Origin: an uncultured Kordiimonas sp.
Lineage (GTDB): Bacteria > Pseudomonadota > Alphaproteobacteria > Sphingomonadales > Kordiimonadaceae
Direction: 5' to 3'
Assembly (NCBI GenBank): GCA_947500295.1
Contig: CANMRM010000006.1
Location: forward strand, 124,001 to 188,000
Length of the DNA stretch: 64,000 nucleotides
Within the stretch, counting starts at the first letter, position 1. Each line of letters begins with the position of its first letter. This document shows positions 1 through 64,000 of the stretch, in pieces. Both the position numbers and the translations under genes were made by a program. The notes under the pieces were generated by a model, which saw nothing but the letters and a program-made list of their open reading frames with translations, did not search any database and was not told the origin of the DNA.

Positions 1-179
1 GCATGAAGGCCGCTCTTGGCATGTCGGAAGTTGCTGCTGACCAGCAGGAGAACATAGAGCGTATTGAAGATCGCCTGGACGCTCTTGAGAAAAAAATTGA
101 TGCAATTTTGGCAGCGGTGAGCAAGCCAAAGGCTGCGCCCCGAAGACGGGCAAGTAAATCGACAGCAGCAAAGAAATAG
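1..179 (+). CDS. Phasin-like protein, C-terminal fragment
   Basis: The gene begins before the window; the visible frame runs from base 3 to a TAG at 177-179. The last ~58 residues have a heptad-like acidic/hydrophobic stretch (IERIEDRLDALEKKI), probably coiled coil, then a basic tail rich in Lys, Ala and Arg. Phasins of the PhaI/PhaF type have this layout: an oligomerising coil plus a DNA- or granule-binding Ala/Lys tail. The next gene downstream is a PhaD-like regulator, which in Pseudomonas accompanies phasin genes, so a polyhydroxyalkanoate-granule role is inferred. Without the N-terminal domain the family cannot be confirmed. Confidence 0.55.
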   Translation, partial: MKAALGMSEVAADQQENIERIEDRLDALEKKIDAILAAVSKPKAAPRRRASKSTAAKK

Positions 180-227
180 CTGATTGGGGCTAAACGCAAC
201 GAATTATGCCGATATGGGGGCAGGGCC

Positions 228-869
228 ATGAAGACCAAAGACAGGATCCTTCAATACAGCCTGCAGCTTTTCAATGATGAGGGCGAGCAGAATGTAACGC
301 CCGTTGATATTGCCAATGTGCTCGATATAAGCCCGGGCAACCTTTATTATCATTTCAAGGGCAAAGACCCGATCATTCACCAGCTGTTTGTCGACTTTGA
401 GGAAGAATTCCGAATGGTGTTGAATGCTCCGATCGACAAGCCGTTGGAGCTTTCTGACAACTGGGTTTATTTCTACATTCTTTTCGAGGAAATCGCAGAT
501 TTCCGGTTTTTCTACCGCAATCTGCAATCGATTCTCGAGCGCTACCCTGAATTGGAGAGCCGGTTTCGGCGCCTGGTTGAGCAGAAAATCAAAACCATGG
601 CTTCGATTATCGACACACTGAACGAAACGGGCTTTATCGTCATTTCCCCCGTTGAGGCCGAACAGATGGCCGAACGGTTTGCGCTGCAACTTACTTATTG
701 GCCCACCTACCAGACGCTTCTTGACAGTGATGTGTCGACACCCGTGTCGATCCACAAGGGTGTGTACGGTCTGATCAGTCAGCTGACACCCTATGTTGCT
801 GATGGCGCTCAGGAATTTTTGATCTTGTTGACCGAATTTCGTGACAAGATGCTGCGCAACGCCAAGTAA
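228..869 (+). CDS. TetR/AcrR family regulator, PhaD-like
   Basis: 213 aa. The N-terminal helix-turn-helix (residues ~1-48) begins MKTKDRILQYSLQLFN and contains ISPGNLYYHFKGK, very close to what I recall of Pseudomonas PhaD, the regulator of polyhydroxyalkanoate and phasin genes. The C-terminal ligand-binding part (~60-205) fits the PhaD-type TetR C-terminal family. It follows the phasin fragment by ~50 bp and precedes a hydrolase and a wax ester synthase, so control of storage-lipid genes is likely. The start ATG at 228 follows GGGCAGGGCC. A 7-bp inverted repeat downstream (938-956) could be an operator for this or the next gene. Confidence 0.8.
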   Translation: MKTKDRILQYSLQLFNDEGEQNVTPVDIANVLDISPGNLYYHFKGKDPIIHQLFVDFEEEFRMVLNAPIDKPLELSDNWVYFYILFEEIADFRFFYRNLQSILERYPELESRFRRLVEQKIKTMASIIDTLNETGFIVISPVEAEQMAERFALQLTYWPTYQTLLDSDVSTPVSIHKGVYGLISQLTPYVADGAQEFLILLTEFRDKMLRNAK

Positions 870-937
870 AACAATTGGTGAACGAGCCTGGGTGCAATCG
901 GCTTGTGCACTGTGGTCAGCAACATAATTTCTCATTT

Positions 938-956
938 ATGCCTAAAGAATAGGCAT
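938..956. promoter_or_regulatory. Perfect inverted repeat between PhaD-like gene and hydrolase
   Basis: ATGCCTA-aagaa-TAGGCAT is a perfect 7-bp dyad with a 5-bp spacer, in the 207-bp gap between the TetR gene and the hydrolase. A run of six T lies ~9 bp further on, so it may be a weak terminator for the regulator gene. It may instead be an operator for the downstream hydrolase. The sequence alone does not decide. Confidence 0.35.
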
Positions 957-1076
957 TCGTTACTTTTTTGGGCATTTTTATGAATGATCGTTTGACGGTT
1001 AATTTTACCGCTGCCATTCTGTGACAGAAATGTGACCGGGGAGGGGTCCATTTACGGTAATGGTTAGGAGAGCTGT

Positions 1077-1877
1077 GTGTTCAATTTGTCTCGAAAAGTT
1101 AAAGCGCCTTCACCTTTGTTGGTAATGATGGAAGGGCGTGCCCTTTTTGAGTTAGGTGCCATGGCGTTGTCTACGCCGTATCTGAAGAGATTACCCCGGG
1201 GTGATGGGCACCCTGTACTGGTCATGCCCGGGCTGGGTGCTTCGGATTCGTCCACGCGGCCTCTGAGGTCGTTTCTGGATGATCGCGGATATTCGCCGTA
1301 CGCTTGGGGCTTGGGAAGAAACTTCGGGCTGCGGGAAGGTATTCTCGAAGGTATGTTGGACCGGATTGATGAAATCTACGGTATGCACCAGCAGAAAGTG
1401 AGCCTTGTGGGCTGGAGCCTCGGTGGCATCTTCGCACGTGAATTGGCGAAAATGCGTCCGGAGCAAACGCGACTGGTCATTTCGCTGGGTAGCCCGCATT
1501 CTGGCAACCCGAAACATTCCAACGCCTGGCGTTTCTACGAATTCACGGCAGGCCATTCAGTGGAAGAGCCGCCGATCGAGACCAAGATGCACAAGGCTCC
1601 GCCTGTGCCAACAACGTCAATTTACACAAAAACTGACGGGATTGTTGCTTGGCAAAACTGCCATCAGGAGAGGCCTGTTTGTGAGATCAAGCAGAAGCAA
1701 ACGGAAAATATTCAGGTTTCAGGCAGCCACTGTGGGCTTGGGTTTAACCCGGCGGTTCTGTATGTGATCGCGGACCGTCTTGCGCAGCGCGAAGGGGCTT
1801 GGCGCCCGTTTGCCAATGTTGGCGGACGCAAGGCCTTTTTCGATACGCCGGGGCTTGAGGCCGCGGTACCCGCATAG
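1077..1877 (+). CDS. Alpha/beta hydrolase (lipase/esterase-like)
   Basis: 266 aa. It starts at GTG 1077 with AGGAG at 1066-1070. The oxyanion-side motif VLVMPGLGA (residues ~42-50) and nucleophile elbow GWSLGG with Ser114 mark an alpha/beta hydrolase of the lipase/acyltransferase type; SGSHCGL near residue 218 supplies a candidate catalytic His. No signal peptide is seen, so it is probably cytoplasmic. It lies between a PhaD-like regulator and a WS/DGAT acyltransferase, so turnover of stored ester or polyester is a reasonable inference, but the substrate cannot be read from the sequence. A strong terminator follows at 1907-1931. Confidence 0.75.
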   Translation: MFNLSRKVKAPSPLLVMMEGRALFELGAMALSTPYLKRLPRGDGHPVLVMPGLGASDSSTRPLRSFLDDRGYSPYAWGLGRNFGLREGILEGMLDRIDEIYGMHQQKVSLVGWSLGGIFARELAKMRPEQTRLVISLGSPHSGNPKHSNAWRFYEFTAGHSVEEPPIETKMHKAPPVPTTSIYTKTDGIVAWQNCHQERPVCEIKQKQTENIQVSGSHCGLGFNPAVLYVIADRLAQREGAWRPFANVGGRKAFFDTPGLEAAVPA

Positions 1878-1906
1878 TCGGTAACAGGACCTTTAAGTTC
1901 TCAATT

Positions 1907-1931
1907 AGGGGCCGCTTGGGGCCCCTTTTTT
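1907..1931 (+). terminator. Rho-independent terminator after hydrolase
   Basis: AGGGGCC (1907-1913) pairs with GGCCCCT (1920-1926) across a 6-base loop and continues into a T run to 1931. Confidence 0.85.
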
Positions 1932-2113
1932 GTTTTATGTGGCGACTTGGCCGATTTTTTCTGACTTTAGGGCGATATTTCTAAAAAAAGCTGCATAATG
2001 GCACTCATGAAGGGAGCACGCCTAAAAAAGCGCGCATCCTCGCAATTGTCATCGAGCCGCGATACCCATGACCCGTCAGGGTTTGGGATGGCAGCCTGCG
2101 AGAGGGGACGATC

Positions 2114-3721
2114 ATGCATAAACTGACCGGATTGGACGCCACTTTTCTTTATATGGAAACCGACGAGACGCCGATGCATGTCTCTGGTTTGCTTATATGT
2201 GAGCCGCCCCAAAAAGGGGACAACCCTTACGAGCTGTTGAAGTCGCAGATCGCGGAGAGGGCGCACGAGATTCCATCGTTCCATCGAAAACTGATGCCTA
2301 CACCATTTTATGTGGATCATCCGGTCTGGGTGAATGCTGAATCAATCGACCTTGACTATCATATTAAACACGCGAGTTTGCCCCCTCCAGGTGACGTGGA
2401 ACAGCTGCGTATGATTATCCAGGGCTTGCATTCCCTGACGCTGGACCGGGACAGGCCGCTCTGGCAGTTCTATGTCATTGAAGGTTTGGAGGACCCCAAA
2501 ATGGGCCTTCCGAAAGGGAGTTTTGCTCTCTATACCAAAAGCCATCATGCCAGCATCGATGGTGGCGCTGGCATTGCGGTGATGGATATTATTTCTGACC
2601 GGGCGCCAACGCCGCGCCCACCTTTGCCCAAAAACAAAATTCGCTTGCAGGCGGAAAAGCCTGGAATGTTTGAGCTATTGGGTAGCTCTTATGGGCGTTT
2701 CCTCCAGCAACAAGTGGATATTGTTAAAAAAGTTCCCGATATGGTGAAAGCCGTCGGCTCCATAGCGAAAGTGGCCATGGATGATGCCGGCAGCATGATG
2801 AAGACATTGCAGCCCGCTCCTAAAACGCGCTTCAACGTGCGGATCCAGAAACAGCGGGCGTACGGTGCTGAATCTCTGTCTCTGCCTGATACAATTGCCT
2901 TGGCAAAACAAACCGGAACGACCCTAAATGACGTGGTGCTTACAATATGCGGCGGTGCATTGCGCCGCTATCTGCAAGGCCACAAAGAGCTCCCGGAAGC
3001 CGCTCTGGTTGCGGCTGTGCCGGTGTCTCTACGTGAGTTTGGTGATGCAGCTAACACCAATCAGGTTACAGGAATGACTTGCGGCCTCGGTACGGACATA
3101 GCTGATCCGATCAAGCGTTTGCGCGCCGTGCATGAAAATGCTGCGGCATCCAAAAAGCAGCTTGGTGCGGTTAAGGATGTGATTCCGCAAGACTATATTT
3201 TCTTCGGGGCGCCAGTAATAGTTTCAGCGATGGCTCAAATGCAGAGCAAGACTGATGTTGTCAATATGATGCCATCACCGATCAATGTGACAATCTCCAA
3301 CGTGCCGGGCCCGAGGCGCCATGTCTATTTTGCAGGAAGTAAAGTGGTCGCCCAGTTCCCTGTCTCCATTTGCACGCATGGATGTGCGTTGAATATCACG
3401 CTGCAAAGCTATGTCGATCGCCTTGAGTTTGGGTTGATTGCGTGCAAGATCGCTGTGCCTGACGTTCAGGACATTGCAGACTATATTGTTGAGGAATTTC
3501 ATATCCTTAAGGAAGCGGCCGACAAGCTTGGCGAAAAAGCCGTTGCACCGAAAGTTGCTGCAGAAGCACCGGCCAAGCCTGCAGCAAAGCCTGCTGGCAA
3601 GAAGGTTGCAACCAAGTCAGCGCCCAGCAAAGCGGCCAATGGCAAAAAACCGGCAGCTAAATCTTCAGTGCCGCCCAAGGCGAAGGTCCGCAAAAGTGGG
3701 GCAAAACCTACCGCGCACTGA
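2114..3721 (+). CDS. Wax ester synthase/diacylglycerol acyltransferase (WS/DGAT) with basic tail
   Basis: 535 aa. It would esterify acyl-CoA to a fatty alcohol or diacylglycerol, making wax esters or triacylglycerol for storage. The family signature HHxxxDG is present as H144-H145-A-S-I-D149-G150, RPLW lies upstream, and the C-terminal-domain motif NVTISNVPGP is present. After the catalytic part ends near residue 470, about 62 residues of Ala/Lys/Pro repeats (AKPAAKPAGKKVATK and similar) follow, resembling the histone-like tail of PhaF phasins and not part of the usual ~460-residue enzyme. The gene has its own leader (terminator upstream) and is followed by a perfect terminator. Confidence 0.9.
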   Translation: MHKLTGLDATFLYMETDETPMHVSGLLICEPPQKGDNPYELLKSQIAERAHEIPSFHRKLMPTPFYVDHPVWVNAESIDLDYHIKHASLPPPGDVEQLRMIIQGLHSLTLDRDRPLWQFYVIEGLEDPKMGLPKGSFALYTKSHHASIDGGAGIAVMDIISDRAPTPRPPLPKNKIRLQAEKPGMFELLGSSYGRFLQQQVDIVKKVPDMVKAVGSIAKVAMDDAGSMMKTLQPAPKTRFNVRIQKQRAYGAESLSLPDTIALAKQTGTTLNDVVLTICGGALRRYLQGHKELPEAALVAAVPVSLREFGDAANTNQVTGMTCGLGTDIADPIKRLRAVHENAAASKKQLGAVKDVIPQDYIFFGAPVIVSAMAQMQSKTDVVNMMPSPINVTISNVPGPRRHVYFAGSKVVAQFPVSICTHGCALNITLQSYVDRLEFGLIACKIAVPDVQDIADYIVEEFHILKEAADKLGEKAVAPKVAAEAPAKPAAKPAGKKVATKSAPSKAANGKKPAAKSSVPPKAKVRKSGAKPTAH

Positions 3722-3755
3722 CACAGCCCGCTGATCATTGATAAATGCCTGGAAG

Positions 3756-3780
3756 GCCGCCTCAATTGAGGCGGCTTTTT
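3756..3780 (+). terminator. Rho-independent terminator after WS/DGAT
   Basis: GCCGCCTC (3756-3763) and GAGGCGGC (3768-3775) form a perfect 8-bp stem with an AATT loop followed by five T. It lies between convergent genes; the T run favours the + strand gene. Confidence 0.9.
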
Positions 3781-4540
3781 ATATGTGGCCGGTTTCTTTG
3801 TACTCGAGAAGAAGACCGTTTAAAAAGTATCGCGTCGCGCGTTCCACAATATCATCCGTGTCAATACTTGGTGTCAGGTTTTGGAATTTGTGGTCAATCA
3901 ACAGGAATGCCGTGCCGTGAACGATTGCCCACATTGGCGTGGCAATTTTAAGAGTGTGCTGCACATCAATTCCGTTGCGATCTAAGAAAGTGGCCACACT
4001 TTTCAACAAAATGGAGAAGCAAGCAATGCCTTTGTTGGGGGCGTTTTTGGCCAACGCATAGTTGTTGATGTCGTGCTTTTTGATCTCCAGGAGATCGATC
4101 AGTGTTTTTCCGTTTTGGCCAGATGCATGTTCTTTGAAGATTTCCTCCAAGTTTACATCAGGGCCACCCCGGTGATTTTCACACATCAGACGGAATAACT
4201 GTTGGTTTTCACTGGCGAACCGAACATATGTTTTGCCCATCGCCGTGATCGACTCAATTGTTCCAAGTTCTTGGCCTGCGGCGTTTTTTCGCATCAGCGA
4301 ACCCATTTTGCTGAACGCAACTTCAGTTACTTCATGCAACAGTTCAGACTTGTCGGAAAAGTGACGATAGGGTGCCGCAACACTTACTCCTGCAATCCGG
4401 CTGGCATCTTTTAGCGTAAAGCCATCAGCACCCGCTGTTGAAACGAGCTCAACAGAAGCATCGATCAGCGCAGTTCTGAGGTCGCCGTGATGATAGCGAC
4501 CAGAGGTATTTGCCTCAGCGGATGTAGAGTTTTGTGTCAA
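3779..4540 (-). CDS. TetR/AcrR family regulator, likely repressor of the RND operon
   Basis: 253 aa. The HTH (residues ~15-62: YHHGDLRTALIDASVELV, then FTLKDASRIAGVSVAAPYRHF) is typical of TetR. The C-terminal part fits the WHG-type TetR C-terminal domain with its conserved FRLMCE region. The gene is transcribed divergently from a membrane-fusion/RND pump operon starting at 4719, the classic arrangement of a local repressor that releases the pump promoter on binding a toxic ligand. A 6-bp inverted repeat within an AT-rich patch at 4584-4620 is the likely operator. The ligand is unknown. Confidence 0.85.
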   Translation of the reverse strand: MTQNSTSAEANTSGRYHHGDLRTALIDASVELVSTAGADGFTLKDASRIAGVSVAAPYRHFSDKSELLHEVTEVAFSKMGSLMRKNAAGQELGTIESITAMGKTYVRFASENQQLFRLMCENHRGGPDVNLEEIFKEHASGQNGKTLIDLLEIKKHDINNYALAKNAPNKGIACFSILLKSVATFLDRNGIDVQHTLKIATPMWAIVHGTAFLLIDHKFQNLTPSIDTDDIVERATRYFLNGLLLEYKETGHI

Positions 4541-4583
4541 ATCATCGACCTTATGTTCGTCAGTGAATGGATACTATGCCATT

Positions 4584-4620
4584 TTACATATTGAAATGTT
4601 AATCAGCATAACATATGTAA
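4584..4620. promoter_or_regulatory. Candidate TetR operator in divergent promoter region
   Basis: ATGTTA-atcagca-TAACAT (4596-4614) is a perfect inverted repeat. It is nested within a wider pair, TTACATA (4584-4590) and TATGTAA (4614-4620). The patch lies 44-80 bp from the TetR start and ~100 bp before the RND operon, as expected for an autoregulated divergent pair. Confidence 0.5.
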
Positions 4621-4718
4621 GTCGGACTAACATTAAGGTCAAGGGCTGTAAAGCCAATAAGAACCGAAACCCGGGATAGACCGCGAGGTCATCCGGTGAG
4701 GATACGGCGAGACGGAAA

Positions 4719-5855
4719 ATGGAAAACGAAGCTTCGATTACTATTTCTAAAGTGGCCATCCAAAAGGCATTGGCCTTCCTGTTAATTGCAGGATTTATCG
4801 TTTTTGCAACAATGGGATTGCACTGGAGGGCTGCATCAGGTGACACGCCGGATATGCGCCTTGTACCCGTTGCGGTGGAAACCATTGCGCGGCAACCTAG
4901 TTACCAGGTCAACGAGTTTTATGCCGGGCGTGTGGAAGCACGCCAACGCGTCAACCTTGCGTTTGAACAAGCTGGCAAGATTGAGGCGATGTATGTGGAC
5001 GAAGGAGATTTCGTCAAGGCGGGCGACCTGATAGCCAAACTGGACGTTGACCTTCTGGAGGCCAGCCGGGATCAAACCAGATCTGCGATAGTCCGCATCC
5101 GCTCTCAGGTTGAGCTCGCTAAGCTCACAGAAGAGCGTCAGAAAACCCTTTTTGAACAGGGGCATAGCTCGGAGCAGCGCTATGATGAAGCTCGGTTTAA
5201 CCGGGAGGCCCTGACTGCACAACTTGCTGAAACGGAAGCAGCCCTTCGTACCATTGAGATCAATATCGAGAAGTCATCATTGTACGCGCCATTTGACGCT
5301 CAGGTAGGTGCTCGCAGTGTCGATACAGGTGCAGTCAGAGATGCAGGCATGGCAATCGTCACGCTACTGGAAACCTCTGTTCAGCAGGCGCGGATCAGTG
5401 TGCCAACAAGTCGTGTTCAGGCGATGAAAGTCGCAGAAGAATTATCGGTTTCCTATCACGGCGAACCCCTTTCAGCGACCATTTTGGCCGTTCGTGCAGA
5501 CGTAAATCAGGCAACCCGGACCCAGGACGTAATCCTGAACATTGCACCGGAAAGTCCGATCCCGTTCGGCGAGCTTGTTGAACTTTCATTGCCGGAAACG
5601 CGTATTCAGCAAGGGTACTGGTTGCCCGTGGAGGCTTTGGTGGAGGGCAAAAAGGGCCTTTGGAACATATTTGCCGTAGAAAATGATGGCACGGGTGACA
5701 AAGTCGTGCGCCGTGCCGTCGAAGTTATCTTTGCTGAAACCGGACGGGTTTTTGTAACGGCCAACATCGGGCCTGACGCCAGGCTTGTTGCCAGCGGGAC
5801 GCACCGCGTGGTGCCAGGCCAGTATATAGATGTCATGCTGAACAGGGGACAATGA
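4719..5855 (+). CDS. RND efflux periplasmic adaptor (membrane fusion protein)
   Basis: 378 aa. One N-terminal membrane anchor (residues ~12-35) is followed by the adaptor layout: split lipoyl/barrel-sandwich halves (VEARQRVNLAFEQAGKIEAM and the later APFDAQVGARSVDTGAVRDAG), an alpha-hairpin of ~70 residues between them, then beta-barrel and membrane-proximal domains. It would bridge the inner-membrane pump to an outer-membrane channel; no TolC-like gene lies nearby, so the channel is presumably encoded elsewhere. The stop is 1 bp before the pump gene start, so the two are co-transcribed and probably translationally coupled. Confidence 0.88.
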   Translation: MENEASITISKVAIQKALAFLLIAGFIVFATMGLHWRAASGDTPDMRLVPVAVETIARQPSYQVNEFYAGRVEARQRVNLAFEQAGKIEAMYVDEGDFVKAGDLIAKLDVDLLEASRDQTRSAIVRIRSQVELAKLTEERQKTLFEQGHSSEQRYDEARFNREALTAQLAETEAALRTIEINIEKSSLYAPFDAQVGARSVDTGAVRDAGMAIVTLLETSVQQARISVPTSRVQAMKVAEELSVSYHGEPLSATILAVRADVNQATRTQDVILNIAPESPIPFGELVELSLPETRIQQGYWLPVEALVEGKKGLWNIFAVENDGTGDKVVRRAVEVIFAETGRVFVTANIGPDARLVASGTHRVVPGQYIDVMLNRGQ

Positions 5856-5856
5856 C

Positions 5857-8800
5857 ATGTTGTCTCTCTTTTACCGCGAGTGGCGCGTTTTCGCATTGGC
5901 GATCGGGATTATCGTTGTCACCGGCCTGACAGCTTTGAGCACCATTGGCCGGCAGGAAGATCCTACAATTACCAACTTGTTCACGACAATCACCACACCG
6001 TTTCCAGGGGCAAGCCCTGCGCGCGTGGAATCGCTTGTGACCGAAAAGATCGAAGAAGAACTCAAAAAAATAGCTGAAATCGAGGAGATAACCTCGGTTT
6101 CACGAGAGGGCTTCTCGCTTGTTGTTGTTGAACTGTCTCAGATGATCAGCGATGAGGAAATAGAGGTGGCCTGGTCCGAAATTCGTGACGCGCTTTCGGA
6201 CGCGGCTCGTAATTTTCCTGCGGGTGTTCCTGACCCTGAGTTCGACAATGACAAATTCGGTGCCTATACCGCGATCAGTGTTCTGACGCCGCGTGACGAG
6301 GGGTATGTGGAGCCATCTCAATTGCAACGCTATGCCGAGCTTTTGCGTGATCGACTACGGCAGTTGCCCGGTGCGAGACTGGTGCGCTTGTTTGGGGAGC
6401 AGCAAGAAGAAGTTCTGGTAACGGTCAACGCCCGCAGGCTGTCAGATCTCGGTTTGTCACCGGATGCAGTAGTTAATGCGATCCGCAGCGCGGACAGCAA
6501 GGTCCGGGCGGGTCAGTTGCGCGGTGATGAAAATAACTACCTGCTTGAAGTAAAAGGTGAAATAAAGTCTGTTGAGCGTATTCGGCAAGTACCTCTGGTT
6601 ACAGAAACATCTGGCACGGTTGTGCGTGTGGGTGACATCGCGACCCTTGAACGCGGAACGCGCTGGCCTATCAGCAGTATCGGCATTTCTAATGGTAAGC
6701 CCGCAATTCTTGTGGGTGCAACGATGGAAGAGGGTCTGCAAGTTGATGGCTGGGTAGCAGCACTGCGAGCAGAGACAGATGAGTTCGAACAAACGCTGCC
6801 ATCAGACATTCAGCATACGGTTCTGTTTGACCAGAGTCAGTATACCATCGATCGACTGAGTGGCCTGACCATTAACATCCTTATCGGGTCCAGCCTCGTT
6901 ATCATCGTGTTGTTTTTCACACTCGGATGGCGTGGTGCGTTTATCGTGGCTTGTATTTTACCTCTTACGACGCTCTTGTCCGTTACTGTGCTCCAGTATG
7001 CGGGTGTGCCTATCCACCAGATGTCGGTGACGGGATTGATTGTTGCGCTTGGTTTGCTCGTGGATGCGGCCATTGTGATGACCGACGATATTCGCCGACG
7101 GCTGATTGGTGGGGTGCCGCGACTTCAGTCTGTGGAGCAGGCAGTGAAGCGGCTTGCCGGACCACTGCTGGCCTCCACTGTCACAACTGTGCTCGCCTTT
7201 ATGCCGATGGCACTGCTGCCGGGTCCGGCGGGAGATTTTGTCGGCTCCATTGCCATTGCCGTGATTGTGATGCTGATTGCATCCTTTTTGCTGGCGCTGT
7301 CCATAACACCTGCGCTCGCGGGGTGGCTTTTGCCGGCAAAAGGAGAGGGCAAGTCACACGCCTGGTACGCCCGGGGCATCAAATCAGGAAAAATCGGGCA
7401 GATTTTTAACCGTTCGGTTGGCTGGGCCATTGCCAATCGGGGAACCGCCTTGTTCGCATCTCTGGCGCTGCCGATCATAGGCCTGCTGTCGTTTCCGACG
7501 CTCACATCACAGTTCTTCCCCGGTGTGGAGCGTGATCAGTTTTATATTCAAATGAAACTGGACGGGAACGCAGCAATCTCCGAAACGCGCGCGATGGCCC
7601 AGCGGGCCGATGTGCTGATCAAGTCACGTCCTGAAATCACGTCTGTGACCTGGGTTGTGGGCGAGAGCGCACCGAGCTTTTACTATAACATGCTCTCTAA
7701 CCAGGACGGTGTTGCCAGTTTTGCTGAAGCGCTGGTCACAACGACTTCCGAGCAGGCAACCCGCGACGTAATTCCGATACTGCAGTCGATGCTGGACCGC
7801 GCGGTGCCTGAAGCACAGACACTTGTCAAAGGTCTGTTTCAGGGCCCGCCTGTGAATGCACCAGTCGAAATTCTTGTTGTTGGACCTGATGTTAATACAC
7901 TGAGAGATATCGGTGAACAGATCCGTGAACGCATGAGCCGTGTGCCATTTGTCGAGCACACGCGAGCGACCTTCATGGGTGGTAGCCCGAAACTCGTTTT
8001 CAATGCGAATGAAGATCAGGCCAATTTTTCGGGCCTGACGCTGACCGGCGTGTCGCAGCATTTGGAAGCGGCGCTTGAAGGCGTTTCGGGGGGGTCGCTT
8101 CTTGAGGATACAGAGGAGCTTCCTGTCCGCGTACGTTATGAAGATGAATGGCGTGAAAATTTGGACCGATTGCGTTCGATTGATATTCCGGTGGCACAAA
8201 ATGGGGCCGATCGCTATCAGGCTGTGCCCTTGTCTTCATTGGGTATTATTACAGTGGAGCCATCTGAAAGCCCGATTAACCGGGAAAACGGTGAGCGCAC
8301 AAACACAGTACAGGCATTTACACCAAACGGTATACTTCCCCAGGTGGCGCTAGAGGCGGTGCAGGCAGAGCTTGCGCGAGACCCCGTCTCTATCCCGACC
8401 GGTTACCGGCTCGCTGTTGGAGGCGACTCTGACGAGCGGGCCGGTACGGTCAACAACCTGATGGCGCCAATAGGGCTCATTGTGGTGTTGACCATCGCAA
8501 CTATCGTGCTGACGTTTAATCGTTTCAAACTATCCATGATCACGGGAATTGTCGCGATCCTGTCGATGTGCATGAGTGTGCTGGCGCTGGAGATTTTCAA
8601 TTATCCCTTTGGTATTCAAGCGCTTATCGGAGTGATTGGCTCTATTGGGGTTTCGATCAATGCCGCCATTATCATCCTCACTGCTCTTCAGCAGGATGAA
8701 GGTGCGATGGCGGGTGACCTGGAACGTATCCGTGACATTGTCATGGAGTCTAGCCGCCATATCATATCCACAACAACAACGACATTTGGGGGATTTCTGC

Positions 8801-8973
8801 CGCTCATTATTGAAGGGGGAGGGTTCTGGCCGCCATTTGCAATGTCGATTGCTGGCGGTGTCCTGTTGTCGACAATCATCTCACTCTATTTTACGCCGGT
8901 CGCCTTTACGGTGACGGTATCCAAAAATAGGAAGCAGGCACCGCCTGATCTGCAGGTTGTGGCAGCACAATAA
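5857..8973 (+). CDS. RND efflux transporter permease (AcrB/MdtB-like superfamily)
   Basis: 1038 aa, the usual size for an RND pump, with two repeats each of a transmembrane block and a large periplasmic loop. It uses the proton gradient to expel substrates through the adaptor encoded just upstream. The TM4 motif reads GLLVDAAIVM: D403 matches the first of the two essential AcrB aspartates, but the second is Ala404. In TM10 the motif GVSINAAIII puts Asn935 where AcrB has its relay Lys. The relay is therefore non-canonical. The HME metal-pump signature is also incomplete, so the substrate class stays open. Confidence 0.88.
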   Translation: MLSLFYREWRVFALAIGIIVVTGLTALSTIGRQEDPTITNLFTTITTPFPGASPARVESLVTEKIEEELKKIAEIEEITSVSREGFSLVVVELSQMISDEEIEVAWSEIRDALSDAARNFPAGVPDPEFDNDKFGAYTAISVLTPRDEGYVEPSQLQRYAELLRDRLRQLPGARLVRLFGEQQEEVLVTVNARRLSDLGLSPDAVVNAIRSADSKVRAGQLRGDENNYLLEVKGEIKSVERIRQVPLVTETSGTVVRVGDIATLERGTRWPISSIGISNGKPAILVGATMEEGLQVDGWVAALRAETDEFEQTLPSDIQHTVLFDQSQYTIDRLSGLTINILIGSSLVIIVLFFTLGWRGAFIVACILPLTTLLSVTVLQYAGVPIHQMSVTGLIVALGLLVDAAIVMTDDIRRRLIGGVPRLQSVEQAVKRLAGPLLASTVTTVLAFMPMALLPGPAGDFVGSIAIAVIVMLIASFLLALSITPALAGWLLPAKGEGKSHAWYARGIKSGKIGQIFNRSVGWAIANRGTALFASLALPIIGLLSFPTLTSQFFPGVERDQFYIQMKLDGNAAISETRAMAQRADVLIKSRPEITSVTWVVGESAPSFYYNMLSNQDGVASFAEALVTTTSEQATRDVIPILQSMLDRAVPEAQTLVKGLFQGPPVNAPVEILVVGPDVNTLRDIGEQIRERMSRVPFVEHTRATFMGGSPKLVFNANEDQANFSGLTLTGVSQHLEAALEGVSGGSLLEDTEELPVRVRYEDEWRENLDRLRSIDIPVAQNGADRYQAVPLSSLGIITVEPSESPINRENGERTNTVQAFTPNGILPQVALEAVQAELARDPVSIPTGYRLAVGGDSDERAGTVNNLMAPIGLIVVLTIATIVLTFNRFKLSMITGIVAILSMCMSVLALEIFNYPFGIQALIGVIGSIGVSINAAIIILTALQQDEGAMAGDLERIRDIVMESSRHIISTTTTTFGGFLPLIIEGGGFWPPFAMSIAGGVLLSTIISLYFTPVAFTVTVSKNRKQAPPDLQVVAAQ

Positions 8974-8996
8974 AGACACGCATATTAAAAGCCTGG

Positions 8997-9030
8997 AGGC
9001 CGGCACGAAACGTTCGCCGGCCTTCATTTA
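8997..9030 (+). terminator. Terminator after the RND operon
   Basis: AGGCCGGC (8997-9004) pairs with GCCGGCCT (9016-9023) over an 11-base loop, followed by a T-rich stretch. It sits between convergent genes. Confidence 0.75.
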
Positions 9031-10404
9031 TTTGGGGGCAGCGCGGTGCATCTGGAGCCCAAGAGCCCAACGCCGTTGAAATCCTTTCCAATAGTCTTTG
9101 CCCTCATGTTGGCCACCACTGTAAGCGCTGCCGGTGTATCCGCCCGGTGGGATCGGCCAGTCCCCGTCATTTGACCGGGTGGGAGCGACATTAATGAAAT
9201 CCGCCGCCGCTTTGTCCTGCTTGAGGTGAAAATTCATGTAGGCGGTCACGAAATGCTGGTTGATACCGACCACCCGGTCCCGGCGCCACACTGGCTCGTT
9301 GAACCAGTCAGTCATGTCAAAATAATCATACGAGAAAGGCGGTTCCGGGTTGCCGCCTATGCTATGCCGACCGTTTTCAAAAACCAGCATGTGTCTGTCT
9401 GAGGCGCTGGCGGCTTCATAGAGCCACTTAATACCATCATCAAAACCCGAGACATCATCCTGATCGCCGGCAATAAAAAGCATTGGCAAGTCAATGTTTT
9501 GTATTGCTTCGGTTGACCATGCCCGATTGGCTGGTGCGCCGCCCCACGGCGCAATGGCGATAACGGTTTTGAGCGAAGGGTGCGGCTCAATGAAGTTGTC
9601 GTCTGCCAACAGGCCCGCCAGCATAGCAGGCGGGATTTGACTAAGGCTTGGACTGTCGTGGGTGTATCCGGCGCCGGCGGAGGCGATGGCGCCAAAACCA
9701 CCCATGGAGTATCCGATCAAACCAACGTTGCTTGTATCGATCAAGGAGCCAACAGGGTGCTCTCCCGTTGCAAGGGCCAGCAGGTTTTCGATGACAAAGC
9801 GTTGGTCGCGAGACCGGTTGAGCATGGTATTGCCGAAGGAAATATTGAAAGAGGCGAGGTCGGTATAGGGCAGGTCATTGTGCTCGATCGAGGCAACAAC
9901 ATAGCCCTTGGAGGCAAGGTTCTCACCAAGATAACTCAGGAAGGCTGCCCAGTTGCCATAGCCGTGGGAAATAACAACCAAGGGGAATTGTTGACCGCTT
10001 ACAGGCTCTGCCGCCGTATTGGCCAGGCCAGTGTAGTCGTATGTTTCCGGCACCTCGGGAGGCCGTGTTCCCGGGCGAAAATTCAGCTTGCCGGTATACG
10101 TAGCGGGCGCACGGGACGTGGTGTCTTTGGCTGGAAACCAAATGGTGACGGGGACGTCACGCGGTGCTGCCGGCGTTCTGCCAGCCAGGGCTTCGACGAT
10201 ATTGGGGCGAGCGGGGTCGGTGAAGGTCATTTCCGTGACACCCACTTCAAATGCGCCAAGGGGCGCGAGTTCCGGAGCGTCGGCGTTGGGGATGCTGTAT
10301 GCGCGTTGGCCTAATGCATCAAAGGCGTTTTGGGCCATGCTACTGTCTCCCGCGATTGTTATGACAAATACCGCAAAGGCGGCGGCTATTCGGGTTGATT
10401 TCAT
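9028..10404 (-). CDS. Exported alpha/beta hydrolase (dienelactone hydrolase/PAF-acetylhydrolase-like)
   Basis: 458 aa from the ATG at 10404, chosen because it has GGAAGAG upstream and opens a clear signal peptide (MKSTRIAAAFAVFVITIAG, cleavage probably near SMA-QNA); an in-frame ATG at 10419 is also possible. The catalytic Ser sits in GYSMGG, a candidate Asp in FIAGDQDD and the His in ENGRHSIGG, as in large secreted esterases related to acetylhydrolases. PVTIWFPA near the N-terminus is typical of that group. It probably cleaves an ester in the periplasm or outside the cell. It stands alone, with a palindrome in its leader. Confidence 0.78.
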   Translation of the reverse strand: MKSTRIAAAFAVFVITIAGDSSMAQNAFDALGQRAYSIPNADAPELAPLGAFEVGVTEMTFTDPARPNIVEALAGRTPAAPRDVPVTIWFPAKDTTSRAPATYTGKLNFRPGTRPPEVPETYDYTGLANTAAEPVSGQQFPLVVISHGYGNWAAFLSYLGENLASKGYVVASIEHNDLPYTDLASFNISFGNTMLNRSRDQRFVIENLLALATGEHPVGSLIDTSNVGLIGYSMGGFGAIASAGAGYTHDSPSLSQIPPAMLAGLLADDNFIEPHPSLKTVIAIAPWGGAPANRAWSTEAIQNIDLPMLFIAGDQDDVSGFDDGIKWLYEAASASDRHMLVFENGRHSIGGNPEPPFSYDYFDMTDWFNEPVWRRDRVVGINQHFVTAYMNFHLKQDKAAADFINVAPTRSNDGDWPIPPGGYTGSAYSGGQHEGKDYWKGFQRRWALGLQMHRAAPK

Positions 10405-10437
10405 CGGCTCTTCCACCATTTTCCCCCAATCACACCA

Positions 10438-10459
10438 AAACCCGGTGTTTTCCGGGTTT
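10438..10459. promoter_or_regulatory. Perfect inverted repeat in the hydrolase leader
   Basis: AAACCCGG-tgtttt-CCGGGTTT is an 8-bp perfect dyad, 34 bp before the chosen hydrolase start, in the divergent gap facing the SapC-like gene. It could be an operator or a leader hairpin. There is no clear terminator tract in a useful orientation. Confidence 0.4.
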
Positions 10460-10594
10460 ATCGTATGCTTATCACTTGCACTTCGAATAAATAAAGTGTT
10501 GTTTGTGCGCTTGTTGGTCGGTTCGCGGGATATGCACCTGCCCACGCCGGTTGTCCGGGAACCACCTTAAACGTAAATGTGTGTAGAGAATAAA

Positions 10595-11359
10595 ATGACT
10601 GTTAACCCTGTCGCTGTGACGCCTGAACAGCATAAAAACCTGAAAGTTCGCCGGGATACCGGTTTTGCCTATGCCGCCAAGACCCACGTGGTCCCGATCG
10701 TGCTGAATGAATTTGCCGATGTTGCATCCAATTGCCCGATCATTTTTGTAAAAGGTGAAATTGAGGGTCAGTTGCGCGTTGCCGCCATGCTGGGCATCGA
10801 AGTGGAAAACAACCTGTTTGTCAAAGATAGTGAATGGCTTGGTACTCACATTCCGATGAACCTCGGACGTGTCCCATTTTCGTTCGTGCCGCTTGATGAC
10901 AAAGCGCTCGGCGCTGCCATTGACACAAATAGTGAGATGGTCAGTGAAACCGAGGGCGAAGCATTGTTTAACGATGCGGGCGAGCCAACCGATTATTTCA
11001 ATCAGGTGAATGGTTTTCTCTCCAGCCTATTTCAGGGGGAACTTGCGACCCAGAAATTTGTTGAGGCCGTTGAGAAACATGATTTGTTGCGCGAATTCAA
11101 GTTGCTGATGACAGGCGAAGACGGCTCTCGCAAGGAACTCGTCGGGTTGTTTGCGCCGTCTGCCAAACGGTTGCAGTCATTGAGTGACGAGGCAATTCTG
11201 GAACTGCACAAAGACGGTCATCTGGCTGCAGTACATATTGCGATCCAGTCGATGTCACAGGTCAGGCGTCTTGTTCGGCTGCAAAACGAAGCAGGCACGG
11301 ACAAGATTACCTCAGTCCATATTGAAATTATGGACGATGCAGAACCAATTACCCAGTAA
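10595..11359 (+). CDS. SapC-like protein
   Basis: 254 aa from ATG 10595; an upstream in-frame ATG at 10577 would add six residues, but GTAGAG just before 10595 fits a ribosome site. The sequence matches the SapC family by its opening (VTPEQHKNLKVR, then THVVPIVLNEFADVA) and FVKGEIEGQLRVAAMLGI. SapC was named from the Campylobacter S-layer locus. In proteobacteria the family is often found near outer-membrane receptors and its function is unproven. No signal peptide or membrane segment is seen. It ends 11 bp before glycerol kinase, so the two form an operon. Confidence 0.75.
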   Translation: MTVNPVAVTPEQHKNLKVRRDTGFAYAAKTHVVPIVLNEFADVASNCPIIFVKGEIEGQLRVAAMLGIEVENNLFVKDSEWLGTHIPMNLGRVPFSFVPLDDKALGAAIDTNSEMVSETEGEALFNDAGEPTDYFNQVNGFLSSLFQGELATQKFVEAVEKHDLLREFKLLMTGEDGSRKELVGLFAPSAKRLQSLSDEAILELHKDGHLAAVHIAIQSMSQVRRLVRLQNEAGTDKITSVHIEIMDDAEPITQ

Positions 11360-11370
11360 GGGGCAGCTCT

Positions 11371-12861
11371 GTGGCTAACGGCGCTCTCATTCTTGCAATA
11401 GACCAGGGCACAACCAGCAGTCGGGCAATTCTTTTTGATCCCGAAGGTGAAACCGTTGCCGTTAGCCAATTCGAATTTTCGCAGATTTTCCCTGACGACG
11501 GCTGGGTTGAACATGATCCTGAGGAAATCTGGGACACGACACTGCGTGCCGTTCGAGAGGTGTTGGGCAGCAATGCCCGTGGTAACCGGGCGGTTGCGGC
11601 AATTGGAATTACCAATCAACGCGAAACATCTGTTGTTTGGGACAGGGTGACAGGTAAACCCGTTTACAACGCAATTGTCTGGCAGGACCGCAGGACCGCG
11701 GACGACTGTAGATTGCTGGAGAGCAACGGGCACCTTGATGTGGTCCGGCAGAAAACCGGCCTTTTGCTTGATCCATATTTCTCAGCAACCAAAGTTGCAT
11801 GGATTCTGGACAGGGTGCCTGGTGCCCGCGAAAGCGCGGTTGATGGAAATCTGGCCTTTGGCACCATCGACAGCTTTTTGATCTGGCGCCTGACCAAGGG
11901 CAGGGTGCACGCAACAGATGCGACCAATGCCAGCCGCACCAGCCTTTTCAATATTGTTACGCAGAATTGGGATGATGAACTGCTGGATATTTTCCGTGTG
12001 CCGGCACAGGTGCTTCCGACCGTTATGGACAGCGCGGACGACTTCGGTATTGCGGACAGCACCGTTATTGGCGAGCAAATTCCTATTGCCGGGGTCGCAG
12101 GCGACCAGCAAGCAGCGGCAATAGGGCAATGTTGTTTTGATGTCGGGTCCCTGAAAAGCACATACGGGACGGGCTGTTTTGCGCTGGTGAACACCGGGCC
12201 CAAGCCCATCACCTCCGATCACCGCCTGCTGTCAACTATTGCCTACAGGCTTGACGGGCAGGTGACCTATGCCCTTGAAGGGTCAATCTTTGTGGCGGGC
12301 GCGGCCGTGCAATGGCTGCGCGACGGTATAAAAATTATTGATCATGCTGCCGAGACGGAGGCCCTGGCCTCGGACGCCGAACCAAGTAGCGGCCTCATGG
12401 TGGTACCTGCCTTTACAGGACTTGGAGCGCCATATTGGGATCCTGATTCCAGAGCCGCCATTCTGGGCATGAGCCGGGCGACAAACCGGGCAGATATCGT
12501 GCGAGCCACTCTGCGGTCCATTTGCTACCAGACCCATGACCTTGTCACCGCGATGAGAGAAGACGGGGTGGCGGTCCATACATTGAAGGTGGACGGTGGC
12601 ATGGTTGCCAACAACTGGTTCACACAGGGGTTGGCTGACCTCTTGAGTGTGGAAGTGGACCGGCCGGTTATCATGGAAACCACCGCGCTCGGCGCAGCCT
12701 ATCTCGCGGGTCTACAGGTGGGATTGTATGGTTCTCTCGACGATATTCGAACCAACTGGAGCCTGGATCGTCGTTTTGAGCCAGCAGCGATAGATTCGTC
12801 CGAAAAACTCAAGCGGTGGAAAAGAGCGGTTGCGGCCGTTCGATCTTTTGCAGACGATTAA
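11371..12861 (+). CDS. glpK: Glycerol kinase
   Basis: 496 aa, the normal length. It phosphorylates glycerol to sn-glycerol 3-phosphate with ATP. The N-terminal FGGY-family phosphate motif is present (LAIDQGTTSSRAILFD, residues ~7-22), followed by the substrate region GWVEHDPEEIW and ITNQRET; the C-terminal nucleotide-binding part has VDGGMVANNWFTQGLADLL. The start is GTG at 11371 after AAGGGG. No glpF or glpD is adjacent; the only partner is the SapC-like gene. The glycerol 3-phosphate could feed the triacylglycerol route suggested by the WS/DGAT gene at 2114, though that link is inference. Confidence 0.95.
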   Translation: MANGALILAIDQGTTSSRAILFDPEGETVAVSQFEFSQIFPDDGWVEHDPEEIWDTTLRAVREVLGSNARGNRAVAAIGITNQRETSVVWDRVTGKPVYNAIVWQDRRTADDCRLLESNGHLDVVRQKTGLLLDPYFSATKVAWILDRVPGARESAVDGNLAFGTIDSFLIWRLTKGRVHATDATNASRTSLFNIVTQNWDDELLDIFRVPAQVLPTVMDSADDFGIADSTVIGEQIPIAGVAGDQQAAAIGQCCFDVGSLKSTYGTGCFALVNTGPKPITSDHRLLSTIAYRLDGQVTYALEGSIFVAGAAVQWLRDGIKIIDHAAETEALASDAEPSSGLMVVPAFTGLGAPYWDPDSRAAILGMSRATNRADIVRATLRSICYQTHDLVTAMREDGVAVHTLKVDGGMVANNWFTQGLADLLSVEVDRPVIMETTALGAAYLAGLQVGLYGSLDDIRTNWSLDRRFEPAAIDSSEKLKRWKRAVAAVRSFADD

Positions 12862-12868
12862 AGAGCAC

Positions 12869-13825
12869 CTACAGCTTTCCGATATCATACTCGCGAACTT
12901 GCATATCCAGAGTGATGTGATCTGAAAAGCTGTGTTGGCTTACCGTACGCATAATGTTTGCAATTTGCCTGTACAGCTCCACGCGCCGGCTGCCCGGGCG
13001 CCAAGCGAGCACAACACCGCGGGCAAAGGGAGCGCCGGTAAAGTGCCTTGATGTAACGTCCTGGCGCTGCGATATCTCAGAGCGAACATAAAGAGACGGC
13101 AGGAAAGCGACACCCAGTCCAGTACCGATCATGTGACGCAGTGTATCGAGGCTGGTGCCTTCATAGTCTCGCAGCAGCCGCGCTTCATACTGGGCGGCGA
13201 TCGTTTGCATGAGGTCGAACAGACGATGCTTTTCCTCAATAGCCAGCAGGCTTTCGCCTCTCAGGTCATCGGGGGTCACTGCCTCCTGATCGGCGAATGG
13301 ATGATCGTTTGCACACACCAGAAGCAGCGGTTCGTTGAAAAGCGGTTCGAGCCCCAGGTTGGGTATTTCCATCGGCAATGTGGTAATAATGAAATCATAG
13401 TCGCCATGCAGCAACCCCACTTCAAGATCGCGGGGAGCATCCTCGCGTACAAAAACCTTCAGCCCCGGGAAAGCGCTGTGAATTGCAGGAATGACTTCTG
13501 GTAACAGGTAGGGGCCGAGGGTTGGAGGTACACCCAGGCGGTAGGTACCAACCAGACTGCCTTCGGATTCTGCGGCCAGTCGCTGTATCATCGCGACTTG
13601 TTCAAGGATGGTTTCAATGTGGGGCATAACCGAGCGGCCAAAGGGCGTGAGCTGAGCCCCCTTGCGGGACCGTTCGAGTAGCGTAACGCCGAGCTTGCTT
13701 TCAAGCGCGTTGATCTGGGCGGTCAGTGTTGGCTGAGCCACATCCAGTCTATCTGCCGCTCCACGAAAACTGCGCGCCTGACTGACTGACAGCAAATAGC
13801 GCAATTGTTTTATGGTCGGTTCCAT
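12869..13825 (-). CDS. LysR-type regulator, OxyR-like but lacking the redox cysteines
   Basis: 318 aa from the ATG at 13825 (MEPTIKQLRYLLSV), the natural start of a LysR winged helix; the frame is open to 13867. The HTH (residues ~18-37) and the C-terminal motif SLDTLRHMIGTGLGVAFLP are closest to OxyR. The peroxide-sensing cysteines are absent: Arg201 and Ala210 align with OxyR C199 and C208, and the only Cys is C171. It is divergent from carbonic anhydrase and a SulP anion transporter, so it more likely senses a metabolite and controls inorganic-carbon supply. An ATAG-N7-CTAT box lies in the shared promoter region. Confidence 0.85.
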   Translation of the reverse strand: MEPTIKQLRYLLSVSQARSFRGAADRLDVAQPTLTAQINALESKLGVTLLERSRKGAQLTPFGRSVMPHIETILEQVAMIQRLAAESEGSLVGTYRLGVPPTLGPYLLPEVIPAIHSAFPGLKVFVREDAPRDLEVGLLHGDYDFIITTLPMEIPNLGLEPLFNEPLLLVCANDHPFADQEAVTPDDLRGESLLAIEEKHRLFDLMQTIAAQYEARLLRDYEGTSLDTLRHMIGTGLGVAFLPSLYVRSEISQRQDVTSRHFTGAPFARGVVLAWRPGSRRVELYRQIANIMRTVSQHSFSDHITLDMQVREYDIGKL

Positions 13826-13845
13826 GACTTCACAAAAACTCACTG

Positions 13846-13909
13846 ATAGTTTATTAACGATAGTCAAATACTATCATAAAAAAGTGAAAATCATAGATAT
13901 AATAAATAG
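13846..13909. promoter_or_regulatory. OxyR/LysR-type operator cluster
   Basis: GATAGT-caaat-ACTATC (13859-13875) is a perfect dyad containing ATAG-N7-CTAT, the core of the OxyR recognition unit. Further ATAG elements lie at 13846-13849, 13893-13896 and 13906-13909. The patch is ~20-85 bp upstream of the LysR gene and ~120-185 bp upstream of the carbonic anhydrase start, suiting autoregulation and divergent activation. Confidence 0.55.
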
Positions 13910-14029
13910 ATGCTAAGTGTTAATTTTATGTATGAATATGCGATCTGGGGACCGATGGCAGAAATTTCTGCAACCCTTTTGCCCCGACCGCTCCCAACCC
14001 AGGTATCTTCAGTACAGGATGGACACACA

Positions 14030-14683
14030 ATGAAGAAAGTTATGCAGGGCGTCTCCCGTTTCAAAAACGAGGTCTACCCAAAGCACAAGGAGTTGTTTGA
14101 GAAACTGTCTTCCGGTCAGGCACCGGAAGTATTGTTCATTACATGCGCGGACAGTCGTATTGATGCAAACCTGATTACGCAGACCGGGCCAGGAGATTTG
14201 TTCCATGTCCGCAATGCCGGAAACATCGTGCCGCCTCACGGTGTCGATGCTGGCGGTACTGTGGCATCAATCGAATTTGCGGTTGGCGCACTGGGTACCA
14301 CGGAGCTGGTGATTTGCGGACACAGTGACTGCGGTGCCATGAAAGGCGCGCTTGCACCGGAAGGACTTGGTGATTTTCCTCATGTTTGTAACTGGTTGCG
14401 CCATACCGATGCGGCCGTGAAGGTCGTGAAGGAAAACCATGCGGATCTGGAAGGCCAGGATCGCCTTGAACGCATGATTGAAGAGAATGTGGTTGCACAA
14501 CTGCGTAATCTGCAAACTCACCCATTTGTCGCTGCCCGCTTGGCGGCAGGCAAAGTGCGGCTCCACGGTTGGGTCTATGATATCGGCGCAGGCGAAATCT
14601 CTTCCTACAATTTGGATGAGAAGACATGGGGTCCACTCTCGGAAGCAGAAATTTCTCAGCTTCCCGGCGTTTCAGCGGCGTAG
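14030..14683 (+). CDS. Beta-class carbonic anhydrase
   Basis: 217 aa from ATG 14030 (MKKVMQGVSRFKNEVYPKH), the conserved start of this family, with AGGA at 14016-14019; the frame is open to 13910, but those 40 residues are not conserved in character. Zinc ligands Cys39, His98 and Cys101 and the catalytic pair Asp41-Arg43 are visible (ITCADSR; CGHSDCGAM). It interconverts CO2 and bicarbonate in the cytoplasm. It is followed 15 bp later by a SulP transporter, so the two probably form a bicarbonate uptake and conversion unit under the divergent LysR regulator. Confidence 0.93.
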   Translation: MKKVMQGVSRFKNEVYPKHKELFEKLSSGQAPEVLFITCADSRIDANLITQTGPGDLFHVRNAGNIVPPHGVDAGGTVASIEFAVGALGTTELVICGHSDCGAMKGALAPEGLGDFPHVCNWLRHTDAAVKVVKENHADLEGQDRLERMIEENVVAQLRNLQTHPFVAARLAAGKVRLHGWVYDIGAGEISSYNLDEKTWGPLSEAEISQLPGVSAA

Positions 14684-14698
14684 GAAGAGAATAACAAA

Positions 14699-16369
14699 AT
14701 GGCATTTTTTGATACACGCAACCTGCGCGGCGACATTATGGGCGGTGTTACCACCGGCGTCGTGGCGCTTCCTCTGGCGCTTGCATTTGGTGAAGCATCA
14801 GGGGCTGGCCCAATCGCCGGCCTGTATGGCGCAATTATCGTAGGCTTCTTTGCCGCCATGTTTGGTGGTACAGGCGCCAATGTTTCTGGTCCTACCGGCC
14901 CCATGATTGTGGTGTTTGCCGGTGTGTTTGCCAGTCTTTCAGGTGATCCAGCGCTGGTGTTCCTGGCCGTGATACTGGCTGGGGTTATCCAGATACTGCT
15001 CGGGGTATTCAAGTTCGGACAGTATATCAAGCTGGTTCCGTACCCGGTTGTTTCGGGGTTTATGAGCGGGATTGGCTGTATCATCATTGCACTCCAAACC
15101 GCACGACTGTTTGGCCATGAGCCCATTGGAAAAGGTACGATCCCGGCGCTTCAGTCCATTCCTGGCGCTGTTGCTGATCCTAACTGGGTGGCTTTGTTAC
15201 TGGGTGTACTGACGCTTGCGATCGTCTTTTTCTGGCCGAAAAATCTCGGCAAATGGATCCCGGGTGCCTTGGCGGCGCTACTGATTGGTACAGTTCTGAG
15301 TATTGCAATTCCGGGCGCACCGATTTTAGGCGACATTCCAACCGGGCTGCCTTCACTGGTTGTGCCTGCATTTGAAGCTGATGCCATGTTTATAGTGCTT
15401 GAAGCTGCTATCCTTTTGGCATTGCTGGGCGCAATCGACAGTCTTTTGACCTCTCTCGTAGCGGACAATATGACACGGACACAGCACGATTCAGACAAAG
15501 AGCTGATCGGGCAGGGTATTGGTAACAGTATTGCTGGCTTTTTTGGTGCTATTCCGGGTGCCGGTGCGACCATGCGGACAGTGGTCAACATCCGCTCAGG
15601 CGGTTCAACCAAAATTTCCGGCATGATCCATGGTGTGCTGTTGTTTGCAGTCGCTATCGTTTTGGCACCGCTTGCATCACAGATTCCGCACGCTGTTCTT
15701 GCCGGTATCCTTGTTAAGGTTGGTTATGACATCATCGATGTGGCTTACCTTAAGCGCGCCCACAGGGGCCCGCGCTGGGACTTGGCCCTGATGGTGGTTG
15801 TGCTGACATTGACTGTGTTTGTTGACCTCATCACTGCAGTTGCCGTCGGCGTTGTTCTTGCGGCTCTCGCGTTTGTTAAACAAACGGCCGACGAGCAGCT
15901 TAAGTCCCTGATGAGCATTGAGCCTCGCACAGATCATCCTGAGGAGCTGAAGATTCTTCGTGAAGCCAAGGGTCGGATCACAATGTTTGATTTTGGCGGA
16001 CCACTGAGCTTTGGTGCGGCGGCTGACCTTGGTCACCAGGTTCGCGACAAATGGAAAGACGGGCACGCAGCGTTGATTATGGATTTTTCCCGCACGCCAA
16101 ACGTTGATCTGTCTGCTATTAAAGCGATTGAGACCATTGCAGAAGATGCGGAAGTTGCAGGCAAGCAGCTGTTGATCTCTGGCGCTTCCGGCGAAATCAA
16201 TGATCTGTTGCACGGCCTTGATGTTGGGCAGAAAATTCCTGAGGCTCATTGGTTCGACAGTCGACAGGCCGCGCTTAACTACGCGCTGTCACACCTGAAA
16301 AAGAATGAATCAATGATAGTGGAAGAAGAAAAGTCTTCGGGAAAAGCGGCTAATCAACCTGCGGAATAG
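14699..16369 (+). CDS. SulP family anion transporter (probable bicarbonate transporter) with STAS domain
   Basis: 556 aa. It has ~10-12 hydrophobic segments over residues ~8-400, beginning with the SulP signature region (DIMGGVTTGVVALPLALAFG) and containing GPTGPM. A C-terminal STAS domain (~430-530: ITMFDFGGPLSFGAA, then ALIMDFSRTPNVDLSAIKAIE) follows. SulP proteins move sulfate, bicarbonate or dicarboxylates. Pairing with carbonic anhydrase favours bicarbonate, as in BicA-type systems. The start ATG follows GGAAGAG. Two strong hairpins follow the gene. Confidence 0.9.
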   Translation: MAFFDTRNLRGDIMGGVTTGVVALPLALAFGEASGAGPIAGLYGAIIVGFFAAMFGGTGANVSGPTGPMIVVFAGVFASLSGDPALVFLAVILAGVIQILLGVFKFGQYIKLVPYPVVSGFMSGIGCIIIALQTARLFGHEPIGKGTIPALQSIPGAVADPNWVALLLGVLTLAIVFFWPKNLGKWIPGALAALLIGTVLSIAIPGAPILGDIPTGLPSLVVPAFEADAMFIVLEAAILLALLGAIDSLLTSLVADNMTRTQHDSDKELIGQGIGNSIAGFFGAIPGAGATMRTVVNIRSGGSTKISGMIHGVLLFAVAIVLAPLASQIPHAVLAGILVKVGYDIIDVAYLKRAHRGPRWDLALMVVVLTLTVFVDLITAVAVGVVLAALAFVKQTADEQLKSLMSIEPRTDHPEELKILREAKGRITMFDFGGPLSFGAAADLGHQVRDKWKDGHAALIMDFSRTPNVDLSAIKAIETIAEDAEVAGKQLLISGASGEINDLLHGLDVGQKIPEAHWFDSRQAALNYALSHLKKNESMIVEEEKSSGKAANQPAE

Positions 16370-16383
16370 CCACCAACCCGGAC

Positions 16384-16469
16384 ACCGGTCGGGCCTTTTA
16401 CCCGGCCGGTCGTGGTTCAAAATGGATGGACAAAAAAAGAAAGCCCGGTGATTGGATCGCCGGGCTTTC
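16384..16469. terminator. Pair of hairpins between convergent SulP and chrR genes
   Basis: The first hairpin pairs 16384-16393 with 16401-16410 (10 bp including one G-T). The second pairs GAAAGCCCGG (16439-16448) with CCGGGCTTTC (16460-16469). The A tract at 16432-16438 becomes a T tract on the minus strand, so the second hairpin is a good terminator for the sigma/anti-sigma operon. The first probably ends the SulP transcript, though without a T run. Confidence 0.7.
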
Positions 16470-16514
16470 GTCGTTGCGGGGGTGCTGGATTTATAATCTG
16501 AATTGGATCGACGT

Positions 16515-17210
16515 TTACAATCCGATAAACGGTTGAATGGTTCTGGCAATAAAGCTTTTGAGCTTGATGGGAGCTTCAGTGACGACCAGGCAGATGCAGT
16601 CTTCTCCTTCGTCGATGACCGGGCGATGGTCTTCGATATCGTCCGCCGCAAACTCAAGGTCGCCAACACCAAAGCGATGGCCATCAACACAATAGCTGCC
16701 TTGCAATACCAAAGTCATTTCACTGCCATTATGGCCATGCTCGGGAATTTCCGTGCCGCCTTTTGCCTTGAGCAGCCAAAGTTTTTCGCCGTCTTTACCG
16801 GTCCAAAGCTTAACCTGTTTCATGCCGGGGCCCATAAAGCGCCACTTCAGGTCATCAAGGGAGCCTTCAAGGTAATCGGCAAGAGGTTGGGGTACGCGTG
16901 GGTCGCGATGCTGAGCCTCAATGTTGATTGGGCCCTCCGCCTCATCGCCCTGTGCGTCAATCTCATCCATCAGCCTGTCAAAAAATCCCTCTGACAAGTC
17001 TGCACCGTCGCCGGCACCAAGCAGGGCGCCACCAATATTTTCGGCATCCCTGATCTTCGTTTGCAGGGCAGGATGAAAACTCGCGTGCGTTGCCACAAGC
17101 GTAGCTTTCGCTTCGCTGAGGTTTCCTGCTGCATAGTCAACCACCCATTCGTCAGACAACAGGCGCTCTGGTGCATTGCCTTCCGGCGATTTTTGAACCT
17201 CGGGGTTCAT
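16515..17210 (-). CDS. chrR: ChrR-family anti-sigma factor (cupin type)
   Basis: 231 aa from the ATG at 17210, which overlaps the sigma-factor stop as TGATG. The C-terminal cupin (~125-215) keeps its metal ligands: His158, His160, Glu164 and His195, the positions needed for the singlet-oxygen response in Rhodobacter sphaeroides ChrR. The N-terminal anti-sigma domain (~12-60: DEWVVDYAAGNL, LVATHASFHPAL) is recognisable, but its zinc site is degenerate. His42 is kept, His46 replaces the first Cys, Leu replaces the second, and the upstream His is missing. It should bind and inactivate the adjacent sigma factor until a signal frees it. Confidence 0.85.
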   Translation of the reverse strand: MNPEVQKSPEGNAPERLLSDEWVVDYAAGNLSEAKATLVATHASFHPALQTKIRDAENIGGALLGAGDGADLSEGFFDRLMDEIDAQGDEAEGPINIEAQHRDPRVPQPLADYLEGSLDDLKWRFMGPGMKQVKLWTGKDGEKLWLLKAKGGTEIPEHGHNGSEMTLVLQGSYCVDGHRFGVGDLEFAADDIEDHRPVIDEGEDCICLVVTEAPIKLKSFIARTIQPFIGL

Positions 17211-17884
17211 CAATAGTCTCCTAACTCTACACGTAGCTTTTGGAACGCAATGCGTATCCGGGACTTCACCGTACCAAGCGGAAGCCCCAAAGCTTCAGAG
17301 ATCTGCGAGTGCGACATGTCTTTATAGAAAGACAGCTCGATCACTTGCCGCAAATCCGGTTTTAAAATCTTCAATGCGTTAACGATACGTTTCTGATCCT
17401 GCATCTGGATCACAGGCTCGTCAGTTTTTTCCGCGGCTTCCATGACTTGAACATGATTGTCTACGTCAACTTCGATGTATTTTTGCCGCCGGACCTTGTC
17501 GATAAACTTGTTCCGCGCAATGCGAAACAGCCAGGTAGACAAGCGGGCTTTATCCGGATCAAACAAGTGGGCCTTCTGCCATACGGTCACCATTACTTCC
17601 TGGGTCAGGTCTTCGGCGACTTCGTCGGTTACCTTTTGCTTCAGGATAAAGGATTTGATACGGGGCGCAAAATGGGCAAACAGTTGCTGAAACGCTTTTC
17701 TGTCACGATCTTTAGCGACCTTGACTGCAAGAGATTCCAACGTGTCTGACGTCGCAACAGAGATAGACAATCCCTTCCTGGCAATAGTACGTTTGTTTTC
17801 CTCATTCCGAGAAAAACACTGCTGTAGACCGGGTGTCAAGACATCCGTGGCATTGTCAGCGCGTGCTTGCGAATTGGCGTACAT
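17210..17884 (-). CDS. rpoE: ECF RNA polymerase sigma factor (RpoE, ECF11-like)
   Basis: 224 aa. The sigma-2 region (residues ~64-133: AFQQLFAHFAPRIKSFI, then LTQEVMVTVWQKA and TWLFRIARNKFIDKVRR) and sigma-4 region (~165-219: LRQVIELSFYKDMSHSQISEAL, GTVKSRIR) are complete. Pairing with a cupin ChrR anti-sigma defines the group known from the singlet-oxygen response of R. sphaeroides. The first ~45 residues have no family counterpart I recognise, so the true start could be internal. However, a good ECF promoter ends ~29 bp upstream of this ATG and would give a leader of about 22 bases. Stop and chrR start overlap. Confidence 0.9.
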   Translation of the reverse strand: MYANSQARADNATDVLTPGLQQCFSRNEENKRTIARKGLSISVATSDTLESLAVKVAKDRDRKAFQQLFAHFAPRIKSFILKQKVTDEVAEDLTQEVMVTVWQKAHLFDPDKARLSTWLFRIARNKFIDKVRRQKYIEVDVDNHVQVMEAAEKTDEPVIQMQDQKRIVNALKILKPDLRQVIELSFYKDMSHSQISEALGLPLGTVKSRIRIAFQKLRVELGDY

Positions 17885-17912
17885 AAAAATCCCACCGCAT
17901 ATGGTCTGAAAC

Positions 17913-17941
17913 TCTGTACGCGCCCAAAAGACTTTGGATCA
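17913..17941 (-). promoter_or_regulatory. ECF11-type promoter of the sigma/anti-sigma operon
   Basis: On the minus strand, TGATCC (17941-17936) is followed after 17 bp by TACAGA (17918-17913). TGATCC is the -35 element of the R. sphaeroides RpoE regulon. Predicted start near 17906 gives a leader of ~22 bases before rpoE, so the operon is probably autoregulated. Confidence 0.72.
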
Positions 17942-18000
17942 CGTACATAATATCGCGGCTGGCTTATTCGCGGAATTCTGCAAGTTTTTATCCGCAGCTT

Positions 18001-18030
18001 TGATCCGCTTCGAAGCAGCCGGCGTAGACA
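18001..18030 (+). promoter_or_regulatory. ECF11-type promoter of the lipid operon
   Basis: TGATCC (18001-18006), an 18-bp spacer, then TAGACA (18025-18030). The element is divergent from the rpoE promoter 60 bp away and gives a leader of ~60 bases to the ATG at 18100. Confidence 0.72.
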
Positions 18031-18099
18031 GCTTTAATTCCCATGGCCTGCATCATGCAGGTGTAAGTGTCTGTAATTTATAAATATTTAGAGTGCGCG

Positions 18100-19437
18100 A
18101 TGTCTCATCGGAAAATTGCTATCATCGGTTCAGGTATCTCTGGAATGTCGGCTGCATGGCATCTTCACCGCACCCACGACATCACTGTTTTTGAGCAGTC
18201 GTCATATGTTGGCGGGCACAGCAATACGGTTGATGTTTTGCTGGATGGCAAGTCTTTTCCGGTCGACACGGGCTTTATCGTTTTCAATCCCACAAACTAT
18301 CCCAACCTCACAGCGCTTTTCGAGCTTCTGGGTGTTGATACAGTCGCCACAGACATGTCTTTCGCTGTTTCCATGCAACAGGGCAGCTTCGAGTACTCAG
18401 GCGGAGACAACGCAGGGCTGTTGGCACAGCCACTAAACCTGTTCCGGCCGAGATTCTGGCGCATGGTTCTGGGTATTCTACGCTTCTACCGCGAGGTGGA
18501 AGTGTTTGAAGAAGAAGCATTATCTGACGGCCTCAGTCTTGGTGCACTTCTTGACCGGCACGGGTTCTCGCGTGCATTTATAGAGGACCATCTGGCACCC
18601 ATGGGGGCCGCGATCTGGTCAAGCGACAGCCATGACATCCTTAACTATCCCGCAGCGTCTTTTCTCAGCTTTTTTAGAAATCACGGCCTTGTCCAGCTTG
18701 CGGACCGACCACAGTGGCGCACTGTTGTCGGGGGCAGCCGAGAATATGTTCGTCGCCTGACTTCGGATTTCCGGGACAGGATCCACTTGAATAAGGCGGT
18801 CAGGCAGATCAATCGGCATGGGACCGGTGTGGACATTGTGGACGAATTCGGTGTCACGAACCGCTTTGATGAAGTGGTTCTTGCCTGCCACTCCGATCAG
18901 GCCCTCAGGTTGCTCTCGGATCCAACGCCGATGGAGGCCAATGCCTTGAGCAAGATGCGCTATAGCAAAAACACAGCAGTGTTGCATACGGATCGAAGCT
19001 GGTTACCCAAACGAAAAAAGGCATGGGCGAGCTGGAACTATATGGAAGCGCCGGCTGGCTGTGGTTCAATTGGCCCTGCAATTACCTACTGGATGAACCG
19101 GCTTCAGCACTTGCCTGTCGAAACACCTGTCATGGTGACGCTCAATCCTTATGAGGATGTGGCAGATGGTCATGTACTGGACAGGTTTGACTATGAGCAT
19201 CCCATTTTTGACCAGGCCGCCCATTCTGCCAGAAAACTGTTGATGGCTGCCCAGGGCGCAAACCGTACCTGGTATGCGGGCGCCTATCTCGGTGACGGTT
19301 TCCATGAAGATGGTATTCAAGCCGGTTTGGCCGTGGCGGAGATGATAAGTGGCGTTCCCAGGCCTTGGCTGCGGCCAAATCAAAATGCGCGTATTGGTCT
19401 GCCCGATGTGCTCATAGCGGCGGAAGCCGCGCAATGA
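18100..19437 (+). CDS. FAD-dependent oxidoreductase (amine oxidase-like, COG2907 type)
   Basis: 445 aa from ATG 18100 (MSHRKIAIIGSGISGMSAAW); an in-frame GTG at 18067 is less likely because the dinucleotide-binding fold begins right at MSHRK. GSGISG at residues 10-15 binds FAD, with the acidic end of strand 2 in VFEQ. The family also includes desaturases and oxidases acting on lipids. Homologues sit in RpoE-controlled operons with DUF1365 and Cfa-type genes, and a related protein is implicated in making furan fatty acids in R. sphaeroides. It would act on membrane acyl chains; that role is inferred. The stop overlaps the next start (ATGA). Confidence 0.85.
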   Translation: MSHRKIAIIGSGISGMSAAWHLHRTHDITVFEQSSYVGGHSNTVDVLLDGKSFPVDTGFIVFNPTNYPNLTALFELLGVDTVATDMSFAVSMQQGSFEYSGGDNAGLLAQPLNLFRPRFWRMVLGILRFYREVEVFEEEALSDGLSLGALLDRHGFSRAFIEDHLAPMGAAIWSSDSHDILNYPAASFLSFFRNHGLVQLADRPQWRTVVGGSREYVRRLTSDFRDRIHLNKAVRQINRHGTGVDIVDEFGVTNRFDEVVLACHSDQALRLLSDPTPMEANALSKMRYSKNTAVLHTDRSWLPKRKKAWASWNYMEAPAGCGSIGPAITYWMNRLQHLPVETPVMVTLNPYEDVADGHVLDRFDYEHPIFDQAAHSARKLLMAAQGANRTWYAGAYLGDGFHEDGIQAGLAVAEMISGVPRPWLRPNQNARIGLPDVLIAAEAAQ

Positions 19438-20312
19438 GAAATCCAGTTCGCATGCTGAACTCTAGACTTATGGTCGGCACCGTCTGGCACAAGCGATACG
19501 CTCCCCGTTGTCACGAGTTTTCTTATCAGGTTTTTTATGGCCTGTTCGATCTCGATGAACTTGCAGACCTGGATCGCCAATCCTGGATTTTCAGCGTTGA
19601 CCGGGCGGCCCCTTTTTCGATCCATCAAGCCGACTATGGCCTGAAGCCGGGTCAGAATGGAAAGGATCTTAAAAAGCGTATTGCTGAGCTGATCAGGCGT
19701 CAGTTTGGCGACGAGGTGAAACGTGTAGAGTTGCTGACCATGCCGAGGGTGTTTGGATATGCTTTCAATCCCATTTCGGTTTATTATTGTTTCGCCGAGG
19801 CCGGCTCACTTTCCCATGTCATTTATGAAGTCAACAACACCTTTGGTGAGCGTTTTTCCTATTTGTTTTCTGTCGAGGTAGAGGAGGGTGCTCTTGCATC
19901 GCATGGGTGCGAAAAACAATTGCATGTGTCGCCGTTTTTTGACGTGTCAGGTGGCTATAGGTTTCGTCAGAACAAAGAGCCGAAGGCGATCAGGCTTGCG
20001 ATTGACTACCGATCCGGCGCGCTGGAACTTGAACCAAGTTCGGCGTCTTCGCCAGAACCGGACTTAGCTGGAAATACATGTCGCCAAAAAACGTTCTCGG
20101 CGACTATGTCTTTGCAAAAAAAAGAGTTTTCCTCTCAAAACCTGCTGCGAGCATCCGTCCGCATACCCTTCGTGACTTTGAAAGTGATGGCTGCAATTCA
20201 TTGGCAGGCGCTTCTACTCTGGATCAAAAAGCATCGTATTTTTCGAAAACCCCCGGGCCCTGAAACCAGCCTTGGTGCAGAGGGGGAAATCAATAAAGGA
20301 CAGCAGGCATGA
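19434..20312 (+). CDS. DUF1365 domain protein
   Basis: 292 aa from the ATG at 19434, fixed by the four-base overlap with the preceding stop. The family start is recognisable (GTVWHKRYAPRCHEFSYQVFY), as is the conserved core RVFGYAFNPISVYYC, followed by VNNTFGE. DUF1365 proteins are nearly always next to a COG2907 oxidoreductase and a Cfa-type methyltransferase. Their biochemical role is unknown; a partner role in acyl-chain modification is inferred from this conserved trio. One hydrophobic stretch near the C-terminus (~250-268) may touch the membrane. The stop overlaps the next gene as ATGA. Confidence 0.88.
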   Translation: MRNPVRMLNSRLMVGTVWHKRYAPRCHEFSYQVFYGLFDLDELADLDRQSWIFSVDRAAPFSIHQADYGLKPGQNGKDLKKRIAELIRRQFGDEVKRVELLTMPRVFGYAFNPISVYYCFAEAGSLSHVIYEVNNTFGERFSYLFSVEVEEGALASHGCEKQLHVSPFFDVSGGYRFRQNKEPKAIRLAIDYRSGALELEPSSASSPEPDLAGNTCRQKTFSATMSLQKKEFSSQNLLRASVRIPFVTLKVMAAIHWQALLLWIKKHRIFRKPPGPETSLGAEGEINKGQQA

Positions 20313-21541
20313 TGGATGGAACCTACCGACGCACAATGGCAATGGACCGCGCAGAACAACCCCTGAAAGCAATTGAAAAACTATTTGCCAAGGTCATGGA
20401 CAACATTGAGCTTGGTCAGCTGATTGTGAGGTTTCCCTCGGGTGCTGAACGCAGTTTTGTTGGCGCTCCTATGGGGTTAGGTGGACACCTTATTGGTGAA
20501 ATGCACATTCATAGCTGGTCTGCCTTGTCTCGTTCACTCAAGGCGGGGACCATTGGCTTGGCAGAGGGTTTTATGGCGGGCGAGTGGACCAGCCCCGATT
20601 TGACTAACCTGCTGCGTGTCCTTGCAGCAAACATGGACCGCCTCGAGGCGAGGCTGAAAAAAGCACCGCTGAGAAAGCTGAGGGAGCGAGCAGGCCATTG
20701 GCTAAATCGCAACAATAAAACCGGTAGTCGTCGCAACATCAGCTACCACTATGATCTGGGCAACGACTTTTACGCTTTGTGGCTTGATGAAACCATGACC
20801 TATTCTGCAGGTCTTTTTTCTCTTGGGGCCTCCTCGCTCGCAGAAGCACAAACTGCAAAATATGCGGCACTTGCCGATGCTGTGGGTATTGTGCAAGGAG
20901 ATCATGTTCTTGAAATCGGATGTGGTTGGGGCGGTTTTGCGGAATACGCCATCCGCGAACTGGGGTGTCATGTAACGGGTGTGACACTATCAAAAGAGCA
21001 ACTATCGTTTGCCAATGCCCGACTGCAGAAAGCCGGTTTGGCGCACAAGGCGGATTTGCGCCTGTGCGACTATCGTGACCTTGAGGGGGAGTTTGACCAT
21101 GTCATCTCGATCGAGATGCTGGAAGCAGTCGGTGAAGACTATTGGCCGACATATTTTGAGCAGGTCAAGCGTCTCTTGAAGCCTCGCGGTCGAGCCGGCA
21201 TCCAGGTCATCACCATAGCTGACGAGCGTTTTGACAAGTATCGCCAGAGTGTTGATTTTATTCAGAAATATATTTTCCCTGGCGGCATGCTGCCGTCGGA
21301 TAAAGTTTTGAAACGTTTGTTTGATGAGTATGGATTTGATGTGCGCTCCCAGCGGGACTTCGGCATGGGATACGCACAAACTCTGAAGCTATGGCATCAG
21401 CGTTATTCTGCCAGGCGAACGCAAACCGAAGACATGGGCTACGACGATAAATTTGATCGCATGTGGCGATTTTACCTGAGTTACTGCGAGGCCGGCTTTC
21501 GCCAAAACACCATCGACGTTTCACAATATGTGATCGGCTGA
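20309..21541 (+). CDS. Cyclopropane-fatty-acyl-phospholipid synthase family methyltransferase
   Basis: 410 aa. It transfers a methyl(ene) group from S-adenosylmethionine to a double bond in membrane phospholipid acyl chains. Visible motifs are the lipid-side YHYDLGNDFY (146-155), the SAM-binding VLEIGCGWGG (200-209), and C-terminal YAQTLKLWHQR. In the RpoE regulon of R. sphaeroides a Cfa relative acts as the methylase of furan fatty acid synthesis, so this one may make methylated or furan lipids and not simple cyclopropanes. The start ATG overlaps the preceding stop; a second ATG lies 3 bp later. Confidence 0.9.
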   Translation: MMDGTYRRTMAMDRAEQPLKAIEKLFAKVMDNIELGQLIVRFPSGAERSFVGAPMGLGGHLIGEMHIHSWSALSRSLKAGTIGLAEGFMAGEWTSPDLTNLLRVLAANMDRLEARLKKAPLRKLRERAGHWLNRNNKTGSRRNISYHYDLGNDFYALWLDETMTYSAGLFSLGASSLAEAQTAKYAALADAVGIVQGDHVLEIGCGWGGFAEYAIRELGCHVTGVTLSKEQLSFANARLQKAGLAHKADLRLCDYRDLEGEFDHVISIEMLEAVGEDYWPTYFEQVKRLLKPRGRAGIQVITIADERFDKYRQSVDFIQKYIFPGGMLPSDKVLKRLFDEYGFDVRSQRDFGMGYAQTLKLWHQRYSARRTQTEDMGYDDKFDRMWRFYLSYCEAGFRQNTIDVSQYVIG

Positions 21542-21545
21542 AAAA

Positions 21546-22853
21546 GTGGGTAATTCAACCGAGAAGCTTACTGTTTTTGGCTATGCGTTGCCTGCATTTG
21601 CCTTTTCGTTCCCGCTTATTCCGTTTGCTGTGTTTTTGCCGGTTTTTTACTCTGAAGACATGGCGTTGGGGTATTTGCCCGTCGGGATCGCGCTGTTTCT
21701 GGCGCGGATCGTTGATGTTCTTAGTGACCCTCTGGCTGGTTATTTAAGCGATTTTCGCCCCATTCGTGGCAGTTTTCGCAAATCCTGGATCGCAATTGGT
21801 GCCGTGATCGCTGGTGTTGCCCTGGTGATGATCACCCGTGTGGAACCGGGAGTTTCTGCCCTGCATCTCGGGGTTTGGTCTGCAGTCCTTTATATCGGCT
21901 GGACCCTTGTCACAGTGCCCTACCTCTCGCTCGGGGCAGAACTGGCCAACAGCTACGAGGCGAAAACCCTATACACGACGGCGCGAGAGGCGGTTTCACT
22001 CGTGGGAATGCTCGGAGCGCTGAGCCTGCCGTTTTTTCTTGGTGAGGGAGAGCCGGTTATTCCCGCTATCCCCATTGCTCTGGTACCGATTGGCCTGATC
22101 TGTCTGGCGGTATTTTTTCTGTTGGTTCCAGAACGCAGCCATCATTCATCCGTGCCGGAGTTTCGTCTGAGCCATTTTAAGGAGGTGTTGACCCAAACGC
22201 GGTTTCCGCGCCTGGGCATCATCTGGTTTGTTACATCGGCTGCCAGCACTGTGCCTGCGGTCTTGTTCCCCATTTATGTTGAGCAGGCTCTTGCAGGAAG
22301 TGAACAGCAACAAAACCTTTCAATCCTCATTTATTTTGTTGCTGCGGTCGCTGGTATGCCGTTTTGGCTTTGGTTTGCCAGAGGTCGCATGAAGCATCAG
22401 GTAATGGCATTGAGCACCCTCATAGTGTGCCTGACGTTCCCTATTGCGGTATTGCTGGGGCCGGGGCAGGTGGGCATATTTTACTGTGTCTGTGTTGTCA
22501 CCGGGTTTGCCCTTGCAGCAGAATTGTCACTGGCTCCTTCAATGTTGGCCGATGTGGCAGATCTGGATCGTGCTGAAAATGGGGAAGCACGTACCGCAAT
22601 ACATTTTAGCTTGTGGGGCATGACCAGCAAGGTAGCTCTGGCGACGGCAACCCTACTGGCACTGGGCTCCATGGAAATTATTGTCATGACTGTCGAGGAA
22701 GGTGCTCGCGGTCCTTATGTGGCTCTTCTATACGCCGGACTGCCTGTTGCCCTGAAAATCCCTGTCATACTGATGCTTAAACGTTTCCCGTTTGTGGTGT
22801 CAGACCGTGATCTGATCCGGTCCCAGGACCGTACAAAAACTGCAAATACCTAG
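21546..22853 (+). CDS. MFS transporter (glycoside-pentoside-hexuronide/MFS_2 type)
   Basis: 435 aa with about 12 hydrophobic segments. The MFS_2 signature follows TM2 (LARIVDVLSDPLAGYLSDF, residues ~50-68). The start is GTG at 21546, only 4 bp after the preceding stop. Relatives carry sugars with cations, but some (MFSD2/LplT-like) move lipids. Its place between a Cfa-type lipid enzyme and a DUF3833 lipoprotein suggests lipid or lysolipid movement across the inner membrane. That substrate is inference. Confidence 0.82.
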   Translation: MGNSTEKLTVFGYALPAFAFSFPLIPFAVFLPVFYSEDMALGYLPVGIALFLARIVDVLSDPLAGYLSDFRPIRGSFRKSWIAIGAVIAGVALVMITRVEPGVSALHLGVWSAVLYIGWTLVTVPYLSLGAELANSYEAKTLYTTAREAVSLVGMLGALSLPFFLGEGEPVIPAIPIALVPIGLICLAVFFLLVPERSHHSSVPEFRLSHFKEVLTQTRFPRLGIIWFVTSAASTVPAVLFPIYVEQALAGSEQQQNLSILIYFVAAVAGMPFWLWFARGRMKHQVMALSTLIVCLTFPIAVLLGPGQVGIFYCVCVVTGFALAAELSLAPSMLADVADLDRAENGEARTAIHFSLWGMTSKVALATATLLALGSMEIIVMTVEEGARGPYVALLYAGLPVALKIPVILMLKRFPFVVSDRDLIRSQDRTKTANT

Positions 22854-22867
22854 AAAGGAGAGGATGA

Positions 22868-23500
22868 ATGTTCTCTCGAGCGGCGGTTGCCCTGTCAGCC
22901 CTATTTTTATTGAGTGCATGTGGAACCACAATGAAACTGGAAGATTTCAAATCGACAGCGCCAACACTTCAGCTTGAAGACTATTTTGAAGGGTCTTCGA
23001 AGGCATGGGGTTTGTTTGAGGATCGTTTCGGCAACGTTCGCACCCAGTTCTGGGTCGATATTCAGGGCACGTGGGACGGTACGACCCTGGTACTCGATGA
23101 AGACTTTCTGTATGCCAACGGTGACACCGAGCAACGGACATGGACAATTTTAAAAACCGGCCCCAATACTTACGAGGGCCAGACCGAAAATGTCATCGGG
23201 GTTGCCACGGGTGAGACATCAGGTAACGCCTTCAACTGGCGCTATGATTTTAATCTGGACGTTGGCGATGGCGACATCTGGAAAGTGCACTTCGATGACT
23301 GGATGTTTTTGCAGAAGGACGGCGTGTTGTTGAACAAGGCCCGGGTCAAGCGCTGGGGCATCACGATCGGCACGGTTTTCATTTCCTTCACCAAAGACCC
23401 GGCCAAGGCAGAACAACCGGTTGCCTACAATGACCCTGCCAACGAAGCGGGTAACCAAGACACGTTGACGGCTGCGATCCGGCGAAGCGCCGAGCGGTAA
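22868..23500 (+). CDS. DUF3833 lipoprotein
   Basis: 210 aa. A lipoprotein signal ends in LLSAC (Cys18), so the mature protein should be anchored in the outer or inner membrane facing the periplasm. The rest fits the DUF3833 family: LEDYFEGSSKAWGLFEDRFGN, then a repeated beta-rich pattern with DIQGTWDG and FDDWMFLQKDGVLLNKARVKRWG. The fold is probably lipocalin-like (inference). It is the last gene of the sigma-controlled operon, with AGAAAGGAGAGG before its ATG and a terminator 35 bp after its stop. Confidence 0.85.
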   Translation: MFSRAAVALSALFLLSACGTTMKLEDFKSTAPTLQLEDYFEGSSKAWGLFEDRFGNVRTQFWVDIQGTWDGTTLVLDEDFLYANGDTEQRTWTILKTGPNTYEGQTENVIGVATGETSGNAFNWRYDFNLDVGDGDIWKVHFDDWMFLQKDGVLLNKARVKRWGITIGTVFISFTKDPAKAEQPVAYNDPANEAGNQDTLTAAIRRSAER

Positions 23501-23534
23501 ACGCGTCGAAAATCCCAAATGGACCAATTATCAA

Positions 23535-23556
23535 GCCGCTCCTGGAGCGGCTTTTT
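23535..23556 (+). terminator. Terminator of the lipid operon
   Basis: GCCGCTC (23535-23541) pairs with GAGCGGC (23545-23551) followed by five T. It lies between convergent operons. Confidence 0.85.
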
Positions 23557-23573
23557 AATTTAGTAGGCAGGTC

Positions 23574-24320
23574 TTATCCGGAGATTTTGCTGGCAATCGC
23601 AAGGAAAAGTCTGTTCGGCATGCGTTTGAGAATTTGCATGGCAATACTCATCCGCCAAGGGAAGGCAATCTGGAATTTTGAGCTTTCCAGACCACGGATC
23701 ATAGCCCCAACAGCTCGGTCGACCGGCATCAGAAAGGGCATCGGGAACTTGTTCAGGTCAGTCAGCGGTGTTTTTACAAAGCCGGGGCACACAAGACGTA
23801 AATCGATACCTTCGGCCTTCAGTTCCGGCTGCATGCTTTCACAAAGGTTTATCAACGCAGCTTTTGACGCGCCGTAGGCGCCCGCGCGCGGCAGGCCACG
23901 GTATCCTGCGACAGAAGCAACAACAGCAATCTGGCCGCTACCCCGTTCCAGAAACACGGGCAAACAGGCGTTTAACCCATTGAGTACGCCGTTGAAGTTG
24001 ATGCTCATCAGGCGCAGATGATCCTCAAGGATGAAATTCGTCGACGACGTTGGTTTGTGCGTGCCGGCGTTCAGCACGACAAGGTCAGGCACACCCTTTT
24101 GCTCACATATTCTGGTGAAAACAGCTGCCATGCGCTCGGCATCACAAACGTCACCGGCAAGCGCGATCACCTGGCCGGAGCAGGGTGCGCATTCATCAAC
24201 CAGGGAGATGAGGTTTTCCTCGCTGCGGGCGGTAGCAAAAACATTGTGGCCGGCCTGTGCATACTGGCGTGCCAGTTCACGGCCAATCCCGGTACTTGCT
24301 CCGGTTATCCAGACAATCAT
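23574..24320 (-). CDS. Short-chain dehydrogenase/reductase
   Basis: 248 aa. The Rossmann motif TGASTGIG (residues ~6-13), NAG (~86-88) and active-site Y-G-A-S-K are all present, so it should be an active NAD(P)-dependent oxidoreductase. Its start ATG overlaps the stop of the DUF6134 gene (ATGA), so the two are co-translated from the promoter at ~25155. Convergent orientation to the Cfa operon together with a matching ECF promoter suggests it belongs to the same stress response, possibly reducing a carbonyl from oxidised lipid. That function is inferred; the substrate is unknown. Confidence 0.85.
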   Translation of the reverse strand: MIVWITGASTGIGRELARQYAQAGHNVFATARSEENLISLVDECAPCSGQVIALAGDVCDAERMAAVFTRICEQKGVPDLVVLNAGTHKPTSSTNFILEDHLRLMSINFNGVLNGLNACLPVFLERGSGQIAVVASVAGYRGLPRAGAYGASKAALINLCESMQPELKAEGIDLRLVCPGFVKTPLTDLNKFPMPFLMPVDRAVGAMIRGLESSKFQIAFPWRMSIAMQILKRMPNRLFLAIASKISG

Positions 24321-25066
24321 GACGCCGCCGCACTGGCGGAGGCAGTTTTATGGTCGGGCAAACCGCATTTTAAGCATCGAAACTCTATCAGAGAGCCGTC
24401 TTTGTGTTCAAACGCCATGCCGCTCCAGTTTCCCGCGCGGTCATAAAAACTATTGATCGCAAGCTCTCCATCGACCGTAAACTGCGTTACTGCTTTCTCG
24501 CCCAGTTCGGTTTGCATAATGGCTTCGCCAGCAGGTTGATACGATACAGCGTTTATCTTGCCGGTGATGGTGTTGAAAACCTTGTCAGTCTTCACAACAC
24601 CGGCGTTCCAATGATTGGTTGTGTAAAAGTCTGCCGGCAGCTCATAGGACTTGCCGTTCAGTTCTGCGATAAACCGCTTGTCATTGTTGACCGCCAGCGT
24701 GTTTGTTTTGGTTCCGTTGTCGTTAACCCGGGTTTCCACCTTCAGGAGCTTGTCGCCGCACCAAAGTTCCTCGGAGACATACTCATATTTGAAGACTGTC
24801 ACGAAAAGCAGTTTGACCTTCATCTCGGTTCGAGCCGTCACTTTTGTTCCGGCATCGGTTTCGTCAAACCATATACGGTGCGTACCGATCTTCTTGTTCT
24901 TGCGCAAAACCTCGTATTCGAGGTCGTCAATGTCGGAGAATTTGGAGGAGAGCCCATGGTCAGTGCATTGAGGAAATGACAGCGAGGAATGAAGACCGTC
25001 GGCACTGAGTGGTGAGCTCGTTACTAATGCCAGGGAAGCGAGTATAACAAGCTTGTCCTTCACCAT
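24317..25066 (-). CDS. DUF6134 family exported protein
   Basis: 249 aa with a signal peptide (MVKDKLVILASLALVTSSPL). The mature part is beta-rich, with LEYEVLRKNKKIGTHRIWF and VTARTEMKVKLLFVTVFKYEY, matching the DUF6134/DUF3108-like pattern of periplasmic proteins of unknown function whose fold resembles lipid-handling proteins. AGGAGAG precedes the ATG. The stop overlaps the SDR start. An ECF11-type promoter lies ~88-117 bp upstream, placing it in the sigma/ChrR regulon; a role in handling modified lipids in the periplasm is inference. Confidence 0.75.
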   Translation of the reverse strand: MVKDKLVILASLALVTSSPLSADGLHSSLSFPQCTDHGLSSKFSDIDDLEYEVLRKNKKIGTHRIWFDETDAGTKVTARTEMKVKLLFVTVFKYEYVSEELWCGDKLLKVETRVNDNGTKTNTLAVNNDKRFIAELNGKSYELPADFYTTNHWNAGVVKTDKVFNTITGKINAVSYQPAGEAIMQTELGEKAVTQFTVDGELAINSFYDRAGNWSGMAFEHKDGSLIEFRCLKCGLPDHKTASASAAAS

Positions 25067-25398
25067 TGAGCTCTCCTCACAAATTGTCTTACGTGCCTGT
25101 CGGCAAACTGGATTGAAATTAATTGAAACTTTTTTTCGTTTCCTTTGTTTCCCTTGTTACGCCCTGGCGCAGTTTCCGGATCACCTCAGTTTTACGACAA
25201 ATTGAATCAAACTATGTTTTTGTTTTTAAATAAAAAAAACGGGAATTAGTTGTAAAATTTCGCGTTAAAATATTGTTAACCGATCACACGCAATATCGCT
25301 ACGAATCACGATAAAACCTCAGGCAAGGTTATCGGGCACACAGGCAAACGAACTCATCAGGCGGTGTATTTGTTTGGTCAATCGGAACGGAGACGACT
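25067..25398. other. 332-bp non-coding gap between divergent genes
   Basis: The gap is AT-rich, with homopolymer runs. It holds the ECF11-type promoter for the minus-strand pair (25154-25183). On the plus strand only AT-rich, loosely promoter-like sequence precedes the transglutaminase-like gene. No small ORF with a convincing ribosome site was found. Confidence 0.6.
25154..25183 (-). promoter_or_regulatory. Third ECF11-type promoter, upstream of DUF6134-SDR
   Basis: On the minus strand, TGATCC (25183-25178), an 18-bp spacer, then TAACAA (25159-25154). The spacing matches the lipid-operon promoter at 18001. The predicted leader is ~80 bases. Confidence 0.62.
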
Positions 25399-25995
25399 GT
25401 GACTCTCAATCTTGCCAGAAACATTCTAACAGCCTTCATTCTGCTTATTTCCACTGCAGCCTGTAAGACGCTGATGCCGGAAAGCGTAATGCCCTCTGGC
25501 GTTGCCGTACCCGCCCCCAGCGCGTTTGAAGACCTCTGTAAACGCACCCCTGAAGAGTGCATGCTGCCAATGACACAGGAAACTGCAACTATCCTCAAGG
25601 AGCTTCATGAGGAGGTGAAAGCGCTGGTTATCCCAACCGAAGAACAGGGCGATTTGTGGCAAACCGTAAGCACACCGAGCGCAGGAGACTGCGAAGACTT
25701 CGCCCTTACGCTGAGAAAACTTCTTCGTGAGCGCCTGCCTGAATTTGGGGGCGCCTTCCTGATGGCTACTGCCTATACCGAGCTCGCGCAGTATCACGCG
25801 GTACTCACAATCGAAACCTCTTCAGGCACTATGGTGTGCGACATTCGGTATGCCGAGTGCGCGCCCTGGAAAGCTTTTCCTTACGAATGGCACTTGCGTG
25901 AAGTGGCGGGGCAGCGCCACTGGGAAGACATCGGCAACCATGAAATCTTGGCTGAGCTGCGGTCGGCCAGCATCAACACCCGGACTGGCCGCTGA
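25399..25995 (+). CDS. Transglutaminase-like cysteine peptidase (BTLCP/LapG-like family)
   Basis: 198 aa from GTG 25399, preceded by CGGAGACGACT. A hydrophobic N-terminus ends in TAAC (Cys22); this is a poor lipobox, so either a lipoprotein or an ordinary exported protein. The catalytic triad fits the bacterial transglutaminase-like family: Cys in SAGDCEDFAL, His in YHAVL, Asp in VCDIR. The best-known member, LapG, cleaves a surface adhesin in the periplasm under c-di-GMP control via LapD. No lapD or adhesin gene is adjacent. A terminator follows. Confidence 0.78.
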   Translation: MTLNLARNILTAFILLISTAACKTLMPESVMPSGVAVPAPSAFEDLCKRTPEECMLPMTQETATILKELHEEVKALVIPTEEQGDLWQTVSTPSAGDCEDFALTLRKLLRERLPEFGGAFLMATAYTELAQYHAVLTIETSSGTMVCDIRYAECAPWKAFPYEWHLREVAGQRHWEDIGNHEILAELRSASINTRTGR

Positions 25996-26020
25996 CCTCA
26001 TGGAACGTCTTCACGCAAAA

Positions 26021-26064
26021 GAAAGCCGGGCTTTTCGCATAAAGGCCCGGCTTTCGACTTTTTT
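26021..26064 (+). terminator. Terminator after the transglutaminase-like gene
   Basis: GAAAGCCGGGC (26021-26031) pairs with GCCCGGCTTTC (26045-26055); six T follow at 26059-26064. Confidence 0.88.
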
Positions 26065-26080
26065 GATCCCGTAAAACTGC

Positions 26081-27187
26081 CTAGAGACTGCTGTACCGGT
26101 CGAGGTGATAATCCGTATCGCCAAACAGCATTTCATTAACAAGAAGCCGTTTCACATAGGCCCCCAACGCATACTCGTCTGTCATGCCAATGCCACCATG
26201 CATTTGTATCGAATCTTTCCCGAATGTCCGGCTCACAGCTCCTACCTTTGCCTTGGCAGCAGAAATCGCTTTCTTGCGGGCGTTTACGTCCTCATTGGTG
26301 GCCTCAACGGAAGCTTCCATCGACATGGATTTTGCCTGCTCATACTCGATCAGCAAGTCGACCATGCGGTGAGCCAGAACCTGGAAACTGCCAATTGGCC
26401 GTCCAAACTGGGTACGAGTGCGCAGGTAATCCTTGGTCATTTCAATGACTTCTTCGATGGCTCCAACGGAGTCCGCGACCAGTGCGGCCGCGCCGCGATC
26501 CACCGCTTCGAGAATGACCTCTTCCGCCGCACCCGCGTCACCGAGCAAAGCGTCAGGCCCAAGTGCTACATTGTTCAGCACGATGTCAGCGGCACCGCGC
26601 CCATCCAACAATTGATATTTGCGCACAGTCACGCCGTCCGCCTCGGCAGGTACCACAAACAGGCTCGGCCCGCCCGCGTCGGCAGACACGATAAAGTCAC
26701 CGGCCGTATCGGCACCAAGGACAACGGCTTTATGGCCATTCAATACCCAGCCACCGTCTGACTGTTCCGCCTTGGTGTTCAGGGCAAGAGGGTTGTGCCG
26801 CTCGCCCGGTTCATAAAATCCGGTGGCAAAACGCTTTTCGCCCGTGCCGATTGCTGCAAGGTTTTCGCCGTGAGCATCACCGCCAACAGCACCAAGAATG
26901 TAGGCAGCGACGACCACATTGCTGACATAGGGTTCCGGCACCAGCCGGCGTCCAAGCTCCGTCGAAATCAGCGCAATATCGGTATGGTTGCCATCAAACC
27001 CGCCAGCCGCTTCCGGCAAGGGCATCGCCATGATGCCAAGCTCCGCAAGGCTTGCCCACAACGCAGGGTCATGGCTCGCCTTTTCCGCAAGTTGTGCCCG
27101 GTAAGTTTCAAAATCGTAGGATTTTGCCAGTGTGCGCTCCAGCGACTGCACCAGCATCTTTTGTTCTTCTGTATAGTCGAAATTCAT
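26081..27187 (-). CDS. Acyl-CoA dehydrogenase
   Basis: 368 aa. Family features are ALISTELGRRLVPEPY in the N-terminal helical domain, a central beta domain with GHKAVVLGADTAGDF, and the C-terminal FGRPIGSFQVLAHRMVD followed by QMHGGIGMTDEYALG. It would introduce a trans-2 double bond into an acyl-CoA, passing electrons to ETF. It lies 21 bp downstream of a second acyl-CoA dehydrogenase; such tandem pairs often form heteromeric enzymes for steroid side chains or other bulky acyl-CoAs. The usual catalytic Glu is not obvious to me in this subunit, as in the non-catalytic partner of such heteromers. Confidence 0.88.
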   Translation of the reverse strand: MNFDYTEEQKMLVQSLERTLAKSYDFETYRAQLAEKASHDPALWASLAELGIMAMPLPEAAGGFDGNHTDIALISTELGRRLVPEPYVSNVVVAAYILGAVGGDAHGENLAAIGTGEKRFATGFYEPGERHNPLALNTKAEQSDGGWVLNGHKAVVLGADTAGDFIVSADAGGPSLFVVPAEADGVTVRKYQLLDGRGAADIVLNNVALGPDALLGDAGAAEEVILEAVDRGAAALVADSVGAIEEVIEMTKDYLRTRTQFGRPIGSFQVLAHRMVDLLIEYEQAKSMSMEASVEATNEDVNARKKAISAAKAKVGAVSRTFGKDSIQMHGGIGMTDEYALGAYVKRLLVNEMLFGDTDYHLDRYSSL

Positions 27188-27208
27188 TTTGTATCTCGTT
27201 TGTCGTGT

Positions 27209-28408
27209 CTAGAAGCCGAGCATCATTTTGGAAATGATACTGCGCTGGATTTCGTTTGACCCACCGAAGATGCTGATCTTGCGGGTATTGAGATAGTGAG
27301 GAGCAGAGCGTGCCTGAGCCAGGCTGCCAACCAGCTCATCGTTCCAGCCCGGATCGCCGGCTTCCGGCTGGAAGGGCAGGGCGTACAGGCCGGAGGCTTC
27401 CATCTTCAGCTCAAAAAGGCGCTGGGCAACCTCGCTGCCGCGAATTTTCAACATTGAGGAGACAGGCCCCGGGTCCATGCCGCGCTCGGTTTCGACGAGC
27501 ATGCGCTTATTCGTCAGGTCAAGGGCACGCAGCTCAATCTCGACTTCAGAAAGCTTGGCGCGAAAACTCTGGTCTTCCACCAGGGGCTTGCCATTTTTCT
27601 GTTCAGAGGCTGCCAGACGCTTGAGGCTGACAAGCTGTTCTTTGGACTGACCAATGCCAGCGATGCCGATGCGTTCGTTCTGCAGCAGGAATTTGGCATA
27701 GGTCCAGCCCATGTTTTCCTGTCCCACGAGGTTTTCTGCGGGCACTTTCACGTCTGTGAACCATACTTCGTTCACTTCGTGCGACCCATCCAGCGTAATG
27801 ATGGGGCGTACTTCCACGCCGGGCGACTTCATGTCCACAAGAATGAAAGAAATACCGGTCTGTGGTTTGGCGGCGTTTGCGTCCGTACGCACCAGGCAGA
27901 AAATCCAGTCGCCGTGCTGGCCGAGTGTTGTCCAGGTTTTCTGGCCATTCACGATATAGTGGTCGCCTTCAAGCACTGCCGTTGTTTTCAGGCTCGCAAG
28001 ATCGGAACCGGCACCAGGCTCTGAAAAGCCCTGGGCCCACCAGTCTTCGCCTGAGCGAATGCCGGGCAGGAACCGGTCACGCTGCTCGTCGTTGCCAAAA
28101 TTGATCAGTACCGGGCCAAGCATTGATACGCTGAACGGCAAAACACGCGGCGCACCCGTCCGGTAGCATTCTTCGTCCCAGATTGCATACTCAACCGGGC
28201 TCCAGCCGGTGCCACCATGCTCCTCCGGCCACAAAGGTGTCGACCAACCCTTGTCACCAAGAATTTTATGCCAACGCTGGTGTTGTTCTTTCGTAAGGTG
28301 CCCGCCGGATTTCTGGGTTTCCTTGATATCCTCGGGCAAACTCTCATTCAGAAAAGCGATTACATCGTCGCGAAACGATGTCTGGGCTTCCGTGAGGCTG
28401 AGTTCCAT
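27209..28408 (-). CDS. Acyl-CoA dehydrogenase
   Basis: 399 aa from the ATG at 28408, chosen because GGAGAG precedes it; an in-frame TTG at 28420 would include the ribosome site. Motifs: STPLWPEEHGGTGWSPVEYAIW, FSEPGAGSDLASLKTTAV (FAD contact), GQKTWTTLGQHGDW, and the C-terminal IFGGSNEIQRSIISKMMLGF. The long form with GAGSDLA and GGSNEIQ matches the ACAD subfamily that pairs with a shorter partner, supplied by the next gene 21 bp downstream. It probably forms a heteromeric dehydrogenase with that partner; the acyl-CoA substrate is unknown. Confidence 0.9.
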   Translation of the reverse strand: MELSLTEAQTSFRDDVIAFLNESLPEDIKETQKSGGHLTKEQHQRWHKILGDKGWSTPLWPEEHGGTGWSPVEYAIWDEECYRTGAPRVLPFSVSMLGPVLINFGNDEQRDRFLPGIRSGEDWWAQGFSEPGAGSDLASLKTTAVLEGDHYIVNGQKTWTTLGQHGDWIFCLVRTDANAAKPQTGISFILVDMKSPGVEVRPIITLDGSHEVNEVWFTDVKVPAENLVGQENMGWTYAKFLLQNERIGIAGIGQSKEQLVSLKRLAASEQKNGKPLVEDQSFRAKLSEVEIELRALDLTNKRMLVETERGMDPGPVSSMLKIRGSEVAQRLFELKMEASGLYALPFQPEAGDPGWNDELVGSLAQARSAPHYLNTRKISIFGGSNEIQRSIISKMMLGF

Positions 28409-28452
28409 GGCTCTCTCCAAAACATACTAATATTTCGCCCGTAATGTAGGTG

Positions 28453-28555
28453 GCTGGACCCAATAGTCCAGCAAATCACCATAAGGATCTTCTGATCCAT
28501 GGTCTGATAGGCAATTGAGAGATCGAGACAGCGCATTTGCTTGACAAGCAGTCAA
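28453..28555. promoter_or_regulatory. Three inverted repeats in the ACAD/RidA divergent region
   Basis: GCTGGAC-ccaata-GTCCAGC (28453-28472), GGATC-ttct-GATCC (28485-28498) and TTGAC-aagca-GTCAA (28541-28555) are perfect dyads. They lie between the acyl-CoA dehydrogenase pair and the RidA gene. One or more are likely binding sites for an acyl-CoA-responsive regulator, but I cannot match them to a known family. Confidence 0.4.
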
Positions 28556-28605
28556 CATGCCGGGCTAACTTTCGATTGTGAAATAGTGCAATCCGGAGAG
28601 TGATC

Positions 28606-29010
28606 ATGAGACTTGTTGCCGCATTTTTATGCCTTCTGTTTGTCAGTGCCGCTGTTGGCGCACAAGACGGCCCGCCATTTTCCAAGGCGCGCAAGGTTGG
28701 CGACATGCTCTATCTTGCAGGTGAACTGGGTATTGATCCAGCCACTGGCAAGCTCGCTGAAGGGGGCATCGGTCCTGAAACCAGGCAGGCACTTACAAAC
28801 ATTCGGGCGACCCTGCAGGCAAACGGGTCACAGATGAACAATGTAGTCAAATGTCTTGTCATGCTCGCCGACATTGATGAATGGGGCGCGATGAACGAAG
28901 TGTACCGCACATTTTTCTCTGCGCCGTACCCGGCGCGCAGTGCTTTCGGGGCGTCCGGTCTTGCGCTTGGTGCACGCGTCGAGATCGAATGCATGGCAAC
29001 GGCGGGCTGA
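28606..29010 (+). CDS. RidA family protein with signal peptide
   Basis: 134 aa from ATG 28606, with GGAGAG 7 bases upstream. RidA proteins normally hydrolyse reactive enamine/imine intermediates in the cytoplasm. Here a signal peptide precedes the domain (RLVAAFLCLLFVSAAVGAQ), so the product should be periplasmic. Domain features are VGDMLYLAGELGIDPATGKL, NIRATLQANGS, YPARSAFG and GARVEIECMA, the last retaining the catalytic Arg position. It stands alone between divergent and convergent neighbours. Function in the periplasm is not established. Confidence 0.85.
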   Translation: MRLVAAFLCLLFVSAAVGAQDGPPFSKARKVGDMLYLAGELGIDPATGKLAEGGIGPETRQALTNIRATLQANGSQMNNVVKCLVMLADIDEWGAMNEVYRTFFSAPYPARSAFGASGLALGARVEIECMATAG

Positions 29011-29020
29011 TCCAGTCCGC

Positions 29021-30586
29021 CTAACTGCCAAGCATCGCACTCAGTTCTTCTGAGCCCTCGATTAGCCTGCGCTGGGTCTCGATCTCACGTGCAATCCGCG
29101 CCTCCAGGAGATGTCCTTCTGGTGACGTCATCAAGTCTCCCAGAAACGGAGACTGTTTTAACCAGTCCGTATCTCTCCAGCCCAGATTGACGGCCTGTGA
29201 CAGAAATCGCAGTGCGTCCGCATTATGGCCAAGGGTGGCAGCGATTTCTGCATACTGAACCCGGGATTCAGCATCGGCATCAGCATCAAGTTTGGACAGT
29301 TTGGCAGGCTCCAGCAAAGCGTCTGCTGTCGACCTGTCCCCTGACAGGGCCTGCAGTGCTGCCATGTCGTAATGTGCGTTAAAGCCCGCCGCTTCAAAGG
29401 CAGAGTAAGCAGCCTCAAAATTGCCGAGCGCGGCATGGGCCCGGCCACGTAACTGCAGAATCTGGGGCGCTGATCGGTCATCGCCTTCCGCCTGATCGAG
29501 TATCTTCAGTGCATCTACCAGTTCTCCGCGACGCAGGTGCGAACGTGCAATGACGGCCAGGATAACAACCTGCGCCGGGTTGAGGGTGAGCGCTTCATTA
29601 TACCATTTTTTTGTGGCCGGGTGACCGATCAGCTCCAGGACCTGAGCAATCTGGATTTCTGCATAGCGGGAACTGCCGCCAGCCTTCTTGGCTTTTGCTT
29701 CCAAAAGCAGGGCCTGGTGCAGCTCTCCCATCAAAAGCAGTGTATGCGCCGCGCTTGAAAGGGCAGGTGCGTTCATCGGGTTGAGTTGAAAGGCATACTG
29801 ATAGGCATGCAGGCTCTCATCGACACGCCCCTGGGAACCAAGGGCATAAGCAAGCGCAGACCATGCGTTGCTGCTGTCCGGGCGTTCCTCAATCAACAAG
29901 CGTGCAACGGCTTCCGCTTCTTGCTCTACAGCAGCGTCACCACCAAATTTGGTTGCCTTGGTCGAAAGCGCAAAACTGAGGGTCATACGCCCTTCAAAAT
30001 GCTCAGGGTCTTGCGTCAGAGCATCGCGCAACATGGTAATGGCACGGTCTGTCTCACGTGCCTGATGAAGGCGGAGCTGGTCGCGGGCCCGTTCTACGAG
30101 AATCGAAACCGTGGTTTTTGAGGTTTCGGTTTCAGATGCCGTAGTTGGTATGGTGCTAACATCCCGCGCGTTCCAAATCGTGAAACCAACCAGCACCAGT
30201 GATGTTGCTGCCGTCACAGCCAAAACCCCCGGGCGTTTGGCCAGAATGGACAACGCGCCTTGGGCAGGCTCATGCTCCTGCGGCGCAGCAGATTCCGATA
30301 CGGCATAACCGGCACCACGTACAGTGCGGATATATTTGGGGTTCTTGGAGTTGTCGCCGAGAGCCCGCCGCAGGAGCGCAATTCGCTGGGCGACCGTTTC
30401 TTCGCTAACATGTTCGGCGCGCCACACAGTGCGAGCAAACTCGCTAACGCTTACCGGCATTGGCGCCTCTTCCAACAGTTTGATCAATACGTCAAAACTC
30501 AAGTCGGGTAGTCTGACAGGTGAACCATCCCGTCGAACCGAACGGTCATTTACATCAATTGATAAATCTTTCAGGTCATAACGCAT
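29021..30586 (-). CDS. CadC-like membrane regulator: winged helix, one TM segment, TPR sensor
   Basis: 521 aa from the ATG at 30586 (MRYDLKDLSIDVNDRSV); an in-frame TTG at 30640 is unlikely. Residues ~1-100 are an OmpR/PhoB-type winged helix (LPDLSFDVLIKLLEEAP; VAQRIALLRRALGDN; IRTVRGAGYAV). A transmembrane helix follows (~120-137: VLAVTAATSLVLVGFTIW), then a long periplasmic TPR-type helical domain. Direct membrane-bound signalling as in CadC/ToxR is implied. It is divergent from a serine hydrolase gene with three 10-bp-spaced TTCAAG repeats between them. Confidence 0.83.
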   Translation of the reverse strand: MRYDLKDLSIDVNDRSVRRDGSPVRLPDLSFDVLIKLLEEAPMPVSVSEFARTVWRAEHVSEETVAQRIALLRRALGDNSKNPKYIRTVRGAGYAVSESAAPQEHEPAQGALSILAKRPGVLAVTAATSLVLVGFTIWNARDVSTIPTTASETETSKTTVSILVERARDQLRLHQARETDRAITMLRDALTQDPEHFEGRMTLSFALSTKATKFGGDAAVEQEAEAVARLLIEERPDSSNAWSALAYALGSQGRVDESLHAYQYAFQLNPMNAPALSSAAHTLLLMGELHQALLLEAKAKKAGGSSRYAEIQIAQVLELIGHPATKKWYNEALTLNPAQVVILAVIARSHLRRGELVDALKILDQAEGDDRSAPQILQLRGRAHAALGNFEAAYSAFEAAGFNAHYDMAALQALSGDRSTADALLEPAKLSKLDADADAESRVQYAEIAATLGHNADALRFLSQAVNLGWRDTDWLKQSPFLGDLMTSPEGHLLEARIAREIETQRRLIEGSEELSAMLGS

Positions 30587-30635
30587 GACAGGAAGTCTAG
30601 CCGTCTTTGATTTAACCGTCTTTGAAAAAGCATGA

Positions 30636-30661
30636 TTCAAGAAAATTCAAGTTTCTTCAAG
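30636..30661. promoter_or_regulatory. Triple TTCAAG direct repeat, candidate winged-helix binding site
   Basis: TTCAAG occurs at 30636-30641, 30646-30651 and 30656-30661, exactly one helical turn apart. OmpR-family winged helices bind tandem half-sites with ~10-11 bp spacing. It lies 50 bp upstream of the CadC-like gene and 75 bp upstream of the serine hydrolase. Confidence 0.55.
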
Positions 30662-30735
30662 TGACGCGGTAGCGGCATGCCGCCATCGTCCCCCTGCGCA
30701 TCGTCGCACACACAACAGACTACGGGGATATAACC

Positions 30736-31794
30736 ATGAAAAGACTATTTTTGACTTTGGGAATTTGGGCTTATGCGGGGCTGGTTTCAGCGGCCGAGCA
30801 TCGTTGGAGCGATATGAAGGCATTGGAAGACAACGTCCGCAAGGGAGACTATGGCACGGTCACGAGCATTCTGGTGATGGAGAACGGAAAAATCGCCTAT
30901 GAGGGATACTTCAATGGTGCTGACGTTGAAAGCCTGCACAACACACGATCAGTGCCCAAAACCATTACGGGAATGGCGGTTGGTGCGGCTGTTGATGAGG
31001 GTCTTCTGACTGTTGAGACACCCGCAGCAAGCCTGTTTGCCGATATTGCGCCGTTCGAAAATCCGGACGCGCGAAAAGACGCCATGACGATCGAAGACCT
31101 GATCACAATGAGTGGTATTCTCGAGTGCGATGATAATGATAATTTTTCACGTGGTACAGAAGCACGCATGCACAATGTGGAAGACTGGGCATCGTTTTTC
31201 TGGGACCTGCCCATTCGCGGCTATCCAAGCTGGTCGGAAAAACCGGCGACGGCAAAGTATGGCCGGGTATTCGCTTACTGCTCGGCTGGTGTTGAGATTG
31301 CCGGACAAGCAGTAGAGCGAGCCTCACGCACGAGATTTCAGGACTATGTTGAGAATAAATTTTTTAAGCCGATGGAGATTACCCGGTTTGAATGGCAGGA
31401 AAACGGCCTTGGCGAAGCCCACAAAAGCGGTGGTTTGGCGCTAACAGCTCGGGGGCTCGCAAAATTCGCTGAAATGCAGCGCAGCGGCGGCTTGTACAAA
31501 GGACGCCGAGTTCTCTCAGAAGCCTGGACAGCGGAATCCGTCAAGCCTCGGGCCGTTGTAAACAGCGACCGCAATCAGGAATATGGCTACCTCTGGTGGT
31601 TATCCGCCTACGAAGTGGCTGGAGAGCAATATGACAGTTACTTTATGACGGGGAATGGTGGAAACCGAGTGGTCGTAATGCCAGGCCACAGCTTGGTCGT
31701 GGTGGTCACAAAGACGGACTACAACACACGCGGTATGCACCAGAAAACAAATGATTTGTTTGAAAAAGAGATTATTTCACGACTGGCAAAATGA
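30736..31794 (+). CDS. Exported serine hydrolase (class C beta-lactamase-like)
   Basis: 352 aa with a signal peptide (MKRLFLTLGIWAYAGLVSAAE). The acylation motif S-V-P-K has nucleophile Ser72 and Lys75; YCSAG is the likely Y-x-N-type second motif with Ser in place of Asn. TKSGGL-like sequence is seen as KSGGLALTARGLAKF. The family includes AmpC-type beta-lactamases, DD-peptidases and esterases; the missing Asn argues for an esterase or peptidase and not a true beta-lactamase. It is divergent from a CadC-like regulator that probably controls it. It ends 4 bp before the convergent dehydrogenase. Confidence 0.83.
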   Translation: MKRLFLTLGIWAYAGLVSAAEHRWSDMKALEDNVRKGDYGTVTSILVMENGKIAYEGYFNGADVESLHNTRSVPKTITGMAVGAAVDEGLLTVETPAASLFADIAPFENPDARKDAMTIEDLITMSGILECDDNDNFSRGTEARMHNVEDWASFFWDLPIRGYPSWSEKPATAKYGRVFAYCSAGVEIAGQAVERASRTRFQDYVENKFFKPMEITRFEWQENGLGEAHKSGGLALTARGLAKFAEMQRSGGLYKGRRVLSEAWTAESVKPRAVVNSDRNQEYGYLWWLSAYEVAGEQYDSYFMTGNGGNRVVVMPGHSLVVVVTKTDYNTRGMHQKTNDLFEKEIISRLAK

Positions 31795-31798
31795 CGAT

Positions 31799-32953
31799 TT
31801 AGTCCATCATGCGCACCACATCCTTGGCAATGATGGTTTGCTGGATCTGGGTTGTGCCTTCATAAATCCGGAAAAGGCGGGCGTCGCGATACAGCTGTTC
31901 AATTCCATATTCAGCGATATATCCGGCGCCGCCAAATATCTGAACGCCGCGGTCTGCGACGCGCCCGAGCATCTCGGACGCAAACAATTTGCAGCAAGAA
32001 GCCTTGCGCGTCACATCCAGTCCGGCGTCACGGTCTTTTGCTGTATCCCGCACCATACATTTTGCGGCATAGATGTCGGTCTCGCTGTCGGCGATCATTG
32101 CCTGAATGAGCTGGAAGTCAGAAATCGCTTTACCGAACTGGTTGCGTTCTTTTGCATAGCGTACGCTGTCACGCAAAATGCGGTCGGCAAGCCCCGCGCA
32201 GACCGCTGAGATATGCAGGCGGCCTTTGTCGAGCACTTTCATCGCGGTTTTGAACCCCATGTTTTCCACACCTCCAATGATGTTGGCGGCGGGTACACGG
32301 CAGTTGTCAAAGATAACATCAGCGACGGGGGCTCCCTGTTGTCCCATCTTCTTTTCAGGTTTGCCGACTGCAAGCCCGGGCGTACCTGCCTCGACCAGAA
32401 AAGCAGAAACACCACGGGCCGTTTTGGTGCTCATGTCGGTGCGGGCCATGACGGTAAACAGCCCGGCCAGCGGTGCGTTGGTGATATAGCGCTTGGTGCC
32501 GTTGAGGATATAGTCATCGCCGTCCCGCACCGCGGAGGTGGCCAGCGACCCGGCATCCGAGCCGGATCCGGGTTCTGTCAGGCAGAAGGAACCGATGATC
32601 TCGCCGCTTGCGAGTTTTGGCAGATAAGTCTCTTTCTGCGCGTCGGTGCCGTCGATCACAATTGCCTGGCTGCCAATGCCTACATTGGTGCCGAAGATGG
32701 AGCGAAACGCGGGCGCTGCCTGACCGATCGCCAGCGCGACTTCGATTTCTTCCTGCATGTTGAGCGCAAGCCCGCCATATTCTTCAGGGATCGACAGGCC
32801 AAACAGACCGAGACCGCGCATCTCGTTGACGATATACTCGGGCAGGGCATCGTTTTCAGCGACTTCGCGCTCTAGCGGGATCAGTCGTTCCTGCACAAAT
32901 CTGTCAACGGTATCAACCAGTTGATTGAGTGTGTCTCTGTCCAGCGCCATCAT
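31799..32953 (-). CDS. Acyl-CoA dehydrogenase
   Basis: 384 aa from the ATG at 32953 (AGGAG precedes; a second ATG follows directly). The standard-length ACAD has SIPEEYGGL, FCLTEPGSGSDAGSLAT, KRYITNAPLAGLFTVMART, and the C-terminal QIFGGAGYIAEYGIEQLYRDARLFRIYEGT. The YRDAR and IYEGT strings are the hallmark of catalytically complete acyl-CoA dehydrogenases, with the base Glu in IYEG. It is divergent from a thiolase and a FadB-type gene, making it the likely first step of the same beta-oxidation set. Confidence 0.92.
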   Translation of the reverse strand: MMALDRDTLNQLVDTVDRFVQERLIPLEREVAENDALPEYIVNEMRGLGLFGLSIPEEYGGLALNMQEEIEVALAIGQAAPAFRSIFGTNVGIGSQAIVIDGTDAQKETYLPKLASGEIIGSFCLTEPGSGSDAGSLATSAVRDGDDYILNGTKRYITNAPLAGLFTVMARTDMSTKTARGVSAFLVEAGTPGLAVGKPEKKMGQQGAPVADVIFDNCRVPAANIIGGVENMGFKTAMKVLDKGRLHISAVCAGLADRILRDSVRYAKERNQFGKAISDFQLIQAMIADSETDIYAAKCMVRDTAKDRDAGLDVTRKASCCKLFASEMLGRVADRGVQIFGGAGYIAEYGIEQLYRDARLFRIYEGTTQIQQTIIAKDVVRMMD

Positions 32954-33076
32954 ATTCTCCTGCGTTGCTACATGTGATAGTAGAACGGGATAGCGGTGGC
33001 TCAAGACTATTTGTATGCGGCGCTGGAATTCCGGTTAATTTGCTCTACCCTTTGATCGAACGGTGGAGAGACATTT

Positions 33077-34282
33077 ATGGCAGACGCCTACATCTGTGAT
33101 GGCATTCGAACGCCGGTGGGGCGCTATGGTGGTCGCCTGGCATCGGTAAGGGCAGACGACCTTGCGGCGATTCCAATTCGGGAAGTTGTGCGGCGCAACT
33201 CTGGCCTTGATGTCGCTCAGGTTGACGATCTGTTTTATGGGTGCGCCAACCAATCCGGTGAAGACAATCGCAATGTGGCCCGCATGGCGGCGTTGCTTGC
33301 AGGTTTGCCCGACAGTGTCCCAGGCGTGACGGTTAATCGCCTGTGCGCCTCTGGACTGGAGGCCGTGGTACAGGCGGCGCGCTCGATCCGTGCCGGCGAC
33401 AACAGTCTGTGTATTGCTGGCGGGGTGGAGAGCATGTCGCGTGCTCCTTTTGTCATGCCAAAGGCCGCTGGTGCTTTTTCAAGAAATGCCGAAATTTATG
33501 ACACAACCATCGGATGGCGGTTTGTAAACCCGCAGATGGATGCGGACTATGGTACCGACAGTATGCCGGAAACCGCAGAAAACCTGGCGGAAGAGCACAA
33601 GATAAGCCGTGAGGACCAGGATGCTTTTGCACTTGGTTCGCAGCAGCGCGCAGCGTTGGCTATGGAGCGTGGTCGGTTTGACCGGGAAATTGTTCCAGTT
33701 CAAGTGCCACAGCGCCGTAGTGAACCGGTGGTAGTGGATACGGACGAGCACCCACGCCCCGATACAACACTGGACGGGCTCGCAAAACTGAAAGCGCCTT
33801 TCAGGGCAGGCGGCACCGTTACGGCAGGCAACGCATCGGGCACCAATGACGGTGCCGCGGCGTTACTTGTCGCGTCGGAGGAAGCCGCGCAGGAACAGGG
33901 GCTTACGCCGTTGGTGCGCATCGTGGGGGCTGCGGCGGCGGGTGTGCCACCGCGCACGATGGGCATTGGCCCGGTTCCGGCGGTTCAAAAACTGCTGGCT
34001 CGACATGCGCTGTCACTGTCGGATATTGGCCTTATTGAGCTCAATGAAGCCTTTGCTGCACAATCGCTTGCCGTTTTCCGCGGCCTTGGGTTGCCCGACG
34101 ATGCGGATTTTGTAAACCCGAATGGCGGCGCCATAGCGCTCGGGCATCCGCTGGGTATGTCCGGTGCACGTATCGCGCTGACGCTCTCGCATGAAATGCA
34201 GGAAAAAGACGTTCGGTATGGAATTGCAACACTCTGTGTGGGTGTCGGGCAGGGCCTCGCAGTTCTGTTGGAGAAAGTATGA
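33077..34282 (+). CDS. Thiolase (3-oxoadipyl-CoA/acetyl-CoA acyltransferase type)
   Basis: 401 aa. Thiolytic cleavage of 3-ketoacyl-CoA with CoA is the last step of beta-oxidation. The nucleophile Cys lies in [12 protein letters not shown] and the second-site residues in [10 protein letters not shown] and [25 protein letters not shown] and [11 protein letters not shown] are strings I associate with 3-oxoadipyl-CoA thiolase (PcaF/PaaJ), but no other aromatic-ring genes are present, so a fatty acyl or branched substrate is equally likely. GGAGAG precedes the ATG. The FadB-type gene follows 75 bp later. Confidence 0.9.
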
Positions 34283-34357
34283 AGTTAATCCGCAAATCGG
34301 GAGTTTTTGTCCCTTTTTGCCCAGTATTTTGCATTTTTTGACCTGAAAGGGAGCCAA

Positions 34358-36457
34358 ATGACCACGGTCAGCATCGAAAATCGAGACAATATCGCCCTTG
34401 TGTGGGTGGATAATCCACCTGTCAATGCTCTGTCACACTCGGTCCGTGCGGGCCTGAAAGACGCCATGAGGGTGATCGCCGAAGACGACACCATTGATGC
34501 TGCTGTCATTGCCTGCCGTGGCCGCACATTCATTGCGGGTGCCGATATTCGGGAGTTTGGTTCCCCGCCAAAAGCGCCTCATTTGACGGAAGTTGTTCAA
34601 ATCATTGAAGATATGGAAAAACCGATTGTCGCGGCTATCCACGGCACAGCGCTTGGCGGAGGGCTCGAAGTGGCGTTGTCCTGCCATTATCGTGTGGCGG
34701 TTTCGTCTGCGAAAATTGGTTTACCCGAAGTGAAGCTCGGTATCCTGCCCGGTGCCGGAGGCACGCAGCGGTTTCCGCGCATCGCCGGTGTTGAGAACGC
34801 CCTCGATGCCATCATCAGTGGCCGACATATCAAGGCAAAACAAGCGCTTAGCTGGGGCGCGCTTGATCAGGTGGTCGATGATGGACTGGAGGCTACCGCC
34901 CTTGAATTCGCAAAGTCAGTTGTCGAAAAGGGTGTGCGTCGTACCGGCGAAATGGCAATTGATGGTGACAAATACGACCAGGCCTTTTTTGACGAGTTCC
35001 GTGCCTCTATCGCCCGGAAAACACGTGGTTATTTCGCACCGGAACGGTGCATACGCTGTGTCGAAGCTGCAGTAAAACTCCCGTTAAAAGAAGGGCTTGA
35101 TGCCGAGCGGCGGAATTTTCAGGAGTGTTTTACCAACCCTCAGTCTCGCGCGTTGCAGCATGTGTTTTTTGCTGAACGGCAGGTAAGCCGGGTGCCAGGC
35201 ATCAGTAAAGAAACGCCACGCAGAAACATCAAGCGGGTCGGCATTATCGGTGCGGGTACCATGGGGGGTGGTATTGCCATGAATTTTGCCAATATCGGCA
35301 TGCCGGTGACCCTTCTTGAAGTGAAGCAGGATGCTCTTGAGCGCGGACTTGGTGTGGTGCGCAAAAACTATGAACGAACCGCTTCAAAAGGCCGGCTCAC
35401 TGCGGAGCAGGTGGAAGAGCGCATGGGCCTGTTTACCGGCACCATGGACTATGCAGATCTTGCTGACTGTGACCTGATCATTGAAGCCGTCTTCGAGACC
35501 ATGGACATCAAGAAAAAGGTGTTCACTGCCCTGGATGAGGTTGCAAAACCGGGCGCTATTCTGGCGTCCAATACGTCCTATCTGGATATTGATGATATCG
35601 CTGCGGTCACCAGGCGCCCCGCCGATGTGTTGGGCTTGCATTTCTTTTCGCCGGCCAATGTGATGCGATTGCTCGAAATCGTGCGTGCTGACAATACAGC
35701 CGACGACGTACTCGCGACCTGCGTCGACCTGGCCAAGAAAATTGGTAAAGTTGGTGTTGTTTCAGGCGTTTGTCACGGTTTTATTGGCAATAGAATGTTA
35801 TCGCAGTATGCGCGCGAAATGTCACTGAGTGTGATCGAAGGTTCGATGCCTCACGAAGTGGACAAAGCGATGTTTGATTTTGGCATGGCTATGGGGCCCA
35901 TGACTGTATCCGACATGGCAGGGCTTGATATCGGCTACCTGAACCGCCAGGGCATGGACCGCGCTGATTATGAGACGCGTGCCACAGACTGGATCGACCG
36001 GGTTGTGGAATCCGGGCGCAAGGGCCTGAAAACCGGCGCTGGCATCTACGACTATGACGAAGGCAGCCGGACGCCGAAGCCGTCAGAAGACGTGATGGCC
36101 ATAATCGTTGAAGAAAGTGAAAAGCTGGGTATCGAGCGGACCTCTCAAACAAGTGAAGAGATTGTTGAGCGTGGTATGCTGGCCCTGATCAATGAAGGTG
36201 CCAAGATCCTTGGCGAAGGCATTGCCATCAGAGCAAGCGACATCGATATCGTATACCTGAATGGCTATGGCTTTCCCCCATATCGTGGTGGGCCGATGCA
36301 TTATGCCGATCAAATCGGTGTGAAAGAGGTGTACTCGAAAATACTGGAAAATGCCGAAAAGTTCGGCTCTCGCTGGTGGCAGCCAGCGCCTTTGCTGAAA
36401 GAACTTGCTGAAGCGGGTTCGTCTTTCGCAGATTACGACAAACGTCAGGTTGGTTAG
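34358..36457 (+). CDS. Bifunctional enoyl-CoA hydratase/3-hydroxyacyl-CoA dehydrogenase (FadB/FadJ type)
   Basis: 699 aa from ATG 34358, with GAAAGGGAGCC before it; the frame is open to 34307. The N-terminal crotonase domain (residues ~1-190) has [28 protein letters not shown] and [17 protein letters not shown], with both catalytic Glu positions. The C-terminal dehydrogenase (~290-690) has [20 protein letters not shown] for [18 protein letters not shown] and GFIGNR. It hydrates enoyl-CoA and oxidises the 3-hydroxyacyl-CoA. It is co-oriented with the thiolase and an SDR, so the cluster covers a whole beta-oxidation turn with the divergent dehydrogenase. Confidence 0.93.
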
Positions 36458-36486
36458 GCCAACCCGCATTCATTCAGGAGTAGAGA

Positions 36487-37269
36487 ATGTCAGATTATGT
36501 AAGCCAAATGTTCGGACTATCCGGCAAAGTCGCGCTTGTAGTGGGTGCCTCGTCCGGCATTGGTGCTGAGTTTGCCAGAGCGCTCGCGCGCGCTGGCGCG
36601 GACGTTGTGCTCGGCGCACGCCGTGCGGAACGTATTGAGGCGCTTGCCAAAGAGATTGCCGACGACACCGGCCGCCGCACCCTTGCTGTCTCAATGGATG
36701 TAACTGACGGCGACAGTGTCACCAGGGCTTTTGACGCGGCAGAAGAGGCAATGGGTACGGTGACTATCGTTTGCAATAACGCCGGCCTTGCCATTCCAAA
36801 CTGGGCCCTCGAGGACACCGAGGAAGACTGGGACACAACAATGAACACCAACCTGAAGGGAATGTGGCGGGTCGCGCGGGAAGCGGCGGGTCGCATGCTC
36901 AAGGCAGGCACTGGTGGTTCCATCATCAACACGGCATCTATCCTCGGTTTGGGTGTTGGGCCGATGCAGACGACATACGCAATCAGTAAAGCCGGCGTGG
37001 TCCAGATGACCCGCGCGCTGGCGCTGGAGTGGCAGCGTTTCGGGGTTCGGGTCAATGCGATCTGCCCAGGCTATTTCAAAACAGAAATCAATAATGAGTT
37101 TCTGGAAAGCGAGCATGGTCAGAAGATGGTTGCGATGACGCCGGCAAAAAGGGTTGGCAAACTTGAAGAACTGGTGCCGGCCATGCTGATGCTTGCTTGT
37201 GATGCTTCTGGTTTTACAACCGGTGTCGCTTTACCTGTTGATGGCGCACATACCGTAAGGCTTGCCTAG
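36487..37269 (+). CDS. Short-chain dehydrogenase/reductase (acyl-CoA type)
   Basis: 260 aa, AGGAG before the ATG. Cofactor motif GASSGIG (residues ~20-26), NNAG (~97), Ser in INTASILG and the catalytic Y-A-I-S-K are intact; C-terminal ICPGYFKTEIN is typical of hydroxyacyl or ketoacyl reductases. It lies 30 bp after the FadB-type gene, so it is the third gene of the thiolase operon and probably handles a 3-hydroxyacyl-CoA or alcohol in the same pathway. A strong bidirectional terminator follows. Confidence 0.88.
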   Translation: MSDYVSQMFGLSGKVALVVGASSGIGAEFARALARAGADVVLGARRAERIEALAKEIADDTGRRTLAVSMDVTDGDSVTRAFDAAEEAMGTVTIVCNNAGLAIPNWALEDTEEDWDTTMNTNLKGMWRVAREAAGRMLKAGTGGSIINTASILGLGVGPMQTTYAISKAGVVQMTRALALEWQRFGVRVNAICPGYFKTEINNEFLESEHGQKMVAMTPAKRVGKLEELVPAMLMLACDASGFTTGVALPVDGAHTVRLA

Positions 37270-37293
37270 CGCAGATATCGACTACATGAAAAC

Positions 37294-37327
37294 AAAAAAA
37301 GCGGGAGCATTTGCTCCCGCTTTTTTT
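37294..37327. terminator. Bidirectional terminator
   Basis: GCGGGAGC (37301-37308) pairs with GCTCCCGC (37313-37320), with an A tract before and seven T after. It serves both the SDR gene and the convergent TonB receptor. Confidence 0.92.
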
Positions 37328-37349
37328 GTTTGCGTTGAAGTTCTGGGCC

Positions 37350-39536
37350 TTAGAAATCGACCTTGAACGAGGCACCGAGAACCCGGGGTTCGTTGAAGAA
37401 CGCTGTCAGGTTGTTGAAGTCGATGCCGCCTTTGATGTTGGCTTCATTGGTAATGTTCCGGCCAAAGAAGGCAAACTCGTATTTGCCGTCCTGCCAGCGC
37501 ATACCGATCTTGAGGCCGCCTTCAAAGTCGCCGGTCGATGTGTATTCAACTGACTCGTAAAGGAAGAAGTTGGTGCGACCCTGGAATGCCCAGTCCGTGA
37601 ACATGAACAGTTCCGCATCGTTTCCAACTGGCTTGGCGTATTCGGCCGTGAAGTTCAGGGTCCACTCTGGGGCCTGTGGCAGGGGATTGCCGTCCACAAG
37701 GGCGCGACCATCTGCGTTGAGCGGATCAAGAACCGTACATTGTGCACAAACACCAACCGCAAGGTCGTCGTCCTTCAGTTCAGTGTTGTTATAAGCGAAA
37801 CCAAGCGTCATGAAGAGTTCTTCGGTTGCAAGGTATTCGATTTCGGTCTCGAAACCCCAGCCAACTGCATTGTCGGAGTTGATCAACTGAATGAAGTTGC
37901 CTCCACCACCAACAGCCGAGATTTGCAGATCGTCAACGTCCCAGTAGAAGATAGCACCGTTCCAGCGCAGGCGGTTTTCCATGAGCGTTGCCTTGAAACC
38001 AGCCTCATAGGAAATGATGGTTTCTTCAGTGGCGACAGACGGTGAGCCAAAGAAGGCAATGTCACGGCCCTGAATGGTTGGGGCGCGGAAGCCGCTGGCG
38101 ACACGTGCGTAAACCGAAATATCGTCAGAAGCCAGATGGTTGATGGCAACATCCCAGCTCAGCCGATCAGCCGAAACATCTTCGTTGAAGACTGTTGCGC
38201 CTGCACCAAACGGATCAAATGAAGCTTGCATGTCGCGCTGGTCATCAGTGTAACGCGCGCCGACTGTCAATGTCGTGGTTTCGTTCAGGTCGTACGCTGC
38301 CTGTCCGAAAATAGCCCATGCTTCGTTTTTGTGAGTTGCGAACGTTGGGTTAATGAAGAAAGGGTCAGTCCCAATACGGTTGGTGCTGTCAAAGTAGAAG
38401 AAACCACCCTGCCAGAAGAAATCGTCAGATGCCTGCTGGGACAAACGCAGTTCCTGCGTGAATTGTTCTGCGTTGTCGGTAATGCCCGCAGTTGTCGACT
38501 GGAACGGGATGAAGCCGGGGCCCGTTGGGTTGCCGCCGTCGATGTCACCAAGGCTGGAGCCGCTGGCGTCAAGGAATGCGGTGATCGACGTCAAGGTAAC
38601 GTCATTGCCGAACGTATAGTTCATGCGAAGGCTTCCGCCCCAGTTTTCATAAGCCTGCGGGTTGTTGTGGTCATCACCAAAGAACACGACGTCGCGGACA
38701 AAGTTGTCATTGAGATCGTTGCTGCCGGGAGTGAGCACATTCGCCCGGAAGAGGGCAGACGTACCGGAGTTGTCCCGATACTGGAACATGGCGAGCGCGT
38801 CAAAATTGTCGGTTTCATAGAGAACCTGAGCGCGTGCAGCTTTTTCAGTGTAACCGCCGAGCGCGTCTTCAGTGCCCAGGAAGGCATTGTCGATATAGTC
38901 GTTTCTATCCTGGAACAGGCCTGAAATCCTGAACGACACCTGGTCGCTTACGCCCTGGCCAAATGCAGCTTCAACGTTTTTCTGTCCAAAGGAACCGTAA
39001 CTGGCAGTAAAGTAACCGCCTGGCTCCTGAGAAGGCTTGCGGCTGTCAAACTTGATGATACCGGCAGGTGTGTTGCGACCAAAGAGTGTGCCCTGCGGAC
39101 CGCGAAGTACTTCAACGCGCTCAAGGTCAAACAGCGGGAAGCTCTTATGAACCACGTTTTCCATGACGATATCGTCCATGACGACAGACACTGGCTGTGA
39201 AGCGATCAAATCAAAGTCTGTGTTGCCAAGGCCGCGAAGATAAAAGCGCGGAGCAACTCGGCCATTTGATGATTCAGCATTCAGGCCGGGGATGCGGGCG
39301 GACAACAAACGGATGTCTGAGCCACCGGCAGCAAATTCGTTGATACGGTCGCCTTGAAGCGTAGAAACTGAAATCGGAACCTCGCGCAGGCTTTGCTCGC
39401 GCCGTTGTGCGGTTACGATGATTTCTTCCAGCGCAAATTCCTCATCTGCATTTTGTGCAGAAACGCCGGCAGACATAGCCAGCAATGAGCAACCAGCAAC
39501 AAGCTTGAAGCTGTGGGCCAACAAGTTTTTCCTCAT
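37350..39536 (-). CDS. TonB-dependent outer-membrane receptor
   Basis: 728 aa with a signal peptide (RKNLLAHSFKLVAGCSLLAMSAGVSAQ). A TonB-box-like EEIIVTAQRRE follows at the mature N-terminus, then the plug domain (VPISVSTLQGDRINEF; LRGLGNTDFDL; VEVLRGPQGTLFGRNTPAGII) and a long beta-barrel ending in a terminal Phe (GASFKVDF). VTAQRR-type receptors of this group are common in marine alphaproteobacteria and import diverse organic ligands, not only iron. No Fur box was recognised upstream. Being beside the acyl-CoA cluster, it may import the substrate degraded there. GAGGAAA precedes the start. Confidence 0.92.
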   Translation of the reverse strand: MRKNLLAHSFKLVAGCSLLAMSAGVSAQNADEEFALEEIIVTAQRREQSLREVPISVSTLQGDRINEFAAGGSDIRLLSARIPGLNAESSNGRVAPRFYLRGLGNTDFDLIASQPVSVVMDDIVMENVVHKSFPLFDLERVEVLRGPQGTLFGRNTPAGIIKFDSRKPSQEPGGYFTASYGSFGQKNVEAAFGQGVSDQVSFRISGLFQDRNDYIDNAFLGTEDALGGYTEKAARAQVLYETDNFDALAMFQYRDNSGTSALFRANVLTPGSNDLNDNFVRDVVFFGDDHNNPQAYENWGGSLRMNYTFGNDVTLTSITAFLDASGSSLGDIDGGNPTGPGFIPFQSTTAGITDNAEQFTQELRLSQQASDDFFWQGGFFYFDSTNRIGTDPFFINPTFATHKNEAWAIFGQAAYDLNETTTLTVGARYTDDQRDMQASFDPFGAGATVFNEDVSADRLSWDVAINHLASDDISVYARVASGFRAPTIQGRDIAFFGSPSVATEETIISYEAGFKATLMENRLRWNGAIFYWDVDDLQISAVGGGGNFIQLINSDNAVGWGFETEIEYLATEELFMTLGFAYNNTELKDDDLAVGVCAQCTVLDPLNADGRALVDGNPLPQAPEWTLNFTAEYAKPVGNDAELFMFTDWAFQGRTNFFLYESVEYTSTGDFEGGLKIGMRWQDGKYEFAFFGRNITNEANIKGGIDFNNLTAFFNEPRVLGASFKVDF

Positions 39537-39775
39537 GGGTATTTCCTCGTGATGGGGACGTAATTTTATTTAAAGTCAGGCATGACCCGGATTTACCGGC
39601 TCAAACCTGCGAAAACATACTCCTGTATCCTTCTTTCCTACCGCTCGCGGTTGCCCAAAGGCGACAGGAAACAGCCTATTTTGTGGCTTCCTGGTGCCAC
39701 AACGCTGCATACTGTTGCAGAAGCGCAACCAGATCGCCTATGGCTGGTTTAAAATTAACAACCGGAGCAGGATGT

Positions 39776-40471
39776 ATGGAGTTCCCCAATACCTTGATGG
39801 AAGGGCGCTTAATCAAGCGTTACAAGCGGTTTTTAGCTGATGTGGAGATGCCGGACGGGTCAGTTGTTGTGGCCCACTGCGCAAACAGCGGATCCATGTT
39901 GGGCTGTAAGGAACCGGGCAGCAGGGTTTTGTTGTCGCCAAACACCAATCCGAAAGCCAAACTGGACTGGCGCTGGGAAATGGTTGAAGTAGACGGCGCT
40001 CTTGTTGGCATCAACACATCGCATCCTAACCGACTTGTTGAAGAGGCAATCAGGGCTGGTGATATCACCGAGTTGCAGGGATATGAAACGCTGCGCAGGG
40101 AAGTAAAATACGGCGTTAACAGCCGGATCGACATTCTGCTTGAGGGCCCGGGGCTATGTTACGTGGAAGTGAAAAACGTAACGCTGAAGATTGGAAACGA
40201 AGCGCGCTTCCCGGATGCCGTCACTGCGCGCGGCACCAAGCATTTGGCCGAGCTTTCGCAGATGGTTGCGGACGGGCACCGCTCGGTGATGGTTTACCTG
40301 GTCCAGCGTGGTGATTGCGACACGTTTCGACCTGCCGCTGATATTGACCCGACCTATGCAGATGCGCTAGTCAGCGCACAGAAAGCTGGAGTGGAAATTT
40401 TGTGCTACAGCTGCAGCTTGTCACCTACAGGCATTGAGGTCGTGGGCCCCATGCCTTACAGTGTGACATAA
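39776..40471 (+). CDS. sfsA: SfsA family DNA/RNA nuclease-like protein
   Basis: 231 aa from ATG 39776 (GGAGCAGG upstream), the conserved SfsA start MEFPNTLMEGRLIKRYKRF. Family motifs follow: HCANSGSMLGC, INTSHPNRLVEEAI, SRIDILLEG, CYVEVKNVTL, FPDAVTARGTKHL. The protein was named for sugar-fermentation stimulation; it has an N-terminal OB-like fold and a C-terminal PD-(D/E)xK nuclease fold (D135 region and E-V-K visible). It is 24 bp upstream of map and probably co-transcribed. Confidence 0.92.
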   Translation: MEFPNTLMEGRLIKRYKRFLADVEMPDGSVVVAHCANSGSMLGCKEPGSRVLLSPNTNPKAKLDWRWEMVEVDGALVGINTSHPNRLVEEAIRAGDITELQGYETLRREVKYGVNSRIDILLEGPGLCYVEVKNVTLKIGNEARFPDAVTARGTKHLAELSQMVADGHRSVMVYLVQRGDCDTFRPAADIDPTYADALVSAQKAGVEILCYSCSLSPTGIEVVGPMPYSVT

Positions 40472-40494
40472 GCCCTGAACAATGAGCAGAAACC

Positions 40495-41325
40495 ATGAAT
40501 TACATAGACGCGATGTCTGCGCCGGAGATGCGCACAGGTGCGATAAAAATCCACGATAAGCAAGCTTTTGACGGTATGCGCGCGGCGGGCAGGTTAGCTG
40601 CTGAGACACTGGACCATGTCACACCTCATGTGAAACCGGGTGTCACAACGGAAGAGCTGAACACGATTTGTCATGACTTTATTCTAGCCCACAATGCTGT
40701 GCCAGCGCCGCTGAACTATAAAGGTTTCCCGAAGTCCATATGCACGTCTATCAATCATGTGATCTGTCACGGAATTCCGGGACCAAAGAAATTGCGTGAA
40801 GGTGACGCCCTTAATATTGATGTCACAGTGATACTTGATGGCTGGTTTGGCGATACAAGCCGCATGTTTTTTGTCGGCAAGCAGAAGTTGCTGCCGCAAA
40901 GGCTTTGCAAGGTCACTTTTGAGGCAATGTGGAAGGGCATTGAGGCCGTGAAGCCCGGCGCCCACCTTGGTGATATTGGAGCTGCCATTCAAGAGCATGT
41001 GGAAGCGCACCGGTATTCTGTCGTGCGGGATTTTTGTGGTCACGGCATTGGGCGGGTATTTCATGACGAGCCAAGCGTGATGCATTTCGGCAAAAAAGGT
41101 GCTGGCCCTGAGTTAAAGCCCGGGATGTTTTTTACCATTGAACCCATGGTCAATGCCGGCAAGCCAGGAGCCAAAGTATTGGGCGACGGATGGACCGCTG
41201 TTACACGCGACAAATCCTTGTCGATGCAGTTTGAACATACGCTGGCGGTCACGGAAGAGGGTTTCGAGGTCTTTACGAAGTCGCCCAGGGGATGGGAATT
41301 CCCACCCTACAACGTGGCGGACTAA
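40495..41325 (+). CDS. map: Type I methionine aminopeptidase
   Basis: 276 aa, normal type I length. It removes the initiator methionine from nascent proteins. Metal-binding and substrate residues are present in order: ICHGIPG (His), NIDVTVILDGWFGDTSRMF (two Asp), CGHGIGRVFHDEP (His), TIEPMVNAG (Glu) and MQFEHTLAVTE (Glu). It is followed in the same reading frame by radC, separated only by the TAA at 41323-41325. Confidence 0.95.
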   Translation: MNYIDAMSAPEMRTGAIKIHDKQAFDGMRAAGRLAAETLDHVTPHVKPGVTTEELNTICHDFILAHNAVPAPLNYKGFPKSICTSINHVICHGIPGPKKLREGDALNIDVTVILDGWFGDTSRMFFVGKQKLLPQRLCKVTFEAMWKGIEAVKPGAHLGDIGAAIQEHVEAHRYSVVRDFCGHGIGRVFHDEPSVMHFGKKGAGPELKPGMFFTIEPMVNAGKPGAKVLGDGWTAVTRDKSLSMQFEHTLAVTEEGFEVFTKSPRGWEFPPYNVAD

Positions 41326-41328
41326 GCC

Positions 41329-42015
41329 ATTAGTGGGGCGGAAAAGGATCACCGGCACGGTCATCGTGCCCGGCTGCGCGAGCGATTCCTGAAAGGGGGG
41401 GCTGATGCTCTCGCTGACTATGAACTGCTTGAGTTAATTCTTACCCTCGCGATCCCGCGACGCGATGTGAAACCGCTTGCCAAATCGCTGATTGAAAAAT
41501 TCGGCAGTTATGCAGCTGTGTTGAGCGCGGAGGTTGAAAGCTTGCGTGCCGTCTCTGGTCTGGGTGACACGGCGGTGGCGGCAATAAAATCTGTGCAGGC
41601 CTCCGCACTGGTGCTGGTGCGTGCTCAAGCGCATGAAAAACCAGTTATGTCAAATTGGAAGGCTGTACAGCGTTACCTGCAAGGCGTGATGGCAGGTTTG
41701 GTCCGTGAGCAGTTCAGGCTGTTGTTTCTGGACCGCCAGAACAGGCTGATCGCAGACGAAGTTTTGAGTGATGGCACTGTTGACCACACGCCGGTTTACC
41801 CGCGTGAAGTGGTGCGGCGCGCACTTGAGAATAACGCAACTGCAATCATTCTGGTTCACAATCACCCATCTGGTGATGTGTCACCAAGCAAGCAGGATAT
41901 TTCCATGACCCGGGAACTGGTTTCCACGTGTGGCAAACTGGGTATCCAGGTTCATGACCACATAATTGTGGGCAAGACCGGACAGGCCAGCTTTCGGGAT
42001 TTGGGCTTGTTGTAG
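41329..42015 (+). CDS. radC: RadC family protein, apparent ATT start
   Basis: 228 aa if begun at ATT 41329. The family N-terminus is encoded from 41347 on (DHRHGHRARLRERFLKGGAD, then YELLELIL and IPRRDVKPLAKSL), but no ATG, GTG or TTG occurs in frame between the map stop and GTG 41467, which would delete half the helix-hairpin-helix domain. ATT at 41329 is four bases after the map stop. The JAB/MPN domain has the metal motif HNHPSGDVSPSKQD. RadC proteins were once tied to DNA repair; the biochemical role is unsettled. Start choice is uncertain; the gene itself is not. Confidence 0.82.
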   Translation: MSGAEKDHRHGHRARLRERFLKGGADALADYELLELILTLAIPRRDVKPLAKSLIEKFGSYAAVLSAEVESLRAVSGLGDTAVAAIKSVQASALVLVRAQAHEKPVMSNWKAVQRYLQGVMAGLVREQFRLLFLDRQNRLIADEVLSDGTVDHTPVYPREVVRRALENNATAIILVHNHPSGDVSPSKQDISMTRELVSTCGKLGIQVHDHIIVGKTGQASFRDLGLL

Positions 42016-42076
42016 TGAGGTCGAGTTGCTATGAAACGGCCCACCGGGCGTACAAGATAAGCTGGGGAGGTGCCAA

Positions 42077-42532
42077 GTGTATTGGCAGCAAATCGGGTCG
42101 GAAAAGAAGACTTTAAAGAAGCTTCCGGTATCGGCGAAGGCTGTATTGGTATCCAAGGACGGTCAAGTGCTTTTGATGCGCAAGACCAGCGGTATCGTGG
42201 ATTTGCCCGGCGGCAAAGTTGAGGAAGGCGAGGACATGTTTCTCGCGCTTCAGCGGGAAGTCCGGGAAGAAACCGGCCTGAAACTCAAAAAATTCGATTT
42301 TGTTGCTTCATGGGTGAAGCATCACGCGGTCCTGGGCGACCGGCTGATCGTCATATTTGAAGGGCGGCTGAAGAAAAAAGCCAAAAAGCTCAGCATTGAA
42401 ATGTCGACGGAGCATGGCTGGTGTGACTTCATTTGCCCAACTACAGCTGACGAGATCGGTGACATGCCTCCTGGATTTGGCCAGGCGATCATGATCTGTC
42501 ACCAGCGTCATCAGACCCGCAGTAAATCCTGA
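42077..42532 (+). CDS. NUDIX hydrolase
   Basis: 151 aa from GTG 42077, with a strong site GGGGAGG (42064-42070) six bases upstream. The NUDIX box is complete: GGKVEEGEDMFLALQREVREE followed by TGL, giving the Gx5Ex7REUxEExGU pattern that binds magnesium and cleaves nucleoside-diphosphate-linked substrates. Substrate not predictable. It is convergent with the amidohydrolase gene, with stops 5 bp apart. Confidence 0.88.
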   Translation: MYWQQIGSEKKTLKKLPVSAKAVLVSKDGQVLLMRKTSGIVDLPGGKVEEGEDMFLALQREVREETGLKLKKFDFVASWVKHHAVLGDRLIVIFEGRLKKKAKKLSIEMSTEHGWCDFICPTTADEIGDMPPGFGQAIMICHQRHQTRSKS

Positions 42533-42536
42533 TAAT

Positions 42537-43826
42537 CTATCGTACCTCGTTTGCGATTTCGTCGAGCCGCGCATCAATGTCGGCTCGGCTGTACCAGCGG
42601 CCTGCTGCCATGACGCCCGCCTGGTCAAACAAGGCTTCAATCTGATCGTAGGGGTTGGCGTTCAACAGGATAAGATCAGCGCGTGCCCCCACACTGATGG
42701 TGCCAAAGTTGTCTTCTTCAGCAAAATAACGCCCTGGCGCCTGTGTGCCGATATTGAGGATCTGAGTATTGGTCAGGCCAGCTGCTTTCATGATCTCGAT
42801 TTCACGCCAGATTGAAAAACCCGGCACCGAGAAAAGCTGCGGCGCATCACTACCCAGAGCAATGTTCACGCCCGCGTCAGCCAAAGCTTTCAAAAGGCGC
42901 TGCCTGTTTTCAACTGCCAGCTTGTTGGCATTTTCATTTGCCTGGCGCGCTCGGCTTTGATAGCCGGCCAGAGCTTCACGGGTGAGATAGCGGTTTTCCG
43001 GGCGGGCAGACAACGCATCAATATCGCCGCCACCAATCAGCAGGTTGAACAATTCCTGCGTTGGAACAACCCATGTGCCTGAGCGTTTGGTCATTTCAAT
43101 CAGTGTTGCGAATTCTGCCTCTGTCATCACGCGGTCCCCGCCATCGAACATCTGCAGGTAACCGTCCATATGGTCCATGGATATTTGCCCCGCCTCCATA
43201 GCGCGCTCGAGCCCTACATCAGCCGGCACATGGCCGCCAAAGGGGTAGTCCAGTCCATTGGCCTCTTCAGCCATGGCATCATACTCGGCGCGGGTGAGGC
43301 CGGGGTGGATTTTCTGCAATTCCCAGCCCTCCGCAGCGTAACGCCGGATCAATTCCCGGGCCTGTGCTGGGGATGCTACGGAATTGCCATTGAGGCTCGG
43401 TGCAGCCAGATAGAGCGTTGGTCCTGCCATTTCGCCTGCTTTTATCTGGTCCCTGAGCGTAAACTGGACCGGATCGCCCAGCATGCCGCGCACTGTGGTC
43501 ACGCCGCCAGCAAGATACAAAAACAAAATGCGCTCCTGCCGCTCTTTGGACCAGTTGGTGAATGGCAGGTGTCCATGCATTTCGGACAGGCCTGGTACAA
43601 GAAATTTTCCAGTACCATCAATAGTTTGAGAGGCCGCGGGTACCGAAGGTGCGCCGGCAGCCGGTCCGACGTAAATAATGCGGTCATCTTGCACGACGAC
43701 TGTAGCGTTGGAGATGACGGCGTCGTTCTGCATGGTAAGGGCCGAGACACCGTTAACGACCATTGTGTCCGCGTATGATTGCAGCGTGAAGAAAAAAGTC
43801 GCCAAAAATCCAATAATAAGTCGCAT
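42537..43826 (-). CDS. Exported amidohydrolase family protein
   Basis: 429 aa with a signal peptide (MRLIIGFLATFFFTLQSYAD). The metal-dependent hydrolase fold is shown by VPGLSEMHGHLPF (HxH metal site), GGHVPADVG (His), SMDHMDG (His) and LGSDAPQL (Asp), with the usual N-terminal beta-sandwich (VQDDRIIYVGPA, TIDGTGKFLVPG). These periplasmic imidazolonepropionase-like amidohydrolases cleave cyclic amides or peptides; the substrate is unknown. GGGAGGG precedes the ATG. Confidence 0.88.
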   Translation of the reverse strand: MRLIIGFLATFFFTLQSYADTMVVNGVSALTMQNDAVISNATVVVQDDRIIYVGPAAGAPSVPAASQTIDGTGKFLVPGLSEMHGHLPFTNWSKERQERILFLYLAGGVTTVRGMLGDPVQFTLRDQIKAGEMAGPTLYLAAPSLNGNSVASPAQARELIRRYAAEGWELQKIHPGLTRAEYDAMAEEANGLDYPFGGHVPADVGLERAMEAGQISMDHMDGYLQMFDGGDRVMTEAEFATLIEMTKRSGTWVVPTQELFNLLIGGGDIDALSARPENRYLTREALAGYQSRARQANENANKLAVENRQRLLKALADAGVNIALGSDAPQLFSVPGFSIWREIEIMKAAGLTNTQILNIGTQAPGRYFAEEDNFGTISVGARADLILLNANPYDQIEALFDQAGVMAAGRWYSRADIDARLDEIANEVR

Positions 43827-43963
43827 GAAACCCTCCCAAAGCCTAGCCAGGAGGAATGCTCTGCCGATGACGCAAACTTGTCAAGGAAACTTGCGATTAG
43901 GGCCGCTATCTGCTAGCAGGGCGGCGAGTTCTTTCAATCTTTTTCCCTGTTGGATTAATCAGC

Positions 43964-45265
43964 ATGATTCCTCGTTACACCCGTCCCGAAATGGCTGCCA
44001 TCTGGTCGCCTGAGTCCAAATTCCAGATCTGGTTCGAAATTGAAGCTCACGCGTGTGATGCTCAGGCCAAGCTGGGGGTCATTCCCGAAGATGCCGCAAA
44101 GGCCGTTTGGGAGCGTGGCAAGTGGGAAATCGACCGCATCGACGAGATTGAGCGTGAAGTCAAACATGACGTCATCGCCTTTTTGACGAATCTTGCCGAA
44201 CATGTTGGTGACGAAGCGCGCTTTGTCCATCAGGGCATGACTTCGTCTGACGTGCTGGATACCTGTTTTAACGTGCAGCTTGTGAAGGCTGCGGATCTTT
44301 TAATTAAGGATCTGGAAGATTTGCTTGTTGTGCTCAAGCGGCGTGCGCTCGAGCACAAACATACAATCTGTATTGGCCGAAGCCACGGTATCCACGCCGA
44401 GCCGGTGACATTTGGCCTGAAGATGGCGCAAGCCTACGCCGAATTTGATCGCTGCCTGGAGCGCATGAAGATGGCACGCAAGGAAGTGGCCACCTGCGCC
44501 ATCTCAGGGGCGGTGGGTACATTTGCCAACATTGATCCGTCGGTGGAAGAGCATGTAGCGGCAAAAATGGGTCTTGAAGCTGAGCCAGTATCCACACAGG
44601 TGATCCCGCGCGATCGCCACGCGATGTATTTTTCCGTGCTTGCAGTTGTTGCCAGCTGTATGGAGCGTCTGGCTGTAGAAGTGCGGCATCTGCAACGGAC
44701 CGAAGTTCTGGAAGCCGAGGAGTATTTCTCCAAAGGCCAGAAGGGGTCTAGCGCGATGCCACACAAACGGAACCCTATCCTGACAGAAAACCTCACGGGC
44801 CAGGCGCGTTACATACGCTCCTTGTGTATTCCAGCGATGGAAAATGTAGCTCTCTGGCACGAGAGGGATATCTCGCATTCGTCAGTTGAGCGATACATCG
44901 GGCCGGATGCAACTGTTGCGCTTGATTTTTCTCTGGCGCGCCTCACGGGCATGATGGACAAACTGGTTGTCTACCCTGAAAACATGCTCGACAACATGAA
45001 CAAGCTTGGTGGCCTTCCCAACAGCCAGCGTGTACTCTTGGAGCTCACACAGGCAGGGGTCAGCCGCGAGGATGCCTACCGCCTTGTTCAGCGCAACGCT
45101 ATGAAGGTTTGGGAAGCAAAAGGAGATGTTCATTTGCTGGACCTCCTGAAAGCGGACAAAACCGTCACTGACAAGGTCTCTGTCGCTGAACTCGACGAAT
45201 TGTTCAACATGGATTATCATACCAAGCACGTCGAGACGATTTTCCGGCGTGTTTTCGGGGAGTAG
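43964..45265 (+). CDS. purB: Adenylosuccinate lyase
   Basis: 433 aa. It splits SAICAR and adenylosuccinate in purine synthesis. The fumarase-superfamily signature GSSAMPHKRNPI is intact; upstream are HQGMTSSDVLDT and GRSHGIHAEP, which carry the catalytic Ser/His positions. The start ATG has only a weak upstream GGA. The other pur genes are not adjacent. A PAS-domain gene starts 3 bp after its stop and is likely co-transcribed. Confidence 0.95.
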   Translation: MIPRYTRPEMAAIWSPESKFQIWFEIEAHACDAQAKLGVIPEDAAKAVWERGKWEIDRIDEIEREVKHDVIAFLTNLAEHVGDEARFVHQGMTSSDVLDTCFNVQLVKAADLLIKDLEDLLVVLKRRALEHKHTICIGRSHGIHAEPVTFGLKMAQAYAEFDRCLERMKMARKEVATCAISGAVGTFANIDPSVEEHVAAKMGLEAEPVSTQVIPRDRHAMYFSVLAVVASCMERLAVEVRHLQRTEVLEAEEYFSKGQKGSSAMPHKRNPILTENLTGQARYIRSLCIPAMENVALWHERDISHSSVERYIGPDATVALDFSLARLTGMMDKLVVYPENMLDNMNKLGGLPNSQRVLLELTQAGVSREDAYRLVQRNAMKVWEAKGDVHLLDLLKADKTVTDKVSVAELDELFNMDYHTKHVETIFRRVFGE

Positions 45266-45267
45266 GG

Positions 45268-45786
45268 TTGGAACAGCCACGCATTCGGGGGTCAGCAGAC
45301 AAGCTGCAGCAGGACAATATCGGTTCGACCTCAACCGAGATTGATGCGCCTACGCTTAAAGTAACGCGTGATCTTCTGGTTGCCTGGAAAGCAGCTTGCG
45401 GGGCGTACGGTGAGCTGCCGGCATGGCATCGGTTTTCGCCTGCTTCACTCGGCAGTTTGATGCCCTTTGTTTATGTTCTCGAGAAACATGGAGCGGAGGG
45501 AGAGTTTCGGGTTCGGTTCATGGGGTCGGCCATCGCGCAATCCGTTGGAGAAGACTATACGGGAGCGATTATAAGCGAGAGCAGTCCCCATGCTTCTTCC
45601 TGGCGGGCGGACATCTACAGAGAGGTTCTGGACCGCAAAGCGCCCATGTTTACCGCAGTTGACCTGGGGGACTTCAACCGCGATTTTACAAAAACCGAAT
45701 GCGTTTTGTTGCCGGTAACCGACCGGGAAGGTTTTCTCAATATGGTCGTTTGTGCTGCAGCACCTTACCCATTGGAGCCCAAATGA
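45268..45786 (+). CDS. PAS-domain protein (PAS_5-like)
   Basis: 172 aa from TTG 45268, with GGGGAGTAGGG before it. The core (residues ~30-165) reads ELPAWHRFSPASLGSLMPFVYVLE, FRVRFMGSAIAQSVGEDYTGA and VLLPVTDREGFLNMVVCAA. This pattern fits the small PAS_5 family of alphaproteobacteria, stand-alone PAS folds with no output domain. The ligand and partner are unknown. It lies directly behind purB. Confidence 0.7.
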   Translation: MEQPRIRGSADKLQQDNIGSTSTEIDAPTLKVTRDLLVAWKAACGAYGELPAWHRFSPASLGSLMPFVYVLEKHGAEGEFRVRFMGSAIAQSVGEDYTGAIISESSPHASSWRADIYREVLDRKAPMFTAVDLGDFNRDFTKTECVLLPVTDREGFLNMVVCAAAPYPLEPK

Positions 45787-45804
45787 TCGACTGTCTCTGG
45801 TGCG

Positions 45805-46698
45805 CTAATCGGTTCTCAGTTCTTCAATAAACTGATCTGGATTGTTTCGAAGTCGTTGCCTGATTTCGTCAGCAATCAGCTGGTTCTTGTTGAGGTGCAG
45901 GTCTTCTATCCAGTCAGACAGTCTCCAGACCAGAGGTTTGGATTGCATCCAGACCGAAAGCCTCAAATGAGGAAGGGTCACATAATCCAGATGGAAAGCC
46001 GGTCGCCGGGATGAGGCTCCCAGATGAAAGAAAATGTCGCCATATATGCCGGCCATAATGAAATGCAGGTCGGTTTTGTTGGACCGCGTCAAATGTCTCC
46101 AATTCATACCGGCCTGCCACAGCGCAAACCCCACGCCTATGCCGGTATCAAACCTTTGCCCAGTTTCCGCCATGTAGCGTTTGAAGGTTTCTGATTGTCG
46201 CATGTCCTCGTCAGGCCAGAACTCAATCGAGATATCGTCCAGAACGCTGGCTTCAAGGAACGTGCCGCACGGGTGCGGCAAATCACTGTCTTTGTTTTCG
46301 GATCTGAATACCGCAGCCACTCTTTGGTCCGGGGTTATCCCTGATATGAGAGATTGGGCCCAGCCATCGCGCATCGGAAAGCTGTCGCAGTCCAGTGTGC
46401 ACAAGTGAGAACAGCCGTCACTTTTCGCGTGTTTAAGCAGCTCACTGAGATAGTGCCCGTGTTCCGGGCCGCCACTTTTTTCATAGGCCGGAAGGTCAAC
46501 AATCTTCACATATGACCGGGCTGCAAGGCGTTGACGTAAAGGCTCCTGCAACCTGTTGGCTGCTGCATAGACGGTGAAGTCAACTCCTCGGGTCGTTTTC
46601 TCGATAAAGTCGAGCTGCAGGTCCAAAATCCAGTCGTCGCGGTCAGCGAAGAAATAGACGCAGGCAATACCCAGCTTAATGTGATCAGAACTTGTCAC
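45805..46698 (-). CDS. Probable GT-A fold glycosyltransferase
   Basis: 297 aa from GTG 46698; the ribosome site is weak, so the start is uncertain. The N-terminal part reads LGIACVYFFADRDDWILDLQLDFI, and CTLDCDSFPM (residues ~100-109) supplies a D-x-D metal motif typical of GT-A glycosyltransferases. The C-terminal half is rich in aromatic residues (FWPDEDM, GVGFALWQAGMNWRHLTR), with no membrane segment. No sugar or capsule genes lie nearby. The family is not identified further; a transferase acting on a nucleotide sugar is inference. Confidence 0.55.
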   Translation of the reverse strand: MTSSDHIKLGIACVYFFADRDDWILDLQLDFIEKTTRGVDFTVYAAANRLQEPLRQRLAARSYVKIVDLPAYEKSGGPEHGHYLSELLKHAKSDGCSHLCTLDCDSFPMRDGWAQSLISGITPDQRVAAVFRSENKDSDLPHPCGTFLEASVLDDISIEFWPDEDMRQSETFKRYMAETGQRFDTGIGVGFALWQAGMNWRHLTRSNKTDLHFIMAGIYGDIFFHLGASSRRPAFHLDYVTLPHLRLSVWMQSKPLVWRLSDWIEDLHLNKNQLIADEIRQRLRNNPDQFIEELRTD

Positions 46699-46887
46699 GA
46701 CCCGGACGGCGCTCGGTTGCGGCTACGCCTGTGATCGGCAGCTCCATGCGCGAAAACAGCGCTCATTTTCATTTTTCTGGCCCCACGGAATAACGTCAAC
46801 GAATGACTATACCTTCGCCGAAACCGCCCCTATAGTGCAACCCGCAAATCGCGGCACGCATAGGCGGGGTATGAAAGCGGGCAGAAT

Positions 46888-47631
46888 ATGAGTGATCAGA
46901 AGAGTGCGGCACTGCTGATAATTGGTGATGAGATATTGTCAGGTAGAACGCAGGACAAAAACCTTTCCTATCTAGCCACTTGGTTGAACGAGGCCGGAAT
47001 TCAGTTATTGGAGGCGCGTGTTGTTCCTGACGAGCAGGATACAATTGTTGCGGCTGTAAATATGCTCAGGGCAGAGTTCGACTATGTTTTTACCACAGGT
47101 GGCATAGGGCCAACCCACGACGACATCACGTCGGAATGTATTGCACTGGCGTTCGAGAGGCCGCTCACCATTCATTCTGAAGCATACCGCCTTCTGGAGG
47201 AGCACTACGGCGCGGCAGAATTCACCAAGGCACGGCAACGCATGGCTCATACACCTGAAGGTGCCGAGTTGATAGACAACCCAGTTTCCATCGCGCCCGG
47301 TTTTCAGGTTGAAAATGTGTTTGTTATGGCCGGCGTGCCCAAGATCATGCAGGCCATGCTGGAGGCGATAAGGCCTCGCCTGAAAACGGGCCGGAAAGTC
47401 CTGTCGCGGGCCCTGACGATCCACACGCCGGAGAGCAGGGTGGCAGACACCCTTGGAGACATTCAGGCGTCGCACGAAGGGGTCAGCCTTGGCAGTTATC
47501 CTTTTTTTCGTGACGGTTCTGTCGGCACCCAAATCGTTGTGCGCTCCCTTTCAGAAGAAAAGATCACGAAAGCCCTCTCCGATCTTCGCGCATTTTGCAC
47601 TCAGGCCGGATACCGATTTGACGAGGTTTAA
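46888..47631 (+). CDS. CinA/MoaB-like molybdopterin-binding domain protein
   Basis: 247 aa. It matches the N-terminal domain of CinA (AALLIIGDEILSGRTQDKNL, then VPDEQDTI and FTTGGIGPTHDDITSE), the fold shared with MoaB/MogA. The C-terminal nicotinamide-mononucleotide deamidase domain (PncC) of full CinA is absent. Related short forms are annotated competence/damage-inducible protein A; a nucleotide-pyrophosphatase role is known for full-length CinA only. A tRNA-Leu gene follows. Confidence 0.88.
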   Translation: MSDQKSAALLIIGDEILSGRTQDKNLSYLATWLNEAGIQLLEARVVPDEQDTIVAAVNMLRAEFDYVFTTGGIGPTHDDITSECIALAFERPLTIHSEAYRLLEEHYGAAEFTKARQRMAHTPEGAELIDNPVSIAPGFQVENVFVMAGVPKIMQAMLEAIRPRLKTGRKVLSRALTIHTPESRVADTLGDIQASHEGVSLGSYPFFRDGSVGTQIVVRSLSEEKITKALSDLRAFCTQAGYRFDEV

Positions 47632-47741
47632 AGGCTGGCGCCTTGCTCTACTGAGCTGTTGAATGAACAGTGTTTTTCAGGATTGTAATCAGCAGCCAGT
47701 GCTTTATAACGCGCAAAAGGATACCTGAAATTTCCAAGCGT

Positions 47742-47829
47742 GCCCGCGTGATGGAATTGGTAGACATACAAGACTTAAAATCTTGAGGCCCTTGTGGCCG
47801 TGCCGGTTCGAGTCCGGCCGCGGGTACCA
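47742..47829 (+). tRNA. tRNA-Leu (anticodon UAA), CCA encoded
   Basis: The acceptor stem GCCCGCG (47742-47748) pairs with CGCGGGT (47819-47825, one G-U), discriminator A, then CCA at 47827-47829. The anticodon stem CAAGA/TCTTG frames the loop CTTAAAA with anticodon TAA. A long variable arm (class II) and a T arm with GGTTCGAGTCC follow, as expected for tRNA-Leu. Confidence 0.95.
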
Positions 47830-47865
47830 AATTCCCAACAGTTTCAAGCGTTTCGCAGCCAGAAG

Positions 47866-48399
47866 TCAGCAGTCCAGGCTGCCGATCACCAGCATCACGC
47901 GCAAAACATCCTGTTTTGCAATACGGATGTCTTTTGCCGGATTAAACTGGCGAACCAGCAAGTAGTTTTCCTGCCAACCCAGAAACTGTTTGATAAAGCC
48001 CTTGTGTTCCACCGTCTCCACCAGCACAAACCTTGATTTCAAGACAGACGTGTTTGGATGCACATAAACCAGATCACCGTTTTTATATTTCGGGGCCATG
48101 GAATCGCCGCTGACAAACACCGAGAACGCATCGTTGATACCTTGCAGGTCTGCCGGCCTGAAGGTCCAGTCTATGGGGTGTTCCTCAATCACAAAATTGC
48201 CGTCGCTGCCGCCTTGAGCGCGCCCACGGACAGGCAAGTTGCGGTCTCGGCTAAAGGCGATTGGCTCCAGCTTTGGAGGTTGCGTGCTTGTTGCGACCGT
48301 TCGGTAGCCACCATGTGCACCATGACTGTCAAAAAGGACAGGATCCATGAGGTCAGCTTGCGTAGGTGCGTCAGGCGTGGCAGATATTTTTTGCATCAT
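47866..48399 (-). CDS. S24-family peptidase/repressor-like protein lacking a helix-turn-helix
   Basis: 177 aa. Residues ~55-175 match the LexA/phage-repressor C-terminal protease fold: LPVRGRAQGG, FVSGDSMAPKYKNGDLVYVHP with Ser100, and GFIKQFLGW with Lys137 as the second catalytic residue. The first ~50 residues show no HTH, unlike the usual HTH-S24 proteins of alphaproteobacteria. An SOS box and a perfect TATAAT lie directly upstream. It may be a UmuD-like or co-repressor-type SOS protein; function unproven. It is convergent with tRNA-Leu. Confidence 0.75.
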   Translation of the reverse strand: MMQKISATPDAPTQADLMDPVLFDSHGAHGGYRTVATSTQPPKLEPIAFSRDRNLPVRGRAQGGSDGNFVIEEHPIDWTFRPADLQGINDAFSVFVSGDSMAPKYKNGDLVYVHPNTSVLKSRFVLVETVEHKGFIKQFLGWQENYLLVRQFNPAKDIRIAKQDVLRVMLVIGSLDC

Positions 48400-48401
48400 A
48401 T

Positions 48402-48424
48402 GTTCCCTTTTTGTTCTTATTATA
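48402..48424 (-). promoter_or_regulatory. SOS box (LexA site) and -10 element of the S24 gene
   Basis: GTTC (48402-48405), 7 bp, GTTC (48413-48416) is the alphaproteobacterial LexA direct-repeat site. On the minus strand TATAAT occupies 48424-48419, so the box covers the predicted transcription start and ribosome site, 2-17 bases before the ATG. Confidence 0.68.
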
Positions 48425-48597
48425 CACGTGCTTTTCAGGCGGGAAACACAAAAGTGCCCACCCTTAACGACTTTTAAAGGCTTTAGCCTCTAACTAAATG
48501 AAAGTGCGGCAGTTTTACGAATACTACCAAATGTCATAACCAAGGCTACTGGGATTGTAGGGTGCCATTAGACCGAAAAACAGTTTCGGAAGATCTC

Positions 48598-50217
48598 ATG
48601 GATGCACTTGATTGGCTGCCTGCAATCGAGGCAGTTTCTCCTGCTTTTGTCGAACTTGATCAGGACGGTATGGTGATCCGGCACCGGGGCGAGTTGAACG
48701 AGCTGTTTGGCTATGCCGGAGACCAGCTAGCAGGAACTTCATTCATCTCGGTTCTACATGAAAAAGACCGGCCAATATGGCGTCTTGTTCAGGAGCGCCT
48801 GCGGCGGACCAGCCGGCTTTCTCCGTTTCCCATTCGGATAAAAAGGCACGACGACACCGTTGGCGCCGTGGAGGTCACCGTTGCAAAACACGATACGGGT
48901 GACGGTGTTCATCTGCAACTGGCGATATCAAAATACCATGGGCATTTGTCCCTGGATGTTGCCAAGCGCCCACCGTCCAGCAAAGCGCGTGAATTCAAAC
49001 TGGATGATTTCAAGAGCCTTGCTGATAGGCTCCAGCGGTATGCGGCAGAGCAGGGCGAGAGCCCGGTTGCCACGCTATTGCGTCTTGCGGGCATTTCTGA
49101 TGATGGTGAAAAAATAGCGTCGGGCGCCGAAGGCCTTTGGGCCGCCTACAAGCTTCTTGCGGATGCCGCGTCGGAGCAGGCCGCCAAAGGTGCCCTTGAG
49201 GAAAAGAGGCAGTTGCACGAACAGCAGGGTGATGGCTCCGCTGCGACGGTGGAAAGTGACGGTAAGGAAATGAAGGCTGCGGTGCGCAGTGCCTACCGCA
49301 AATCGGAAGACACAAATTATGTTACCGTCGCCGGAGACGACGGTATTTCGGAAGCAGAGGCGGTGAAAGCCGCAGTTTACGCGATGAAACAGGCGGCAAG
49401 TTCCGAGCGGGCCGTTACGATGAAAGCGCTGACCGGTGGCTATGAGCGTCGACTGGAAAAGGTTCGCAACCAGCTCCGTGTATTCAAAAAAATAGTTGTG
49501 CAGGAGAAGTTTGATGTTGCCCTGCAGCCCATTGTTGGACTGGCTGATGGTCAAATTCATCATTTTGAAGCACTGGCCAGATTCGATAGCAGTTTTTATT
49601 CAGGCTCTCCATTTGAATTCATGTGTTTTGCGGAAGACGTTGGCGTCATTCACGAATTTGACCTGGCCATGACGATGAAGGTCGTGTCCCTGCTGAAGCG
49701 AGTGCGCCGTATAGGGTTCGATACAAATATTGCGGTGAATATTTCAGGCCGTTCCATTCAGTCTCCTGCCTTTTTGCGTCACTTTTTTCGAATTCTTGAA
49801 GACTGCGCGGACGTTAGAGATCAGCTCAGTTTTGAGCTGACGGAATCAAGCCAGATTGATGACCTTGAAACCACGAACCGAATATTGTCGCGTATCCGGG
49901 ATTTTGGACACAAAGTTGCGCTCGATGATTTTGGTGCTGGTGCTGCCGGCCTTCAGTATTTGCGGGTCCTGAAAGTTGACTACGTAAAAATTGACGGCAT
50001 CTATGTCCGAAAGGCTCTGGAAGACAGCGAAAACAGGGCCTTTCTCAAATCTATTGCCGATCTGTGCAACGGGCTTGGCATTCAGACTATTGGCGAGTGC
50101 ATTGAAGTCGATATGCAACAGCAGTTTTTGTCATCCATAGGTGTCGGATACGGGCAGGGGTGGTTGTTTGGCAAGCCGCTTCCGGTTGACGAAGCGCTGA
50201 CAACATTTCTTTCCTGA
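48598..50217 (+). CDS. PAS-EAL domain protein (c-di-GMP phosphodiesterase)
   Basis: 539 aa from ATG 48598 (GGAAG six bases before); an in-frame GTG at 48562 would add 12 residues. An N-terminal PAS (VELDQDGMVIRHRGEL, LFGYAGDQLAGTSFISVLHEKDR) is followed by a ~150-residue helical linker, then EAL (residues ~310-530). EAL signature positions are present: FEALARF, INVSGRS in loose form, FELTESS, LDDFGAG and VKIDG; the terminal AEGVE is altered to GECIE but keeps the Glu. It should hydrolyse c-di-GMP. It lies just upstream of the flagellar hook-associated genes, so a motility link is plausible. Confidence 0.87.
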   Translation: MDALDWLPAIEAVSPAFVELDQDGMVIRHRGELNELFGYAGDQLAGTSFISVLHEKDRPIWRLVQERLRRTSRLSPFPIRIKRHDDTVGAVEVTVAKHDTGDGVHLQLAISKYHGHLSLDVAKRPPSSKAREFKLDDFKSLADRLQRYAAEQGESPVATLLRLAGISDDGEKIASGAEGLWAAYKLLADAASEQAAKGALEEKRQLHEQQGDGSAATVESDGKEMKAAVRSAYRKSEDTNYVTVAGDDGISEAEAVKAAVYAMKQAASSERAVTMKALTGGYERRLEKVRNQLRVFKKIVVQEKFDVALQPIVGLADGQIHHFEALARFDSSFYSGSPFEFMCFAEDVGVIHEFDLAMTMKVVSLLKRVRRIGFDTNIAVNISGRSIQSPAFLRHFFRILEDCADVRDQLSFELTESSQIDDLETTNRILSRIRDFGHKVALDDFGAGAAGLQYLRVLKVDYVKIDGIYVRKALEDSENRAFLKSIADLCNGLGIQTIGECIEVDMQQQFLSSIGVGYGQGWLFGKPLPVDEALTTFLS

Positions 50218-50286
50218 AACTGCGTATCCCATTTAAGCGCATTCTCGTCACGACCACGTGGCCGTACCGGTCATGCGTTGAGGGTT

Positions 50287-50302
50287 TGGCACATGCTTTG
50301 CT
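50287..50302 (+). promoter_or_regulatory. Sigma-54 promoter upstream of flgK
   Basis: TGGCACATGCTTTGCT matches the -24/-12 consensus (TGGCAC-N5-TTGC); GG at 50288-50289 and GC at 50300-50301 are separated by the required 10 bp. Sigma-54 drives the late hook/basal-body genes in alphaproteobacteria such as Caulobacter. Confidence 0.75.
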
Positions 50303-50354
50303 TATTTTACCTTGAAAATAACCGCCGATATTGGCGTGCAAGGTCTGAGGGCAA

Positions 50355-50531
50355 ATGCAGGAAACCAGTAACACATTGGAATATATTGGAAAAAATTCCA
50401 CCGTTAGTGCTCGTAGCTTGTATCGAGGACAGAAGGTTGGCGGGCCAAACTTGCCGTCGGTAAAACCTTATCCGGCAATTGCTGCCGCACGCGAAGATTA
50501 TTTTGGCGAGGTTGTTCATGTCGCTGAATAA
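50355..50531 (+). CDS. Small 58-residue ORF in the flgK leader
   Basis: ATG 50355 to TAA 50529-50531, with GAGGG at 50347-50351 and a stop codon just upstream in frame. It lies ~40 bp after the predicted sigma-54 start and overlaps the first 14 bases of flgK, so translation is probably coupled. The protein begins MQETSNTLEYIG, has a Pro-rich middle (GGPNLPSVKPYPAIAAA) and ends HVAE; no signal peptide or membrane segment. I do not recognise a family. It could be a chaperone-like or leader peptide for FlgK, but that is only context. Confidence 0.55.
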   Translation: MQETSNTLEYIGKNSTVSARSLYRGQKVGGPNLPSVKPYPAIAAAREDYFGEVVHVAE

Positions 50532-52632
50532 CATCATTTCAACATCGCTTTCGGGGCTGTTTACCAATCAGGCAGCCATTCGGGTTACGTCGAACAATAT
50601 TGCGAACGTTAATACTGAAAATTACGCCCGTGTGCGCGTCAATACAGAAGCCAATGTTGTTCAGGGCACATCCGCCGGTGTCAATATTGGTTCGATTGAG
50701 CGCGTAGTTGACGAGTTTCTTGAAACAGCACTTCGGACGGCGGTTTCCAACTCAGAAGAGTTTTCCGCTCAGCGGGAATTTCACGACCGCTTTCAAGGTA
50801 TTTTGGGAGACCCTGCCTCAGACAGCTCCCTGGCAGCGCGTCTTGATCAATTCTACAGTTCAATCGCAGATCTGACCCTCAACCCTGCCGACGTGCTGCG
50901 TCGCCAGCAAACTATAAGCGAATTGCAGAGCTTTCTCGACCAGGTGGGCGAAGTTCAGGTGCAGATTCAGAATTTGCGCTCGGAAGCCAGCCAGCAGATG
51001 GCGGAGACAGTCCAGTCGATTAACGAAGAACTGCAACGCATCAACTCAATAAACCCTTTGCTTGTCCGGCAACAGGCGCTGAGCGAAGAAACGGGCGGAC
51101 TTGAAGGGCAACTTGCAGATTCTCTCGCCAACCTTAGCGAATTGATCGATATCAGAGTCAGTCGCTCGGACACTGGCCAGGTCACTGTTACGACGCAGTC
51201 TGGCTACCCGCTGGTTGACAGCAGCCTTTCCCAGCTTACCTACAATGCGCCCGGCATCGTGACGTCAGGGACTTTCTTTCCTGCGGTCACCATTAATCGA
51301 GTGAACGACGAAACACTCGAGTCCATCTCGACAGACGTAGATTTGTCCCCCCATATTCGTTCTGGCCGATTGGCTGGTTTGACTGAAATGAGAGACAGTC
51401 AGCTTGTCGACCTGTCCCTCTCTATCGGCGAGTTGTCGGCCAGGCTCGCCGACGAATTTAACGCCATTCAAAACCAGTTTGTTGCTGTGCCTCCGTCCAA
51501 CTCGTTGACCGGCGTGCCAACGTTTGTGGATGGTGCCCATGCCACCAACTTCAGTGGCGCTGTCACTTTTGCAATTGTCGACGACCAAAACCAGCTGGTT
51601 TCGACGACAACGGTTGATTTTGATGGGGCGCCGCCCGCGGATTTTAATGCCCTGATCACACAAGTGAATACGGCTCTTGGGGGCAACGGTACACTGGCGC
51701 TCACGAACGGCGAGATGAGTTTTGGGGCCACTAACGCCTCGCACGGTGTCGTGATTTATGATGATGAAACCACGCCAAGTGACCGTGGCGGCAGGGGCTT
51801 CAGCCACTTTTTTGGTATGAATAACCTGATTGAGGCAAGCAGGCCCGGTATCTATGACACCGGCCTGGATGGCACCGAAGACCATAATCTGAATGTGGGA
51901 GGGACCATCAGCTTCCAGGTTGTCAATGGCAATGGCAGCGAACTGGACACTGTGTCGGTCAACACGACAGGTACGACCTATGCGGATATGATTGCCGAAT
52001 TGAACAATGTCGCTGGCCTTGGCGCCTATTTCACGTTTGCCCTCGGCAGCGAAGGCCAGCTTACTTTCAGTGAAAACGCCGGTTACGATGATTTGTCGAT
52101 CAGGGTGCGGTCTGACACAACAGAAGCTGGTAGCAGCGGCCTTAGTTTCACACGTATCTTTGGCATTGGCGACACTTTCAAAGTTGATGCAGCGAAAGAC
52201 TTGCAGGTGCGCAGCGTTATTCAGGCTGATCCCAACTTGTTGGCTCTCGGGTCCTTCGACACGGCAGCTGCAGTTGGCGATGTTGCACTCACGAGCGGTG
52301 ATCAGCGAGGTGCTCTGGCCTTGCAAAATCTGGAGACCAGCCTGGTGGCTTTTGAGACGGCAGGTGAGCTGCGTTCCGGTAACGTGACACTGTCGCAGTA
52401 TGTTGGGCGAATTCTTGGCAATGCTGGTTTGATGGCTCAGAGGGCGGAAAATTTCGAGGAAGATAATCTTGCTCTTCGACAGGAAGTTGCACAGCGGAAC
52501 TCGGATGTTTCTGGCGTCAACATGGACGAAGAACTTGCAAACCTTGTCGTCTATCAAAATGCCTATAATGCCGCCGCACGAATTTTATCCAGTGTTCAGG
52601 AGCTATATGACTCGCTCCTGAACGCGGTTTAG
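50518..52632 (+). CDS. flgK: Flagellar hook-associated protein 1 (FlgK)
   Basis: 704 aa from ATG 50518 with GGCGAGG upstream. The flagellar-rod N-terminal motif (SLSGLFTNQAAIRVTSNNIANVNTENYARVRV) and the C-terminal motif (DEELANLVVYQNAYNAAARILSSVQELYDSLLN) bracket a long variable domain, as in FlgK, the first junction protein between hook and filament. It is exported by the flagellar type III system. flgL follows 11 bp later. Other hook genes are not in the window. Confidence 0.92.
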   Translation: MSLNNIISTSLSGLFTNQAAIRVTSNNIANVNTENYARVRVNTEANVVQGTSAGVNIGSIERVVDEFLETALRTAVSNSEEFSAQREFHDRFQGILGDPASDSSLAARLDQFYSSIADLTLNPADVLRRQQTISELQSFLDQVGEVQVQIQNLRSEASQQMAETVQSINEELQRINSINPLLVRQQALSEETGGLEGQLADSLANLSELIDIRVSRSDTGQVTVTTQSGYPLVDSSLSQLTYNAPGIVTSGTFFPAVTINRVNDETLESISTDVDLSPHIRSGRLAGLTEMRDSQLVDLSLSIGELSARLADEFNAIQNQFVAVPPSNSLTGVPTFVDGAHATNFSGAVTFAIVDDQNQLVSTTTVDFDGAPPADFNALITQVNTALGGNGTLALTNGEMSFGATNASHGVVIYDDETTPSDRGGRGFSHFFGMNNLIEASRPGIYDTGLDGTEDHNLNVGGTISFQVVNGNGSELDTVSVNTTGTTYADMIAELNNVAGLGAYFTFALGSEGQLTFSENAGYDDLSIRVRSDTTEAGSSGLSFTRIFGIGDTFKVDAAKDLQVRSVIQADPNLLALGSFDTAAAVGDVALTSGDQRGALALQNLETSLVAFETAGELRSGNVTLSQYVGRILGNAGLMAQRAENFEEDNLALRQEVAQRNSDVSGVNMDEELANLVVYQNAYNAAARILSSVQELYDSLLNAV

Positions 52633-52643
52633 GGAGCTGTATA

Positions 52644-53564
52644 ATGGTTGGTAGGGTTTCCAGTTTCGGGCAACAGCAGTTGCTGATCCGCAGCATAATC
52701 GACAACCAAACGCAGCTTTTTGAAAGCCAGCGGCAGGTTTCGACCGGTAAAAAAGCAGACGATTTCAAAGGGCTTGCGGGTGAGACGGGCACCATACTCG
52801 GGGCGCGTTCTTTCAAATCTCGTATTGAAACCTATCAGCAGACTATTGCTACGATCCGGGGCAAACTGGACGCAAACGACGTTCAGATCGGTGGTGTTCT
52901 GGATGGAATGGAAGACCTGAAAGAAAATATCCAGACCGTCCTTGCCAACGGACAGGCCCGGGGGTTCGAGGAATTGCTTGAACAGACTTTTCGCTTCACG
53001 GTCAACTCCCTGAACACGAACTTTGATGGGACTTATCTGTTTTCCGGTGCCGAGACGGGCACTCAGCCTGTGAATGTCAGTACCTTGGCTGACTTGTCTG
53101 CAGCACCTACTACCGCGGATGTTTTCGACAATGCTGCCATTGCTTTCGAGGCGCGGATTGCTGATGGCGTTAATCTTGAATTTGGCCTGCTTGCAAGTGA
53201 CCTGGCTACCGGAATTTTTGATGAGCTCAGGGCACTGTATGATCAACATCAGCTGACACCTTTCGAGGGTGAAATCGATCAGACTCAGTTTAATTTCCTG
53301 CAGGCATCATTGCAGACGCTGACAACAGCGATCGACAACCTTCGGCAGGATCACGTTTCTAACGGGCTGTCGTTTGAGCGACTTGAAGTCGTCGACCAGC
53401 AACATGTTGATTCCGTCTTGTTTCTCGAGACATTCATTGCCGACCTGGAAGATGTGAACATTGCAGAGGCTGTGACGCGCCTGAATAATGATCAGATTGC
53501 GCTGGAAGCATCATACCAGGCAATAAGCTCTCTTAATCAACTGACGTTGCTCCGGTTCCTTTAG
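52644..53564 (+). CDS. flgL: Flagellar hook-associated protein 3 (FlgL)
   Basis: 306 aa. Flagellin-like N-terminus (RVSSFGQQQLLIRSIIDNQTQLFESQRQVSTGKKA) and C-terminus (EAVTRLNNDQIALEASYQAISSLNQLTLLRFL) form the coiled-coil D0/D1 ends of FlgL, the second hook-filament junction protein. The short middle domain reads FDGTYLFSGAETGTQP. It follows flgK by 11 bp with GGGAGC before the ATG. No flagellin gene is adjacent. Confidence 0.88.
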   Translation: MVGRVSSFGQQQLLIRSIIDNQTQLFESQRQVSTGKKADDFKGLAGETGTILGARSFKSRIETYQQTIATIRGKLDANDVQIGGVLDGMEDLKENIQTVLANGQARGFEELLEQTFRFTVNSLNTNFDGTYLFSGAETGTQPVNVSTLADLSAAPTTADVFDNAAIAFEARIADGVNLEFGLLASDLATGIFDELRALYDQHQLTPFEGEIDQTQFNFLQASLQTLTTAIDNLRQDHVSNGLSFERLEVVDQQHVDSVLFLETFIADLEDVNIAEAVTRLNNDQIALEASYQAISSLNQLTLLRFL

Positions 53565-53728
53565 GCTTCGGTACCCGCCATATTTCGCACCCAATCTGGC
53601 GAATAATAGCGTTGCATTTGCCTTGAGCTTCTTTAGAGTTGGGCCGCCTGAGGTCTCTCGCTGACGGCTCGGTCAAAAGGCTATGGCTAGGCCGGTTTCA
53701 TGGAAGTGCGGTATCAGGATAGTCACTC

Positions 53729-54229
53729 TTGTCAATAAACGAGAATTCATTCAGGCAGGGCATGCGCCGACTTGGAGGTGCCGTAAATATCGTTACAGCG
53801 TCTCATGATGGGGTGTGGGCTGGCTTGACAGCAACAGCCGTTACGTCTTTGTCCGCAGAACCACCCCGTTTGCTGGCCTGCGTTAATCGCCAGGGCGCGA
53901 CGTATGATACCATTTCCAAGGGCCGCAAGCTTGCAGTCAACGTACTTGGAGTTCAGCACAAAGACCTGGCGATGCGTTTTGCCGGAATGAGCGGAGAGCC
54001 CGAAACAAAACGATTTGAAGGCGCAAGGTGGTGTGCTGCTGAGGGTGCAGCACCAGTTCTTGAAGATGCTTTGGTGAGTTTTGGCTGCGACGTGGAAAAC
54101 ATCATGGATGTTGGCAGCCATGGCATCGTTATAGGCCATATTCACAGTATCAAGGTTTCGCCAGAGGCGGATTATTCTCCGCTCTGTTATGTTGATGGCA
54201 ACTGGGCCCAGTTAAACAGCTTGGGCTAA
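53729..54229 (+). CDS. Flavin reductase family protein
   Basis: 166 aa from TTG 53729 (ATG at 53762 would lose the N-terminus). The family core is visible: FRQGMRRLGGAVNIVTASHDGVWAGLTATAVTSLSAEPPRLLACVNRQGATYDTI, and the HSHGIVIG-like SHGIVIGHI near the C-terminus. These NAD(P)H:FMN/FAD reductases supply reduced flavin to a partner monooxygenase. No monooxygenase is adjacent, so the partner is unknown. Confidence 0.85.
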   Translation: MSINENSFRQGMRRLGGAVNIVTASHDGVWAGLTATAVTSLSAEPPRLLACVNRQGATYDTISKGRKLAVNVLGVQHKDLAMRFAGMSGEPETKRFEGARWCAAEGAAPVLEDALVSFGCDVENIMDVGSHGIVIGHIHSIKVSPEADYSPLCYVDGNWAQLNSLG

Positions 54230-54317
54230 CTTCCCAAACCACTCTTCGCATTTCGTCTCACAATGGTCCTTTGTGGGCAAAAAATATCTAAAATCGAATC
54301 GCAACATATAGACTCTG

Positions 54318-54334
54318 CGAATCATTGTGATTCG
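54318..54334. repeat. Inverted repeat in the DUF2336 upstream region
   Basis: CGAATC-attgt-GATTCG is a perfect 6-bp dyad; a further TCGAATC at 54294-54300 repeats the left arm. It is a possible operator for the DUF2336-kinase operon. Confidence 0.35.
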
Positions 54335-54436
54335 ATATGTAGTGTTTTTAACGACAAATGCACAACTTTAAAGGAGTCCCAATTCTACCCTGTTTGCTAA
54401 GGTGTTGATTCCTTGCGCTGAATCTGTATTCTTAAA

Positions 54437-54469
54437 GTTGCGAAATTTGGGACAAATTCGTTTCGCAAC
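54437..54469 (+). promoter_or_regulatory. Long hairpin in the leader of the DUF2336-kinase operon
   Basis: GTTGCGAAA (54437-54445) pairs perfectly with TTTCGCAAC (54461-54469), and an inner TTTG/CAAA extends the stem, 49 bp before the start codon. There is no T tract after it, so a terminator is unlikely; leader regulation or an operator is possible. Confidence 0.5.
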
Positions 54470-54517
54470 AAGTTGACGAAAAGAACAACGAGCGAAAACG
54501 AAGCTGGGAGGCGTCAG

Positions 54518-55636
54518 GTGGTCAGCAAAGAGCTTCAAGAGCTATTGCTGTTGGCTAAAGACAAGTCAGGTGAGGCAAGGGCGCGCCTTGTCGAGAATAT
54601 CACTGACTTGTTTTTGTCAGATGATGGCCGGCTCAGTGAGCATGAGCGGGCGCTGATGTCCGATATCCTTGGCAAGCTCGTAGCCCAGGTGGAATCCGAT
54701 ATCAAAAGAGAATTGGCGCAATCACTAGCACAAAGCGATGTTGAGTTACCGGATATGGTGCGCCAACTTGCCAATGATGATGTTGAGATTGCCAGACCCT
54801 TGCTGGAAAAGAGTGCACTTCTAAAAGATCCCGACCTTATCGAAATCATTCGAATGCGGACAGACGAACACCGTATGGCGATTGCCATGCGAGACGAGGT
54901 TTCTGAAAGTGTTAGCAATGCGCTGGTGGAGTTTGGCAACGAAGACGTTATCGAAGCCTTATTGAATAATCACGATGCCGTGGTCAGTAAGCGCGCAATG
55001 GAGTATCTGGTGGCGGAGTCCCGCCGTGTTGATCGTTTCCAGGAGCCTCTCTTGCGGCGCGCCGATCTGCCCGGTGATCTTGCCTATCGCATGTATTGGT
55101 GGGTGTCTGCGGCCCTCCGGAAAAATATCCTGAGCAACTATGATGTTGATCCGTTGATGTTTGAGCGGGCTGTTCGCAGGGCTGCCAGCGCAGCGATGGT
55201 TGATCAGGATGCAGAGCAGAGCTCTTATGTAAAAGCGCAACAACTTGTCCGGCGGTTGGCAGAAAGCGGTGAACTGACCGTGCAGTTTTTGCTGAATGCG
55301 TTGAGACAGCAGCGAGTAGCGGTTTTTGTTGCAGGTATGGGTGAGTTGGGAGGCATAAACTTCCGGACCGCATGGCGCATTTTTTCGGACAAAGGCGGGG
55401 AAAGTTTCGCTGTTCTTGCGAAGGCCGTAGGTGTCGAACGGGCGCAATTTACGAGCATTTATCTTCTGGTGGTGCAGGCGCGTGAGGGTGGTGCGCCAAA
55501 ATCACCCGGCGTTATCAAAGGCATTCTGGAGTTATTCGACGCTACAACGGAATCGAATGCCCGCGGAGCGCTGCAAGTATGGCAGCGGGACAGCGCCTAT
55601 CAGGAAGCAATCGAAGAACTGGACAAGGTTGGGTAG
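54518..55636 (+). CDS. DUF2336 family protein
   Basis: 372 aa from GTG 54518, chosen for GGGAGG at 54506-54511; a frame is open from TTG 54473. The family core is all-helical and HEAT-like: ELQELLLLAKDKSGEARARLVENITDLFL, then repeats such as DVEIARPLLEKSALLKDPDLIEIIR and NALVEFGNEDVIEALLNNHDAVVSKRAMEYLV. DUF2336 proteins are largely alphaproteobacterial and of unknown function; several sit next to PAS histidine kinases. It is directly upstream of such a kinase here, so a signalling-partner role is inferred. Confidence 0.82.
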   Translation: MVSKELQELLLLAKDKSGEARARLVENITDLFLSDDGRLSEHERALMSDILGKLVAQVESDIKRELAQSLAQSDVELPDMVRQLANDDVEIARPLLEKSALLKDPDLIEIIRMRTDEHRMAIAMRDEVSESVSNALVEFGNEDVIEALLNNHDAVVSKRAMEYLVAESRRVDRFQEPLLRRADLPGDLAYRMYWWVSAALRKNILSNYDVDPLMFERAVRRAASAAMVDQDAEQSSYVKAQQLVRRLAESGELTVQFLLNALRQQRVAVFVAGMGELGGINFRTAWRIFSDKGGESFAVLAKAVGVERAQFTSIYLLVVQAREGGAPKSPGVIKGILELFDATTESNARGALQVWQRDSAYQEAIEELDKVG

Positions 55637-55675
55637 GAAACGCCTTAAACAGGCGATCCTCTTGGGAGAAACACT

Positions 55676-57376
55676 ATGGGAAAACGTCCGACACAAGACA
55701 GGAAGGTTGTCGACCTCTCGATGAGGCGCACGAGACCTGTTCATGTTAAAGATGCTTTCGGGGCTACCATTGAAAAAGCTGGCGAACATGCGCTGCCTGC
55801 CAATGAGCAGATTTTGGGCCTGTTGTCCAACATCCTGTTTGATGAGTCTCTGCCGTTCTATGTAGCGGCGCTTGATGGCACAGTTATTCACACTAACGGC
55901 CACTACAACAAGCTTGACACCTCGTTAGGGGAAACAACGTTGGCGCCGGGCGCGGCTGACTGTGTTGGCCGCTACCGTGTGCCATCACTAAAGCCGGTCA
56001 TTGATGACGTTCTCGCCAGCGATACAACCGTGCGGGCGGAAGAAATTGTTACCATAGATTCTCGGGACCGTGTGTTTCTTGGCCGGCACATCCCTGTGCG
56101 TAATGACCGCAAGGAAATTGTCGCAGTTGCAGGCACCTACGAAGATGTGACCATGCAAATTCGCGGCATCGAAGAAGCCAATAAAACTCAGGCTCAATTT
56201 CAGGATTTTGCCAGAGCGAGCTCAGACTGGTTTTTTGAATGTGATGATGACTTGCGTATTTCATCATTGTCCGAGCGTTTCACCGCGATAGTTGGACAGC
56301 CTGCCTCCCTTTTTATTGGGTCTCGTTTCGAGCAATTCGGCCGATTTGACACAAATATGGAAGGCCGCTTCGAGGGGACGCGGGCCATGAAGTCCCGCAA
56401 ACCATTCAGGGAACAATTGTTTGTTGTATCTGACCCGAGTGGTTCCGAGCTTAAGTTTCACCTTTCGGGGGTTCCGGTATTTGACAGGAAAACCGGTACG
56501 TTCGAGGGATTTCGCGGGGTTGGTATGGATGTCACCAGTCTCTATGCCCAGTCGGATGAACGCCAGGCGGCTAAGGACAATCTTGAGTCACTGTTCGCAG
56601 AACTTACCCGCAAAAATATTGCGCTAGATGTTGCAACTGAACAGGCAACGAGCGCTCTGCGCGCAAAAAATGAGTTCCTGGCTGCGATGAGCCACGAACT
56701 GCGTACCCCTTTGAATGCGATCATCGGGTTTGCGGAGGCTTTTTCACAAGAAACCTTCGGCAATCTTGATGCTGCCTACATCGAATACTCCAACGATATC
56801 CGCGCGTCGGGCCAGCATTTGCTGGGCCTAATCAATGATATTCTGGATGTTGCGGTCATCGAAGGCGGTGGGCTCTCGCTTCAGTTGGACGAAATTGGCG
56901 TCGAAGATCTTGTCAGCAAAGCGGTTCACATGAATATTGAGGCGGCCAAAGCCAAGGGTTTGAAGACGTCGGCGCTCGAAATCTCAACCAACCTATGTGC
57001 GTGGGCGGATGAACGTCGCGCGACCCAAATTCTGGTCAACCTGCTGTCCAACGCGGTTAAATTTACACCCGAGGGTGGCGAAATCGGCGTGGAAGTCTCG
57101 AAAAACGGCAATGAGTTGTCGTTGACAGTCTGGGATACCGGCGTCGGCATTACCGCGGAGCATCAAAAGCAGGTCTTTGAAAAATTCCATCAGGTTACGG
57201 ATCATATTTATTCCCGCCGTCAGGAAGGCACCGGGCTTGGTCTTCACATTTCGCGCGAGCTTGCCAGAAAAATGGATGGGGATCTGACAGTTGATAGCGA
57301 GACCGGGAAGGGCAGTCGCTTTACAGTGACTCTGCCGATTGCGGACGGGCGCGTGCAAGACAGTAATTTTATCTGA
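55676..57376 (+). CDS. PAS-domain sensor histidine kinase (PleC-like)
   Basis: 566 aa, GGGAG before the ATG. Two PAS-type segments (residues ~40-165, ~175-300) precede the kinase core. The H-box is FLAAMSHELRTPLNAIIGFAEAF with phospho-acceptor His340; the catalytic domain has LLSNAVKFTPEGG (N-box), DTGVGI (G1) and GTGLGLHISRELA (G2). No transmembrane helix is seen, so it is a soluble kinase. The sequence around the H-box resembles PleC/DivJ-type kinases that control alphaproteobacterial cell cycle. No response regulator is adjacent. Confidence 0.9.
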   Translation: MGKRPTQDRKVVDLSMRRTRPVHVKDAFGATIEKAGEHALPANEQILGLLSNILFDESLPFYVAALDGTVIHTNGHYNKLDTSLGETTLAPGAADCVGRYRVPSLKPVIDDVLASDTTVRAEEIVTIDSRDRVFLGRHIPVRNDRKEIVAVAGTYEDVTMQIRGIEEANKTQAQFQDFARASSDWFFECDDDLRISSLSERFTAIVGQPASLFIGSRFEQFGRFDTNMEGRFEGTRAMKSRKPFREQLFVVSDPSGSELKFHLSGVPVFDRKTGTFEGFRGVGMDVTSLYAQSDERQAAKDNLESLFAELTRKNIALDVATEQATSALRAKNEFLAAMSHELRTPLNAIIGFAEAFSQETFGNLDAAYIEYSNDIRASGQHLLGLINDILDVAVIEGGGLSLQLDEIGVEDLVSKAVHMNIEAAKAKGLKTSALEISTNLCAWADERRATQILVNLLSNAVKFTPEGGEIGVEVSKNGNELSLTVWDTGVGITAEHQKQVFEKFHQVTDHIYSRRQEGTGLGLHISRELARKMDGDLTVDSETGKGSRFTVTLPIADGRVQDSNFI

Positions 57377-57409
57377 ATAAAAAACCCTGAATTAGGGACG
57401 GGGTATGGG

Positions 57410-57445
57410 CTCTCGCTGCTATGGCAGCGGGGGCTCATTCATTTT
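57410..57445 (+). terminator. Possible terminator after the kinase gene
   Basis: CTCTCGCTGC (57410-57419), loop TATG, GCAGCGGGGG (57424-57433) makes a stem with G-T wobbles in the lower half, then a T-rich tail to 57445. Convergent with nadK. Confidence 0.45.
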
Positions 57446-57452
57446 TATGCGG

Positions 57453-58211
57453 CTAATGAATGAACTGCTCAGTGAAAATTCGTTCAGCGAGCGAATGCTC
57501 AGGATCAAACATTACTTTCAATTCGCGGTCACGAGCCTCTTCTATGAGCACATGGCGCACATCGCGTACCTCATGCATATCTGCGACCGCAGAAACAGGC
57601 CGCTTTTGCGGTTGGCTGACCGTCAGTTCCACCGTTACGTCATGGGGTAAAAGAGCACCCCGCCAGCGTCGGGGCCGAAATGCTGATAGGGGGGTGAGTG
57701 CAAGCAGATTTGCACCCAAGGGGATAATTGGTCCGTGCGCAGACAAATTGTAAGCTGTGCTGCCGGCAGGCGTTGCAACCAGCACACCGTCGCCGACCAG
57801 TTCCGGAATACGGACTTTGCCGTCCACTGCAACACGCAGGTGTGCAGCCTGGCGCGTTTCACGCAGCAAGGACACTTCATTTATGGCCAGGTGCTCGACA
57901 ACTTCACCGTCACATCGGGTTGCACGCATGCGAAGCGGATGAAGTGTGTATGTATCGGCGCTTAAAATGCGATCCTGAAGGTCATCCGCAGAATACTCAT
58001 TCATCAAAAAGCCAACCGTGCCCTTGTTCATGCCGAATATGGGCTTTCCGAAGTCCATATAGGCATGCAGAGTTTGAAGCATAAACCCATCGCCGCCCAG
58101 TGCGACGATCACGTCGGCTTCTCGCACATCAACAGACTTTACTTTATTTTTCAGTGACTTGGCGGCTCTTCCGGCATCGCCAAACTCACTTCCAATAATG
58201 GCCAGTTTCAT
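57453..58211 (-). CDS. nadK: NAD kinase
   Basis: 252 aa. It phosphorylates NAD to NADP. The family motifs are GGDG (in [10 protein letters not shown]), [18 protein letters not shown] and the conserved [16 protein letters not shown]; the short alphaproteobacterial form fits. AGGA precedes the ATG. It ends opposite the kinase gene. The next gene on the same strand (moaA) starts ~1.1 kb upstream and is probably independent. Confidence 0.92.
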
Positions 58212-58297
58212 AGAATTCCTGCTTTTAGTAGGGGGGCAGTATAGACATATCTAACAAGCAAGCGAGAGCAAAAATGAGGTAAGCCCCATGCCCGCCG

Positions 58298-59326
58298 CTA
58301 GCCGCCGGTATGACTCATATGACGGTGCACCTTGCCAACCATCTTGCCATCGCTCACAGCGAAATCATGACCACGAGGCTTCAGGCCCATCGCAGTATCG
58401 AGCGCTTCATCCAAGGCGTTTGGATTGCCTTCTGCTCTTAACGCTGCCCGCAGATCAATATGGTCATCCTGTCCTAGGCACATATAGATGCGTCCCGTGC
58501 AGGTGACACGCACGCGATTGCAGCCTTCGCAAAAATTGTTGGTTAGAGGGGTGATAAGTCCAAGTCGTGCATTCCTGTCTCCAACAGAATAGTACCGGGC
58601 TGGTCCGCCAGTTCTATAGTCGGTTGATTGGAGTGAAAACTGACTGTCCAGAGCGGCTTTTACCGCTGTCAGGGGCAAATAGCTGTCCTCCCTGTTGCCT
58701 TCAACGTCACCCATCGGCATGGTCTCAATAAGGGTAATGTCAAAGTCCTGCGACGTTGCCCAATCGACTAGATCTGGAATCTCTTCTTCATTAAAGCCCT
58801 TCATTGCGACGGTGTTTATTTTTACCTGCAATCCAGCGGCCTTAGCTGCTTCAATACCATTCAAAACCGCATCAAGGCGGTCCCGCCGACTGATGGTTTT
58901 GAATTGATCATTGTCCAGCGTATCCAACGAAACATTGATGCGGCGCACACCGGCCCGGTACAGATCATTGGCCATCTTCGGTAATTGCGTGCCGTTTGTT
59001 GTCAGGGTAACTTCATCCAGCTCACCAGAAGTTACATGGCGGCCCAGAGCTTCAATCAGCCATAGAATATTCTTGCGAACAAGGGGTTCGCCGCCTGTCA
59101 GTCGAATGCGTCGTACGCCCCGTTTCATGAAGGCTTCGCTCAGTTCCAGCAACTCTTCAAGGGTTAGCACGTTGCTTTTTGGCAGAAAAACCATGTCTTC
59201 TGCCATGCAGTAATGACATCGCAGGTCACATCGATCGGTAACGGACAGGCGCAGATAGGTGATCTTCCGGCCGAATTGATCGGTCAGCGCACCATCATGC
59301 AAGGTTGGTTTAACAGGTACATCCAT
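58298..59326 (-). CDS. moaA: GTP 3',8-cyclase MoaA
   Basis: 342 aa. A radical-SAM enzyme for the first step of molybdenum-cofactor synthesis. The N-terminal cluster is bound by Cys33, Cys37 and Cys40 (DRCDLRCHYC); the C-terminal cluster motif is CEGCNRVRVTCTGRIYMC; GGEPL is the SAM motif. The C-terminus ends in Gly-Gly (SHTGG), as required for MoaA. No other moa genes are adjacent; no Moco riboswitch was recognised upstream. Confidence 0.95.
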   Translation of the reverse strand: MDVPVKPTLHDGALTDQFGRKITYLRLSVTDRCDLRCHYCMAEDMVFLPKSNVLTLEELLELSEAFMKRGVRRIRLTGGEPLVRKNILWLIEALGRHVTSGELDEVTLTTNGTQLPKMANDLYRAGVRRINVSLDTLDNDQFKTISRRDRLDAVLNGIEAAKAAGLQVKINTVAMKGFNEEEIPDLVDWATSQDFDITLIETMPMGDVEGNREDSYLPLTAVKAALDSQFSLQSTDYRTGGPARYYSVGDRNARLGLITPLTNNFCEGCNRVRVTCTGRIYMCLGQDDHIDLRAALRAEGNPNALDEALDTAMGLKPRGHDFAVSDGKMVGKVHRHMSHTGG

Positions 59327-59416
59327 ATCGCCAATGTTGGCTCAATAGCTTGTCAGGTCAAGAGGATGTCGTTGATTTGACTTTAACGTGACGACGAACG
59401 GTCAATAGAAAACCAG

Positions 59417-59737
59417 CTAACCCTGATCGTCAAAGAGCGTGCCCAAAAGCTGGTCTTGTGTTTCGGATATGCGTTTGAACACCTCGGCGCTGGCGTGAAA
59501 CTGGATCTCAGCAGATTTGAGCTGGGCAATTTGCTGCACAAGCGGCGTGGTTACCTTGGCGCCACCTCGGTGTTGCACATCCTCTTTTTGTGCCGATGCA
59601 CCGTTGTCTCCATGTTCGCTTTTCCGATGGCCGCCTGAAGAAGAACTCAGGGATTTCACAATCCCGGTCGCTGCATCAGCGGCCTGTGTCCGGGCAGAAA
59701 TCAACCCATTTGTGGCAATTGACAACGCGTCTACCAT
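59417..59737 (-). CDS. Small flagellar rod-like protein
   Basis: 106 aa. The N-terminus MVDALSIATNGLISARTQAADAAT and the C-terminus LVQQIAQLKSAEIQFHASAEVFKRISETQDQLLGTLFD resemble the two conserved ends of FlgB/FlgC/FlgF/FlgG basal-body rod proteins. The rod-protein middle and the SNNIAN motif are replaced by a ~40-residue Ser/Gly/His-rich polar linker. No signal peptide is seen. It could be a reduced rod-type protein exported by the flagellar system. The ribosome site is weak (GGA), so confidence in function is moderate. Confidence 0.6.
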   Translation of the reverse strand: MVDALSIATNGLISARTQAADAATGIVKSLSSSSGGHRKSEHGDNGASAQKEDVQHRGGAKVTTPLVQQIAQLKSAEIQFHASAEVFKRISETQDQLLGTLFDDQG

Positions 59738-59840
59738 CTTGTGATCCGTCTATTGTTGCGGACATTTTGGTACCAGACTAGGTTGAAAGACAGGTAAACA
59801 GGTCAGTAAAGTTTTACAGAAGCAGGCGAAAGGACACGAA

Positions 59841-60473
59841 ATGGAACTGGATGTGGTGATCGACGTTGTCTGCCCCTGGTGTTATGTCGGCAAACGGCAA
59901 CTTGATAAGGCATTGGCTGAGCGCCCGGATGTTGTCAGGCAAGTGAGGTACCGCCCCTATCAACTTTCTGCCGAAACGCCGGCCGAAGGTGTTGACCGGG
60001 CCGAGCATTATGCACGCAAGTTCGGTGATAGCCCTCAATACAAAGCTGCACGTGAACATCTTCTGGATTTGGGTAAATCGCTGGGTATTGCCTTTGATTT
60101 TGAAAGTGAATGCCGCATCGCCAATACGCTTGATGCTCATCGTGTGATCAGATGGGCAATGTCGACAGGGCTGCAGGAAGCCGTGGCGGAAGGTTTGATG
60201 AAAGCCTATTTCGAAGATTGCGCCTTTCTTGGCGACCCTACCTTGTTGGCCGATGTTGCGGCAGCGGCTGGTATGGATGGAGACCTGGTTAAAGAACTGC
60301 TCGCCAGCGACAGAGATAAGGACCTGATTGCTGCTGAAGTTAAGCAGGCGCACGCTATGGGCATACAGGGCGTACCGATGTTTATCTTCAATCAAAAAGC
60401 CGGTGTTTCTGGCGCTCAGGATGCCTCTGTTCTGGTACAGGTGATCGACAAATTACAATCAGAAGCGGCGTGA
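59841..60473 (+). CDS. DsbA family oxidoreductase (FrnE-like)
   Basis: 210 aa. The start reads MELDVVIDVVCPWCYVGKRQL: the active-site C-P-W-C is at residues 11-14 and there is no signal peptide, so it is cytoplasmic. This matches FrnE-type DsbA relatives and not periplasmic DsbA. The cis-Pro loop is in GIQGVPMFIF. AGGACAC precedes the ATG. A hairpin terminator follows. Confidence 0.88.
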   Translation: MELDVVIDVVCPWCYVGKRQLDKALAERPDVVRQVRYRPYQLSAETPAEGVDRAEHYARKFGDSPQYKAAREHLLDLGKSLGIAFDFESECRIANTLDAHRVIRWAMSTGLQEAVAEGLMKAYFEDCAFLGDPTLLADVAAAAGMDGDLVKELLASDRDKDLIAAEVKQAHAMGIQGVPMFIFNQKAGVSGAQDASVLVQVIDKLQSEAA

Positions 60474-60484
60474 CTGCCGCAAAT

Positions 60485-60506
60485 AAAGGGCGGCGAACCG
60501 CCCTTT
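60485..60506 (+). terminator. Hairpin terminator after the DsbA-family gene
   Basis: AAAGGGCGG (60485-60493), loop CGAA, CCGCCCTTT (60498-60506): a perfect 9-bp stem with a CGAA tetraloop and a short T run. Confidence 0.7.
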
Positions 60507-60606
60507 AGTCGCGCCCGCATCAGGGAGGGTAGGGAGAGTGCAGGCGTGATCGCGCCGACCGGAGAAGGGATTGGGGTCTGGCCGGCGCCGGGCTTGGGGC
60601 TTAGCC

Positions 60607-61149
60607 CTAGAAACGCAGCAAGAAGCCGCCTTTGGCTTGCCATTGGCCTTTGTCTTCACCGTAAGTGGTATAGTCACCACCGAGCCTGAAACTGATATTT
60701 TCATTGAGAGCCCGCTCGTAGCCGCCACCAAAGCGCCAGCCACCATCGGTGAAGCTGTCGCCTTGTGTACCAATCGGATCAAAACTGGTTTGAGCGTACC
60801 CGGCTTTACCATACAGCAGGTTAAGGCCGTCACCAAATGTCGTACCGAGCGTAACGGACGTGCTCCACTCATAGTCGGCGCTCAGCCCAAGTGCGTTGTT
60901 CTTGTAGCCGCTGTCGCCGAAGGTGCCTTCGATACCCATGACCAGGCCGTTGTCAAGCTGTTGGCGAAAGCCCAGCACGCCACCATAATAAAGACTGCGG
61001 TCGCGCTTGAGGTCATCGGCAAGGCGTGTCCAGTCCACGCCTGCTTCCACGCCACCATAGGCGCCAGTGAAAGGGTTTGTATCCTGCGCTGCTGCAGGCA
61101 GTGTGATGAGAGCCGCAAGGGCAGTCGCTGTCAAAAGTGTTGATTTCAT
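60607..61149 (-). CDS. Outer-membrane beta-barrel protein (OmpA/OmpW-like)
   Basis: 180 aa with a signal peptide (KSTLLTATALAALITLPAAAQ). The mature part alternates hydrophobic and polar residues in ~8 strands, with GAYGGVEAGVDW at the N-terminus and a C-terminal Phe (GGFLLRF), as in small eight-stranded barrels of the OmpA_membrane/porin-opacity type. AGGAGG is 6 bases before the ATG. It stands alone. Whether it is a pore or a structural barrel cannot be read. Confidence 0.85.
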   Translation of the reverse strand: MKSTLLTATALAALITLPAAAQDTNPFTGAYGGVEAGVDWTRLADDLKRDRSLYYGGVLGFRQQLDNGLVMGIEGTFGDSGYKNNALGLSADYEWSTSVTLGTTFGDGLNLLYGKAGYAQTSFDPIGTQGDSFTDGGWRFGGGYERALNENISFRLGGDYTTYGEDKGQWQAKGGFLLRF

Positions 61150-61313
61150 TGTTATCCTCCTAATCCAGTGCGATGTCCGTCGGCCACTCAGGCCTGAAGT
61201 TTGGACAGGCAGAAGCTGACGCCGGACTAGGGCGGAGGCGTGCTCAGTCTATGGCCGTTCAAAGAAAAAATAAGGCAATTTCAAGCCACTTGAGGCAAAT
61301 GTGGCAGTGCTAT

Positions 61314-62492
61314 CTAAAGGGACGGCGATACAGGAGAATATGTAGGCTGCAGTGTCCGTGCGGTTCTCAACACCAACCAGCCGAAGATTACCGACAGCAA
61401 GCTGGCAAGCAAAATAGCGATGCGAACCTGAGCAACTTCGGGTCCATCTTCAAAAGCCAAACTTCCAATGAACAGACTCATGGTAAACCCGATCCCTGTC
61501 AGATGCCCTGCACCCCAAACATGTCTGAGCGACAAGCCTTCAGGCAGTTTTGCTTTCAAAAATTTCATGGCCAGAACCGCGCCGGCGACAACGCCAACCG
61601 GTTTTCCAACCACAAGGCCCAGCAGAACACCCGCACTGATGGGCTGCAGGATCGTATCCATTCCCACACCGCTCAACCGGACACCTGCATTTGCCAGCGC
61701 AAACAGGGGCAGTATGAGAAAAGCGACCGGGTAATGGAGGTTATTCTCCATTTCATGAAGCGGAGAATGCCCTTCGCTGTCCCGGTCTCCAGGAATAGCA
61801 AGGCCGACAGCCACACCCGCAAGTGTGGCGTGAACACCTGATTTCAGCACACAAATCCAGATAAACAGGCCCACAAACAGATAGGCTGATGTATTGCGGA
61901 TGTTGAAGCGGTTCATCGCAAAAAGCGCGATACATCCTGCGAGGCCAAGAGATAGGGAAAGGGTGGAAAGGTCGGACGTGTAAAAGGCGGCTATGACAAT
62001 CACAGCACCCAGGTCATCAATGATTGCGACGGTGAGGATGAAGATCTTCAGAGCGGGCGGAGCTTTGCTCGACAAGAGAGCGAGAATACCAACGGCGAAA
62101 GCGATATCGGTCGCGGTGGGCACGGCCCAGCCCCGCATGCCTACGGCATCGCCATAATTTGGAATTGCATACATCAGCGCAGGTATAGCCATGCCACCCA
62201 CGGCCGCCAGAATCGGTAACGATACGTTTTTGGGGTCCGACAGCGTTCCGGTCTGAATTTCTTTTTTTACTTCCAGTCCCACAAGAAGAAAGAAAATGGC
62301 CATCAGGCCTTCATTGATCCATAGCAGAAGTGGTTTTTGCAGGCCGTAACTGCCAACTGAAATGACGCCTTCCGCTTTTAGCAGTGCGTCATAGTAAGGA
62401 GCCAAAGCTGAATTATCCCAGAGCAGGGCTATTGCCGCTGCCGCAATCAAAAGCAAGCCGCCAATCGCATCTTGAGACAATTTCACCGTCAT
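61314..62492 (-). CDS. nhaA: Na+/H+ antiporter NhaA
   Basis: 392 aa from the ATG at 62492 (GGAGGG upstream; an in-frame GTG lies at 62513). It exports sodium in exchange for protons. About 12 hydrophobic segments; the family motifs FFLLVGLEVKKEI, GWAVPTATDIAFAVGILALL (conserved TM IV Pro-Thr-Ala-Thr-Asp region), and LTVAIIDDLGAVIVIA (the Asp-Asp pair of the ion site) are intact. It suits a marine or saline habitat. Single-gene unit. Confidence 0.94.
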   Translation of the reverse strand: MTVKLSQDAIGGLLLIAAAAIALLWDNSALAPYYDALLKAEGVISVGSYGLQKPLLLWINEGLMAIFFLLVGLEVKKEIQTGTLSDPKNVSLPILAAVGGMAIPALMYAIPNYGDAVGMRGWAVPTATDIAFAVGILALLSSKAPPALKIFILTVAIIDDLGAVIVIAAFYTSDLSTLSLSLGLAGCIALFAMNRFNIRNTSAYLFVGLFIWICVLKSGVHATLAGVAVGLAIPGDRDSEGHSPLHEMENNLHYPVAFLILPLFALANAGVRLSGVGMDTILQPISAGVLLGLVVGKPVGVVAGAVLAMKFLKAKLPEGLSLRHVWGAGHLTGIGFTMSLFIGSLAFEDGPEVAQVRIAILLASLLSVIFGWLVLRTARTLQPTYSPVSPSL

Positions 62493-62581
62493 AGACCCTC
62501 CATATCCGTGCAACCGCAGTTTGCACCAGATATGGGATCTTTGTAAATTATTACAATATTAGTAAGATATTGGTCATGGCT

Positions 62582-64000
62582 TTAGTTGGATGCAATGGTC
62601 GCCAGTTTGCGGGTGATTGCAGCGACCGACTTGAGACGTATTCCAATCTTATCCATGCGGGCATAATAGACAAGTTTGTGGTCGGGTCTCAGCTTGGCCG
62701 TCTGGCCCGTCCCGGAAATGAATTCGATCAGTCCAGCAGGATTTGCGAATTTGTCGTCGCGAAAACTGAGAACAACACCCTTGGGCCCTGCCTCCAGCTT
62801 GTCGATACCCGCGCGTTTGCTGTGACCTTTAATTATCATAATCGCGGCCAGCTGTTTCACTTCAGATGGCAGGGGGCCGAACCGGTCGATCAGTTCGGCA
62901 CAGAATGCGTCCACATCTTCCCGCGTATCGAGGTCTGCAAGACGACGGTACAGAGCCATGCGCTGGGTCAGGTCCGGTACATATTTTTCCGGAATCATAA
63001 CCGTTGCGCCCAGGTTGATTTGCGGCGACCAGTCGGTTTCAGCGAAGTCATCATCCGAGGCGCCAGCTCGCGCCTCGGCCACCGCTTCTTCCAGCATCTT
63101 CTGGTAAAGCTCGACACCGACTTCACGGATATGGCCAGACTGTTCATCACCAAGCAGGTTTCCAGCGCCCCTGATGTCCATATCATGGCTGGCGATGGAG
63201 AAACCGGCGCCCAGCGTGTCCAGCGCCTGCAGGACCTGAAGACGCTTGTCGGCATTTTCCGTCAGCTTGCGGCCTGGCGGGGTTGTCAAATAGGCGTATG
63301 CCCGCGTCTTTGAGCGGCCGACACGGCCCCTCAATTGGTACATTTGCGCCAGGCCAAACATGTCAGCCCTGTGTACCACCATGGTGTTTGCGGTGGGGAT
63401 ATCGATACCGCTCTCGATAATCGTTGTGGATAGAAGAACGTCATACCGGCCTTCATAGAAAGCGGTCATAACGTCATCAATGGTTTTGGCAGGCATCTGG
63501 CCGTGTGCCATGATGAACTTCACTTCGGGTACCTCCTCCCGAAGGAAAGTGGCTGCTTCTTCGAGATCGGCGATGCGCGGACAGACAAAAAAGCTCTGAC
63601 CGCCGCGGTAGTGTTCACGCAGCAAGGCTTCGCGCACGACCATAGGGTCAAACGGCAATACGAAGGTCCGGACAGCAAGCCGGTCCACTGGCGGCGTCGC
63701 GATCAAGGACAGGTCCCGAATGCCGGACATGGCCATTTGCAGCGTGCGCGGTATGGGTGTCGCCGTGAGTGTCAGCACATGCACATTGGCCTTTAGCTCT
63801 TTGAGCTTTTCCTTATGCGCGACACCAAAATGCTGTTCTTCATCGACAATCAAAAGACCCATGTCCTTGAAAGCGACATCTTTGGCCAACAGCGCGTGCG
63901 TGCCGATCACGATATCGATTGTGCCGTTACGCATTTCTTCCTTGGTTGCCTTGGTTTCTTTGCCGGAAACAAGGCGGGACAGTTGCCCAATGCGCACAGG
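62582..64000 (-). CDS. mfd: Transcription-repair coupling factor Mfd, C-terminal part
   Basis: The gene runs off the window end; 472 codons are visible, to the stop at 62582. The translocase half is present: DEEQHFGVAHKEKL (Walker B-like), TLTATPIPRTL, IIESGIDIPTANT and QLRGRVGRS, followed by the Mfd-specific C-terminal region with RGAGNLLGDEQSGHI and EVGVELYQKMLEEAV. Mfd displaces stalled RNA polymerase and recruits UvrA. The N-terminal UvrB-like and polymerase-interaction domains lie outside the window. Confidence 0.93.
   Translation of the reverse strand, partial: PVRIGQLSRLVSGKETKATKEEMRNGTIDIVIGTHALLAKDVAFKDMGLLIVDEEQHFGVAHKEKLKELKANVHVLTLTATPIPRTLQMAMSGIRDLSLIATPPVDRLAVRTFVLPFDPMVVREALLREHYRGGQSFFVCPRIADLEEAATFLREEVPEVKFIMAHGQMPAKTIDDVMTAFYEGRYDVLLSTTIIESGIDIPTANTMVVHRADMFGLAQMYQLRGRVGRSKTRAYAYLTTPPGRKLTENADKRLQVLQALDTLGAGFSIASHDMDIRGAGNLLGDEQSGHIREVGVELYQKMLEEAVAEARAGASDDDFAETDWSPQINLGATVMIPEKYVPDLTQRMALYRRLADLDTREDVDAFCAELIDRFGPLPSEVKQLAAIMIIKGHSKRAGIDKLEAGPKGVVLSFRDDKFANPAGLIEFISGTGQTAKLRPDHKLVYYARMDKIGIRLKSVAAITRKLATIASN

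Follow-up and report, generated by a model that had tools for sequence, protein, structure and literature searches.

A conserved ECF11-type rpoE-chrR locus divergent from a probable furan-fatty-acid operon in a Kordiimonas relative, with a ChrR lacking three of four anti-sigma-domain zinc ligands

The window, by which we mean the whole 64,000-nucleotide stretch of DNA analysed, carries on its minus strand a gene for an RpoE-type ECF sigma factor (17210..17884; 224 aa as listed, Pfam Sigma70_r2/r4), whose true start is possibly further inside the listed ORF, and the chrR anti-sigma factor gene (16515..17210, minus strand; TIGR02451). The stop codon of rpoE and the chrR ATG at 17210 share bases (TGATG), which suggests that the pair is translationally coupled; the ORF list starts chrR at TTG 17213, from which residues are numbered here. 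Divergent from this pair lies a plus-strand operon encoding a UfaD-like flavin amine-oxidase-family protein (18100..19437; PF01593), a fatty acyl desaturase by synteny; a UfaO-like DUF1365 protein (19431..20312; PF07103, E=4.5e-75); a CMAS-family SAM methyltransferase (20309..21541; PF02353, E=1.7e-84), a UfaM candidate by family and gene order; an MFS_2 transporter (21546..22853; PF13347); and, as the last gene, a DUF3833 protein (22868..23500; PF12915). UfaO homologues carry DUF1365 (PMC7380195), and the genes at 18100 and 19431 agree in family and place with a UfaD-UfaO pair divergent from rpoE. A convergent unit follows on the minus strand, with a DUF6134 gene first (24317..25066; PF19630) and a short-chain dehydrogenase (SDR) gene second (23574..24320; PF00106).

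The identity of the sigma/anti-sigma pair, proposed in the first-pass annotation as RpoE/ChrR, is borne out by structural and profile matches. The best solved-structure match of the sigma factor is R. sphaeroides RpoE (2q1z_A, E=1.6e-37; next SigK, 6.6e-19), while the ChrR product exceeds the curated TIGR02451 cut-off (167.6 against 124.5 bits), and matches 2z2s_B in the PDB (E=3.1e-42). No second ChrR in the genome exceeds that cut-off. Against NF051881, the cadmium/peroxide/UV responsive ChrR equivalog, the local ChrR scores 151 bits, under the curated cut-off of 300. Two further features point to ECF11: rpoE lies directly upstream of a ChrR-type anti-sigma gene encoding an anti-sigma domain (ASD) and a cupin, and it has a conserved promoter of its own of the TGATCC-N16-CGTA type, here with N15.

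The 215-bp gap between the rpoE ATG (17884) and the ATG at 18100 (17885-18099) holds both divergent motifs that had been proposed as ECF11-type promoters, TGATCC-N17-TACAGA on the minus strand (17941-17913) and TGATCC-N18-TAGACA on the plus strand (18001-18030), exactly as written. When aligned with the published ECF11 consensus, TGATCC-N16-CGTA (PMC5507510), both fit as back-to-back sites: the promoter of rpoE-chrR reads TGATCC-N15-CGTA (17917..17941, minus strand) and that of the ufa operon TGATCC-N16-CGTA (18001..18026, plus strand). The -10 elements are better described as CGTA than as TACAGA and TAGACA. The proposed set of two was also incomplete, since a third site, TGATCC-N16-CGTA at 25158..25183 on the minus strand, heads the convergent DUF6134-SDR unit. 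A further match, TGATCC-N17-CGTA at 17412 on the minus strand, was not counted as a promoter as it lies inside the rpoE coding sequence; its recurrence in close relatives is explicable by protein conservation for the same reason.

Motif frequency was compared with shuffled sequence, as the reversed pattern, which gave 7 (loose) and 1 (strict) matches genome-wide, holds CTAG and was set aside as a chance baseline. The loose pattern TGATCCN16-19TANNNA occurs three times in the window against 0.89 expected, with at least three in 8 of 100 shuffles, and 68 times genome-wide; being near chance, it was dropped as proof of promoters. A pattern ending CGTANNA was dropped as well, having missed both divergent sites. 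The strict pattern TGATCC-N15/16-CGTA has three exact matches in the window against 0.17 expected, a number reached in none of 100 shuffles. Its 11 genome-wide matches, three of them within 7.3 kb at this locus, approximate the number predicted from shuffles (about 11; 0.17 x 4.27 Mb/64 kb), so a whole-genome regulon built on this pattern was rejected. Among the eight strict matches outside the locus, two, judged by eye, occupy plausible promoter positions: one precedes a MipA-family gene by about 30 bp, the other a winged-helix (Trans_reg_C) gene by about 250 bp.

Conservation was assessed in 79 loci, window included; a relative of rpoE was present in 79 of 80, and in 63 of the 79 a UfaD-like gene is the divergent neighbour of rpoE. 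Counting the window, 58/79 loci have an exact rpoE-facing site, and the ufaD-facing site is exact in 19/63 divergent loci and within one mismatch in 53/63, where about one would be expected. The site before DUF6134 is exact in 6 of 13 loci and within one mismatch in 11, the window among them. In K. laminariae the ufa operon still lies next to the locus; for K. gwangyangensis and K. sediminis, no ufa match turned up within about 10 kb. Permuted-motif controls gave means of 0.03 (rpoE-facing) and 0.04 (ufaD-facing) exact sites, with a maximum of 2. It is barely credible, therefore, that the divergent sites are chance matches and that a housekeeping sigma factor serves both rpoE and the lipid operon: the near-chance genome-wide counts of the loose and strict patterns would suit such an explanation, but the permuted motifs never approach the exact sites seen across loci, and no sigma-70-like promoter was found in 16400-18200, where 1.6 are expected by chance. 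At the level of sequence, cross-species conservation is the decisive evidence that the divergent sites are real.

These data identify a conserved and presumably autoregulated ECF11 locus with a furan-fatty-acid operon diverging from it; the arrangement itself is a known one. We propose that ChrR would keep the sigma factor bound in the cytoplasm and, by inference from R. sphaeroides, would release it or be degraded under stress. The freed sigma factor would then initiate at the three TGATCC-N15/16-CGTA promoters, at 17941 (rpoE-chrR), 18001 (furan-fatty-acid operon) and 25183 (DUF6134-SDR), and its action at its own promoter would provide positive autoregulation. Upstream of the only photolyase gene found genome-wide lies a site with one mismatch, and the sigma factor probably also activates this gene; the regulon is for this reason probably wider than the locus. 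Of the proposed local self-amplifying regulon, both the self-amplification and the shared control of the lipid operon are, as an inference, well supported; its confinement to the locus is probably too narrow. The lipid products may feed back on the switch, because R. sphaeroides needs its furan-fatty-acid genes to turn ChrR over (PMC6852236). We put the probability of this explanation as a whole, a stress-response locus of the ECF11 (RpoE-ChrR) kind in a relative of Kordiimonas, with the sigma dependence, signal and feedback it implies, at roughly 0.85; weighing against it are the strict motif not being enriched genome-wide and the ufaD-facing site being exact in 19/63 loci only.

The local ChrR departs from its R. 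sphaeroides counterpart in the ASD. Alignment places the ASD zinc-site position at 17064..17162 (minus strand), where the R. sphaeroides ligands H6, H31, C35 and C38 correspond to L18, H43, H47 and L50, so that three of the four ligands are missing. The local pattern is L-x24-H-x3-H-x2-L instead of the ZAS-type H-x24-H-x3-C-x2-C, placing the domain outside the ZAS (HHCC) type, and residues 2-107 contain no cysteine. The cupin metal site (16626..16739, minus strand) is intact, with H141/H143/E147/H177 all kept as H159/H161/E165/H196. Because of the missing ligands, the local ChrR, judged on its residues, cannot be assumed to work exactly like the R. sphaeroides protein. Since ASD zinc is needed for sigma inhibition in R. 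sphaeroides (PMC6852236), a ChrR without these ligands could be weak or inactive. Decay of the local ChrR with loss of sigma inhibition, to which the three altered positions might point, is nevertheless highly improbable: its reading frame is open, the cupin site is intact, no other ChrR in the genome passes the cut-off, a confident fold is predicted for the protein modelled without metal or sigma partner, and the H-x3-H-x2-[L/M] pattern recurs in all 18 of the nearest named relatives whose sequence includes the domain, forming one group on the tree described below (support 93).

These sequences belong to a 19-row group defined by the ligand letters at positions 47 and 50, in which the other positions are independent counts. 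H43 and H47 are kept throughout; position 50 is L or M, position 18 is L or I in 15/19, position 22 is E in 18 and D in one, position 23 is W in 18 and F in one, and position 46 is Y or F in all 19. The local ASD must fold and bind the sigma factor without a Zn(His)2(Cys)2 site, most likely via a repacked core of L18, W23, F46, H47 and L50. The constancy of H43 and H47 and the acidic residue at position 22 leave some room for a domain that still binds metal, via the H43-x3-H47 pair with either E22 or D21, or with a group supplied by the sigma factor or the cupin, and packing offers no obvious reason for H47 being constant; we nonetheless consider residual metal binding unlikely, as two ligand positions (18 and 50) are mostly aliphatic and aromatics occupy 23 and 46, which looks like repacking.

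To our knowledge, RseA and RskA are not ChrR proteins and have no cupin domain. As class I ASDs without zinc they resemble the local ChrR in lacking a zinc site, and zinc and non-zinc anti-sigma domains are mixed within groups (PMC7406223).

Across 221 ChrR rows aligned at both sites, the ASD site is intact in 160 and the cupin site (HHEH) in all 221, in a set biased towards intact cupins because the searches used ChrR models or peptides that came in part from the cupin. Of the 142 class matches listed over the cut-off (own genome excluded), 130 were read; one of these (L262) aligned at neither site, its cupin unscored. The 221 rows exclude it and L125, which has no ASD; L202 was removed because it duplicates L059, and at least one other gene is entered twice (L054 and L206). 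Weighing against the broader proposal made below, eight of 29 class ChrRs without HHCC have no adjacent sigma match, and for nine of the 21 with one, no promoter within one mismatch was found in the 350 bp searched (one of the nine, L313, lies near a contig end). On a FastTree phylogeny with the ASD columns left out and several long branches, the 19 rows form one group with support 93, under the 95 mark; the unity of the group rests on this tree, as the group itself was defined by ligand letters. The HHCC state requires 20 changes on the tree, seven of them forced by well-supported branches. We give even odds to the broader proposal that the ASD zinc finger is not an indispensable sensor in ECF11, having repeatedly disappeared from genuine rpoE-chrR pairs with retained promoters and having been replaced once, in the Kordiimonas lineage, by a cysteine-free H-x3-H/aromatic core, with the cupin metal site intact in every aligned row.

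In the local protein the cupin site is the most likely point of entry for the stress signal. Singlet oxygen as the inducing signal is carried over by analogy from R. sphaeroides, and its place could be taken by organic hydroperoxides, metals or membrane damage acting through the cupin. Such an inducer is a possibility to be taken seriously, at odds short of even: three ligands are missing here from a zinc finger that was singlet-oxygen-reactive in a model peptide (PMC6432622), and the Caulobacter system responds to several inducers (PMC6852236), but the furan-fatty-acid genes and photolyase site typical of a singlet-oxygen system are present, and the singlet-oxygen response of R. sphaeroides itself needs the cupin domain (PMC6432622). 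Chabert et al. supported the ASD cysteines as part of the sensor (PMC6432622), and the Donohue review describes the precise role of ASD zinc in the singlet-oxygen response as unknown (PMC6852236).

The closest parallel is R. sphaeroides RpoE-ChrR with RSP1091-1087, where the sigma factor and ChrR are homologous, the cupin ligands are conserved and a UfaD/UfaO-type operon adjoins rpoE (RSP_1092). It differs in its ASD, as the window ChrR lacks equivalents of H6, C35 and C38, and in that UfaM (RSP2144) lies outside the RSP1091-1087 operon, whereas the window has its CMAS gene inside; Rhodopseudomonas palustris RPA2571-2568 shows the window's order UfaD-UfaO-UfaM (RPA2571-2570-2569), both according to PMC7380195. 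The window SDR sits in the convergent DUF6134 unit, whereas in most Rhodobacteraceae loci examined the SDR match and ufaD are co-oriented. Pseudomonas syringae PSPTO_1043, an ECF11 factor with the consensus given above, likewise targets its own rpoE-chrR as well as a phrB operon, but belongs to a gammaproteobacterium and differs in the other targets seen in PMC5507510. Among the papers listed in literature searches, none dealt with a ChrR without ASD zinc ligands or with this system in Kordiimonas, a weak negative.

The promoters and gene order represent a known arrangement, and the unusual part is the local ChrR without the usual ASD zinc ligands. The former bring furan-fatty-acid synthesis and an ECF11 switch together in a marine Kordiimonas lineage, in line with what the known core regulon would predict. 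The latter, a ChrR lineage whose ASD has no cysteine but whose neighbouring targets and promoters are of the same kind, allows the role of ASD zinc in sensing to be tested directly. If the zinc finger is indeed dispensable, sensing would proceed through the cupin, and ChrRs without zinc ligands would be ready-made natural mutants with which to prove so.

The sigma factor gene rpoE (17884-17210, minus strand) overlaps chrR (ATG at 17210, end at 16515, minus strand) through a TGATG with a GGAG upstream. The closest relative of solved structure to the sigma factor is R. sphaeroides RpoE (E=1.6e-37, against 6.6e-19 for the runner-up), and the anti-sigma factor scores above the ChrR family cut-off and matches structure 2z2s_B with E=3.1e-42. 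Beyond a 215-bp gap (17885-18099), an operon beginning at 18100 on the plus strand encodes, in order, a flavin amine-oxidase-family protein, a DUF1365 protein, a CMAS methyltransferase, an MFS_2 transporter and a DUF3833 protein. Its first three genes share the UfaD-UfaO-UfaM order of R. palustris, and DUF1365 is present in UfaO homologues (PMC7380195). A DUF6134-SDR pair on the minus strand lies tail to tail with this operon. Likewise tail to tail with chrR are genes for a carbonic anhydrase and a BicA/SulP-type transporter (13910-16369, plus strand), whose position is kept in several of the closest relatives. Near the locus lies a LysR regulator (12869-13867, minus strand), whose best NCBIfam match, OxyR, scores 192.9 bits, below the cut-off of 329. 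The genome itself comprises 4.27 Mb and, among named organisms, is most closely related to Kordiimonas species and Kordiimonadaceae.

The first-pass annotation placed two divergent ECF11-type promoters between rpoE-chrR and the lipid operon, and both were found in the gap, letter for letter. The loose pattern used to describe them is weak: the window has 3 matches where 0.89 would be expected, and the whole genome has 68. Both sites also fit the TGATCC-CGTA consensus at N15 or N16; the published form, TGATCC-N16-CGTA, derives from the P. syringae PSPTO_1043 regulon (PMC5507510). This strict pattern (N15/N16) occurs three times in the window against 0.17 expected, and 0 of 100 shuffles reached as many. 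The third site (25183-25158, minus strand), absent from the earlier annotation, heads the DUF6134-SDR pair convergent to the furan-fatty-acid (ufa) operon. Genome-wide there are 11 strict sites, approximately the number predicted by shuffles, and 3 of these 11 fall within 7.3 kb at this locus. A search of 16400-18200 for sigma-70-like promoters gave none, against 1.6 expected by chance.

All three sites recur in other genomes. The ChrR alignment holds 79 named loci, 78 of which yielded rpoE, giving 79 scored loci with the window; upstream of rpoE the ECF11 site is exact in 58 and within one mismatch in 74 (window included). Where ufaD is the divergent neighbor, the site facing it is exact in 19/63 loci and within one mismatch in 53/63. 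Controls with permuted-letter motifs gave means of 0.03 and 0.04 (maximum 2), and shuffled regions about 1.1 per 63 at up to one mismatch. Of the 13 loci possessing DUF6134 (window included), 6 have an exact site upstream of that gene and 11 have one with no more than one mismatch. Elsewhere in the source genome (G000), the reading frame of the sole photolyase gene found (L339 1428, G000:C1) is closely preceded by TGATCG-N16-CGTA, which differs from the consensus at one position. A gene for a MipA-family protein (L068 1501, G000:C2:90534), a possible extra target, has an exact site ~30 bp ahead of it.

Among the loci compared, divergent rpoE/ufaD synteny extends through Kordiimonas, Rhodobacteraceae and Rhizobiales, and Donohue's review includes rpoE-chrR and furan-fatty-acid genes in the core regulon (PMC6852236). 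The self-amplifying regulon suggested earlier is thus supported as a predicted circuit, and its arrangement is already known.

The ChrR of this locus departs from the R. sphaeroides protein, in which the anti-sigma domain (ASD) coordinates zinc via H6, H31, C35 and C38, as needed for sigma inhibition (PMC6852236). These positions correspond to L18, H43, H47 and L50 in the window protein (numbered from the TTG at 17213). Three of the four ligands are lost (place of the site 17064-17162, minus strand), and residues 2-107 contain no cysteine. Its cupin metal site is complete, with H159, H161, E165 and H196 as ligands. This is the genome's only ChrR above the family cut-off, the other match being weak and cupin-only. 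The x-H-H-[L/M] state is found in all 18 named loci with at least 52% identity that cover the domain (locus L125 does not, and is outside this count), and in none of the less alike loci (<52%) among the 79. With the window, these 19 rows form one side of a single branch (support 93) in a tree built without the ASD columns. The lineage shows an H-x3-H pattern without cysteine. Of its 19 members, 18 have W at position 23 and all 19 have Y or F at position 46. Most likely the domain does without the zinc site by having repacked its core with hydrophobic and aromatic residues; the main rival reading is a His-based metal site.

Ligand loss extends beyond this lineage. From a sample of 385 alphaproteobacterial genomes, 130 of the 142 ChrRs listed above the family cut-off were read, comprising 100 HHCC, 29 other and 1 unaligned. 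Of the 221 rows that could be aligned at the two sites, 160 carry HHCC in the ASD and all 221 carry HHEH in the cupin, a contrast that is suggestive rather than proof because row finding favored intact cupins. Sigma matches adjoin 21 of the 29 non-HHCC proteins, 12 of these 21 with an ECF11 site at up to one mismatch; of 32 HHCC loci scored in the same way, 31 have sigma matches, 27 of these 31 with a site. H6 and C38 are jointly lost with C35 kept in L139 (RHCS), L172 (QHCA), L177 (QHCS), L101 (YHCS) and L163 (QQCT), all but the last retaining H31. Three relatives of the same genus (L202, L337, L338) have a second, more distant ChrR with the zinc site x-H-C-[L/I], and its sigma match begins ~2.3-2.4 kb upstream.

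In the inferred model, ChrR would hold the sigma factor until stress, acting via the cupin site, frees it to boost expression of rpoE-chrR itself, of the furan-fatty-acid operon and of the DUF6134-SDR pair. The signal for this ChrR is probably an oxidant, possibly singlet oxygen. Donohue's review describes a feedback loop via ChrR turnover (PMC6852236), and furan lipids may act back on that turnover here. The added value of this locus is a ChrR without zinc ligands, which makes the singlet-oxygen sensor question directly testable.
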